From: a virus
Length of the DNA stretch: 44,081 bases
Virus record (IMG/VR): IMGVR_UViG_3300029258_003339
Span: 1-44,081 of that record
Direction: 5' to 3' (one strand)
Below the pieces are notes generated by a model that searched no databases, had not been told where the DNA came from, and worked only from the letters and a program-made list of their open reading frames with translations. The position numbers and the translations under genes are program-made. Every line of letters starts with the position of its first letter. Positions within the stretch are counted from its first letter, which is position 1. Positions 1-44,081 of the stretch are shown in pieces.

Positions 1-357
1 TATAGAACGACAATAGTTAGTGGCATAAGTGATCCAGGAATATATATAATATATGCCACTTGTTCTGGGTTTACAACTAACACAGAAGAATTAATTGTAA
101 ATCCAGAAAGCATATATGAAGTAACTAAACAAACACAGAACTATAATGTTTCTGTGGAGGATGTTGTTAGGACCGGCGGTCCGACTGCATCACAAATAGT
201 TAGGAATGTTCCCGAGGGGAAAACAGATTATATAATTACAAGAATAAAAGCGAATGATGCTTCAGATTGGTCTAGCCCTACGAGTTCAGGAAATATTTAT
301 GCTTGGTACCATAGTACATCAGATAATTTACCATATAAAATGGGGAGTGAATTTTAA
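1..357 (+). CDS. C-terminal part of a phage structural protein (5' end outside window)
   Basis: The frame is open from the first base to a TAA at 355-357, so this is the last 118 residues of a longer protein. An ATG-like start at 154 is not needed, because the frame reads through it from upstream. The sequence is rich in Thr, Ser, Asn and Tyr with alternating hydrophobic residues, as in beta-sandwich virion proteins. The end (residues with DWSSPTSS and AWYHSTSD) resembles fibronectin- or Ig-like fibre domains. No family could be named. Its stop codon overlaps the ATG of the homing endonuclease gene that follows. Its place upstream of the connector genes fits a head decoration, neck or fibre protein, which is an inference from position only. 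Confidence 0.7.
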   Translation, partial: YRTTIVSGISDPGIYIIYATCSGFTTNTEELIVNPESIYEVTKQTQNYNVSVEDVVRTGGPTASQIVRNVPEGKTDYIITRIKANDASDWSSPTSSGNIYAWYHSTSDNLPYKMGSEF

Positions 358-1172
358 TGAAAATATTTGGAATAATATATAAAGTGACAAATATAGTTAA
401 TGGGAAAATTTATATAGGACAAACTATACAGACTTTAAAATATAGAAGAAACGCCCATTTAATTGATAAGCGTAATTGTTATTTTCATAATGCTTTAAGT
501 AAATATGGTAAAAAGAATTTTGAATGGGTTATTTTAGAGCATTGTAGTTCTAAGGAAGAACTTGATGAGATGGAGTTTCATTATATTAAACAATATAAAA
601 GTAATTTTAAACAATATGGTTATAATATGACTTTAGGTGGTGAAGGTACATTAGGTATAAAAAGATCTAAAGAATATAGATTGAAGCAATCAATAGCGCA
701 ATCTGGCAAAACAGTGCCTATTGAAGTACGTAAGAAAATTTCTAGATCTATGATGGGCTCAAAGAATCATTTTTATGGTAAAAAACATTCTTTGGAGACT
801 AGACAATTAATATCAATTAAAAATAAAGGTAAGGCACATCCACAGACTGAAGAAGTTAAGAAAAAGATTTCTCAAGCCAAGAAAGGTATTAGTAGATCAC
901 CAGAAACTATACGTAAAATGTCTGAAAATACTCTTGGTGATAAGCACTGGAGGGCTGGTATGTTTGTTATAACGACTCCGAAAAATGAAGAATTTGTGAT
1001 AAAAGGGTTAAATCATTTTTGTAGATTATATAATAAAGACATTTTACATAGTTCTAATCTTATAAATGTAGCCAACGGGAAACGAAGACAACATAAAGGT
1101 TATAAGTGTAGATATTATAATAGAGAATTAGATTATAATTTACATTATTGGGAGTGTAATTGTGAATATTAA
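357..1172 (+). CDS. GIY-YIG homing endonuclease, free-standing, with NUMOD-type repeats
   Basis: This 271-aa protein begins with a GIY-YIG nuclease domain (about residues 4-95): GIIYKVTN, then KIYIGQT, an Arg-rich helix start (LKYRR) and the segment EMEFHYIKQY holding the catalytic Glu, followed by GYNMTLGGEG. The middle (about 100-195) has several NUMOD3-like DNA-binding helices of the form S.E.R.K.S....G. The C-terminal 60 residues have a second DNA-binding module ending QHKGYKCRYY. Such enzymes cut intronless or vacant alleles and spread their own gene. The ATG overlaps the stop of the preceding gene by one base, and its tail overlaps the next start by 11 nt. It is closely related to the gene at 3846-4472. 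It is not inside an intron, because the flanking genes look complete. Confidence 0.92.
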   Translation: MKIFGIIYKVTNIVNGKIYIGQTIQTLKYRRNAHLIDKRNCYFHNALSKYGKKNFEWVILEHCSSKEELDEMEFHYIKQYKSNFKQYGYNMTLGGEGTLGIKRSKEYRLKQSIAQSGKTVPIEVRKKISRSMMGSKNHFYGKKHSLETRQLISIKNKGKAHPQTEEVKKKISQAKKGISRSPETIRKMSENTLGDKHWRAGMFVITTPKNEEFVIKGLNHFCRLYNKDILHSSNLINVANGKRRQHKGYKCRYYNRELDYNLHYWECNCEY

Positions 1173-1605
1173 GTTTTTATCATCTGCTGGTTATGATTTA
1201 TTTTGTGAACCTACTACAGGATCTGGTATTATAAGTGGTGGGTATGTGGATATAGAGCCGGGATTTCAAATGATAAGTTTGCCAGTGACTAACGGATATT
1301 GGGATACCACAACTAGTGGTCACATACATGAGACAAGTATAAAAGCAACAGTTTATAATTATATTGTTCAACAAGTAGAACATGTTTATGGTGTGCCGGG
1401 GAAGAATATGATAGAAGTTTTTAACACATTGATAGGTGGTAATAGTAATTATTGGAATTTTGCTGTTGGTTTTACCGATCCAGGTTCACCACATAATTTC
1501 CAATTATCATATTATGATTCTGAAGCCGATGATTATGAATATACAGGATTTTTTATAAAATCTATACATCCTACAAGTTTTAAGATACAATGGGGTGAAA
1601 TTTAA
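1162..1605 (+). CDS. Hypothetical virion structural protein, 147 aa
   Basis: The gene starts at a GTG inside the end of the upstream endonuclease gene, with a GGGAGTG Shine-Dalgarno-like site just before it, and ends with a TAA whose last A is the first base of the next ATG. The protein is predicted mostly beta-structured and ends in an aromatic-rich stretch (GFFIKSIHPTSFKIQWGEI). No signal peptide or membrane segment is seen. I do not recognise a named family. Tight coupling to the PKD-domain gene downstream suggests both belong to the same surface structure (fibre, collar or capsid decoration). The function is inferred only from context. Confidence 0.75.
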   Translation: MNIKFLSSAGYDLFCEPTTGSGIISGGYVDIEPGFQMISLPVTNGYWDTTTSGHIHETSIKATVYNYIVQQVEHVYGVPGKNMIEVFNTLIGGNSNYWNFAVGFTDPGSPHNFQLSYYDSEADDYEYTGFFIKSIHPTSFKIQWGEI

Positions 1606-3845
1606 TGGCTGTTAACATAACATTTACAGGTGATATTTATAATACCGTAGGAATTAAATTTTCTGGAAGTGAAGTAAGTTACCAAGCTTATTTTAAACAA
1701 GAAAATGTTAGTAGTTCTTCGTCAACTTGGAGTAATTATAGAACTTCAATATTAGGACAATATAATTTTAATTTAGCTGATGGAGATTTACTTGGTACAG
1801 AAGGAAATGCTGGAAGTGGTGATAAAGTTGTAATTGTATTTTGGAGAACAGGAAGTGATAGGAATGCTGATTGTTTAACGTTGACAGAATGGTCAGCTTT
1901 TGAAGTTATTTTAGGAACTGGGCCTGGTATGTCAAGTTCAGCTTTGTATGTAAATGATGTTCAGATAAAAACAAATATAGCACCAGATTTACATTGGACA
2001 TTTCCAGTTCAAGGAGCACCACATTATGTAAATACGCCTTATGGTGCAAATAATACAAGCGAAGATGAGCATTCATGGGATTGGTCAGGAACTACAATGT
2101 ACCATTGGTACTCAAAATATAGTCAGACAATTAATTATGTAAATAGAATTAATAATAGTGTATATGATTGGGATGACAGCACTACTACTACAGGAATTCA
2201 AGATTATGATGGAAGCCATCAATGGTCAAGTCCTGGGATATATGATGTTGAATTGGTGGTTGAGGATGAATGTGGATTGACAGCAACTGGAACTGAGCAG
2301 ATACAAATTTATTGGCATCCACCAGGTTGTGGTATAACAATGTATCCATCAGATCCAGATCCTAATGATGTTATATATTTTAAATATACAGGAACTGATA
2401 CTGATAGCACAATAGATTATATAGAATGGATAATAAACGATGGTGCTACAACAACCACAACAAGCGGTGCAAGTGGTGATAATATTTATCATACCGAGGG
2501 GTTAGGTACATCTTGGTGTGGGACATCAGCTTCCGGAGGCGCATTTACTAATTCTGGTAGTCATTTAGTAGAAATTATATTACATTGGAATGATGGTTTT
2601 GATGACCAGACAACAGATTGTAATGACACTTTTACACAAGGATTATTTACAGGACCAACGGTTTCTTTTTCACAAGATCCATTTCCTGCTCCAGTTGGTA
2701 GCGGTATAAAGTTTACTAATACTTCTATTAATACCGATAGGGTAGGATTAGGATTGCCAGATTGTAAAGAATATACATGGACATTTACGGATGGTGGAGT
2801 TCCGACGGTTTATTCGGATAAACCTTATAGCTATGAGTTAGAAGTTGTTCCAACATCTACTGATTGTCAAGTGGAATTATGTGCACAGTGGAGTGATGGT
2901 TTTACCACACAAGAAACATGTGAATCAGCTGGAGTTCCATTTTTGCCTTACGTAACTATTACACCAGAGGATTGTTATTATAATTTGAATGTTGTAGGAA
3001 CTTCAAACGATGGAACTGTAAGTGGTTATAGTTGGACGATAGCATCAGGTACGAGTGAAACAGGGCCTTGGACAGAAATTTGGACAACGCCAACTGGAAT
3101 TGAACAAAATGATAAAAAAGTTTGTTTTACAAGCACAGGGTGGTATAAAGCAACAGGGTATGTTTACGGTGGCGGAACATTAAGTGATGATGAAACTATA
3201 TTCATCACAGAAGTTTGTCCAGCTACTATTAGCGGTGCAGTTGATATTATTTGGAACGGAACTGGTATATTAGATACAGGAGGAGATTGGACACATTCTG
3301 GTTATGGCACGGAAACAACAGCGTCTAAGCATGCTGGTACTAATGGTTTGGATATGACTGGAATGACGAAAAGTGATATAACATATTTTACAGCTTCATC
3401 AAATTTAGATGTTAGTGATTATGATATGTTGACTTTTTGGATTAATATAAGGGATATACAGTCTAATAAAAATATTCAGGTTTCATTATATGAAGCCGGC
3501 GGAGATTGGCACAGCCTTTATTTAAGTAATTATATCAATCTTTATGATAATCACGAAGTGTGGAGAAAAGTTTATATACCATTAAGTGATTTCGGCATAA
3601 GTTCTAATATTATAAATGAATTAAGATTTGTACCAACTGGGAATATTGATATATGGCTCGATGATATACATGTTAGTATGGGAACTATTATATCTGTGGC
3701 TGTCTGTGAACCAAGTATGTATGGAACCGAGTGGGGTAAATTAGATAGAACTGGAAAAGAAATTAAACCAACCATGAGGGCAAATGTGGATGTAGTGCCA
3801 AGTGCGCGGGTAATAAACACTTATCCATTACCGAGGAATTTATAA
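1605..3845 (+). CDS. Large surface protein with PKD/Ig-like domains and a C-terminal jelly-roll-like domain
   Basis: This 746-aa protein has several repeated beta-sandwich domains. One is PKD-like at about residues 185-235 (WSSPGIYDVELVVEDECG). Divergent copies follow at about 250-345, 350-440 and 450-540, each with a turn like HWNDGFDDQT or QWSDGFTTQE and paired cysteines. From about 545 to 700 there is a segment like a carbohydrate-binding jelly roll (LDVSDYDMLTFWINIRD, then VYIPLSDFG and DIWLDDIHVS). PKD and jelly-roll domains are typical of glycan- or cell-surface-binding appendages. The gene sits before the connector genes, where capsid decoration or neck fibres are often encoded. It is bracketed by two homing endonuclease genes. 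The binding target cannot be read from the sequence. Confidence 0.8.
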   Translation: MAVNITFTGDIYNTVGIKFSGSEVSYQAYFKQENVSSSSSTWSNYRTSILGQYNFNLADGDLLGTEGNAGSGDKVVIVFWRTGSDRNADCLTLTEWSAFEVILGTGPGMSSSALYVNDVQIKTNIAPDLHWTFPVQGAPHYVNTPYGANNTSEDEHSWDWSGTTMYHWYSKYSQTINYVNRINNSVYDWDDSTTTTGIQDYDGSHQWSSPGIYDVELVVEDECGLTATGTEQIQIYWHPPGCGITMYPSDPDPNDVIYFKYTGTDTDSTIDYIEWIINDGATTTTTSGASGDNIYHTEGLGTSWCGTSASGGAFTNSGSHLVEIILHWNDGFDDQTTDCNDTFTQGLFTGPTVSFSQDPFPAPVGSGIKFTNTSINTDRVGLGLPDCKEYTWTFTDGGVPTVYSDKPYSYELEVVPTSTDCQVELCAQWSDGFTTQETCESAGVPFLPYVTITPEDCYYNLNVVGTSNDGTVSGYSWTIASGTSETGPWTEIWTTPTGIEQNDKKVCFTSTGWYKATGYVYGGGTLSDDETIFITEVCPATISGAVDIIWNGTGILDTGGDWTHSGYGTETTASKHAGTNGLDMTGMTKSDITYFTASSNLDVSDYDMLTFWINIRDIQSNKNIQVSLYEAGGDWHSLYLSNYINLYDNHEVWRKVYIPLSDFGISSNIINELRFVPTGNIDIWLDDIHVSMGTIISVAVCEPSMYGTEWGKLDRTGKEIKPTMRANVDVVPSARVINTYPLPRNL

Positions 3846-4472
3846 ATGATTATATATAAAGTAACAAATAAAGTCAATGGAAAAATTTATATAGGACAAA
3901 CAGTTTCTAATTTAAAACATAGAATTAGCCAGCATTTTTGTGCAAAAAAATCTTATTTTCATAATGCTTTACATAAGTATGGTCGTGAGAATTTTGAATG
4001 GAAAATTATAGAATATTGTGAATCAAAAGAAGAGATGAATGAAATGGAATTTCATTATATTAAACAATATAATAGTGTAGAAGATGGTTACAACCTTACT
4101 TATGGTGGTGAAGGTAATTATGGTCATAAATTTAACAAAGCATTTTGTAAAAAACAATCTGATTTAAAGAAGGCTTTATATAAAAGTGGTTGGAAACACC
4201 CTATGTTAGGTAGAAATCATACTAAAGAATCTATAAAGAAAATGTCAAAAGCAGTTTCAGGTAAAAGACACAACAGATATGGTGTTGTGGGTCCTGAAAA
4301 TCCAGCATCTAAAGAATTTATTATAACAGATCCTTTAGGTCGAGAATTTAAAATAAAAGGGTTGAAATATTTTTGTGAAAATAATAATTTACAATTTACA
4401 GTTATGTCTATGTGTGCAAGAGGATTAAGACCTCAACACAAAGGATATAAATGTAAATATTTGGAGGAATAA
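3846..4472 (+). CDS. GIY-YIG homing endonuclease, second copy
   Basis: This 208-aa protein is a shorter relative of the 357-1172 product. The N-terminal nuclease domain has IIYKVTN, KIYIGQT, LKHRI and EMEFHYIKQY, nearly matching the first copy, then a similar GYNLTYGGEG. It has fewer NUMOD3-like repeats (about residues 95-145) and the same type of C-terminal module (FKIKGLKYFC, QHKGYKCKY). The ATG follows directly on the TAA of the PKD-domain gene, and the next gene begins one base after its stop, so it is inserted exactly at a gene boundary. Divergence in the middle, with conserved ends, suggests duplication followed by change of target specificity. Confidence 0.92.
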   Translation: MIIYKVTNKVNGKIYIGQTVSNLKHRISQHFCAKKSYFHNALHKYGRENFEWKIIEYCESKEEMNEMEFHYIKQYNSVEDGYNLTYGGEGNYGHKFNKAFCKKQSDLKKALYKSGWKHPMLGRNHTKESIKKMSKAVSGKRHNRYGVVGPENPASKEFIITDPLGREFKIKGLKYFCENNNLQFTVMSMCARGLRPQHKGYKCKYLEE

Positions 4473-4473
4473 T

Positions 4474-5430
4474 ATGTTGAACATCACATTTACAGTTGCT
4501 GATTTATCAGCAGTGATGCAAATTTATGACAGGATAGAAATAAGGAGATATACTGGTACAGGTATACCATCAGCCCCGGTGGATTTTACAGAAGGATACA
4601 CGACTATAAGTGGTACTGATGTAATAAGTAGTCGTAATAATGTTTCAGATGTTGAATTAGTGTCTCCATATACACAATATTATTTTACTGATCCAGATGG
4701 AGATGCAAATGATTGGTATATATCTAGGTATTATGATGATGATACAGGCAGTGTTAGTGGTTGGGCAGATCCTATTTTAGGTGAACCTCATGATATTTAT
4801 TATAATCCGCTTTTCCGAAGAGAAATAGAATTTGGCACTGCAGATCAGCTTGTTATAGATAGAATAAGATTATTAATAGGTGATCCTGTTGGTTTAAGAA
4901 GAGAATATGGCGAAGAAGCTGCTTCATCTATTCATCCTGATAATAGAACATATGAAATGGATGAAAAAGGATGGCCGGCAAGTGTAAATATGGGAGGTAT
5001 ACAGTATAATGATGCAACTGATCCTTCTGTAAATGGTTATAAATTTTTAAGGTTTCAAAATGCTGATATATCTATTACAACCTGGTCAGGATGCACGGAG
5101 TATGGAGTTGATTTGTGGTATTACACATTTAGACACAGTGATAGAGAAATTATGTATGCTTATGATAATTGTCCACCCCCACCCCCGCTGACAACGGATA
5201 CCGCTACTCCGGAAGCATACATGTTGAAGACAGCTTATGAATTATTATATTCAGAATTTTGGGAGGATACTGGAGAGGATGGAGCGGTTATTAGGGATGA
5301 GGGAACGCTTTATGATCCATCCCCCGGCCTTGATAATAGAAGACAGTTGTTAAAAGCTTTAAAGGATAGATTAGATGAAGTGGTGCAGACATTAACTTTA
5401 ACTGGGATAGAAGGTGTGTTAATAGACTAA
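4474..5430 (+). CDS. Putative head-tail connector (adaptor-like) protein with N-terminal beta domain
   Basis: This 318-aa protein has two parts. Residues 1-105 form a beta-rich domain (YDRIEIRRYTG, YYFTDPDGDANDWYISRYY) resembling fibronectin-like repeats. From about residue 120 the character changes: DQLVIDRIRLLIGDPVGL, a Pro-rich loop (CPPPPPL), then a helical end (TPEAYMLKTAYELLYSEF, RRQLLKALKDRLDEVVQTL). The RIRxLIGD segment and helical bundle are typical of adaptor proteins that bind the portal ring. Position before a zinc-containing protein, another small protein, a terminator-like protein and the tail tube fits the usual neck gene order. The assignment rests on order and fold character, not a certain family match. 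Confidence 0.6.
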   Translation: MLNITFTVADLSAVMQIYDRIEIRRYTGTGIPSAPVDFTEGYTTISGTDVISSRNNVSDVELVSPYTQYYFTDPDGDANDWYISRYYDDDTGSVSGWADPILGEPHDIYYNPLFRREIEFGTADQLVIDRIRLLIGDPVGLRREYGEEAASSIHPDNRTYEMDEKGWPASVNMGGIQYNDATDPSVNGYKFLRFQNADISITTWSGCTEYGVDLWYYTFRHSDREIMYAYDNCPPPPPLTTDTATPEAYMLKTAYELLYSEFWEDTGEDGAVIRDEGTLYDPSPGLDNRRQLLKALKDRLDEVVQTLTLTGIEGVLID

Positions 5431-5448
5431 ATAGGAGTCTCTAATTAA

Positions 5449-6078
5449 ATGAGAAACAGAATCAGCCCAAAAACTAAACATAAACATCGAAAAGCCATTA
5501 GAGATGTTATTAAAGGTCTCAGTAGAAAAGTTTTAATTTATAAACAATCTAAGAAACTTGAGTGTCCTAATTGTTATTATGATAAATTAACAAATCGATC
5601 TACTGGTAAATGTAAATGGACATTACAGGAAGCTATAGATAAACAAGCTGTTTATGCTGCAGCTAATCCTGATACAAATGCTGATTGTATAACGAGACCT
5701 CCTACAAACATCAGATATAAATGGTTTAAATATGGAAGATGTCCTATATGTAATGGTAAAGGATATCTTGAGGTTAAGAGAAGAACTTGGGCTGACTGTT
5801 TGGTTACTTGGGACCCATCTGCGAGGGGTGCTGCTAATGAAATGGTCTATACGCCGGCCGGAACTGAAGGTTCAACTATTGTACAATTAAAAACAGATCC
5901 TAAATATTATGATACATTTAAGAATGCTGATTATATAGTGGTAGATGGTATAAATTGTAAGATTTCAAGACCTCCGATATTAAGAGGCTTGGGTGTACAA
6001 GCTGTTCTGATAATAATAGCATTTACTACAGATAAACCCAAGGTTGATAGTGGAGAAATTATTAAGGATTATACGTAA
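5449..6078 (+). CDS. Putative head-closure/neck protein with a four-cysteine zinc-binding site
   Basis: This 209-aa protein starts at an ATG about 11 nt after an AGGAG site. It has a basic N-terminus, then CPNC at about residues 39-42 and CPICNGKG at about 97-104; the second is like a DnaJ zinc-finger half-site. The four cysteines probably form one zinc knuckle. The C-terminal half is a small beta domain (DYIVVDGINCKISRPPIL, QAVLIIIAFTTD) like the barrel of head-completion (stopper) proteins. Its place right after the adaptor-like gene supports a role in closing the head or joining it to the tail. This is an inference; the cysteine pattern is directly seen. Confidence 0.55.
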   Translation: MRNRISPKTKHKHRKAIRDVIKGLSRKVLIYKQSKKLECPNCYYDKLTNRSTGKCKWTLQEAIDKQAVYAAANPDTNADCITRPPTNIRYKWFKYGRCPICNGKGYLEVKRRTWADCLVTWDPSARGAANEMVYTPAGTEGSTIVQLKTDPKYYDTFKNADYIVVDGINCKISRPPILRGLGVQAVLIIIAFTTDKPKVDSGEIIKDYT

Positions 6079-6079
6079 A

Positions 6080-6700
6080 ATGAAAAAAGCAGTAAACAAA
6101 GTTAAAAGCGGTGTAAAAAACGAAATACTTTCGAAACTATCTGAAGTTAAGGAAGAAGTGATAAGAATTTTAATGGAGACTTATGATGTTATGTTGGTTG
6201 TGACAGACAGGAAAAGTAAAACTAACCCGCAAGATCCTAAATACAGAGATGAGTTTGAAAAAAGATTATGGGATTTTGAGTATATAAATGATAAAGGGGA
6301 TAAAGTAGGGTTTAAATTACCAGATATGGAGACTTTTGATTTTAGCGGAAATGTTATGCATGTTATAGAACAGATTTTAGAAGGAACGGCAGGTATATAT
6401 GTTGAGGTAAATGCTGAAGATTATGAAGCAATGTTTGGTAAAAGGATAATATCCAGGGAACCTTTAGACACAAGTGTTCCAAAAAAAGAATTAATTTATT
6501 TAATGCGATATAATAATGTGGTTAGAGCAGCTGAAAAAAGAGTTTTTGGCAGAAATAATTATTTGGTTAGATATCCATTTTCCAACACGCCCCCAATACC
6601 TTTACTAGATGCAGCGGATCAATTTGTAAAGGGTAATATGGATAGATGGATGGATGAAGCTGTTGATAATGCCGTGAAAAAGGCTAAAAGAGGTATGTAA
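6080..6700 (+). CDS. Putative neck/tail-completion protein, 206 aa
   Basis: The ATG at 6080 follows the previous stop by one base and has AAGGA 11 nt upstream; it is preferred over a TTG at 6044 that lies inside the previous gene and has no better site. The protein opens with a basic amphipathic helix (MKKAVNKVKSGVKNEILSKL), then a mixed alpha/beta part with a region naming several acidic loops, and ends in a charged helix (WMDEAVDNAVKKAKRGM). No family recognised with certainty. In many siphoviruses the gene between stopper and terminator encodes an HK97 gp10-like neck protein, and length and helical content fit that. The role is inferred from order. Confidence 0.55.
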   Translation: MKKAVNKVKSGVKNEILSKLSEVKEEVIRILMETYDVMLVVTDRKSKTNPQDPKYRDEFEKRLWDFEYINDKGDKVGFKLPDMETFDFSGNVMHVIEQILEGTAGIYVEVNAEDYEAMFGKRIISREPLDTSVPKKELIYLMRYNNVVRAAEKRVFGRNNYLVRYPFSNTPPIPLLDAADQFVKGNMDRWMDEAVDNAVKKAKRGM

Positions 6701-6702
6701 AT

Positions 6703-7602
6703 ATGACTTATGAAATGAAGAATATTAGGAAAGAGGATACATCTTTATATTATTATTTAAAACATGTGGTTTTAGAAGAAGCTTCATGTGATGAAGATAA
6801 TGTTTATGTTTATGAAGCTTTAACAGCTATGGCTCCATCTCCCACTGAGCGCGGGAGGGGTTGGGTGTATATAGATACTTGTTCAGGAACTACTACAATT
6901 TGTAATGTAGATGCTAATGGTAATCAATTAACATCTTATCCTGTGGCAAGTGGAATTAAGGAACAATCTAATAGAATTAAAGTCTATGATTCAAATTTAA
7001 ATGTTATAAATGAAAATGAATATTTAATAGATTATATAGATGGAAGAGTCGTTACTTCTGGGACAGTTAGTCCTGCATATATCGATTATTATTGGTATTA
7101 TATAAGTTTAGTTGATGAATGGGCGGCTATTTCAGCAGCCGATCCGCCGGTTGTGGTTATAGATTTAATGGGTACAGATAAAACAGGATACCAATTAGGA
7201 CCAGGAAGACGTGTTGTGAGGAAAGTAGATATTCATATATTTGCATCAGATCCAGCAGAACGAAATGATGTTGTTGATACAATATATGATGGGTTGTATT
7301 TAAAATGTGCACCACTTTATGATTTTCCAAATGGAACAATGTTAGAATATGATGGTACATGGTATGGAAGAAAGAGTAATATGAATAAACTAACCACGTT
7401 GTTTGATAACAGTACGTTAGATTATTTAGGTACTAATATTAATGCTACTATTGGTGGGATTGTACAATTTGAAAATGTGACTTCAAGACATATTAATTTA
7501 CCATTAATTATGACAAGAAGTCAAGATGAAGTGTTATTAAGCGACCTTAATGCATATAGGTCAAAAATAAGTTTTGATTTGGTATATTATACATATATTT
7601 AA
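6703..7602 (+). CDS. Putative tail terminator/tail completion protein
   Basis: This 299-aa protein has a C-terminal half beginning VVVIDLMGTDKTGYQLGPG, followed by VRKVDIHIFASDPAERNDVV and DTIYDGL. That combination, a beta strand followed by a helix with an ER(D/N)D turn, is characteristic of tail terminator proteins that cap the tail tube next to the head. The N-terminal 140 residues (EALTAMAPSPTERGRG, NVINENEYLIDYIDGRV) are a beta domain extra to the usual short terminator proteins. It is the last gene before the leader of the tail tube gene, matching the canonical order terminator then tube. No terminator hairpin of note follows it. Confidence 0.6.
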   Translation: MTYEMKNIRKEDTSLYYYLKHVVLEEASCDEDNVYVYEALTAMAPSPTERGRGWVYIDTCSGTTTICNVDANGNQLTSYPVASGIKEQSNRIKVYDSNLNVINENEYLIDYIDGRVVTSGTVSPAYIDYYWYYISLVDEWAAISAADPPVVVIDLMGTDKTGYQLGPGRRVVRKVDIHIFASDPAERNDVVDTIYDGLYLKCAPLYDFPNGTMLEYDGTWYGRKSNMNKLTTLFDNSTLDYLGTNINATIGGIVQFENVTSRHINLPLIMTRSQDEVLLSDLNAYRSKISFDLVYYTYI

Positions 7603-7759
7603 CTAACCTCTGTAATAATAGAGATTATAAATTTTTGAAAAAGGTGAAGGTTTGCTGCGTCAGACCTGCCTCAGTTTGATGGTAGCAACAAGGACGATTT
7701 AAAATTTACCGACCTGATAAATTTTTTATTAAAACGGATAATGGGAGGATTAAAAAATT
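7603..7759 (+). promoter_or_regulatory. Leader region of the tail tube gene, with two hairpins
   Basis: This 157-nt gap is the longest in the window. It contains a 7-bp hairpin (AGGTTTG at 7648-7654, CAGACCT at 7661-7667, one wobble pair) and an AT-rich perfect inverted repeat (AAAATTTA at 7701-7708, TAAATTTT at 7718-7725) followed by a T run. A poor sigma70-like pair, TTGATG at 7676-7681 and TTAAAA at 7699-7704 with 17-nt spacing, is present but weak. A strong GGGAGGA ribosome site lies at 7742-7748. The length, local rise in GC and the strong terminator after the gene suggest an independent promoter or RNA-stabilising leader for a highly expressed gene. Confidence 0.35.
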
Positions 7760-9367
7760 ATGGCAAGAAATAGAATAATTTATGCAAGTCAGTCTGTATG
7801 GTGCAATGGTGAAGTGCTTTACAGAGTACAGTCACTTGGAAGCACTACAACATTTACGTCTGAAGACATCTTCGAGCTTGGTCATTTAGACATCATCGAT
7901 GTTGTGGATGACGTTCCTGCCGTGGCGGTAACACTAAATACTAATGACTTTGGTGACTTGCGTACACTGGCTACTTTAGCCCAGTTAGCTCCTGCCAAGA
8001 AGGGTATGACAGAAACAGCTTCAGATTCTAATGCGAACCTGGTTGTTGTTAGTGGTACTGATCTTGTAGAAACAAGTACTTTCCTTCACGGTGTTGCTTT
8101 AGCTGACTTTGCTATTGTGTGCGGTAATTTACCTGGTGTTAGTATTTGGGCACCTGTCCAGGACGAATGTTCTCTTGGCACATTGGCTGAGAATATTGAC
8201 CAAACATTATTCTTGGACGAAGTATTCATCAACAGTTTAGAATTCGGTTATACCACTGGTGCTAATGCTACTGAAAATTATGGGGCGGAAACTGATAATA
8301 AAATGTGGTTACTGAATGATGGTAGATTTGTAAACTGGGATGCATACACTTTAGATGGCGCAGATATTTCCAATGGTTATGTAGATCTTACTTTAGCTTC
8401 AGGTACTACTGTAACAGCTCTATCTGATGGTGGAGCTTCTGGTTTCTTAAGAAAAACAGAAGGTGGTGCTCCAGCTGTAACGTGGTATGATACAGATGCC
8501 GGCGAAGTTATGAACGTTGAAATAGCTACGTCAAGTGCTGATACAGCTACATATTGGTATGAATTGTTAGGTACTGGAATAACTAGAGTGCATTTCCCAA
8601 CAACAGGAAATTATATACCTGTTGCTACTGATAGACTACAGATGTTGTATGCTGCTGATGGTTATGGAAGTGCTGCAACCAGCACTTATTTCACAGCGTT
8701 AGACGATGTTGATAGGCCTGATATGATCGGTGCTTTGAGACAGGGTCAAGTAGAAGTTTATATTGTTTCTCCTACTGATGGTGCGTATGACGTTGCTTGG
8801 AGATTAACTGGTTGTACTATTACAGCAGACTTAACACGTGAAGCTTTAAGTGAATTGGGACATCTTGCTCCTTATGACCGTCCACTAACTTTACCTATTC
8901 CTATTACAGTAACAGTTGACAGTACTGCTGGGGACCTTGAGAACTGGTCTAAGTTTGCTGATAAACTTACTGAGTTTGATGCTGATACATTGGATGATAT
9001 TGACCTTACAGATCTTATGAAATCTGAAGATCTTAAACTGGTTGTGAAAGTGTTCGCTCAAACTGATGAGGAAGCTGGTGGAACAGCTGATAATAGATTA
9101 GTTTATACTGGTTCACCACTTGTTGGACAAAGTTATTGGGTTGATGGTGTAGAAGCCACATATGCTTCTGCTGGTGTAAGAGAGTACGCGCTTAAAACTA
9201 TTGTCGTGGAACATTTAAAGATTACTGATGAAGGAGCTACATTAGACATGGGTGCTAATATGACACAGACATTTGGTTTTAGATCCACAAATGACTTGTT
9301 TGTTGTTAAAGGTGATGTTTCTATTGCAAACATTACTGGTGATTTCAAAATTAGAAGAAATGGCTAA
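7760..9367 (+). CDS. Probable major tail tube protein
   Basis: This 535-aa protein has an N-terminal domain typical of tube subunits (SLGSTTTFTSEDIFELGHLD, then VAVTLNTNDFGD). A middle insertion at about 180-320 is a beta domain, probably displayed on the tail surface. The C-terminal part returns to tube-like beta strands and ends TFGFRSTNDLFVVKGDVS. Codon choice is less AT-biased than in its neighbours (more GAC, ATC, CTT and CTG), as expected for a very abundant protein. It has its own leader, a strong ribosome site and a terminator right after the stop. A sheath protein is a less likely alternative, as no second tube-like gene follows. Confidence 0.72.
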   Translation: MARNRIIYASQSVWCNGEVLYRVQSLGSTTTFTSEDIFELGHLDIIDVVDDVPAVAVTLNTNDFGDLRTLATLAQLAPAKKGMTETASDSNANLVVVSGTDLVETSTFLHGVALADFAIVCGNLPGVSIWAPVQDECSLGTLAENIDQTLFLDEVFINSLEFGYTTGANATENYGAETDNKMWLLNDGRFVNWDAYTLDGADISNGYVDLTLASGTTVTALSDGGASGFLRKTEGGAPAVTWYDTDAGEVMNVEIATSSADTATYWYELLGTGITRVHFPTTGNYIPVATDRLQMLYAADGYGSAATSTYFTALDDVDRPDMIGALRQGQVEVYIVSPTDGAYDVAWRLTGCTITADLTREALSELGHLAPYDRPLTLPIPITVTVDSTAGDLENWSKFADKLTEFDADTLDDIDLTDLMKSEDLKLVVKVFAQTDEEAGGTADNRLVYTGSPLVGQSYWVDGVEATYASAGVREYALKTIVVEHLKITDEGATLDMGANMTQTFGFRSTNDLFVVKGDVSIANITGDFKIRRNG

Positions 9368-9377
9368 TGATATACGG

Positions 9378-9421
9378 ATAAATGGGCGGTACCATAATGC
9401 CGCCCATTTATAAATTTTTTA
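9378..9421 (+). terminator. Rho-independent terminator after the tail tube gene
   Basis: ATAAATGGGCGG at 9378-9389 is perfectly complementary to CCGCCCATTTAT at 9400-9411, with a 10-nt loop and a run of six T at 9415-9420. The stem has six consecutive G-C pairs next to the loop. It is the clearest terminator in the window, placed 11 nt after the stop of the tube gene, and would limit read-through into the chaperone and tape measure genes. Confidence 0.92.
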
Positions 9422-9438
9422 TGGGAGGAGTATAGGAT

Positions 9439-9684
9439 ATGGCAGATGATAAAAGTAGGGATAAATTAAATAGATTGATAAATGATGAAGTAACTAAGTT
9501 ATTTGAAGCGGCCCTTGATTATGCACAGGTAGCATGCCCTACTGCAGATACATATAAAGTTTTAAGATCAAAAATTCTTAGGGTAGGAAATAATTGTATA
9601 CGGAACCTTAGGAAAAAACTTGAACATTATGATGTGGAATACAAGGCGACTGCTGAGGACATAATTGAAGTAAAACAAAAATAA
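9439..9684 (+). CDS. Small helical protein of unknown function, 81 aa
   Basis: The ATG is preceded by GGGAGGAG about 9 nt upstream. The protein is charged and predicted nearly all helical (NRLINDEVTKLFEAALDYAQ, CIRNLRKKLEHYD). No membrane segment or known motif is seen. It lies between the terminator of the tube gene and the two chaperone-like genes, so it belongs to the tape measure transcription unit. A small assembly factor is possible, but nothing in the sequence proves it. Confidence 0.7.
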   Translation: MADDKSRDKLNRLINDEVTKLFEAALDYAQVACPTADTYKVLRSKILRVGNNCIRNLRKKLEHYDVEYKATAEDIIEVKQK

Positions 9685-9712
9685 AAGCAAAGGTAACGGA
9701 GGAGGTAAGAAA

Positions 9713-10468
9713 ATGGCAGAAAAGAAAAAGGTTGATGAGAGACGTAGTTTTTTAGGACCGGATGGAATTACAAGTTATTATATAGCGGCCCCAACGTCTG
9801 ATGATATAAGAGGAGCGGATTGGGAATATAGTAAAATGTTTACCAGATGTTTAATGGAAGGTATAACAACTGCCGCTGAAATGTTGGATTTATTAAGGCG
9901 TAGAGGTATTATAGGTCCAGAATTTGAGCAAAGGTCTGCAGAATTATCAGAAGAATTAACAAAGAAAACTTTAGCTCTTGAAAATGCTAAAAGCATGGAA
10001 GAAAAAAGGGAGCTAGCTATTGAAGTAGCCGCAGCTAGAGAAGAACTGTTTCAGTGGAATCAAAGACAAGCCGGCCCAATGAATAACACTTCTGAACAAA
10101 TTTCTGATGATGTTAGGTTGGAATATTTAACTGCTTGTATGATAGAAACTGAAGATGGTAAAAGGGTTTGGAATTCTTACGATGAATATCTTACAGAACA
10201 AAGCCAAGCATTAGCTGTTAGAGCTAGGTTTGAGGTTATGTTATTCTTACAGGGATTAGATTCTGATTTTCTTGAACAAACTCCAGAAGCCCAGGCTATG
10301 AGAGAAATAGAGTCTGATATTTTAAAACAGGCTGAGGAAGCTTTGAAAACTATTGAACAGTTGGAAAAGGAAGAAGAAGAAAAGAAAAAAGAAGAAAAAC
10401 CTAAAAAGAAAACAAAACCTAAAACAACTAAAAAAAGAACTACTAAAAAGAAGCCTAAAGATGAGTAA
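9713..10468 (+). CDS. Putative tail assembly chaperone, paralogue 1
   Basis: This 251-aa protein follows a GGAGGAGGT ribosome site. It begins with a compact domain (RRSFLGPDGITSYYIAAPTS), then a coiled coil (about 60-110), a helical domain (SEQISDDVRLEYLTACMIET, W..YDEYL) and a very lysine-rich end (about 215-250). The coiled coil plus LxYL...W.xY arrangement is repeated in the next gene, so the two are paralogues. A pair of such proteins directly upstream of the tape measure gene is the usual place for tail assembly chaperones (lambda gpG/gpGT type). Here the second gene has its own start, and the A-rich 3' end does not lead by frameshift into it, because TGA at 10471 blocks that frame. Confidence 0.65.
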   Translation: MAEKKKVDERRSFLGPDGITSYYIAAPTSDDIRGADWEYSKMFTRCLMEGITTAAEMLDLLRRRGIIGPEFEQRSAELSEELTKKTLALENAKSMEEKRELAIEVAAAREELFQWNQRQAGPMNNTSEQISDDVRLEYLTACMIETEDGKRVWNSYDEYLTEQSQALAVRARFEVMLFLQGLDSDFLEQTPEAQAMREIESDILKQAEEALKTIEQLEKEEEEKKKEEKPKKKTKPKTTKKRTTKKKPKDE

Positions 10469-10476
10469 GGTGAGTT

Positions 10477-11502
10477 ATGGATATTACTCACGAAGACTTA
10501 GAGAAATATTTGTCTAGAATATTTACAGGCGTCGGATTAGTTTATATAAATAATGGCTCTATGGATATTTGTGTTGAATTTAGATCACCTAACAATGCTA
10601 TTATGCTTAGAGCCAATTTACTTTTCGATAAAATGTATAATAAAGCTTTGTCGGATGGAATATTATCTTCTGAAAAATTGGAAAAATTAATGAAGAGAAG
10701 AAATATTTTCACCGAGGAAGATGAAGAAAAAATTGAAAAGTTAAAAGCGCAATTAGAAGCGCAAGAATTACTCTTGGCCAAAACAACTGTTGTTAAGGCC
10801 AAACAAGATAGATTAAAAGGTATTATAAAAAAGATTAAAGATGAAATAAACGAGATTAGTTTCAAGAAAAGTTCTAAAATGTCTATGTCTGCCGAGGCTA
10901 AAGCAGATGAAAGTAAATTGTTATATTTATGTTGGGCAAGTGCATACGATGCTGATACAGGTGATTTACTGTGGCCAACATATAATGATTTGTTAAAAGA
11001 AACTAATCTATTTTTTAAAGATAATATTTTCTTAGAATTTTTAAAATTTAATAGAGGTATAGATACTAGAATTGTTAGATATATAGCTAGAAGTAATTTA
11101 TGGCGGATAAGATATGTAACAAGTTTAAAAACGTCGGAAGCTCTTTTTGGAGTACCGACGTCTGAATATACAAATGATATGTTAAACTTGGTTTATTGGT
11201 CAAATTACTATCAGAGCATTTACGAAATGCTTCCCGAAGATAGACCCTCTGATTTAGTCATAGAAGATGATGAAGCTTTGGATTCTTATATGCAAAGTTA
11301 TTATGATGAAAGGAATAAAGAGGATGCGGCAAGGCGCAGTAAAAGAAGAACTCAGGGGAAACTATCTGCATTTGATAAAGAGGAAGTAATCGTTACACAA
11401 TCTAATGAATTATATGAAGATATAAAATATGACAAACCAAGAGAAGCACAAAGAATTAAAGATAAGGCGATGATTAAGAAAAGGGCTGGGAGTAGGAGAT
11501 AG
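10477..11502 (+). CDS. Putative tail assembly chaperone, paralogue 2
   Basis: This 341-aa protein starts at an ATG after AAGGTGAG. Order of parts: N-terminal domain (about 1-65), coiled coil rich in Glu, Lys and Leu (about 70-130), then a domain with LLYLCWASAYDADTG, LLWPTYNDLL and FLEFLKFNRGID. These match in order LEYLTACMIE, W..YDEYL and FLQGLD in the previous protein. The C-terminal 120 residues are extra and end in a basic charged tail. A chaperone that coats the tape measure before tube polymerisation would have an exceptionally long client here (8,246 residues), which may explain the enlarged size. Function is inferred from order and paralogy. Confidence 0.62.
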   Translation: MDITHEDLEKYLSRIFTGVGLVYINNGSMDICVEFRSPNNAIMLRANLLFDKMYNKALSDGILSSEKLEKLMKRRNIFTEEDEEKIEKLKAQLEAQELLLAKTTVVKAKQDRLKGIIKKIKDEINEISFKKSSKMSMSAEAKADESKLLYLCWASAYDADTGDLLWPTYNDLLKETNLFFKDNIFLEFLKFNRGIDTRIVRYIARSNLWRIRYVTSLKTSEALFGVPTSEYTNDMLNLVYWSNYYQSIYEMLPEDRPSDLVIEDDEALDSYMQSYYDERNKEDAARRSKRRTQGKLSAFDKEEVIVTQSNELYEDIKYDKPREAQRIKDKAMIKKRAGSRR

Positions 11503-11556
11503 AATTAGGTAGCGATAGTAAAAGATCCATGATTATGTTTGACGGAGGTGCGCTTC

Positions 11557-14500
11557 TTGGCTGATAAAACTTATGACATCAATATTTCTGGTGCAACTAC
11601 TGGCGGTGCTGCTGGTGGGGGTGCTAGAAAACCACCTAATACTGCAAGTATGGATAGGCTTTTAAAAGCTATCGAGGCACTTGTACGTGCACAGAAATCA
11701 GAAACAGCTAAAGAATTAAAACCCCTTTTTGAAAAATTAATAAGAGAGTTAGCAACTGCATCTAAGCAGCCTAAAACTATAAAAGACACAGATTTACGTG
11801 GTATGGCATCAGATTTTGCCAATGAAACTGCTAAACAGTTAAATAAAAGAGTTTCTAAAATATATGCTGGTGCTAAACAACCTGGTGGTGCAACTCCTGA
11901 CATCAATAAAACATTAAATACTTTATTTAAAGGTATGGATAAGCAATCACAGGCACTTGTAGGCCAAATGGTGGCTGCATTATCCAAAAGAGGTATACAA
12001 GTAGATCCTAAAGAATTCAAAAATTTAGAGCGTGGAATAAGTAGTGGTTTAAAAAGAATAATAGAAGCTAAATCTGGCGCTGAAATTAGAGAGCTTAATA
12101 AAATAGCCAACACTCTTAAAAACACTACATCAGAGATAGGTAATTTAGTAAAAATTATAGCTAATTTAAGAAAGAGCGGGGGCGGAATAGATTTAACTGA
12201 AGTAGGAAAACTTGTTGAAAGTTTAGCTAAAGTAAATAAAGGAATGAAGGATGTAAAAGATTCTACTGGTAAAGCTGCTGAAGTTATCAAGAAACTTCCT
12301 GAAGAAGTAAAAGGTCTTACCAATGCTTTTGGTGATGTTAAAAAAGCTGTAGTGCAACAAGTTTCCGGTGTCAAACAACGTGCAAAAGATGATCCTAAGG
12401 TTTTTGCTCAATTAACAGCTCAAGCTATAGGTAATACATTAGAAAAGTCCCGAGCTTTTAGAGAAAGTGATTTAGGAAAAGCTTGGAAACAATTTGAAAA
12501 GACTACAACCAGCATGAAAGAAGTTGCTGGAAAAGTTGAAGATCTTCGCAAAGAAATAGTTAATATGAGTAAAAAAGGGGATCTACCTGCCCCAGAGTTT
12601 AAGAAATTAATAAACCTTTTAACTACACATTTAACCAGAAGAGCACCTGTTGCAGGTGTAGCTCCTGAAGAAAAAGGTGTTTTCAAACAAGCTAAAAGAA
12701 TAGTTGGGACCTTAGAAAAGATAGCTGTTGAAGTAGATACTACCAAAGCCAAAAAAGAGATAGATGATCTTGTAGCTTATGGCAAGAAAAGTATGAAAGA
12801 TATGTTTGGTGAAGGGGAGGTATCTAAAAATTTTGAAAGAGAAATGGATAAGGTTCAAAAAACTTTTGAAAAAACTTTTAAAGCTATAGAACGAGCTTCT
12901 TCATCATTTTTTTCAAGAGAAACACCAATAAAAAAGAATGTTCTTCAAGCTAGAGAAGCTTTAAAAAGTGGTGATGTCCAAACAGCTATGCACAAGACAG
13001 TTAAAGCTGTGCAAATAGCAGAAATGCCATCAAATGTTAATAAAGAGTTGAAAGAATTAAAAGAAACTGTTATAACATTTAATGATAATATGAAGATGGC
13101 TAATATTGATCCTGCTACTGTTAAAAAATGGACAGCAGCTTATGAAGAACTCACATCTGCTTCAGAAGGCGTAGCTATAGAGGCCAAAAATTTAGGCAAA
13201 GTATTAAAGGAAAAAAATGCTGAAATCAAAATTTCTCTTGGTATGATAGCTAAGAAAATGTCAAAAGAGTTTGAAACCATGTTTCCAGAAGATGATGTTA
13301 TGTCACGTGGTATGAAAGTGATGATGGAAAATATAAGGTCTTCTATATTAAAGAGTAATTTTCCAAAAGCTATTGAAGATATAGCTCGTATTTCTAGTAC
13401 GATTCCTTCAGAAGAAATCCATAGAGATTTTGCCAAATTACTTAAAGGTATATCAGATTATACAAATGTTCTTGAAGAGGCTGGTGAGGTTAAATATGCT
13501 AAAGATTTAAATAAAGTCTCAGAAAGAGCTTATAAAGTGTTGAAATCAGCTGGTGAAGGATTAGAAGAATTTTATAAAGAGACAGACAAAACTGTAAAAG
13601 AAGCTAAAGCAATTAGTAAAGAAACAAAAGAGGTAGCAAAAAAGACTAAAGAAATTACTAAAGAAATCGATGAAGTAAAAAAAGCTTATGCAAAAGGTAA
13701 GAAAATATTTGGTGATATAGATTTTAGGACTAAAGAAGCTGGATTATTGCAAGAAAAGAAAGCTAAATTTTTAACTACTCAACCACAGAAATTTGCAGAT
13801 GAAACTATATTACCTGGTATTGAATATAAATTAAGTAAAACTAAACGACCTAGTTATGGTATAGGTGTACGTAAAGAAGCAGAAGAAGTGATAACTGATT
13901 TATCAAAATCTTTAGATCAATTACAAAAAGACATTATAGGAGGTTTGGAGAAAGGTTTTGAGGAAGGCGGTAATCGTTGGGCTATCATAGATAAAGAATT
14001 TAAGAAAGTAGGTAATCAGTGGCGTTTAGGTATAGCTAATATTAGAAATATGATGGATGATTTAGGTGACACAGTAAAAGCAGATACTCCGCCAGCAGAA
14101 ATATTAGAAAAATATAGAGAAAAACAAATAACAAGACTTACAGCAGCTACCCCATTACCACTTGAAAGAGCTAGAAAAGTTGGCGAATGGTTAAAAAAGA
14201 GCACCGTAGGAGATATAGACGATCTCAGAGAGGTCCTGAGTGATGCTGTTGTTGGTATATTAAGTGAAATTAAATCCGCGCCAAAATTTGCTGCAGGGGA
14301 AGAAGTAAGTTCAGAACTAGCAGAAGCTATAAATAATAGATTGGCAGATGAATTAAAATCTGTTTTTGAAAAAACTTATGCTAAAACTAAAGTTGAAAGT
14401 GGTATTTTAGAAAGAAAACTTACAAGACAAGTAGCATTACCGGCAGCTGAGATATCTACTATGGGCGGAGCTATTTTCAGAACTAAACATGGAAGTGAAC

Positions 14501-17500
14501 GTGCTGCCCCTAGATTTGCTACGTATAAAACTGGTTTTGAACAGTTATATGATATAATGGCTGAAAGACGTATATTCGAGGAAAAAGGTGATTATGAAGT
14601 TGCTAGGTTAATAGAAAATATAGGTTTTAGACCAGAGAAAACAGGACGTTTAAAAGAGGCTAAAAAGTTAGCACAAGATTTATTTACAAAAATGTCTGCA
14701 TCTGGACAAGATGAGTTTATTTTAGAACAATATAAAGAAGCTGCTACCATGGTTGGGGCTAAGAGGCAACGTGCTGGTGTAGGCACAATAGCTGAATTTG
14801 AGAAAAAAACAAATGAAGCTGTGGAAAATTTCAAGAAAACCCAACAAGATGTAGTTGAATTTATGAAGTATATGGAAGATTTTGGTATTTCTGCATATGA
14901 TGTAATTAAATCTATGGAGACTATAAAATTTGAAAATGTTTATGACATCTATAGAAAAGTTATTAAAGGTACAGAGGAAGGTTTAAAACCACTGCAGCAG
15001 TTAGCATCTGCACCAAATTGGGACAGCGCTATTAGAGGATATGAACAAGCTCTTAGATCAGTTGAACAATTATTACCTGTAATAGAACCCGGTAGAGTGA
15101 AACGTGGTAAGCATTATGAGAGCACATTAACAACAATGTTTCAAACTTCTCCTCTGTGGAAAATATCACGTGAAGGAAAACCATCTCAATATATTAGAGG
15201 TGGGGCTAGAGGTGTAGGGCCAGAGGAACAGAAGAAAAGGATACAAGATATAAATATGAATTTGAGGGATTATTTACAGGAGGTTGGTGAATTATATAAA
15301 GCTGGCCAAGAAGTGACCCCACAAATGGTGAAAAGAAGAGAAAAAGTAAAACTTCCTGCTGGAGTTGCAACTATTTCTACTTTAGGACCGCCGGAGGCTC
15401 AAGCCGCTTCTTATGAAGAATATCGTCCTGAAGCTAGATTACCAGCAGAACAAAAATTCCTTAAATCTTTAGATGCTACAGCTATAAAAATGTATACCGA
15501 AAAACTTCTTGAACAAGCGCCTTTTGGTGAATTCGGTCGTATGGGTAGAAATATAGCTAATGTTACTGCTGCTATGAGTTCTTTTGCTGAAGGAGAAGTT
15601 AAAGGTATAGAGGGTTTAACTACGCAATTCCCATCAATGAGGACCACAAAAGAAAGAGATATTATAGCTGCAGGTAGATATGGTCAAACTGGTTATGGAT
15701 TTAATGTTTTGGCAGAGCTTAAACATTCCGCCGCAACTTTTGAAGATCAAATTATTATTTCAGGTAAATTAGCAGATGCTTTAACACAAGCCGTTAGTAA
15801 TTTAATCAAACCTTCTGCTGCTGGTCGTTTAGGAGCGCCTCTTGGATCTAAAGGAGCAGTTACACCTATGGAGGAGAAGACTGTCAGGGATGTGACTAAT
15901 AAAGAAATAAGAGATGCGGCAAGAGAATTCATGGAAATATTAGGTGTTCCTGAAAAGTATAAAAAGGAAGCTGATAAAGCTTTAATAGAAGATGTAAGGA
16001 ATTTGATAACAACAGTTAGAGGTGAAAGTGTAGAAGTACAAAAAGGTAAATTAGTAGAAGTATTTATGTCTAATTTTGCCAGAAAATTCGTTACAAGATA
16101 TGGAACTAAAGGTGTTAGTGTCAAAGCAGCTGGTCCAGAAGGTTTAGGTGTAGCAGAGATTCCTAAGAGTATGGGTCAATTAGCTAAAGAAATAGTAGAA
16201 TTTATAGAAAAGAATGAAAGTTTAATGAAAAAAGCTTCTCAATTTGCTGCGCCTTCTATTAAAAAAGAAGGTTTTACTAAGTTGAAAAGTGATTTAGTAG
16301 CATCTGGTAATAAATTCATGTTAAGTTTGTTCAGTGATGTCACTAACGAAATGGCACAAAGTTTAGGTGTAGAAGAAGAAATTGAGAAACAAGCGGAAAT
16401 TTATAAAAAATTTACTAGAATACTTAGAGATGCACTTGGTGTGGAGGCTTTACCTAAAGATATAGCTGGTATAGGAAAATTAAAGGAATTATATACAGAA
16501 AAAGTTGGTGGTAAATTAGCTGCTGAAAAACCTATAGAAATAAGGATAAGTTCTTCTGGTATAGCTAAGAGAGGTTTGCAAGCTGAATTTCTTGAAAGTA
16601 TAATGGGTAATATAGTTGGTGCTGAGGCCGGTGGTATTACCACAGTGCAACCAACAATACCTGCTGATGTTATGAAGCAACTTCTAGGTACAGGAGAACA
16701 AAGAGGACTGCTTGCTAAATATTCAAAAGCTTTAGGTTATGTTGGAGCGCCAAAACCAGAGGAAGAAATAAGGAAAGAATTATTTGAAAAATATATAGCT
16801 GAAGGAAAAGAACCTGAAAAAGCTAAGATATTAGCTGAGAAAGGTGCTGCTCTTGAGGCTATGTCTAATTATTATACTAAAATACGAGATGAATATGGAA
16901 AAGCTGCTAAGTCTATTGTAGGACCTAAATTCGTTCAGATTGTTGAAGAACCTCATCAGGTTGAAGGTTGGAGCCCTAGAGATGTAGAACAATTAGCTAG
17001 GGGAGGAAAACTTAATGTACCTGCCATATCTGCTTATTCAACTATATTTGGTGAACAGTCAGCTTTAATGAAACAAATTAAAGGTGCCGGAGCAGAAACT
17101 TTTGAATCTAAAAAGCTTTTTGAATACATTAAAGCATTACAAGCTTTTAACACATCTAAAGAAGGGCAAGAGTTGGCTCAGAAATTAATGAGTGCTTCTG
17201 AGCTTGTAGATTTAGCTGAATTAAGGCCTTTCACAGAACGTACAGGAACGTTTTTTAATGAGCAAGATGTAAAAAGAAGTTTAAAAAGTACTATTTTAGA
17301 TATAGAAAAATATAAAACCGCTTTGACTGTACAAATACCCAAAGCAAGAGGTGCAGCCCCCGGAGAACTTGAGAGAGAGCCTTTTTATATTCCTGGACCT
17401 TTAGCTCGACAAACTTATCCAGAGGAACTAGTTGCTGGTGAAATGGGGATGGATAAAATAGCCAGAAGATTACAGGATGTAATTAATAGAGCTATAGAAG

Positions 17501-20500
17501 TGGAGCAAGCTGCTGGTGGAATGGGCGGAACAATTGGAGATAAATCTATTGAAGAGTTAGACGCTTTGATTAGGGAAGAGATTTCCAAATTATTAAAAGA
17601 ATCACAAAGGGCAGTTGGTGCACAAAGACGACAAGAAATATCTACACAATTATTTAAAGGTTTAAAAAATATACCTATAGAAGAAGCATATAGAGTTGAA
17701 GCTGGTCTTCCAGAAGGCACATTAGAAACTGATTATATTAATGATTTTTTTACTAGATTTAAAGATCAATATTTAGAGGAAGGTAAAAGTATAGATGAAG
17801 TTTATAAATTAACTATAAATAGAATGGTCGATATATTAATAGGTCCAAGAAAAGGAGGATTAAAAGGAACTCCGAGCAAAGTAGAAAAATTAGTTGGAAC
17901 GGGTGATATAAAAAGAGTACAATCTTTAGCCAAAGATTTAGGTTTTGATAAAGCTACTGAGGATGAGTTAAATAAAAAACTTGTATCTTTACAAAAAGCT
18001 AAAGTAGCTTATATGAGAGATTTATCAGAATCTATTTTAGGTAAAACTGGTGCTATTGGTGGTGCTGTATTTTTAAGAAAAACGCCTGCTGTTATGGCTA
18101 AGGCTATATCTGCAGTAACAGATCGTACAGCAGAGCTAGAAGAATTTAGCAAAAGATTAGGGGTTATAGGTGAAAGTTTTAAAGAGTTCTCTTCTGATAT
18201 ACCTGAATTGGAAAAATTAGATGAAATGGCTTCTGCCATTGATGACATAAGAAAAGAACACGCTGAATCTGTGGCTAAATATAGAGAATTAGGTATGCCT
18301 GTTTTAGGTCAACATGAGTTAGGTGTTCCAAAACATTTAGCAAAGAAAATTCCTGTCAAATTTGAAAAAAGATATGAGATGGTAGAAGGTATGCCATTTC
18401 TAACTAAAAAACCTAAAGTTAGATCTACTATAGAATCTAATTTAGCTGCCATGTTAGAATATAGAGATGCTTTGGAAAAAGGTATGGAAAAAATGGCCGA
18501 ATCTGGGATGGGAGTTACAGAAGATGTTCAAAGACTTAAATCTTTTATAGATGAAGAATTAACTCCTTACATAGAAAGTGTTAGATATCCATTTACTGGT
18601 GTTTCTTCTATTCAACCATATAAAGCTAAGATATTACCATCTGTCAGAACTGAGGAAGGAAGAGATGTATCTAAGTTTGCGTTAGCTGTTCCTGGAGTGC
18701 CTGAAATGCGTCTCACTGGAAAAGGCGGTTTTAATGAACAAATAAAACAATTAAAGGGTGTTGCAGATGCAGCTTTCGAATTAAGAGAAAGTCTTTATAA
18801 ACAAGCAGAAAGAACAGGTGCTGCTATCCCAGAAGATAAGCTTGAGAAATTAAATACTCTTATAGATACTTTAAATCAGGCTCTTTCAGATGTTATTCCT
18901 AAATACGCTGCTGTTCAACAAAAACTGGATTATGATGGTGATATGATCCAAATTCATTCAGCTACTTTAGCAGAAGCTCGTCAAGATATAGAGAAGCATT
19001 ATAGAAGTATGACTGAATATACAAAAGGTATGGGAACTTCTGCGCAAATGTGGAGAGATATTTGGACAGCAGGTGAAATTACTCCAGGTACAAGTAAAGA
19101 ATATCCTTTAGCTGATATAATGGCGGAATTTGAGAAGAAATGGCCTGCGGAAAAAGGATATGAATTTTTAAAAAGACCAGAGCTTACAGAAAAATTAGAT
19201 TATATAACACCACAAGAACAACTTAAATTTTTAGCAGCAGCAAAGGCACCAGCCGGAGCTGATGAAACAGCTGTTTTACAAGCTATGGTAGACGTATTAA
19301 AAAGTATAGTTGAAGAAGTTGTAACAGAGCCTGGTCCAAGAATGCAACTTTTAAAAAATATAGAAGAAAATACAAAAGCAGGGGTAAAAACTCCAGAAGG
19401 ATTATTAGAGGGTATACAAAGTTTAGATAAAACTTTCGAATCCGATCTATCAAAATTAGTAACTGCTGGTATAAAAGATAGATTATATGAAAAGAGATAT
19501 TCAGATGCTATCGTAGCTCAATTATTTAAACTCCACACAGGTATTCAAACTGAAAGTGTTTACAGATTACATAGATTAGCAGAAAGACGTGTTGGTTTTG
19601 GTCCTGGTATGATGGCTCCAATGGAGAAAGGGTATCGTACAAGTCCAGAATTTGCTAAGAGATGGCCTTCTGAACTTAAAGTATTTGGCGGTGTAGCTCC
19701 GGAATCTGAAATACACACATTCATAAATGAATTAGAACGTTTTGCTACACAAAAAGGTATGGATGTAAAACATGCCGGAGCGCGACCTGTAGCCGGTGAG
19801 ATTGCTGAAAGTTTATCTAGAGGTAAAGTGGGAGTTGAAGGTTTAATTGGGGAGTTAGCAAATGCACTTACAGACAAAGAATCTGAATATAAACAATTAG
19901 CTGAATTTTCTGAAGCAAGTAAAGAAGCTATAAAATCTAGGTTAGGCAAAATGTCAACAGCAGAGATTGTTGCTGATGTAAAGAAAATTACAGAGGCAAG
20001 AGGTTTACCTATGCCTGAGATTACAGGTAGGGAACAAGCTATGTCGGAAGCTGTGGAGCTAATAGGTTTCGAAGGTTTTCTTAGAGAGCTAGCTATACAA
20101 ATAGAAGAAGATGCTGTTAATGCTTTTGTTGCTTACCTAGAGTCTTTAGCTCCAAGAGCTAGATATAGACTTATGGGTAAGCGAAGAGGAATGGATATAA
20201 AAGAATTTGCTAAAGTAAGAGTACAAGAACAAATGGCTCCTGAAGGTCCAGGTTTGCGTTTAGCTAATATATTAAGACAAACAGAACCTATGTACGCTTA
20301 TAGAGGTATAGGGGCTAATATACAAACTTTAGCGGATGAATATGCTAGAACTTCTTTACAAGCTATAGAAGTACCAAAGGAATTAGTAGGTACAGGTTTT
20401 GAAGAAACATATAAAGATGTACAAGGAGTATCTAGAAGTATTCAGAGAACTTTACAGGAAGTGAGTCAAATTAAAGGTGGAGGTACTTATACAGAATTAG

Positions 20501-23500
20501 TAACAAGTACCTTAGAAAATATATATAAAGATCAAAGTAGATTAGAATCTATTTTAAGTAGACTTAAAGATGAAGGGTATCCTATTGGTGAAGCTCCTGG
20601 CATAGAGACTCTTGGTGAAAGAATGTTTGCTGGGGGTATGCCTGAAATACCAAGTATCACTAAAGAAATTATAGCTCCTGTTGGTGAGGGTTTAGAATCT
20701 GCTGGTTGGGTTTTAGACAGTATGCAGAAGAAAGTGGATGAGTATTCTAAACTTGCAGGTGTGGCACCACTTGGTCCAGAAATAAAAAGAGCTATTGAAT
20801 TTGGAGCTCCAGCAGAGGAATTTGCAAAGAGAGCTAAAGAGAAATTTGCTGATATAAAAGATGAGGAATTAAGAGCAAAAGAAATAGATAAGTATGTAGA
20901 AAATATGGTAAAAAAAGCATCTGCAGTTGCGCAGATGGATAAAGTTATCTCTGTTTTACAAACTAAAGTAAAAGAAAGAGATTTTATTACACAACTGTTC
21001 CCTTCAGAAGCTGATCTTAGTAGAATGGTCAAATCACAGATTGAATCTGATATTACCAAACCTACCAGAGAATTATTAACTGAACAAGTTAGAAAGATAC
21101 CTTCCGGAGCTGCTGGCGGAAAACCTATTTTTGGTTTAGAAGAACAACCACCAAAACCAGGTATTCCTACTGGCGGTATTGGAGGAGGTGCAGGCGGAGG
21201 AGCTAGAGAAAGACTCATCGCAGGAGGTGCTGGCGGCGGTGTTGTAGATGTATTTGTGGTTGGTGTTGCGGAAGGTATAGGTTTAACTTTTACTCCTGCT
21301 GGTGCTATGCAAGGAAAAATAGAAGCAGCTAAAGTAGGAAAACCTAAAGATGATTTAGAATCCATAGTAAATGAGTTAACAAGGTTGGATGAAAAAGCTA
21401 AAGGTATAACAAAAACCATGCGAGCTACTTATGAAGATGTGTATAGGGCAAGTGGTCTTGCTGGTGGAGGAACTTTTGGTTATAAACGAGGTGTATTTGA
21501 AGGACCAGAATTTAAAAAATCTCAAGTAGCTGCTATAAAACGTAGAATGCGAGGAGTGGAAGAAACTGATCCTCGTATGCAGGCATCTGCTTTTTATGGT
21601 ACAGCTTTACATAAAGAGATACAAGATTTAGAAAGAAAGAAATTAGAAAAAGAAACAGGTGGTAAAGGAACTTATGATATTGAAAGATTTGTTGAGTATT
21701 ATGATGCTATAGGTGGTTATATAACTGGACATGTTGATATGATTCAACAAAAACTTGATGATGCTGGAAATGCTGTAGATGAAAAAGTGGTGGATATAAA
21801 AACTGTTAGTGAAGGTATGGTAAAAAGATTTAAAAAAGCCGGCATTGTTAAGTTTAAAGATATCGAATCTATGGAAGAAGCAAAACTTCTTACTAACTAT
21901 GATATAAAGAAATTAAATGAAGTTGCTTCACAAATTAATTTATATCTAAAAGCTGTTGCAGAGGCAAATGATGTTGCTGCTGAAAGTTTAAAGGGCGAAG
22001 CTTGGTTTTATGATAGAGATGATATAAAAAATATGGCTAAAATAGAATTTGAGTTTGATCCTAAAAGATTGCAGCGTGATATGGAAGCTGTGAATGAAGC
22101 TAGAGAAAGTATAATGCGAGATTACGGTAGCCAAGGTTTTGCTGAAGCACAACACCGTTTAGATTTAACTCGTGCAGAACAAAAACGGAAGATGGGAGAA
22201 CCAACTTTATCTGCTGCAGAATGGAAATCTTTTTCTGAATTATCTAGAGAATATTGGGGCAAGATGAAAGGGAGAACCCCTTGGACTTATGAATATAGGG
22301 AAAGAGAACAAGAGTTTCCTAAAATGTTGCGTCCTTATGCTAAGAAAGCTCAGAGAGAAAGATTTGAACAATATGATATACCTAAAGCACCTGCTACTGG
22401 CGGAGCTATATTAGATGTTTTTGAAAATCTCAAAGAATGGCATGATTCTGCTAAAGAATTTGCAATGGAAATTAGTGGAATAGGTTTTGATACAGCAGAT
22501 TATGAAAAAATGGCACCACAAATAAAAGAAATGTTGGAAGATGTAAAAACAGGTGGTCCACGGGGAACAGAATTTTACGATTTATTAAGTGATTTACAAG
22601 AAGCAGAATATATAACAGGTCCAGAGCTTTCAAAAGCATGGAGATATTATAGAATAGCTGTAGGGGATTTCTTTTTAGCAGAGGCAGAAAGAGCTAGTAA
22701 AATGGAAGAAGAGTTTAAGAAGGTAGGTAAATTAGGAGCTGCCGGTGCTGAATATGGTAAAATGCGTTCTGCTTTAAATAATATGCAAAAATTTATAGAA
22801 AGAGGTTTAGGTAAAACTACAGATATTTATACAAGTAGAAGACGATATATAAGACCTGATCTTGCTCAAGAACTAGGTTTATACCTTACTCCTAAACAAC
22901 TTCTTGAAAGATCACAAGCACCACTAGAAACAGAGAAATTAAGAGGTATATTTGAAAAGAGATTAGTAGGAGATGTTACTGCAGGCACTAAGCTAACAGC
23001 TCCTATAGAAAAAGTCAGAGATGTTGTTAAAGATCTTAGTGGTGCTGATGATGCTATGCTTGATTTACTGACTGATGCTGAGAAATTCAGTAGAATGGGG
23101 GAGGATGTTGCTGAAGCATGGAATTTAGATGAAGTAGCTGAAGGAGTTGTTAAGTTAAGATCTGCATTACAATCGTTTTTAAAATTTAAATTTCAAGAAG
23201 GCGAGGATCTTGTAGAAAGAAAGAATTTAGAAGATACCCTAAGGCTTCTTAAAAATATAGAAGCAGCCTATACTCCTTTTAGAGGTAAAAGAGAACGTAC
23301 TCCTGCCTGGGGAGAAATGGGACTTTCTAAAGTTCCAGGTATATTATCACCTAGAGAACAAGAAGCTATGCATATGCGAAATCTTCAAAGGGTGCGGGAA
23401 TATTTTACCAAAACTGAACGTGAAGGTGGGCCACGTAGAGGTGAGCGTTATACATATAATGTAAAAGTTATAGGTGAAATGGGAGATGTTGTAAAGAATG

Positions 23501-26500
23501 TTGCATATGATTTTAAGAAATTAGGTGATGCTATAAATTTCGCTGGTGATAAAATGGGTATTTTTAAAGAAAGACAGCGAGATATAATGAAATATATGCA
23601 AGCAGGTAATCAAACTTTTAGAGCGGCTATTATGAGAGCTGTGAGGTGGGGTGCTGCGTCTAAGATTGTATATGGTGGTTGGCAGCAAGTATGGGATTCT
23701 GTCGGAGCACTTGCCGAGATAGAAACAGGTATAGCTAAGTTAAGAATGGTGATGAGTCCTTTAGAAACAGATTTCGGTATGCTTAGTGATTCTGCTGTTA
23801 AGTTTGCTAAACAATATGGTGTTTCAATACAGTCTGTTTTGGAAGGTATGAAAATTTTCGCCCAACAAGGTTTGGTACAAGAAGAAGTAATAGATAGAAC
23901 TAGAGTTGCTACATTAGCCGCTAATGTTACAACACTTTCTGCTAAAGAAGCTACAGAAGCTTTGACGGCTGCTATGAAGATTTATGGTCAGGAAGGAGAA
24001 AGTGCTGTAAGATTTTTAGATGCATGGAGTGAAGTTGAAGCTAGACATGCTATAACAGCTGGTGATATGGCTAATGCTATTAAGAAATCAGCTTCTGCTG
24101 CTAAGAATGCTGGTGTAACATTTGATGAATTAAATGGTATTATTACTGGTATTGGAACTGTAACAAGACAGAGTGGTAGAGAAATTAGTACAGCTTTAAG
24201 ATTTATATTCAGAAGACTTACAAGTGAAAAAGGGCCTAAAGAACTTGCTAAGTATGATATTCCTGTTTTAACAGGGGGAGCTGAACTTAGACGTGGTTAT
24301 GATGTTCTTAATGATTTAGCTATGGCTTGGAAAGATTTAAGTTCTGCTCAAAAAATGAGTATTGCTCAAGCTATTGGTGGTACCAGACAGTATAATTCAC
24401 TTTTAGTTTTAATGGATAATTGGAAAGAAGCTAATGAGGCTATCAGGGATAGTATTAATTCTAAGGGTTCAGCTGAAAGACGAAATTTAGAATTAATGAA
24501 AACCTATGCTAAACAGTTAGAACAAGTAAAAGCTGCTGCACTTGAAGTTCAGATGTCTTTAGGTAAAGTTGTCTTGCCTGTTTTCAAGGTGGGATTAACA
24601 GGTATAAAAGGTATTTTGGAAATGTTTTCAGCTATTCCAGCCCCAGTTAAAGCAGCAGGTGCTGCAATAACAGCATTTTTTACTTATGTAGCTAAGGGCG
24701 AAAGCATTCTAAATAAATTATATGATTTTGCTCTTGGTGGAAAATCAATGTTTAGTCAAATTATAAAAGGATTTTATGATGAATTTAGAACGACTGGTTT
24801 TGAAGTTTTGGGTAAAGGAGCAGGTGAATCTTGGTCTAAAGGTCTAAAAACGGTTTTCAAATATACAGATAAAGGATTAGAACAAGGCAAATTAAGGAAA
24901 GATTTTAATTCTGCGTTAGGTGAATCTACTTTCTTAATAATGAAAGCTGGCCAAGCTTTTAATAGGTTTGTGGGAGATGTGGCTGTAGGTAGTAGTGATA
25001 TGGCTAATTCTATGGATAGAACTGTCCAAAAGATTGGAAAAACCATACAAGGTTTAGGAACTGGTCCAGCTTCTTTAAGGAGTTTTAAGGAATTAATAGA
25101 TATAGTTAAAGGTGGGGGTATAAGTCCTGCTGGAGCTCTTAAGACAGCATTGGGTTTTGGTGTTTATGCTGCTGGAAAAGGTATGGAAGAAATGTCAGAA
25201 ATGGTTATAGGAGGGATAGGAGATTTACTTGGAACGGGTGGAAGAAGTATGTTGACAGATTGGGCTAGTGCAAATACAGGTGTGGTAAAAAGTTTATTAC
25301 CTATGATAACTACTCTGGGAGCACTTTATTTTTCACTTGATAAAGCAGGAGATTATTTTTCTAAAATAACTCAAAATGCAAAAGATTATGAAAAGAGCAT
25401 GTATGGCATAAGACGAGCTAGTGATGCTCAAATTTCAGGTATACAAACTTTAATTAATGATTATGATCGACTATCAGAAAGTATAGTAGAATATAATAAA
25501 CTCCTTGATCCTGAAGTAGCAAAGAGAAGAAAATCATTAAGAACTTATCAAAGCCCACTATTAAAAATGGGAGAGATTCTTGAGGAAGCTATAAAGGCTA
25601 CTAATAAATTAGCTGAAAGTAATATTAATTTAGTTGCTGGTTATGATGAAATGGGCAATGCTATTTTGAGAAATGTAGGAAATTTAGAATCTTATTTAAA
25701 TATATCAAAAAAGGTTGCAAAGGAAGAAAGAGCAAGAACAGAAGTTGGTATAGCAGGTAGATTTGCTTATGATTTAACAGAAAAAGGTGGCCCAGAAAAA
25801 TGGAAATCTGGTATAAAGAAAGTTCTTAAGGAGCTACCACTTGGATTTGGCAAATTAGCATCTGATTTGGTTAAAGTTTCTCCGGCCAAAGTTTTGGATG
25901 AGCTCACTATGGAATTAAATAAATTACTTAGTATTAAAAATAAATTTCCTATGTCAACAGCTGTTGATGAAGATGTAAAAAGATTACAGAAATCTTTAAA
26001 AGAAGCTAGAACATTATTTAATGAAATGTATGTTGGTTTTAAAGAAACATTGTCTAAAATAGAAGTAGAAGGTTTAGATAAAAATGTTATAGCTGATATT
26101 TTTAGTGCTGAAGAATTAAGAAAAGGATTTGAAGTTGCACTTAAAAAAGAAACTAGATATAAAACTATAAAAGGATTGACAGTAGAGGATTTAATTGGTG
26201 CAGAAGTCTTAAAAGGAATATCACCTAAATTAGCTTCTTATATAGATGCTACTGCAGAACTTACTAAAGCTAGACTAACAAGTTCTATAGAAGAAGGGGT
26301 AGCTGGTATAGAGCCAGTTCAAAAATTATATGCAGGCAGAACTTATTTAGCTACTTTCCCAGATGTATATGGTTTAAAAGATGCTAATATGGCAGGGAAA
26401 CAAGCTATAATAACATGGAAAAAGAATATAGATGGTGTTTATGAAGCTGTTGCTACTTATTTCAATAAAAAGACATTAAGGGTGGAAGAGGTGCCTTTTG

Positions 26501-29500
26501 GTGAAGAAATGGCTATGATGGCAGATGCCGTTTTTCCAGCTCAAAATTTGCAAGAAGTTGTAGAAAATAATATAGATCAATTTAATGAATTTGTAGCAGG
26601 AGCAGCTGCAGGTTTACGTGGTATAAGTGCTAAAGATTTTAAGCGGGAATTTACTTTAGGTGAGAGATTCTTTGGAGAAGTGCCTACTACTACTATATTA
26701 CAAGGAGCTAAAGGTTATGTACCATTCGCCGGTTATGGTACGTCTCCTTTCCAAGAGGGTTGGGCAGAAGATATTAAAAAATATTTCTTTGAGCCTATGC
26801 AAGATTATAGTAAGAAGATAGAAGATTTTGCTAAACTCAGAGCGCGCGGATTAGAAACTGGAGAGACTGAAATTAGTCCAGGTATGGCGGAATCAATAGC
26901 TGAACTCCAAACAATTCTTAAAAATAATCAAGTTGTTTTTCAATATAATGCAGCTTGGGTTGATATGACTAAGGCTATGGCAGAAAGTATGAGAACTATG
27001 AAAGAAGCTATGGCTATAGAGAAAGAAAGACTTAGAACCATAAAAGTTGTTAGCGGAGAATTAGCTGGTATTTCTGAGGATCTGGTTGCGGATTTAGATT
27101 TAGGTATTAGAAGGGTAGAAGATTTAACCCCACACCAAGTTGCTTTACAAAGATCACCCGAATATATGGCTGGAGCAGGGTTATATAAAGATTTAGATCG
27201 TTTAAGAAAAAATGTAGAAGCCAATATAGAGTCGATTGCTAAAGCAAGTTCAGCTATGTCAAATATAAAAGAATATTCAGAAGCATTTGGTACTACTTTG
27301 AAGCCAGAAAGACTTGAAGATTTTGCTAAACAAGTAGCTGTGTTGGGTGATAAAGGAGCAGCCGCAATAACATTAGCGACTAATAAAGTTGCGGATAATA
27401 CAAATCTAACTAATAAAAAATTAGATGATATACTCCTTGCTATAGGTGCCCCTGAACAAACAGAAGCGTGGTTAAAACAACAAGTCGATAATGCTAAGAG
27501 TAGCGATGATAAATTATCAGCTTTAGAAAAATTAGCTACAAGACGAGAGCATGAAATTAAAGCCGGTAATATGGATATAGTAATAGCTGCTAATAGACAG
27601 ATAGATAAATTATCTAAATCTTTAGCTCAACAAGTAGGTTTAACCAAAGCTATGGAAATGGTTGAAGATAATTTCACTTTATTTAGAAAAGATTTTACTA
27701 AAGGGGAATTTTTACAAAGAGCTATGCCTATATCTCGAAAAGATTTATATAGTTTAATGAGACAAAGGCTTACTGCCGAAGAAATACCTTTACAAGACTT
27801 TCCTATGCTTGCTAAGGCTATCACCAGACTTGAAAAAATGCCTTTAGTTTTAGGCGGCGGTCTTGGTAAAATTTTAAAACTTGATTATCTTATAGCAACT
27901 GGTAAATCTGCAAGCAGAGATTCTATAGAAACTATGTCTGCTATAGAAAAAGACTCAAAGGATTTATATGAGTTAGAAAAAGAGAATGCTAAACGTGGTC
28001 TTTTAGATTCTAAAACTATGCAAAAAGCTCAAGTGGCTGCTGCAACTTATTTCGCACTAAATAAAAAATATTCTAATACTGCTATTAAAAAATATGATGA
28101 TCAGATAAAGGTTTTAGAGGCGCAAGCTAAAATTCAAGCTACAACTGGTGATATATCTACCAGAGAAGCTAGAACAAGACCTATAATCCAAGAATTGGAA
28201 ACTGTAAAGGAAGCTAGAGGTAGAGAGCAGAGCGCGGCAGATTTATATGGTATGGTCAGAAATTTTTCAGCTTTAGGTTTAACTGCTACAACTTTAGGTA
28301 GAGTTTTTGGAATGACTGAAAAACAAATTAAAGGTATGGGTATTGGTGCTATGGGGACATATCTAGCTTTTCAGTTGTTAGCTAATATTACTGGTAAAGA
28401 AGTACCGGAATCTGTTAAAGAATTTGGAAAATCTTTGAATGAAGTTGGAAAAACAGTTTTAGAAAAAGGTAGTTTTGAAGATTTATCTATGGCAGCAAAA
28501 GCTGGTTATAAACGTACAGCAGACGCAATGATGGCTGATGTTAAAAAATATAAAGAAGCTAACATTAAAGTGTCGCAAGATGTTTTTGAAGGGTTAAATG
28601 TTGAAAAGCTACAAGAAAGTTTTGAAAAAGCTTCTCAAAGCATGTTAGATAGAGAACAAAAGATATCTGAATATAAAGCTTTAGGCCCGGATTACAAAAA
28701 ATATGCCGAATTATATGAAAAACATTTAGCAGAAAGAATGAAGGAGTATAAAGAATCAGGTTTTGCTGGTAAAGGTTATGAGGAATTATTAGCTAGACAG
28801 AGTAAAGAAATGTTTAATTTCATGAAGAAGTATGATTATGAAATGCAAGATTTAATTTTGGAAAGATTTCCTATTACAGGAGGTGGTAAAGAATATGCTG
28901 AAGATGTAAAAAAACTGTATGAAGCTAGTATAAAAGAACAGGGTAGAGAAAGATTTATAGAAGATCGTACTGGAGGTATGTTCGCAAGAGAATTTTCTAA
29001 ATTACTTGTAACAACATTAGCAACCACAATGACTGGAGTATTAATTGATCAACAACGTACTGATTATGCTACGTTGTATAGTCAAGCAGAAGACCAAGCA
29101 AAAGAAATGCTTAAAATAGCTGAGAAACATCCTGAAGTTTTAGATGAGGTTTATAAAGATTATTTTGCTACTATGAAAGAAGCAGGTGAAAAAGGACTTA
29201 TACCTAAAGAGTCTGTAGATAGAGCTATAGATACCGTCAAAGAATATGCTACGCACCAAGATAATTTAAACCAAGTTATGGCTGAAAATAGAGAGAAATC
29301 AGAAGCTGTAAATAATATTTTTAAAAAATTAAATGATACTTTAGCCTCTTTAAGAACAGGAGTTGGGGAGTTAGAGAAATCCATGGATGATATGGCAGCG
29401 TCTCTTAAGAGTTTAGGTGCTACAGAATTTGCTGAAAGTTTAGCTGGAATGAAGGAATATAGAGAAGACGTAGGCAAGATGTTTGGAGGAGCGCATCCTT

Positions 29501-32500
29501 TAGCTGGTGTAGCTGTATCAGTAGAACAGGAAAGACAGGCAAGAGCTGTTGGAGAAAGATTAACTCATATGAAGTCATCTAAGTATGACGTGGAAAGGGC
29601 AGCGTTAAAATATCAGTTTGCAACAGGTGCTGGTGAAGGAGATACATATCAACGAATATTAGATTTAAAAGAGCAGCAAAGGAGAGATGAAGAAGCTTAT
29701 AGACAAGCAGAAGCTAATAAAAGATTATTGGCTCAAACAGCTATTTATGAAAAACAAATTGAGAGATTAGGTATATTAGCAACTGAAACTGATCTTTCCG
29801 ATGAAATGAGGGAAAAGATATATGAATTACAAGAGAGTTTAGCTGATATGTTATCTAAAGCTACTGATATGATATCTCAAGAGGAGGCTTTGGGGTTATT
29901 AGAGGTAGGTAGGAAAGAAAAATTACTTACGCCTGAAGAATATAAATTAGAAAAAGCTAAAGTCATGGCAGCCGGGCCAACTCAATATAGAGGTGTGCAA
30001 TTAACTGAATTTAATAAATTAAGAGATAGTGTAAGAGAAGTAACTAAAGCTGCAAGTGCAAAAGCCAGCGAAGCTATGACTAAAATGGCTGATAATATTA
30101 AAACTCTAACTGAGAATTTTGAATCTGGAACGTTAGCTACAGAATCTAAAGCACAAACTGCAGAATTACAAAAACACACTGGATTTCTAGGAAAAATAGT
30201 AGAAGGTATACGTGCATTATTTAAAGATGATCCTAGTGTTTATGAACGTGGTCCCGCTAAAAAACAAATGGGTGGAATTATACCAGGAAGTGGTGAAGAA
30301 GATAAATATCATTATATGCTAGCTGCTGGTGAATATGTTGTTAATAAAAAAGCAGCACAAAAAGTTGGTTATGATTTTATGGATAAGCTTAATAAAGGTA
30401 AAGTGGGATTTGCTCAGGCCGGCGGACCAGTAGCTGTAGCAGGAATGGGTAAATCTTATGAGATAGTTGTGCCTAAAGCTGATAAAGAAACAGAATTATT
30501 AAATGAAACCAAAGTACATACTAATAAATTAGACAGAGTTATAGAAGCGGCCGATCAAATTCACCAAAGTGGTATAAGAGAAGGTGTTTCTGAGCTTTCA
30601 AAAGAAAGTACTTCTTTAAATCTTAATGAACAATTAAAAATTTCTAATGATAAATTAAAAAGTGTTGTAGATAATACTATTAAATTAAATGAAGAGATGG
30701 ATTCTATAGGGATGAATCTTGATGTGGCCGGAGTTGTGAGTGTTTTAACATCAGGTTTAGATAGATTAGCTACTGAGATAGGAAAAGTCAGTACTGAGGT
30801 GGTTACCCAAACTGATGTGTTGTCACAGAAATTAGATGGTATAAAGAAAGAAGCTACTACCGCAACAACAGGTACAGCAACAGCAGCTATACCGGAATCA
30901 AAAATTCCTGCTAATTATCAAAAACCAAGACATCAAAGAATGCGGGAGTATGTAGGTTCAGTTTGGGATAAACAAAATGAAACCGAAACATCTGTTCAAA
31001 AATATAAAGAAGAAGCTATACCTAAGGTTCCTGCTAATTATCAAAAACCAAGACATCAAAGAATGCGGGAGTATGTAGGTTCAGTTTGGGATGAACCTAA
31101 GAAAAAACCTTTTGTACAAAGGGCTAGAGAATATGTGGGAACAGTTTTACCTGAACATAAAAAACCTTTATCTCAACGTGCAAGAGAATGGGTTGGCTCA
31201 GTTTGGGATGAGGAAGAAGAAAAGAAAGCTAGGGGAGGTAGAATTTTTGGGGAAGGCGGGCCAAAAGAAGATAGAGTACCTGCCATGTTAAGTCCGGGCG
31301 AGTATGTAATAAAAGCGTCTTCCGCCCAAAAATTAGGTTATGATTCATTAGAATATATGAATAAAAAAGGAATGATTCCTGGGTATGGTGATGGTGGTAG
31401 GACTAAAACATTTAAGATAGATCCTAATTTTGGTACTATTGAATATGATGATTATATTACAGAGGAAGAGGAAAAGAAAAAAGGAGAAAAAGAAAAGACA
31501 GCTAAAGAATTAATGAAGAAAACCAAAATAGGCAAAAAACTTTCAGATAGAAAGAAAATGTTAGATGCATTGTTGAATGAAGCAGGTGGTGGGCTTATAC
31601 CTAAACAAAAAGGTATGATGAGTCCAAGTTTATTTGAATTGTATGATTATTTAAAGAGTACTGGTGCTTTAAAAGATTATGCTGCCATGGTTTCATCTAA
31701 GAAAAATATAGGTATAGGAACTACTGTAAAACCAGGTTATAAAGGAACTGATTATGGAACAATAGCTATGACGGCTGATAGCCCAAGAACTGGTAATGTT
31801 GTTGGGGCGCACGAACTTGTACATCTTTTAAATAAATTTGATGATATGTCTTATTCAAAAGAGATAATAGACATCATGTCTAAAGCTGTTAGGAAATCTA
31901 TACCAACTGGGAAGGAATGGAGTGGTATACCATCTATGAAAGATAGCCCTAATTGGAGAAGAAGTAGTAAAGGTCAGGCTGAAGAAATTATGGCTTACTA
32001 TTTAACTCAACCTAATATTAAAGGAGAATCATTTAAAATACGTTCAAAGATGTATGGTGATTTTCTTAAAAAACACGGCGTTCCTGAAAAATATACAGAA
32101 GATGTAATGAAAGATTTGGTAAAATCTATAGCTCCTGAAGGTGAATATAACGCAAGAGGTTTAGATTTTCTCCATGAAATGATGGGAAGAAAGTTTAGAG
32201 AAGGTGGTAGTGTAGCTGATAGAATCAAAGACTTTTTAGAAAGAAAAGCTGAAGATTTACCACTAGGTTCTGGTTTATTAAAAAAGCTTGTTGATAAAAT
32301 TAAAGAGAGGAAAAAAAGACAAGAGGAAGAAAAAAAAGAAGTTTTTGGAGAAGATGAAGCTACGGGTTTTTGGAAAGGTGGGGGTGTTGAAACACTTAGA
32401 GCTATAGGTATGACTGATCAGCAAATTAAAGAAGAGTTAGGGGGCGCAGAAGATGTATTGTTTAGCCCTACAGATCTTATAGGTATAGGTATTGGTGGGG

Positions 32501-35500
32501 CTAAATTAGCATTAGGTGTAACTAAAGGTGTGGCTAAGCAAGTAGTTAAAGCTCCTCAAACTTATGAAGAATTACTTAAAACGGTTGTTAAAGGAAAGAC
32601 AGGTGTAAAAGGTTTAATTGAAAAATTTGGCGAAAAAAGAGCTTGGAAAAAGGCTGCAAAGAGATGGGCAAAACAACCTACTAAAACAGCGGAAGAAGAG
32701 GCTTTAGAAGGTCTCAGTAAAGAAGCTAGGTATTTGGTAAAAATAGAAGATGCAGAAGAAGCTGCTAAGCTTAAGGCTGCTTTAAGAGGTCAAGAATATG
32801 ACCCTTATAAAACCGTAAAGAAAGTTAAAAAACACATCACACCAAAGAAAGTTGGAGAAACACCTACTTCAGATGATATAATTAAAGTTATAGATGAATC
32901 ACAAAAAGGTATAACAAATAAAGCCTACGGTATGGCTGATGTAATGTTTAAAAAGCCAGAAGCTAAAACAGCTTTTGATCAAGCTAAGGCGCAATTTTCT
33001 AAAAGAATGAAAGAGTTTGGTTCCATGAAAGAGATGACTGAAAAACAGATGGATGATTATATGGAACTTGCTACTAAGAATCAGTTTTTTAGGGAAGCAG
33101 AAGAAGCTTTAGCTGTTTTAAAAGATCCTACTGTACAAAATTCAGCTACAAAAAATATAAATGAACTTTTGGAAAAAGGCAGTATACCTACTTTTGGAAA
33201 GGGAGGAAAAGTAAGATATTTTGTTGCTGGTATGGGTGATTATTCTGTAGAGGAAATGGAGAAAACAAAGCAAGAATATTATGATTTATTACACAAAGTA
33301 GAAAAACCTTTAAAGAAAATTAAACCTATAACTTCTAAAATAGAGCCATTAAAAATGATGGCTGAGCCTAGGAAGTTAAAAGAAGCGGTAAAAAGAGTAC
33401 CTAAGATTAAAGAAAAAATGTCTCAAATGGAGATGTCTCCTTATTATTCTGGTAAAGATATACCTGAATGGACACCTCAACCAAAAACAAAACCAAAAGA
33501 CGTACATATTCCAGGAGGCATTGGTGGTAAGAAAGTTGGTCCAGAATTTTTTGCAGAGGCGGAAGAAGCACAAAAATTAAAAGAAAAATATGGTGATTGG
33601 GGAGAGGCTGCTCTTTCTAGTATAGGTGATTTAACTGTTAAAGCAAGTGAGTTGCCTATAATTGGCTCTATTTTTAAACCTAATATATTATCAAGAACCT
33701 TTGATTCTATAATGTCATTTTTCGGTTTCGAGCCTGAGAGAATGTTAACTCCTGGAGGCGGTAAATTTAGAGGAGCTGGTGTTACTGGAGAGTGGGATTT
33801 ACCACGTGCAATAACAGAAGTGCCTATAAAAGAACTTGAAAGTATGATAGAGCAAAAGAAAAAATCCGAATTGGATACCTCTGATATACCTTCTCTTGTG
33901 GAAAAGAATAAAGAAGATTGGGCTATACGTACAGCAGATAATGCTATAAATAAAATGAAACAAGCTTTTACAACCAAAGAGTATGAAAAGAGTATAGGGA
34001 GTTATTATTCTGACAATGTTCTTAAACAAATGTTTGTGCAGTATACAAAACAATTTGGAAAAGATGGTTATAAACAAGCTATGCTTGATTTAAACATACA
34101 AAGTCCAGATCCTCATATTTTTAGTAGTGCGGGTTTTGGTAAAAAAGGACCTATAAGAAAAAGATATGCACCATTCCAAGCACAATTAGCTATAGCAGAA
34201 GGTAAAGAGGAAGCAAAACTTTTAAAACAACAAGAAATGATTGAGAGATCTAAAGGAGCAGCTCTTCTTGCAAGAACTAAGGAAGGTGATGTAAGAACCG
34301 GCCTTACAGGTAAGAAAGGAGATTTAATTCAGTATCAATCAGTATATGATCCTCTTGGTAAATTTATAACTAAAGATATGTTGCAGGCAGTAACTCCTTA
34401 TACATTTAAAAAATCAGGAGCAGCAGCAAAAGATCCTGCTTATGCTAAAGTTTTAGCAGCACAGAAAACTAAGAGACAACAGCTTCTTGATAATTTAACT
34501 ACAGCAGCACCCGGTTCAGAAGAAGCTAATAATATACAGCAGGCTTTAAAATTATTAGATAATATTGCAACTTTAGATAGTGATAAAAAAGGTTTCAAAG
34601 AAGAATATAAAAAGAAATATAAAGAATATACAGATTTAATGGAAAAAGTTGTTGATACAGAAACTATCACTCCTGATTCACCGTTCTTTAAAAATTTAAG
34701 ATCGCAAGAAAAAACATATGTTAAAATGCATTTAAGAGCTAAGAGTGTATGGGATGATTATGAAGATTTAATTAAACAAGATTTCAAAAAACGTGGTCTA
34801 GATTATAAGGGTAAAGATAAAGATTTATATAAAGAGGAATTAAAAGAAAAGCGTGATTTAATTATGAGACAACTTCTTTATACTAATGCTTTATTGGCCA
34901 AAATAAGAACTGGTGGGGATTATAGTAATATAGAAAGTCTTACTAAATATAGAGAATATGATACTGGGGCTATAAGAGCTTTAAGAGATAGGTTTGGTAA
35001 AGTACAACCAACACCTTTAACTACTTTAGTGAGACAATTAGATAGAAATCTTATAGCAGGTTATAAACAACAACAATTTGAAACAAAAACTAGTAAAGCT
35101 TTAAAAGGAACGCGTTTTACGGCTGATGATATATATAAATATGAATTAGGTTTACCGCCAGAATATGTAAAAGAAGCAGAAGGTAAAGGTTATTTTGGCA
35201 AGAAATTAACTAATCTAAGAGATTGGATACTTATATGGCAAGAAACCCGTAAACTTGGTGTAAAAGGTTTAACAAAAAAAGAATTATATGATATGTGGAT
35301 GGAGTCTGGAAAAACTTTAACCCAAAAGGATTTAAAAGATGCGTGGGCTAAATCTAGGAGTCCAGAAGAATTAGGCTTAACAGAAAAAGATTTATTATGT
35401 AAGCGATTGAGAGAGATTTATGCTACAAGGAAAAAAGAAATACCTTTAGTAGATATGCCTTTCTCACTTGGCGGTCAGGTAGATTCAATGAAAGTTATGC

Positions 35501-36297
35501 ATCATGGTGGTTTTGTAAATAAGACTGGACCAGTTTTTGCTCAAAAGGGAGAAGTTATATTTCCTAAAGATTTTGCTGAGGGAGGAATGGTGTCCGATTT
35601 ATTAGAAGAAGATTTACCTTCACTTAAAAATTTAACTTTTAAAATTGATACGTCAGAATTGAAAGCATTATTAGACAAAGAATTAAAGGTTGAAGATATA
35701 GAATTGAAAGTTGAAGATAAAATTCTTGAAGTAGAAGATAAAATCTTTTCTGTGGAAGATAAAATCTTTTCTATAGAAGACAAAGAATTAAAGGTTGAAG
35801 ATGTAGAATTGAAAGTGGAAGATAAAATATTCCAAGTTGAAGATAAAACATTTTCTGTGGATGATGTAGTACTTAAAGTTGATGATACACCTTTGAAGAT
35901 TGATGTTGGCACTATCGTGAGTGATATTTCCGAAGCTGTAAGAGAAGCGGTTTCTAATATTACTGTTCAAACTGAGAATGCTGGTGGAGCTGTTGGGGCA
36001 GATGAATTTGCTACTTTAACAGAGACTGTGAATAATGTTAATGATAAAATAATTGCTTTGAATAGAGATATGGAAAGTAAAATAGAAATGTTGGGGGATG
36101 TTAGTGAAACATCTATACTTAATAAAGTAAACGGAATGATTAATGATAGTATAAGTAACATAGTATTAGAAATACGAAGTTCAGATACCACTATAGATAA
36201 TATAAGATCTGAAGTGCAGAGAGAGAAGGATTTAAATAATTATAGGATGTCAGAAATCGATAAAAAGATTGCTGAAATTTATAATGTATTGTTATAG
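11557..36297 (+). CDS. Giant tape measure protein fused to an RNA polymerase, a PD-(D/E)XK nuclease and a metallopeptidase
   Basis: This single open frame encodes about 8,246 residues, with no frameshift. The chosen start is the TTG at 11557 (MADKTYDINISG), 7 nt after GGAGGTG; a TTG at 11539 lies before that site. Order seen: helical and coiled-coil part (1-1000); beta-like RNA polymerase motifs (1395-1402, 1510-1519); beta'-like motifs (2249-2265, 2343-2354, 2458-2467); glycine-rich hinge (about 3205-3235); PD-(D/E)XK nuclease (3348-3463); TP901-type tape measure core (about 4010-4370); hydrophobic segments near 4363, 4579 and 5815; GEYV modules; HELVH peptidase (6752); heptad array (8042-8117); C-terminal coiled coil. 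Tape measure proteins set tail length and are ejected with DNA. The fused polymerase would then transcribe early genes in the cell. The tape measure role is firm; the polymerase assignment is strong from motifs in order; activity is inferred. Confidence 0.9.
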   Translation: MADKTYDINISGATTGGAAGGGARKPPNTASMDRLLKAIEALVRAQKSETAKELKPLFEKLIRELATASKQPKTIKDTDLRGMASDFANETAKQLNKRVSKIYAGAKQPGGATPDINKTLNTLFKGMDKQSQALVGQMVAALSKRGIQVDPKEFKNLERGISSGLKRIIEAKSGAEIRELNKIANTLKNTTSEIGNLVKIIANLRKSGGGIDLTEVGKLVESLAKVNKGMKDVKDSTGKAAEVIKKLPEEVKGLTNAFGDVKKAVVQQVSGVKQRAKDDPKVFAQLTAQAIGNTLEKSRAFRESDLGKAWKQFEKTTTSMKEVAGKVEDLRKEIVNMSKKGDLPAPEFKKLINLLTTHLTRRAPVAGVAPEEKGVFKQAKRIVGTLEKIAVEVDTTKAKKEIDDLVAYGKKSMKDMFGEGEVSKNFEREMDKVQKTFEKTFKAIERASSSFFSRETPIKKNVLQAREALKSGDVQTAMHKTVKAVQIAEMPSNVNKELKELKETVITFNDNMKMANIDPATVKKWTAAYEELTSASEGVAIEAKNLGKVLKEKNAEIKISLGMIAKKMSKEFETMFPEDDVMSRGMKVMMENIRSSILKSNFPKAIEDIARISSTIPSEEIHRDFAKLLKGISDYTNVLEEAGEVKYAKDLNKVSERAYKVLKSAGEGLEEFYKETDKTVKEAKAISKETKEVAKKTKEITKEIDEVKKAYAKGKKIFGDIDFRTKEAGLLQEKKAKFLTTQPQKFADETILPGIEYKLSKTKRPSYGIGVRKEAEEVITDLSKSLDQLQKDIIGGLEKGFEEGGNRWAIIDKEFKKVGNQWRLGIANIRNMMDDLGDTVKADTPPAEILEKYREKQITRLTAATPLPLERARKVGEWLKKSTVGDIDDLREVLSDAVVGILSEIKSAPKFAAGEEVSSELAEAINNRLADELKSVFEKTYAKTKVESGILERKLTRQVALPAAEISTMGGAIFRTKHGSERAAPRFATYKTGFEQLYDIMAERRIFEEKGDYEVARLIENIGFRPEKTGRLKEAKKLAQDLFTKMSASGQDEFILEQYKEAATMVGAKRQRAGVGTIAEFEKKTNEAVENFKKTQQDVVEFMKYMEDFGISAYDVIKSMETIKFENVYDIYRKVIKGTEEGLKPLQQLASAPNWDSAIRGYEQALRSVEQLLPVIEPGRVKRGKHYESTLTTMFQTSPLWKISREGKPSQYIRGGARGVGPEEQKKRIQDINMNLRDYLQEVGELYKAGQEVTPQMVKRREKVKLPAGVATISTLGPPEAQAASYEEYRPEARLPAEQKFLKSLDATAIKMYTEKLLEQAPFGEFGRMGRNIANVTAAMSSFAEGEVKGIEGLTTQFPSMRTTKERDIIAAGRYGQTGYGFNVLAELKHSAATFEDQIIISGKLADALTQAVSNLIKPSAAGRLGAPLGSKGAVTPMEEKTVRDVTNKEIRDAAREFMEILGVPEKYKKEADKALIEDVRNLITTVRGESVEVQKGKLVEVFMSNFARKFVTRYGTKGVSVKAAGPEGLGVAEIPKSMGQLAKEIVEFIEKNESLMKKASQFAAPSIKKEGFTKLKSDLVASGNKFMLSLFSDVTNEMAQSLGVEEEIEKQAEIYKKFTRILRDALGVEALPKDIAGIGKLKELYTEKVGGKLAAEKPIEIRISSSGIAKRGLQAEFLESIMGNIVGAEAGGITTVQPTIPADVMKQLLGTGEQRGLLAKYSKALGYVGAPKPEEEIRKELFEKYIAEGKEPEKAKILAEKGAALEAMSNYYTKIRDEYGKAAKSIVGPKFVQIVEEPHQVEGWSPRDVEQLARGGKLNVPAISAYSTIFGEQSALMKQIKGAGAETFESKKLFEYIKALQAFNTSKEGQELAQKLMSASELVDLAELRPFTERTGTFFNEQDVKRSLKSTILDIEKYKTALTVQIPKARGAAPGELEREPFYIPGPLARQTYPEELVAGEMGMDKIARRLQDVINRAIEVEQAAGGMGGTIGDKSIEELDALIREEISKLLKESQRAVGAQRRQEISTQLFKGLKNIPIEEAYRVEAGLPEGTLETDYINDFFTRFKDQYLEEGKSIDEVYKLTINRMVDILIGPRKGGLKGTPSKVEKLVGTGDIKRVQSLAKDLGFDKATEDELNKKLVSLQKAKVAYMRDLSESILGKTGAIGGAVFLRKTPAVMAKAISAVTDRTAELEEFSKRLGVIGESFKEFSSDIPELEKLDEMASAIDDIRKEHAESVAKYRELGMPVLGQHELGVPKHLAKKIPVKFEKRYEMVEGMPFLTKKPKVRSTIESNLAAMLEYRDALEKGMEKMAESGMGVTEDVQRLKSFIDEELTPYIESVRYPFTGVSSIQPYKAKILPSVRTEEGRDVSKFALAVPGVPEMRLTGKGGFNEQIKQLKGVADAAFELRESLYKQAERTGAAIPEDKLEKLNTLIDTLNQALSDVIPKYAAVQQKLDYDGDMIQIHSATLAEARQDIEKHYRSMTEYTKGMGTSAQMWRDIWTAGEITPGTSKEYPLADIMAEFEKKWPAEKGYEFLKRPELTEKLDYITPQEQLKFLAAAKAPAGADETAVLQAMVDVLKSIVEEVVTEPGPRMQLLKNIEENTKAGVKTPEGLLEGIQSLDKTFESDLSKLVTAGIKDRLYEKRYSDAIVAQLFKLHTGIQTESVYRLHRLAERRVGFGPGMMAPMEKGYRTSPEFAKRWPSELKVFGGVAPESEIHTFINELERFATQKGMDVKHAGARPVAGEIAESLSRGKVGVEGLIGELANALTDKESEYKQLAEFSEASKEAIKSRLGKMSTAEIVADVKKITEARGLPMPEITGREQAMSEAVELIGFEGFLRELAIQIEEDAVNAFVAYLESLAPRARYRLMGKRRGMDIKEFAKVRVQEQMAPEGPGLRLANILRQTEPMYAYRGIGANIQTLADEYARTSLQAIEVPKELVGTGFEETYKDVQGVSRSIQRTLQEVSQIKGGGTYTELVTSTLENIYKDQSRLESILSRLKDEGYPIGEAPGIETLGERMFAGGMPEIPSITKEIIAPVGEGLESAGWVLDSMQKKVDEYSKLAGVAPLGPEIKRAIEFGAPAEEFAKRAKEKFADIKDEELRAKEIDKYVENMVKKASAVAQMDKVISVLQTKVKERDFITQLFPSEADLSRMVKSQIESDITKPTRELLTEQVRKIPSGAAGGKPIFGLEEQPPKPGIPTGGIGGGAGGGARERLIAGGAGGGVVDVFVVGVAEGIGLTFTPAGAMQGKIEAAKVGKPKDDLESIVNELTRLDEKAKGITKTMRATYEDVYRASGLAGGGTFGYKRGVFEGPEFKKSQVAAIKRRMRGVEETDPRMQASAFYGTALHKEIQDLERKKLEKETGGKGTYDIERFVEYYDAIGGYITGHVDMIQQKLDDAGNAVDEKVVDIKTVSEGMVKRFKKAGIVKFKDIESMEEAKLLTNYDIKKLNEVASQINLYLKAVAEANDVAAESLKGEAWFYDRDDIKNMAKIEFEFDPKRLQRDMEAVNEARESIMRDYGSQGFAEAQHRLDLTRAEQKRKMGEPTLSAAEWKSFSELSREYWGKMKGRTPWTYEYREREQEFPKMLRPYAKKAQRERFEQYDIPKAPATGGAILDVFENLKEWHDSAKEFAMEISGIGFDTADYEKMAPQIKEMLEDVKTGGPRGTEFYDLLSDLQEAEYITGPELSKAWRYYRIAVGDFFLAEAERASKMEEEFKKVGKLGAAGAEYGKMRSALNNMQKFIERGLGKTTDIYTSRRRYIRPDLAQELGLYLTPKQLLERSQAPLETEKLRGIFEKRLVGDVTAGTKLTAPIEKVRDVVKDLSGADDAMLDLLTDAEKFSRMGEDVAEAWNLDEVAEGVVKLRSALQSFLKFKFQEGEDLVERKNLEDTLRLLKNIEAAYTPFRGKRERTPAWGEMGLSKVPGILSPREQEAMHMRNLQRVREYFTKTEREGGPRRGERYTYNVKVIGEMGDVVKNVAYDFKKLGDAINFAGDKMGIFKERQRDIMKYMQAGNQTFRAAIMRAVRWGAASKIVYGGWQQVWDSVGALAEIETGIAKLRMVMSPLETDFGMLSDSAVKFAKQYGVSIQSVLEGMKIFAQQGLVQEEVIDRTRVATLAANVTTLSAKEATEALTAAMKIYGQEGESAVRFLDAWSEVEARHAITAGDMANAIKKSASAAKNAGVTFDELNGIITGIGTVTRQSGREISTALRFIFRRLTSEKGPKELAKYDIPVLTGGAELRRGYDVLNDLAMAWKDLSSAQKMSIAQAIGGTRQYNSLLVLMDNWKEANEAIRDSINSKGSAERRNLELMKTYAKQLEQVKAAALEVQMSLGKVVLPVFKVGLTGIKGILEMFSAIPAPVKAAGAAITAFFTYVAKGESILNKLYDFALGGKSMFSQIIKGFYDEFRTTGFEVLGKGAGESWSKGLKTVFKYTDKGLEQGKLRKDFNSALGESTFLIMKAGQAFNRFVGDVAVGSSDMANSMDRTVQKIGKTIQGLGTGPASLRSFKELIDIVKGGGISPAGALKTALGFGVYAAGKGMEEMSEMVIGGIGDLLGTGGRSMLTDWASANTGVVKSLLPMITTLGALYFSLDKAGDYFSKITQNAKDYEKSMYGIRRASDAQISGIQTLINDYDRLSESIVEYNKLLDPEVAKRRKSLRTYQSPLLKMGEILEEAIKATNKLAESNINLVAGYDEMGNAILRNVGNLESYLNISKKVAKEERARTEVGIAGRFAYDLTEKGGPEKWKSGIKKVLKELPLGFGKLASDLVKVSPAKVLDELTMELNKLLSIKNKFPMSTAVDEDVKRLQKSLKEARTLFNEMYVGFKETLSKIEVEGLDKNVIADIFSAEELRKGFEVALKKETRYKTIKGLTVEDLIGAEVLKGISPKLASYIDATAELTKARLTSSIEEGVAGIEPVQKLYAGRTYLATFPDVYGLKDANMAGKQAIITWKKNIDGVYEAVATYFNKKTLRVEEVPFGEEMAMMADAVFPAQNLQEVVENNIDQFNEFVAGAAAGLRGISAKDFKREFTLGERFFGEVPTTTILQGAKGYVPFAGYGTSPFQEGWAEDIKKYFFEPMQDYSKKIEDFAKLRARGLETGETEISPGMAESIAELQTILKNNQVVFQYNAAWVDMTKAMAESMRTMKEAMAIEKERLRTIKVVSGELAGISEDLVADLDLGIRRVEDLTPHQVALQRSPEYMAGAGLYKDLDRLRKNVEANIESIAKASSAMSNIKEYSEAFGTTLKPERLEDFAKQVAVLGDKGAAAITLATNKVADNTNLTNKKLDDILLAIGAPEQTEAWLKQQVDNAKSSDDKLSALEKLATRREHEIKAGNMDIVIAANRQIDKLSKSLAQQVGLTKAMEMVEDNFTLFRKDFTKGEFLQRAMPISRKDLYSLMRQRLTAEEIPLQDFPMLAKAITRLEKMPLVLGGGLGKILKLDYLIATGKSASRDSIETMSAIEKDSKDLYELEKENAKRGLLDSKTMQKAQVAAATYFALNKKYSNTAIKKYDDQIKVLEAQAKIQATTGDISTREARTRPIIQELETVKEARGREQSAADLYGMVRNFSALGLTATTLGRVFGMTEKQIKGMGIGAMGTYLAFQLLANITGKEVPESVKEFGKSLNEVGKTVLEKGSFEDLSMAAKAGYKRTADAMMADVKKYKEANIKVSQDVFEGLNVEKLQESFEKASQSMLDREQKISEYKALGPDYKKYAELYEKHLAERMKEYKESGFAGKGYEELLARQSKEMFNFMKKYDYEMQDLILERFPITGGGKEYAEDVKKLYEASIKEQGRERFIEDRTGGMFAREFSKLLVTTLATTMTGVLIDQQRTDYATLYSQAEDQAKEMLKIAEKHPEVLDEVYKDYFATMKEAGEKGLIPKESVDRAIDTVKEYATHQDNLNQVMAENREKSEAVNNIFKKLNDTLASLRTGVGELEKSMDDMAASLKSLGATEFAESLAGMKEYREDVGKMFGGAHPLAGVAVSVEQERQARAVGERLTHMKSSKYDVERAALKYQFATGAGEGDTYQRILDLKEQQRRDEEAYRQAEANKRLLAQTAIYEKQIERLGILATETDLSDEMREKIYELQESLADMLSKATDMISQEEALGLLEVGRKEKLLTPEEYKLEKAKVMAAGPTQYRGVQLTEFNKLRDSVREVTKAASAKASEAMTKMADNIKTLTENFESGTLATESKAQTAELQKHTGFLGKIVEGIRALFKDDPSVYERGPAKKQMGGIIPGSGEEDKYHYMLAAGEYVVNKKAAQKVGYDFMDKLNKGKVGFAQAGGPVAVAGMGKSYEIVVPKADKETELLNETKVHTNKLDRVIEAADQIHQSGIREGVSELSKESTSLNLNEQLKISNDKLKSVVDNTIKLNEEMDSIGMNLDVAGVVSVLTSGLDRLATEIGKVSTEVVTQTDVLSQKLDGIKKEATTATTGTATAAIPESKIPANYQKPRHQRMREYVGSVWDKQNETETSVQKYKEEAIPKVPANYQKPRHQRMREYVGSVWDEPKKKPFVQRAREYVGTVLPEHKKPLSQRAREWVGSVWDEEEEKKARGGRIFGEGGPKEDRVPAMLSPGEYVIKASSAQKLGYDSLEYMNKKGMIPGYGDGGRTKTFKIDPNFGTIEYDDYITEEEEKKKGEKEKTAKELMKKTKIGKKLSDRKKMLDALLNEAGGGLIPKQKGMMSPSLFELYDYLKSTGALKDYAAMVSSKKNIGIGTTVKPGYKGTDYGTIAMTADSPRTGNVVGAHELVHLLNKFDDMSYSKEIIDIMSKAVRKSIPTGKEWSGIPSMKDSPNWRRSSKGQAEEIMAYYLTQPNIKGESFKIRSKMYGDFLKKHGVPEKYTEDVMKDLVKSIAPEGEYNARGLDFLHEMMGRKFREGGSVADRIKDFLERKAEDLPLGSGLLKKLVDKIKERKKRQEEEKKEVFGEDEATGFWKGGGVETLRAIGMTDQQIKEELGGAEDVLFSPTDLIGIGIGGAKLALGVTKGVAKQVVKAPQTYEELLKTVVKGKTGVKGLIEKFGEKRAWKKAAKRWAKQPTKTAEEEALEGLSKEARYLVKIEDAEEAAKLKAALRGQEYDPYKTVKKVKKHITPKKVGETPTSDDIIKVIDESQKGITNKAYGMADVMFKKPEAKTAFDQAKAQFSKRMKEFGSMKEMTEKQMDDYMELATKNQFFREAEEALAVLKDPTVQNSATKNINELLEKGSIPTFGKGGKVRYFVAGMGDYSVEEMEKTKQEYYDLLHKVEKPLKKIKPITSKIEPLKMMAEPRKLKEAVKRVPKIKEKMSQMEMSPYYSGKDIPEWTPQPKTKPKDVHIPGGIGGKKVGPEFFAEAEEAQKLKEKYGDWGEAALSSIGDLTVKASELPIIGSIFKPNILSRTFDSIMSFFGFEPERMLTPGGGKFRGAGVTGEWDLPRAITEVPIKELESMIEQKKKSELDTSDIPSLVEKNKEDWAIRTADNAINKMKQAFTTKEYEKSIGSYYSDNVLKQMFVQYTKQFGKDGYKQAMLDLNIQSPDPHIFSSAGFGKKGPIRKRYAPFQAQLAIAEGKEEAKLLKQQEMIERSKGAALLARTKEGDVRTGLTGKKGDLIQYQSVYDPLGKFITKDMLQAVTPYTFKKSGAAAKDPAYAKVLAAQKTKRQQLLDNLTTAAPGSEEANNIQQALKLLDNIATLDSDKKGFKEEYKKKYKEYTDLMEKVVDTETITPDSPFFKNLRSQEKTYVKMHLRAKSVWDDYEDLIKQDFKKRGLDYKGKDKDLYKEELKEKRDLIMRQLLYTNALLAKIRTGGDYSNIESLTKYREYDTGAIRALRDRFGKVQPTPLTTLVRQLDRNLIAGYKQQQFETKTSKALKGTRFTADDIYKYELGLPPEYVKEAEGKGYFGKKLTNLRDWILIWQETRKLGVKGLTKKELYDMWMESGKTLTQKDLKDAWAKSRSPEELGLTEKDLLCKRLREIYATRKKEIPLVDMPFSLGGQVDSMKVMHHGGFVNKTGPVFAQKGEVIFPKDFAEGGMVSDLLEEDLPSLKNLTFKIDTSELKALLDKELKVEDIELKVEDKILEVEDKIFSVEDKIFSIEDKELKVEDVELKVEDKIFQVEDKTFSVDDVVLKVDDTPLKIDVGTIVSDISEAVREAVSNITVQTENAGGAVGADEFATLTETVNNVNDKIIALNRDMESKIEMLGDVSETSILNKVNGMINDSISNIVLEIRSSDTTIDNIRSEVQREKDLNNYRMSEIDKKIAEIYNVLL
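15574..16200 (+). other. RNA polymerase beta-like catalytic region within the giant protein
   Basis: Residues about 1340-1548. AELKHSAATFEDQIIIS (FED at 1395-1397) matches the bacterial beta segment with GYNFEDSI, whose acidic pair contacts the incoming nucleotide. About 115 residues later, KFVTRYGTKG places Lys1510 and Lys1518 eight apart, the same spacing as the catalytic beta lysines (Escherichia coli K1065 and K1073 in GDKMAGRHGNKG). SMGQL at about 1547 resembles the following NIGQI. The gap between the two motifs is much shorter than in bacterial beta, so a large flap domain is absent. This is half of a two-barrel active site. Confidence 0.85.
18301..18967 (+). other. RNA polymerase beta'-like catalytic region (DYDGD) within the giant protein
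   Basis: Residues about 2249-2470. Three motifs come in the order found in bacterial beta': GQHELGVPKHLAKKI (compare LHQCGLPKKMALEL); RYPFTGVSSIQP with Arg2343 (compare RAPTLHRLGIQAF, Arg425 in Escherichia coli); and LDYDGDMIQIHSATLAEAR with Asp2458, 2460 and 2462 (compare [20 protein letters not shown]), the magnesium-binding triad. The spacing from Arg to the first Asp is 115 residues against about 35 in bacteria, so about 80 residues are inserted. The Asn two before the triad in bacteria is Lys2456 here. Confidence 0.88.
21160..21250 (+). other. Glycine-rich hinge between polymerase and nuclease/tape measure parts
   Basis: Residues about 3200-3232 contain PPKPGIPTGGIGGGAGGGAR and a second run AGGAGGG, the most flexible-looking stretch in the middle of the protein. 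It follows the polymerase-type region and precedes the nuclease. It could be a flexible linker or a processing site. Confidence 0.5.
21574..21967 (+). other. PD-(D/E)XK nuclease domain (RecB/Cas4-like) within the giant protein
   Basis: Residues about 3340-3470. GTALHKEIQ has His3352 (motif I of the RecB/Cas4 type). ITGHVDMI has Asp3394 and VVDIKT has Asp3413 and Lys3415, together the metal-binding D...DxK core. SQINLYL gives the Gln3459...Tyr3463 (QxxxY) motif. All active residues of the family are present and in the usual order and spacing. The domain lies between the polymerase part and the tape measure core. Its target (host DNA, or ends of the incoming genome) cannot be told from sequence. 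Confidence 0.87.
23584..24700 (+). other. TP901-type tape measure core domain
   Basis: Residues about 4010-4380. The order is typical of the TP901 tape measure family: AALAEIETG-like opening (VGALAEIETGIAKLRMV), SDSAVKFAKQYGVSIQSVLE, a stretch of helices (LAANVTTLSAKEATEALTAA), FDELNGIITGIGTVTRQSG, REISTALRFIFRRL and IAQAIGGTRQYNSLLVLM. A long hydrophobic helix (VKAAGAAITAFFTYVA) follows at 24649-24696. This is the clearest family match in the window and fixes the identity of the gene. Confidence 0.93.
24643..25341 (+). other. Hydrophobic, possibly membrane-inserting segments
   Basis: Two hydrophobic helices, at residues about 4363-4379 (PVKAAGAAITAFFTYVA) and 4579-4595 (SLLPMITTLGALYFSL), flank a glycine-rich stretch (ALGFGVYAAGKG). 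A third lies at about 5815-5830 (KLLVTTLATTMTGVLI, 28999-29046). Hydrophobic segments after the core are usual in tape measure proteins and are thought to help form a DNA passage through the inner membrane. Confidence 0.55.
30905..31218 (+). repeat. Tandem in-frame repeat with a perfect 65-nt copy
   Basis: Bases 30905-30969 and 31028-31092 are identical over 65 nt with a 123-nt (41-codon) period. The repeated peptide contains KPRHQRMREYVGSVWD. Two diverged units follow: FVQRAREYVGTVL at about 31111 and LSQRAREWVGSVWDEE at about 31168. The shared core is QR.RE(Y/W)VG(S/T)V. DNA-level identity points to recent duplication by slippage or recombination. Function unknown; the basic/aromatic character would suit a short binding motif. 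Confidence 0.85.
31654..32067 (+). other. HELVH zinc metallopeptidase-like domain
   Basis: Residues about 6700-6837. GAHELVHLLNKF gives the HExxH zinc site (His6752, Glu6753, His6756). QAEEIMAYYL at 6807-6816 offers Glu6809 or Glu6810 as a third ligand about 55 residues on, as in gluzincin-type peptidases. The preceding beta segment (IGIGTTVKPGYKGTDYGTIAM) fits the strand before the active helix. Possible roles are self-cleavage of the giant protein or cutting a cell-envelope protein on entry. Activity is inferred. Confidence 0.72.
35680..35910 (+). repeat. Array of eleven 7-residue repeats near the C-terminus
   Basis: Residues 8042-8118 consist of eleven units of pattern x-(L/I/F)-x-(V/I)-E/D-D-x, for example ELKVEDK, ILEVEDK, IFSVEDK, IFQVEDK and TFSVDDV. 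Hydrophobic residues at unit positions 2 and 4 alternate like a beta strand, followed by an acidic turn. This is not the 3-4 spacing of a coiled coil. A regular beta-solenoid or beta-prism oligomer is a plausible form. A coiled coil (EAVREAVSNI and onward) follows. Confidence 0.85.
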
Positions 36298-36309
36298 GAG
36301 GATTAAAGG

Positions 36310-38370
36310 ATGGCAACACCGGCAAATTTAGATGGTTTTTGGCCAAAATTTAATGATGCTTCTGCATATGTAGAAGTAGAATGTGATTTTGCAGGTAGTC
36401 TTGCACAAGACGTTATAAATTACTTTCTTCCAGGAATGTGTAGTGATGGTACAGGTGGTTTCTTACCTGATATAGATATAAAACATATGGATGCATTAAC
36501 AATTGTAAAGCTTTCGCTTTTAGAGTCTAGTGCTAATGAAAATAAATATTATGAACCTATATTTAATCATGAAACAGGTAAGGTAGATTTTAAAGCTATA
36601 GGTGATTATAGTGCTAATATTTCTGATGTTTATTATACGGTAGCATCATTTAATTATATAGAGGAATGTAATGGTGTTATGATAACAGGCAAAAAACCTT
36701 TGCCCGAAAGAAAAATTCTTGATTGGAAACCTATATGGGGTGATACTCCTGTAGAAAAAAGAGTTTATGATACAAGTGATATGAGTACAGGGTGTGATAG
36801 AGATGCTTTTTCTCAATACGCTACGATAGTTTACAATGATCCACATTTAACAAGAGGAACAGAAGGTTATGAAGATGGTCTTGAAAATTTATTTGAACAA
36901 GGAGCTACTCCAGGCGTGGAGTTAGGACCTTTTGATAATGTTATTGGTTATGCAAAATGGAGGTATATTCCAGAAAATCTTATAACTGAAAATACAGAGG
37001 TTAGGTATAACAGCAACGCATATATACCAGTTCAAATAGGTTTGGAAAGAGGTTCAGCTACAGGTCCTTATATAGGCCAAGCATTAGCCAAAAGACCTAA
37101 ATTTAAACAAACTTGGGATGATGCTAATTGTTGGGAAACTTTAACTAGTGATTTAGGGGGACTTGCACAGTGGGATGATGGTGTGGCTGTCACTATACCA
37201 GAAGAATTTAGATTTACATCACCCGGCGGAATTAAAGTAGATAAATTTTTAGGAATAGAAAAAGTTTATGTTAGGGGTAAGGATGTGGAATATAGAACAG
37301 TACCTACTAGTTATGCGACTGCCGTTAAAAAAGACTTAAGTTCTAGTGATATGCAGTTAGTTGTAACGGTTAGTTATCCTGATACAGTTATAGTTGAATT
37401 GGAAAGAGGTGTTCATTGGCAAGTTGCTTATAAAAATGTAGGTGAATGGAAAGAACCCCGAATAATATTTGCTGACAATAGTGAATATGGAAACCCTTTT
37501 GAATTTGGGAATGATTGTACATTTAAATTATCTAAAGTTTCTAATTATACTAATGATTGGGGATATCAAATTGATTCAGATACAAAAACTGTTTTACCAC
37601 TTACAAATAAAAGGGCTTTTATAGTAGAAGAAATTTGGGCAGTATTAAATTTAGAAACACCCTCTATAATTATTTATGATCCACATGGTGGTAGTGGTGG
37701 TCCTTGGGGAGATGTAGAATATAGGGCTAAGAAAATAGCTGAAGAATTTGATTATCAATTGGCCCCTATGGTGATAACTGATGTCCCCGCACCAATTGGT
37801 TATAATGGCCGATTAATAGATCAAACGATAGGTATACAAGATAATGATCCAACTACTGCACAGGATTTTGAAGAGACCGATCTTGGCAGGGCTATGGATG
37901 AAATGAATGGTGGTAGTGGTTTGAGTTTGAACTTATCTTTTTTAGATGAAGAACAGGTTGAAAATCTTTCGGGGGTTTTATTTGAATTTATGAATGGTCG
38001 AGATGGTCAAGAAAAAGTTTATACATGCGGGCCTGATTGTGAACCTGAATTGGGAGGTTTGGGACCTGATGGAGGTATAATAAATCAAATAAATTATTCA
38101 TATACAGATAGTCAATCATATACAATATCTGTGAATGAAGGCCCGAGATTAGTTGGGCAGATGGCACAAATTGCTACAGGTCCTTATTTTAAATCGTCAG
38201 AAGATGTGAGTAGATCGGGTGTCATAATTGATGATACAGGAAACCATATTCATTATAAAGTACGTTTGGATCAATATGGTGAGAGATTAGCGATAAATTG
38301 TTGTGATCAAATATTAAGAGCTGGTGATAGGGTGAGTTGCACAATTCATAATAATGCAATTGAGGCTTAG
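36310..38370 (+). CDS. Large tail-tip protein (distal tail or baseplate hub type)
   Basis: This 686-aa protein starts 12 nt after the giant gene, with AGGAGG overlapping its stop. It is mostly beta-structured, with no membrane segment. The last 120 residues (INQINYSYTDSQSYTISVNEGP, then VGQMAQIATGPYF and a short OB-like end DQYGERLAINCCDQILRAGD) look like the end of a tail hub or tail-associated protein. An insertion with a Gly-rich loop (DPHGGSGGPWGD) lies at about residue 458. Position directly after the tape measure is where distal tail and hub proteins are encoded. The exact subtype is not certain. Confidence 0.65.
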   Translation: MATPANLDGFWPKFNDASAYVEVECDFAGSLAQDVINYFLPGMCSDGTGGFLPDIDIKHMDALTIVKLSLLESSANENKYYEPIFNHETGKVDFKAIGDYSANISDVYYTVASFNYIEECNGVMITGKKPLPERKILDWKPIWGDTPVEKRVYDTSDMSTGCDRDAFSQYATIVYNDPHLTRGTEGYEDGLENLFEQGATPGVELGPFDNVIGYAKWRYIPENLITENTEVRYNSNAYIPVQIGLERGSATGPYIGQALAKRPKFKQTWDDANCWETLTSDLGGLAQWDDGVAVTIPEEFRFTSPGGIKVDKFLGIEKVYVRGKDVEYRTVPTSYATAVKKDLSSSDMQLVVTVSYPDTVIVELERGVHWQVAYKNVGEWKEPRIIFADNSEYGNPFEFGNDCTFKLSKVSNYTNDWGYQIDSDTKTVLPLTNKRAFIVEEIWAVLNLETPSIIIYDPHGGSGGPWGDVEYRAKKIAEEFDYQLAPMVITDVPAPIGYNGRLIDQTIGIQDNDPTTAQDFEETDLGRAMDEMNGGSGLSLNLSFLDEEQVENLSGVLFEFMNGRDGQEKVYTCGPDCEPELGGLGPDGGIINQINYSYTDSQSYTISVNEGPRLVGQMAQIATGPYFKSSEDVSRSGVIIDDTGNHIHYKVRLDQYGERLAINCCDQILRAGDRVSCTIHNNAIEA

Positions 38371-38379
38371 GGGGATTTT

Positions 38380-38967
38380 ATGTCTATACAGATGGTAAGA
38401 ATAAGAGCGGAGATAAGTGTGGGAAGTACTTTTACTTGTAGAACGCCTTTTATCCAACGTTTTAATGTTAATAAAAACAGAGGACGGCCGGCAACTTTTG
38501 ATGCATCACTTAAAGTTGCAAATTCAGAAGTTTCAGGTAATATATCTGGAGATAGTGTTACTATAAAGGCTGGTACAGATAGTTTTAGTGGTATACCTAC
38601 GATATTTACTGGTTTTATAAAACAAGCTAAGATAAGTCCTTGTATGGATGATCCTTCTTACGTTTTACTTAGTATAAGCGGTGTAGATCCTTTAGGTTAT
38701 TTAGAGGGAAAAAAATACACCAGAAGATGTAGAGCTTCTAAAGGAACATTTGTTACTATAGATGGTGTTCAAAGAAAGGGATTAAAAAGTGGAAAGTTTG
38801 CTTATAATAAACTATCTACAGTAGAGATTACATCAGGTGATATTGATAAAAAATCACAAATCACCGAGACTAGAGATATAACAGCACCTATGACTAAAAA
38901 AGCTGCATCTGAGGATATAAAAGTTGATGTAAAATTAGGTGTTTCTTCTAGTGATGCTGCTTCATAA
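38380..38967 (+). CDS. Tail hub-like beta-barrel protein
   Basis: This 195-aa protein has RFNVNKNRGRPATFDASLKV, then VTIKAGTDSFSGIPTIFTGF, IKQAKISPCMDD and a GVDPLGYLEGKKYTRR end of barrel. The order, a strand followed by a G...x-(I/F)FTG-x-I turn, is that of the first beta-barrel of tail hub (gp27/gpD-like) proteins. The usual second half of the hub is missing; the following residues (about 150-195) are low-complexity and charged. It may act together with the preceding 686-aa protein, which would then supply the remaining hub domains. The start has GGGGATTTT upstream. Confidence 0.6.
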   Translation: MSIQMVRIRAEISVGSTFTCRTPFIQRFNVNKNRGRPATFDASLKVANSEVSGNISGDSVTIKAGTDSFSGIPTIFTGFIKQAKISPCMDDPSYVLLSISGVDPLGYLEGKKYTRRCRASKGTFVTIDGVQRKGLKSGKFAYNKLSTVEITSGDIDKKSQITETRDITAPMTKKAASEDIKVDVKLGVSSSDAAS

Positions 38968-38981
38968 TGGAGGAATAATAT

Positions 38982-39380
38982 ATGGCTTTAAATATAACTT
39001 CTACCAATGTTTATTTATTACCAGGTATGTCAATAAAAATTTTGGCAGAGTTGGATGCGTTTTCCAGTGTTGGAGAGTTCGCTTTTATGGATGAGTTGAT
39101 TATTGGTGATGAAACAAAAGATTTATCTCTCACCAATGGTTTCTATCTTGAAAATGAAGAGGTAGGAACTATAACGGCGGTAGAAAATGAACCAGCAGTA
39201 ATTTATACACATAAAAAACCAGAAAAAAATTCAATATGGTTTGTTGCTAGAATAGGAGCTGGCACACGCAGGGGTGTTTGTAATGTTATGTCAGTGCCGA
39301 TACATGATCATTCATCTATCGTACAAGGTGGTCCTGCATACGGTACTTATTTTAGTGATGATGAGGCAGATGAAGAATAG
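38982..39380 (+). CDS. Tail-tip protein with HDHSS...GGPAYGTYF signature, 132 aa
   Basis: A GGAGG site lies 8-13 nt before the ATG. The protein has two beta-rich halves and ends with VPIHDHSSIVQGGPAYGTYF followed by an acidic tail. The HDHSSxxxGGPAYGTY pattern is strongly reminiscent of a short conserved segment in tail proteins of several unrelated phages, but I cannot name the family. The two His residues and the Asp could bind metal. Its neighbours are the hub-like protein and small Cys-containing tail proteins, so a tail-tip or baseplate role is likely. Confidence 0.6.
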   Translation: MALNITSTNVYLLPGMSIKILAELDAFSSVGEFAFMDELIIGDETKDLSLTNGFYLENEEVGTITAVENEPAVIYTHKKPEKNSIWFVARIGAGTRRGVCNVMSVPIHDHSSIVQGGPAYGTYFSDDEADEE

Positions 39381-39391
39381 GAGGGATTTTT

Positions 39392-40009
39392 ATGGCTGAT
39401 GATTGTTGTTATTTAGTAGGGAATTTTGATGTTAATATAGCTGGTTGTATAATTTCTATAAATACGAGCAGCAAAGCTCAGTTTTCACAGTTATGTAGTG
39501 ACAATTCAGTCGTAATGGGCCCTGTTGTAGGTACTTTGTCTATGACAGCATATGCTGATGATAAAATATATAAAGGATGCCCAGCCGGCGCTGGTGTTTC
39601 TATACCTTGGGTTGTAAAATATGATTGTGATAATGATATATTATATTATATTTTTGCCGGCGAAGGTGATTCTTACGTGGTTGGTGATGCAAGTGGTTAT
39701 GCAAGTAGACATATTACTTCTCCAGCGAGTTATTTAAATGTTAGTGCAAATGCTGGTTCGGGCCCTGCTACATTATATTCTAAATCATGCAGAAGAGAAG
39801 GTTATGGTTTGACTTATAATGGGGGCCCTATATCATTTTCTACTAGTTCAGAAGGAGAAGTAACATATAATGCTAGTAGTATAGTTGGAGGTTTAGGGGC
39901 TGTAGATAATACATTATATTTACAATCATTTAGCCTTGAGTTAACTCCAGGAAGTGTCCCTATAGCTTCATATAGTTATGTTTTTAGAGTAGGGAATTAT
40001 ACTTGTTAA
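39392..40009 (+). CDS. Cysteine-containing tail protein, 205 aa
   Basis: Start after AGGAGGG. The protein has many Ser, Gly and Tyr residues, alternates hydrophobic residues as in beta sandwiches, and has cysteines near residues 5-6, 19, 35, 64, 80, 131 and at the C-terminus. No membrane segment. It is not recognised as a named family. It resembles, in composition and in having a short N-terminal strand with a Cys, the protein at 40857-41504, but no clear repeat alignment is visible. Likely a small tail-tip component, inferred from context. Confidence 0.6.
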   Translation: MADDCCYLVGNFDVNIAGCIISINTSSKAQFSQLCSDNSVVMGPVVGTLSMTAYADDKIYKGCPAGAGVSIPWVVKYDCDNDILYYIFAGEGDSYVVGDASGYASRHITSPASYLNVSANAGSGPATLYSKSCRREGYGLTYNGGPISFSTSSEGEVTYNASSIVGGLGAVDNTLYLQSFSLELTPGSVPIASYSYVFRVGNYTC

Positions 40010-40022
40010 AAGGAGGAGGTAA

Positions 40023-40325
40023 ATGGCAACACCTTACAGAAGTCAACAATATAGATTAAGGGCAAGCACTCCTATGCCAGTTAGAACAGGAGACAAGGAT
40101 TTTGTATGGCATACTTTTATGGCTGAAGTAAATGATATAGAAATTTATGATTGTTATACAGATAGATTACCTGGTAGTGAAGAATTTAGAGGGCAGGGCG
40201 GAGAAAAAGGATATATTTCGGCACAATTTACAAGGGTAGGGGCTTCCACTGGAGATGTATTTCAAGGCAGAATTGTATATAGCCCTTCGTTTATAGAAGA
40301 GGATGAATTAGGTTTTAATTATTAG
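40023..40325 (+). CDS. Small tail protein, 100 aa, function unknown
   Basis: A GGAGGAGG site lies just before the ATG. The protein has a beta-rich sequence (FVWHTFMAEVNDIEIYDC, YISAQFTRVG, FQGRIVYSP) and no membrane segment. Not recognised. It is one of a run of short genes separated by 8-15 nt, each with a strong ribosome site, which suggests structural proteins needed in similar amounts at the tail tip. Confidence 0.65.
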   Translation: MATPYRSQQYRLRASTPMPVRTGDKDFVWHTFMAEVNDIEIYDCYTDRLPGSEEFRGQGGEKGYISAQFTRVGASTGDVFQGRIVYSPSFIEEDELGFNY

Positions 40326-40333
40326 GAGGAAAA

Positions 40334-40597
40334 ATGGGTGCTTATTCAAGTTATACGGGATTTATAGAATGTACATCATTAAATTTAAATTATGATGTTA
40401 TGGGTAAAGTTGCCATAAGTTATACTGTTGTTCATGGTGTTAAAGCTATAACTCCTTATCCTGCTTATATGAATGAGGGTGAAATAACTGTAGGTCGTCA
40501 AACATTCAAGGGCTATGTAGCTAACGCTACTATGAATCAAATACCAAAAACTAAATGGTTTGAAACACATGTTACATTTATAGGTGTAACTAATTAA
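40334..40597 (+). CDS. Small tail protein, 87 aa, function unknown
   Basis: The ATG has AGGAGGAAAA directly upstream, overlapping the previous stop. The protein alternates strands (FIECTSLNLNYDVMGKVAI, VGRQTFKGYVANATMN) and has no membrane segment. It shows a pattern seen in small baseplate or tube-initiation proteins, with two strands followed by a G..F.GYV turn. The identity is not certain. Co-directional and tightly linked to its neighbours. Confidence 0.6.
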   Translation: MGAYSSYTGFIECTSLNLNYDVMGKVAISYTVVHGVKAITPYPAYMNEGEITVGRQTFKGYVANATMNQIPKTKWFETHVTFIGVTN

Positions 40598-40609
40598 AGG
40601 GGGCAGGAT

Positions 40610-40807
40610 ATGGCTTGTAGAGGATGTGGTAAAAGGCAGGTTTCCAAGAAGATAACAAAAACTGATATAATGGGCGGATATAAATATTTAACGGATAGGC
40701 AAATTAAAGCCCGTTTAGAAGTTTATAAGAGGAGATATTGTTCTGATTGTGATAAGAGATACGAATGTGATTACGAGATGTATGTGAAATGTAAGAAAAA
40801 TAAATAA
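40610..40807 (+). CDS. Small zinc-ribbon protein, 65 aa
   Basis: MACRGCGKRQ gives CxxC at residues 3-6, and YCSDCDKRYEC gives a second CxxC at about 44-47 with a further Cys at 53 and 60. Four of these probably form a zinc ribbon. The middle is basic and helical (YLTDRQIKARLEVYKRRY). The gene follows GGGGGCAGG. A zinc ribbon among tail genes can be a structural knuckle rather than a DNA-binding protein; the sequence does not decide this. Confidence 0.7.
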   Translation: MACRGCGKRQVSKKITKTDIMGGYKYLTDRQIKARLEVYKRRYCSDCDKRYECDYEMYVKCKKNK

Positions 40808-40856
40808 ACTAACTTTCTAAGATATAGAATATTGTTGTTTAAAGGAGGGATTTAAA

Positions 40857-41504
40857 ATGGCGATTATCATAGGTTTTGGAACATTAGTTGGAGGAATTTT
40901 TTCCGGCGCTTGTGCAACTAATGTGAGTTGGGGTTATAATCCTAATTTACAAAGATTATATTGTTTAGGAAGTATGACGCCTTGGATGACTATTGAAAAG
41001 CCTACTGAAACTATAAATGTTACTGTTTATCAGGAAGGAGTTGCCGCCCAATCTGTTGCTGCAAGTACAAGTTGTACTGATATTACAGCTGTGAGTGCTA
41101 GTGTCTCACCTTCTTTTTGTGGTACGGGAGTAGATGGTGTGAGCGGTGATTGGTATATTGTTTCTTATAGTTATAACAAAGGAGATCCAAATATACCTGG
41201 TCAAGAAACTTGGGGTTTACAACGTTGGGTTGAAGGTTCAGATCCTGTTACATCATCTGCTCCAGATTATGTAATTAGGAATGCTGCTGAAGGTCAATCT
41301 ACTAGAAACCCAGGAGGCCCGACAGGGGTAACTTTTACAGGCGATATTGTGTCGGGGCATCAAGGAAGTGTGGCTGCCAATTCTGTGGGACAAGCGGATA
41401 CTATTTATTATGGAATGGTAACTAGTGTTGGTGGAGCTAATTTAGGTGGCGGAGAAATAGCTAATTCAAGTGTTTCTGTGCCTCACACACCTTTGTGGGT
41501 ATAA
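40857..41504 (+). CDS. Glycine/serine-rich tail protein, 215 aa
   Basis: A 49-nt gap with AAAGGAGGG precedes the ATG. The N-terminus (MAIIIGFGTLVGGIFSGACA) is hydrophobic and glycine-rich and could mimic a signal or membrane segment, but in a phage structural operon it is more likely a buried strand. The middle has a beta domain (SGDWYIVSYSYNKGDPNIPG, ETWGLQRWVEG). The C-terminal third is rich in Gly, Ser and Val and ends SVSVPHTPLWV. Not recognised as a known family. Its stop overlaps a possible downstream ATG, so it is coupled to the next gene. Confidence 0.65.
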   Translation: MAIIIGFGTLVGGIFSGACATNVSWGYNPNLQRLYCLGSMTPWMTIEKPTETINVTVYQEGVAAQSVAASTSCTDITAVSASVSPSFCGTGVDGVSGDWYIVSYSYNKGDPNIPGQETWGLQRWVEGSDPVTSSAPDYVIRNAAEGQSTRNPGGPTGVTFTGDIVSGHQGSVAANSVGQADTIYYGMVTSVGGANLGGGEIANSSVSVPHTPLWV

Positions 41505-41524
41505 TGAATTTTAAGGAGAAGGAT

Positions 41525-41947
41525 ATGTTTTTAGGCGAAAAATATAGATTAGAAATTAGATGGAAGAAAGTTGTTTACGAGAAAGAAGATTTTTGTAAAC
41601 TAGAAGGTTGTTATTTTTCAGGCCCGGCTTTAGCAAATGCGGAAATGATACAAAGTAATGATTATATTAATTTAGATTTTTGTGGACAATATTCTATAAT
41701 AACTACGAATGTTTATGTTGCTAAGTTTTCTTGGGGTCAGGTTATTTATAATGGAGATGGCACAGTAACATTGAAAGATGCTACTATGGCTCATGATAAA
41801 GATCTCCATAGAGTTCCAAAATTACGTGACAATGATTATATAGTTATAGATACAAAAGATCATGAAGCTGAGGTTCATTATTTAAATTTGGTTTATAAGT
41901 CTTATATTGTTGACTCTAATAGCGAATTGTATAATTTCAGAAAATAA
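41525..41947 (+). CDS. Hypothetical protein, 140 aa
   Basis: The ATG at 41525 is preferred over a GTG at 41495 and an ATG at 41504 because AAGGAG lies 6 nt before it. The protein is of mixed beta type (EKYRLEIRWKKVVYEKED, TVYVAKFSWGQ-like strands, HRVPKLRDNDYIVIDTKD) with three cysteines in the first 55 residues. No membrane segment. No family recognised. It sits between two tail genes and overlaps neither. Confidence 0.6.
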   Translation: MFLGEKYRLEIRWKKVVYEKEDFCKLEGCYFSGPALANAEMIQSNDYINLDFCGQYSIITTNVYVAKFSWGQVIYNGDGTVTLKDATMAHDKDLHRVPKLRDNDYIVIDTKDHEAEVHYLNLVYKSYIVDSNSELYNFRK

Positions 41948-41956
41948 GGGGAAATC

Positions 41957-42304
41957 ATGAGAGGTTGGAAAAGACATTGTGATATAGGAACACCACAAGA
42001 AGTTTGGGAATACATGTATGGAACAGATCATTATGGTAATCTTCCTAAACATTTACAGTATACACATGTTGGTCATTGTTGGATGCCGTGTGCTTATTCA
42101 ACTCAAGCAGATGAGTTGCGAACTAGACTTTTATTAGGTTTATCTGATTCAGATCCACTACCTACTAAAGTGGATCATACTGGTGCTGATGGTAAGATAT
42201 ATTATATGAGAACTAAGGGTAAAGGTCCTAGATGGGGCTATGAATGTACATTTGAAAATTGCCCTTATTATTTAACAAATGGAATAAGGTATTTTTATAT
42301 ATAA
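41957..42304 (+). CDS. Cys/His-rich hypothetical protein, 115 aa
   Basis: The ATG follows AAGGGGAAATC. His and Cys residues cluster: RHCD near residue 7, HVGHCWMPC at about 37-45, and CTFENC at about 96-101. The C-terminal pair CxxxxC and the preceding H..HC suggest a metal site or disulfides. Basic residues are spread through the rest. Not recognised. Likely a minor tail component by context. Confidence 0.6.
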   Translation: MRGWKRHCDIGTPQEVWEYMYGTDHYGNLPKHLQYTHVGHCWMPCAYSTQADELRTRLLLGLSDSDPLPTKVDHTGADGKIYYMRTKGKGPRWGYECTFENCPYYLTNGIRYFYI

Positions 42305-42322
42305 TTAAGGAGGAAAATTGAG

Positions 42323-43300
42323 ATGGCTATAAATGTTACTACCCAAGATTTAGAAAATTACCCAGGAACAACAAAAACGGTTACTTTGGATCAAGATGCT
42401 ATTATTCCTGTGGGTGAAGAAGGAGACGAGAAATATGTATTGAAATTTTCTACAAGTGCTTACAGCGATAATGATAATAACACATCAATTCAAACTTTAT
42501 ACATAACAGATTTTAAAACTGGTTGGTGTAAAAGTTCTGGTTTTGCTGGTAGCACGGGAAAATTTGATCTAGATGCAACGCATAATAAATTAAAAATTAA
42601 AATGGATGCTACAGTAAGTGGTTCTGATGGAAATGGTTATTACACAATAACTTTAGATTATAATCAAGATAGCACACCTATCTCTGGAGATTCTGTAGCA
42701 GCTGATATGGAAGAGAAAATAAGAGCATTGACTATGGAAACCGCAGATACAGGTTATGCTTTATCATATTTAAATGCATCTGTTTGGTTTCAAGATAATA
42801 AGTTTTATATAACATCTGGTAGCGTCGGTAATTATTATACAGGTGCATCAAGAAGTTCTGTAAGAGTAGCTCCTGCTGCTACCAATGACTGTTCAGCGGA
42901 GTTAGGATTTAATTTAAGTCTAGATTCTGAAACTATGGCATCAGTTGCTGTTAAAGAAGCTATTTTAGGTGCTAATTATACTGCTAATACAACACCACTT
43001 ACCATAGGTGCTGGAACTGGCGCAACAGCCGGTGATTGTTTTGTGATTACTGATGGAACCAATACTGATTATTTTACAGTATTATCAGGAACTACAGATA
43101 CTAGTTTAGTTGTGCCTACAAGTGGTAATAATGGTTATATAGGAATAACACATAATTATACAACTACTAGTGGTGCGGTATTACAGAAATTGAGAAGACA
43201 AGATCCAGATGCAGATCCAACAATGTGGTATACTAATATAGACGATATAACCAGATTTGGTATAAAGACTATGGTTAACCAAATCGATTATTCTAGTTAA
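42323..43300 (+). CDS. Fibre-like tail protein, 325 aa
   Basis: AAGGAGG lies 10-16 nt before the ATG. The middle region has GYYTITLDYNQD, then ADMEEKIRAL and FYITSGSVGN...SSVRVAP and CSAELGFN. This is a pattern found in repeat domains of phage fibres and flagellar hook proteins: a helix, a strand ending in Gly-Ser, then AELGF. The C-terminal third (about 215-290) is a Thr/Gly-rich beta domain. A homopolymer of such domains suits a tail fibre or a tail-tip knob. No catalytic motif is seen. Confidence 0.6.
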   Translation: MAINVTTQDLENYPGTTKTVTLDQDAIIPVGEEGDEKYVLKFSTSAYSDNDNNTSIQTLYITDFKTGWCKSSGFAGSTGKFDLDATHNKLKIKMDATVSGSDGNGYYTITLDYNQDSTPISGDSVAADMEEKIRALTMETADTGYALSYLNASVWFQDNKFYITSGSVGNYYTGASRSSVRVAPAATNDCSAELGFNLSLDSETMASVAVKEAILGANYTANTTPLTIGAGTGATAGDCFVITDGTNTDYFTVLSGTTDTSLVVPTSGNNGYIGITHNYTTTSGAVLQKLRRQDPDADPTMWYTNIDDITRFGIKTMVNQIDYSS

Positions 43301-43312
43301 TAAGGTATTTAA

Positions 43313-43807
43313 ATGGCACAGTTTTTAATAAGAAATTCACTTAATTCACAGAAAGTAGTTAAATGTGGTATAACTTTCGAACAGGTTACCCCTAAGAATT
43401 TAGAAGGGGAACCAATTTGGGTAGTCGAATTAGCCACAGATGAACCGCATAAAAATGGTGGGAGTATACCGCCTGTATTTATAAATCTAATCACTTTAGA
43501 TAATTTAGATGCAGAAATTAAACAGGCGGTAGAAACTATTTCAGAACAAATAAATTGGACACCATTGGAAAATGACGAAAGACCACCATTTGTTGATTCA
43601 GTTTCTCCAACTAGTTATGAAGTGGATATGACTGCGCATGTTGAAATAGTCATTAAAGATTTATTACCTTCAGCTGGAATAGATATCGATAGCATACAGA
43701 TGACCATAAATGATCTTGATGTTACAGATGAGTTAGAAATAACAGGTGACCCTTATGAGTATACTTTAAAGTGGCTGCCTTTCATGAAGGTTTATGAAGA
43801 AGAATAG
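43313..43807 (+). CDS. Ig-like domain tail protein, 164 aa
   Basis: The N-terminal part (about 1-80) has a beta-rich domain ending in an acidic helix (LDAEIKQAVETISEQ). From about residue 93 the sequence PPFVDSVSPTSYEVDMTAHV, EIVIKDLLPSAGIDIDSI resembles a bacterial Ig-like domain. The domain ends early at WLPFMKVYEEE where more strands are usual, so the fold could be shortened. The ATG is at 43313, 12 nt after the previous stop. Ribosome site is weak (AATAAGG). A fibre or attachment accessory is likely. Confidence 0.6.
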   Translation: MAQFLIRNSLNSQKVVKCGITFEQVTPKNLEGEPIWVVELATDEPHKNGGSIPPVFINLITLDNLDAEIKQAVETISEQINWTPLENDERPPFVDSVSPTSYEVDMTAHVEIVIKDLLPSAGIDIDSIQMTINDLDVTDELEITGDPYEYTLKWLPFMKVYEEE

Positions 43808-43817
43808 GGGGAAGAAA

Positions 43818-44081
43818 ATGCCTTATAAAATTTCAGGATATAAAACCGATACTGCTAGGATTATTATTTTGAAAGAATCAGACTGGTCAATTGAGTCCAA
43901 CACAGTAGAAGCTGGCTCCGGAGATTATGAAATAGAAGAGCTTGAAAGCGGCAATAAAACAGTAATTGGTAGGAACAGCGATGGAATGATAAGAGGTTAC
44001 GGAAATGTATCAGCTGCATATTATCCGCCTTTATCAGGAAATAGAGGTATATGGGGTGGCGGTTATGCGTCTGATGAAACT
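43818..44081 (+). CDS. N-terminal part of a tail protein (3' end outside window)
   Basis: The ATG at 43818 follows AGGGGGAAGAAA. The 88 visible residues include KTDTARIIILKESDWSIES, GSGDYEIEELES and RGYGNVSAAYYPP. A short beta domain of this type, starting with ARI(I/V)(I/V)LxExDW and with G-x-Y-x-I and YG-x-V turns, often forms an N-terminal or linker module of phage tail proteins. The reading frame stays open to the window end. The full length is unknown. Confidence 0.7.
   Translation, partial: MPYKISGYKTDTARIIILKESDWSIESNTVEAGSGDYEIEELESGNKTVIGRNSDGMIRGYGNVSAAYYPPLSGNRGIWGGGYASDET

Follow-up and report, generated by a model that had tools for sequence, protein, structure and literature searches.

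The closest described counterparts of the locus analysed here are the seg genes of T4, for which intergenic insertion, co-conversion and marker exclusion have been described (PMC2988022). As presented in that source, these genes combine a GIY-YIG nuclease with a separate DNA-binding part, are seated between conserved genes, often have no promoter of their own and show co-conversion of adjoining sequence as a known side effect. The two homing endonuclease genes (HEGs) of the present locus, E1 and E2, resemble the seg genes in domain make-up and seat and may share the other traits. Unlike them, E1 and E2 have a middle part with NUMOD3 stretches, a C-terminal HKGYKC module and nearly gap-free junctions, and they come from an uncultured lineage represented by sequence only. 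Genes split by HEG insertion are also described in the same source, including mobE in Aeh1 nrdA and mobA in T4 gene 60. A further described arrangement is the HEG island (Barth, Dunham and Seed 2023, PMC10448857), in which HEGs lie at both ends of essential genes and whose cargo is reported there to be >90% identical in nucleotides between dissimilar phages. Mobilisation of a block by a bracketing HEG pair, which the first-pass annotation had proposed for this locus, is an idea already published under that name.

The window, that is, the whole stretch of DNA analysed, is a virus record of 44,081 bases with the plus-strand gene order A (cut)-E1-B-C-E2-D-F-G-H-I onward, where the letters A to I are labels assigned in this analysis. 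It contains the following features:

1..357, plus strand: gene A, C-terminal 118 amino acids, truncated by the contig start and adjoining E1 on the left
344..347, plus strand: Shine-Dalgarno-like GGAG within the 3' end of A, 9 nt upstream of the E1 start (motif match only)
357..1172, plus strand: E1, free-standing GIY-YIG homing endonuclease of 271 amino acids with two NUMOD3 stretches, the HKGYKC C-terminal module and a short extension
1151..1154, plus strand: Shine-Dalgarno-like GGAG inside the 3' end of E1, 7 nt before the B start (motif match only)
1162..1605, plus strand: gene B, 147 amino acids, no assigned family, the divergence outlier in the window
1173..1815, plus strand: tract of anomalous divergence in the window, covering B and approximately the first 70 residues of C, from sliding z-scores; right end approximate
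1605..3845, plus strand: gene C, 746 amino acids, adhesin-like, with a beta-rich N-terminus, a PKD domain, more beta domains, a carbohydrate-binding-module fold and a disordered tail (predicted)
1974..2315, plus strand: PKD-like domain of C, residues 124-237 (structure match 4aqo; Pfam PKD_4 below cut-off)
3222..3692, plus strand: carbohydrate-binding-module-like jelly roll of C, residues 540-696 (structure matches 7t7y and 2c24_B)
3696..3845, plus strand: C-terminal tail of C, residues 698-746, common to the mini gene of relatives
3834..3837, plus strand: Shine-Dalgarno-like AGGA within the 3' end of C, 8 nt upstream of the E2 start (motif match only)
3846..4472, plus strand: E2, free-standing GIY-YIG homing endonuclease of 208 amino acids with one NUMOD3 stretch
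4463..4467, plus strand: Shine-Dalgarno-like GGAGG inside the last codons of E2, 6 nt before the D start (motif match only)
4474..5430, plus strand: gene D, 318 amino acids, adjoining E2 on the right, conserved within the lineage, no family

The two ORFs with homing-endonuclease domains at 357-1172 and 3846-4472, recognised from the start, are confirmed by agreeing Pfam and PHROG matches. Both score over the Pfam cut-offs for GIY-YIG (8.5e-13 for E1, 3.4e-14 for E2) and NUMOD3, and both match PHROG homing-endonuclease families (phrog_314 with 1.8e-43 for E1 and 1.1e-40 for E2). They are the only GIY-YIG matches in the whole record at E<=0.001, and their G+C content (0.278 and 0.270, respectively) is below the record value of 0.345. 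Residues Y8, Y19, R30, E73 and N90 (E1 numbering) are kept in all 14 aligned HEGs, and the conserved Arg, Glu and Asn named as catalytic for GIY-YIG enzymes in PMC2988022 appear to map onto these E1 positions. The two ORFs are free-standing, as B, C and D are full-length compared to their relatives and A (about 168-179 amino acids in full-length relatives) is shortened only by the contig start. E1 and E2 fit every decisively testable feature of free-standing GIY-YIG HEGs and have a predicted nuclease activity; they are a known kind of mobile gene, unusually well resolved through its relatives.

The location of each endonuclease gene at a stop/start junction, also part of the original description, holds to the base: the E1 start falls within the A stop codon (TAATG), E1 overlaps B by 11 nt, the C stop is followed by the E2 start without a gap, and one base separates the E2 stop from the D start. 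The GIY-YIG domains had been called near-identical, which is too strong for 60 identical residues of 89 (67%), and this value rules out E1 and E2 as near-identical twins. The description of their DNA-binding middles as different was correct for the middle part itself, with 17 of 52 residues identical and two NUMOD3 stretches in E1 versus one in E2, but not for the C-terminal module IKGL..FC..QHKGYKC, which is common to both proteins (25 of 52). No Rfam families were found in the window at the gathering score.

The bracketed genes had been annotated as a pair of surface-protein genes, a description that appears likely for C from its predicted folds. The structural model of C has a mean pLDDT of 82.7 and a pTM of 0.46, so that its domains are surer than their mutual arrangement. 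Re-examination of the Foldseek matches revealed similarity of residues 540-696 to 7t7y (Z 16.4, rmsd 2.5, 143 aligned) and 2c24_B (Z 14.4), with matches to carbohydrate-binding module families 30 and 11 at Z about 14. Residues 124-237 match the PKD domain 4aqo (Z 12.6, rmsd 1.5, 85 aligned, 32% identity), for which the Pfam PKD_4 score (2.7e-5) is below the family cut-off, and the tail (residues 695-746) is modelled with a pLDDT under 50. Based on the PKD and carbohydrate-binding-module folds in this model, C is likely to be an adhesin-like surface protein with PKD and carbohydrate-binding parts. The best of five models of B has a mean pLDDT of 79.0 (range 52.6-79.0, the other four at 53-63) and gave no PDB match in Foldseek at E<=0.001, nor does B match a Pfam or PHROG family at E<=0.1. 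Gene A has no PHROG match at E<=0.1, and its Pfam matches are all below cut-off.

Relatives of the locus were found by scans with D, with C, with an alignment of D and with an alignment of I. These scans yielded 80 loci including the window, which were grouped by hand into 51 representative contigs of an uncultured lineage (designated by L numbers). In 50,697 GenBank phage records, no protein match was found for C or D at 1e-5 or for I at 1e-3. At the DNA level, three GenBank phage records match the region 1162-5430, at the E2 start only, with one match beginning 14 bases earlier, in the end of C. The only hint of a host comes from L160, which lies within a contig of a gammaproteobacterial MAG and may be mis-binned.

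The order A-B-C-D-F-G-H-I is kept in the 18 genomes with intact B and C (A was not recognised in L110). Ten of the 18 have no recognised HEG at A/B, B/C or C/D (L003, L008, L015, L019, L021, L109, L126, L130, L131, and L110 with A not recognised). A search for the same junctions without the endonuclease, as had been recommended in the first-pass annotation, was accordingly successful: A/B and C/D both occur empty in several relatives with syntenic B and C, for example L003 and L008. The A/B plus C/D bracket is present in one of the 18 genomes, the window itself. Among the 51 representatives, GIY-YIG HEGs occupy the A/B junction of 2 of 17 genomes (and A/D of 1 of 3), the C/D junction of 4 of 23 and the D/F junction of 3 of 42; F/G (0 of 40), G/H (0 of 40) and H/I (0 of 49) have none. 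At B/C they are present in 3 of 18 (L006, L114 and L118), plus L010 at its contig start. HEGs were recognised using two profiles (GIY-YIG and a CapR/Vsr-like family), so that other types may be missed in these counts; members of the CapR/Vsr-like profile are present at D/F in 4 of 42 genomes and at H/I in 13 of 49, and the B/C junction of L016 holds another HEG type, in the form of a protein matching CapR and HNH. Four consecutive junctions (A/B, B/C, C/D and D/F) hold related HEGs in varying combinations, and L112 and L118, with 95% identity across their F, G, H and I proteins, have no HEG position in common.

Empty junctions also include sites with scars. The B/C junction of L015 retains the sequence MTFGIIYK, and in L109 MKNFGI is joined to KKFKCRYAEE, in both cases with none of 60 shuffles as good (the long B/C spacer of L012 was left out of these shuffles), and these scars show that HEGs have been lost. 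Two other candidates were not counted as scars. The D/F spacer of L114 scored against an HEG end above each of its 60 shuffles, but it holds a 74-aa ORF that is cysteine-rich and unrelated to HEGs, and the 46-nt D/F spacer of L112 was equalled by 3 of 60 shuffles.

Across 136 pairs drawn from 17 genomes, the identity of C rises and falls with that of A, D, F, G, H and I (correlation r 0.64-0.86). For B, the correlation with the other genes is low (r 0.02-0.34; 0.20-0.56 without the window), largely because the window B is an outlier. The eight-gene comparison comprised 17 genomes and the per-gene comparisons up to 18, with L010, which has no B in its contig, excluded; L010 entered only the later C tree, where L131 was left out as a long branch, and most trees were quick searches. 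The mean B residual of the window is -19 points versus -3.3 to +5.1 in the 17 others, and its B end branch is 2.28 versus a median of 0.35. Of 31 alignment columns that are invariant among the other B proteins, the window breaks 7 (0-2 for the others); for C, it breaks 7 of 72 such columns, second to L131 (11 of 76). A sliding scan, from which L110 was excluded, confined the window anomaly to B and approximately the first 70 residues of C, leaving A, D and the rest of C unremarkable; low scores for the window also occur in two short stretches of H. The anomaly adjoins E1, and there is none on either side of E2. For the window C beyond residue 100, the expected placement with L012 and L114 was not rejected (p 0.115).

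C evolves broadly in step with its flanks, with one conflict. L138 and L010 fall with L109 and L021 in the tree of C (95/94 for the set) but with L130 in that of the flanking genes (99). Compared to expectation, the C identity of L138 is 12 points higher with L021, 9 points higher with L109 and 8 points lower with L130, and the L138 B is closest to those of L126, L021 and L109. Therefore, B and C of the L138 lineage, or of its neighbours, have probably been exchanged at some time. L138 carries an A/B HEG and no C/D HEG; in L010, HEGs lie upstream of C and at D/F. Replacement of the bracketed genes as a linked set, the second pattern that the first-pass annotation recommended looking for, is suggested in this form, with B and C of L138 and C of L010 misplaced relative to the flanks, but in the window only B and the C start are anomalous.

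We consider it very likely that E1 and E2 are individually mobile HEGs, which come and go beside a variable surface-protein locus, and that their bracketing of B and C is incidental, because related enzymes settle at four junctions in changing combinations and get lost. Both are members of a family of GIY-YIG/NUMOD3 HEGs housed in a cluster of co-directional structural genes, in a lineage of uncultured tailed phages. An HEG of this family would cut an HEG-free co-infecting relative near its junction, and repair would copy the HEG in seamlessly between the stop and the next start. Translation of the HEG would start from a ribosome-binding site in the 3' end of the gene before it, and the last codons of the HEG would supply such a site for the displaced downstream gene. 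Shine-Dalgarno-like motifs are present upstream of 10 of the 14 GIY-YIG HEGs. Among genes that follow an HEG, such a motif precedes 2 of 2 B genes, 3 of 5 C genes, 5 of 5 D genes and 2 of 5 F genes; some of these starts, e.g. those of C in L006 and F in L010, were set too early. At empty junctions, the counts are 14 of 16 for B, 12 of 14 for C, 15 of 15 for D and 13 of 15 for F. Repair would also drag along short neighbouring tracts (up to about 1 kb), which could replace parts of B, C or D. The lineage, with about 50 contigs from uncultured phages, offers a test case for how far free-standing HEGs remodel neighbouring genes.

Local conversion by single HEGs is plausible from the divergence beside some of them. 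The median identity of L112 and L118 is 84.5% over 186 overlapping 200-nt windows, and the windows below 70% comprise one run of ten (L112 3156-4244, ~1 kb) around the L118 B/C HEG and a single one at 14661-14860. Over the first 170 residues of C, L110 shares 66% identity with L112 and 52% with L118, which makes L118 the odd one. Between L112 and L118, identity in D drops to 73-75% over the final two full 150-nt windows, next to the D/F HEG of L118. No dip was found at the L112 C/D HEG (up to 100% identical), no clear dip at H/I, and none between L015 and L016, though L016 carries other-type HEGs at B/C and D/F; the L138 B is not unusually diverged despite the A/B HEG. For 15 insertions with 30 HEG-flanking sides, the mean z was -0.39 (permutation p 0.023), counting the unidentified B/C ORF of L012 and non-GIY HEGs as HEGs. 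Without the window, the mean z was -0.50 (p 0.006), and p was 0.028 without the window and L118 and 0.09 without the window, L118 and L012; the signal is modest, and the related genomes in it are not independent. The tract tests, as well as the test of the L009+L011+L013 grouping described below, were devised after seeing the data. Although this signal is mixed, the observations are better explained by individual homing with short co-conversion than by block transport by a pair.

The same tracts may also be read with the HEGs as passive neighbours, in which case the divergence of B and the C start would result from relaxed or diversifying selection on the adhesin-like locus, or from its ordinary recombination. 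This explanation is unlikely overall, though it retains some weight. It is consistent with the number of invariant B columns broken by the window, with a relaxed need for B in the window's close kin, which carry a mini gene only, and with the coincidence of the tract with B and the C N-terminus in both the window and the L112/L118 pair. Furthermore, L004 and L014 differ in A with no HEG between A and D. However, the right edge of the L112/L118 tract, where identity rises from 64% to 98% in about 200 nt, is more like a recombination edge, the odd genome of that comparison is the one bearing the B/C HEG, and flanks on the HEG side are on average more diverged. The tracts of the window and of L112/L118 have the same starting point, the A/B boundary, despite HEGs at different junctions, so that B together with the C start may form a separate unit. 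If the HEG-side tracts are confirmed as co-conversion, individually mobile HEGs would be a case of a selfish gene reshaping a probable host-recognition protein.

A separate question is the origin of the two enzymes. The HEG tree, which took in 40 of 81 outside HEG matches, is poorly resolved, with 5 of 48 inner branches starred. The three D/F HEGs cluster in this tree (1 change, a value that none of 500 shuffles reached; support only 76), as expected if each HEG lineage keeps its own site, and a single clade of A/B HEGs was not rejected (p 0.735), which leaves separate arrivals at one junction unproven. It is rather doubtful that E1 and E2 were derived from one another by a jump within this genome or its recent ancestors. 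Within the 14 HEGs, each of the two has its highest identity to the other (52%), with pS 0.50 and pN 0.33 (simple count, 208 codons), but the path from E1 is marginally shorter to the L118 B/C HEG (1.00 versus 1.04), and the E1+E2 pair was neither supported nor rejected by the AU test (p 0.844).

The locus between A and D exists in several allelic forms. In L009, L011 and L013, the nearest kin of the window on flanking genes, B and C are replaced by a mini gene of 52-85 amino acids, in which a B-like start (matching the first ~16 residues of B) is joined to a C-like tail. A profile of the C tail detected the mini genes before D in L011 (1.3e-6), L013 (8e-5), L156 (1.4e-4), L160 (3.6e-4) and L009 (0.002), with weak matches in L120 (0.011) and L117 (0.064) and the best other ORF at 1.7; the small ORF before D in L152 was not picked up by this profile. 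A medium allele with the carbohydrate-binding part only is present in L014 and L149. Long, medium and mini alleles were assigned by hand, and the medium form of L004 is broken into pieces. Swapping of surface modules, as originally proposed, is supported to the extent that the locus has been exchanged or remodelled between mini, medium and long alleles, for which the flank tree requires at least four changes. No HEG pair matches these allele switches: L011, L013, L014 and L149 carry their mini or medium alleles with no HEG between A and D, and L009 has an A/B HEG and no HEG before D. An AU test on A, D and F rejected L009+L011+L013 as a clade (p 0.0016), so that the window and L009 differ by an allele switch. 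Its direction seems to lean to loss or replacement in the mini-gene genomes and not to recent import into the window, because common descent of the window C beyond residue 100 with L012 and L114 was not rejected. With close relatives carrying only the mini gene, the essentiality of B and C is doubtful.

The B/C boundary, where HEGs recur, separates two tags that the mini and medium alleles combine in one ORF. In this respect, it is similar to the mobE/nrdA and mobA/gene 60 splits as described in PMC2988022. Unlike in those cases, no unsplit long allele was found among the 18 genomes, and fission of B and C by HEG insertion is for this reason presented as a possibility. A broader interpretation makes HEGs the motor of adhesin diversity: a small gene consisting of a start tag and a tail tag would have gained carbohydrate-binding and PKD modules and been split at a homing site into B and C, with B and the C start later replaced by co-conversion. 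We regard this sequence of events as improbable; if true, homing at A/B, B/C and C/D by a selfish element would drive change in host recognition.

Least likely, and in our view very unlikely, is an HEG island, in which E1 and E2 jointly move B and C as cargo and the window B-C arrived as a block. Several observations are in line with it, including the mini gene in the nearest flank kin of the window, the rejected clade of these kin (by which the block was lost repeatedly, regained by the window or exchanged) and the joint presence or absence of E2 and the block in the window and L009. The conflict of the C and flank trees in L138 and L010, both with HEGs nearby, the affinity of the L138 B, which looks as if B and C had moved together, and the HEG pairs flanking C in L114 and C+D in L118, L010 and L016 also belong here. 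On the other hand, L138 has no C/D HEG, mini and medium alleles exist without any HEG between A and D, the window C beyond residue 100 is compatible with its place beside L012 and L114, and the anomaly of the window stops short of the E2 end. Mobilisation of the block by the pair, the central proposal of the first-pass annotation, is not supported: the junctions are empty, differently occupied or scarred in relatives keeping B and C, and C correlates with its flanks. No close (>90% identical) copy of the block was found by pattern scans of viral contigs or in GenBank phage records, and a pattern-based scan for a donor of the window B produced four matching stretches, none encoding a relative. 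Among 17 relatives, amino acid identity peaks at 44% for B and, beyond residue 70, at 53% for C, values that also rule out B-C as a conserved island.

On present evidence, the E1-E2 pair does not qualify as an HEG island. Unlike the islands described in PMC10448857, B and C are not highly identical between phages, with no cargo of >90% identity found in the collections searched (viral contigs by pattern scans, GenBank phage records), and only B and the C start look replaced in the window. Because the bracket dissolves on comparison with relatives, two bracketing HEGs alone are weak evidence for a mobile cassette. The locus nevertheless shares with the islands of that source the presence of HEGs on both sides of virion-type genes, found in the window at both ends of B+C, and a changeable set of HEGs in which different classes occupy the same sites, here at B/C (the CapR/HNH protein of L016) and at D/F (CapR/Vsr-like proteins in four genomes).

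Two related loci, L004 and L014, share a mean identity of 96% over genes F, G, H and I. The N-terminal half of gene A has 28% and 50% identity between them in 40-residue windows, and the remnant of the adhesin-like gene C has 81%. No homing endonuclease gene (HEG) is present at the A/B, B/C or C/D junctions of either locus. Since the two differ strongly without one at these three positions, exchange from A to D in this pair does not depend on a resident HEG. In L012, a 260-aa open reading frame (ORF) is seated at the B/C junction (6208-6990). It matched no Pfam family at E≤0.01 and shares 40% identity over 55 residues (E 0.004) with the NUMOD-like part of an HEG from L114, and may possibly represent an unrecognised HEG type.

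Gene I is interrupted in several loci. Rfam identified three tandem group I introns in I of L004 (10605-11442) and two in that of L014 (14802-15349). L022 contains a LAGLIDADG ORF immediately upstream of the recognised part of I, and L139 and L149 carry ORFs of 272-273 aa within the gene; the Rfam scan found no intron in these three loci. Among 49 representatives, a CapR/Vsr-like HEG lies directly upstream, at the H/I junction, in all five genomes with an interrupted I and in eight of the 44 others (Fisher p 6.7e-4, for genomes that are related and hence not independent). Two of these eight, L026 and L158, have an I gene that runs off the end of the contig. This co-occurrence is reminiscent of collaborative homing. 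One protein of this HEG family (L004, 8992-10416) has a Pfam Mom match in its C-terminal third (1.3e-10), with further matches to CapR, REase_MTES_1575 and Vsr.

In the window, gene H (6703-7602, plus strand) shows unusual divergence at about residues 51-90 (z -3.5 to -4.1 in the sliding scan), with no HEG close to the diverged stretch. The window also contains an 8,252-aa ORF at 11539-36297. A PhageMin_Tail match (PF10145, 3.4e-18) opens its second half, so this ORF probably encodes an extraordinarily long tape measure protein. The length of the tape measure protein usually sets that of the tail; if this rule holds here, a tail of about 1 micrometre or longer is implied.
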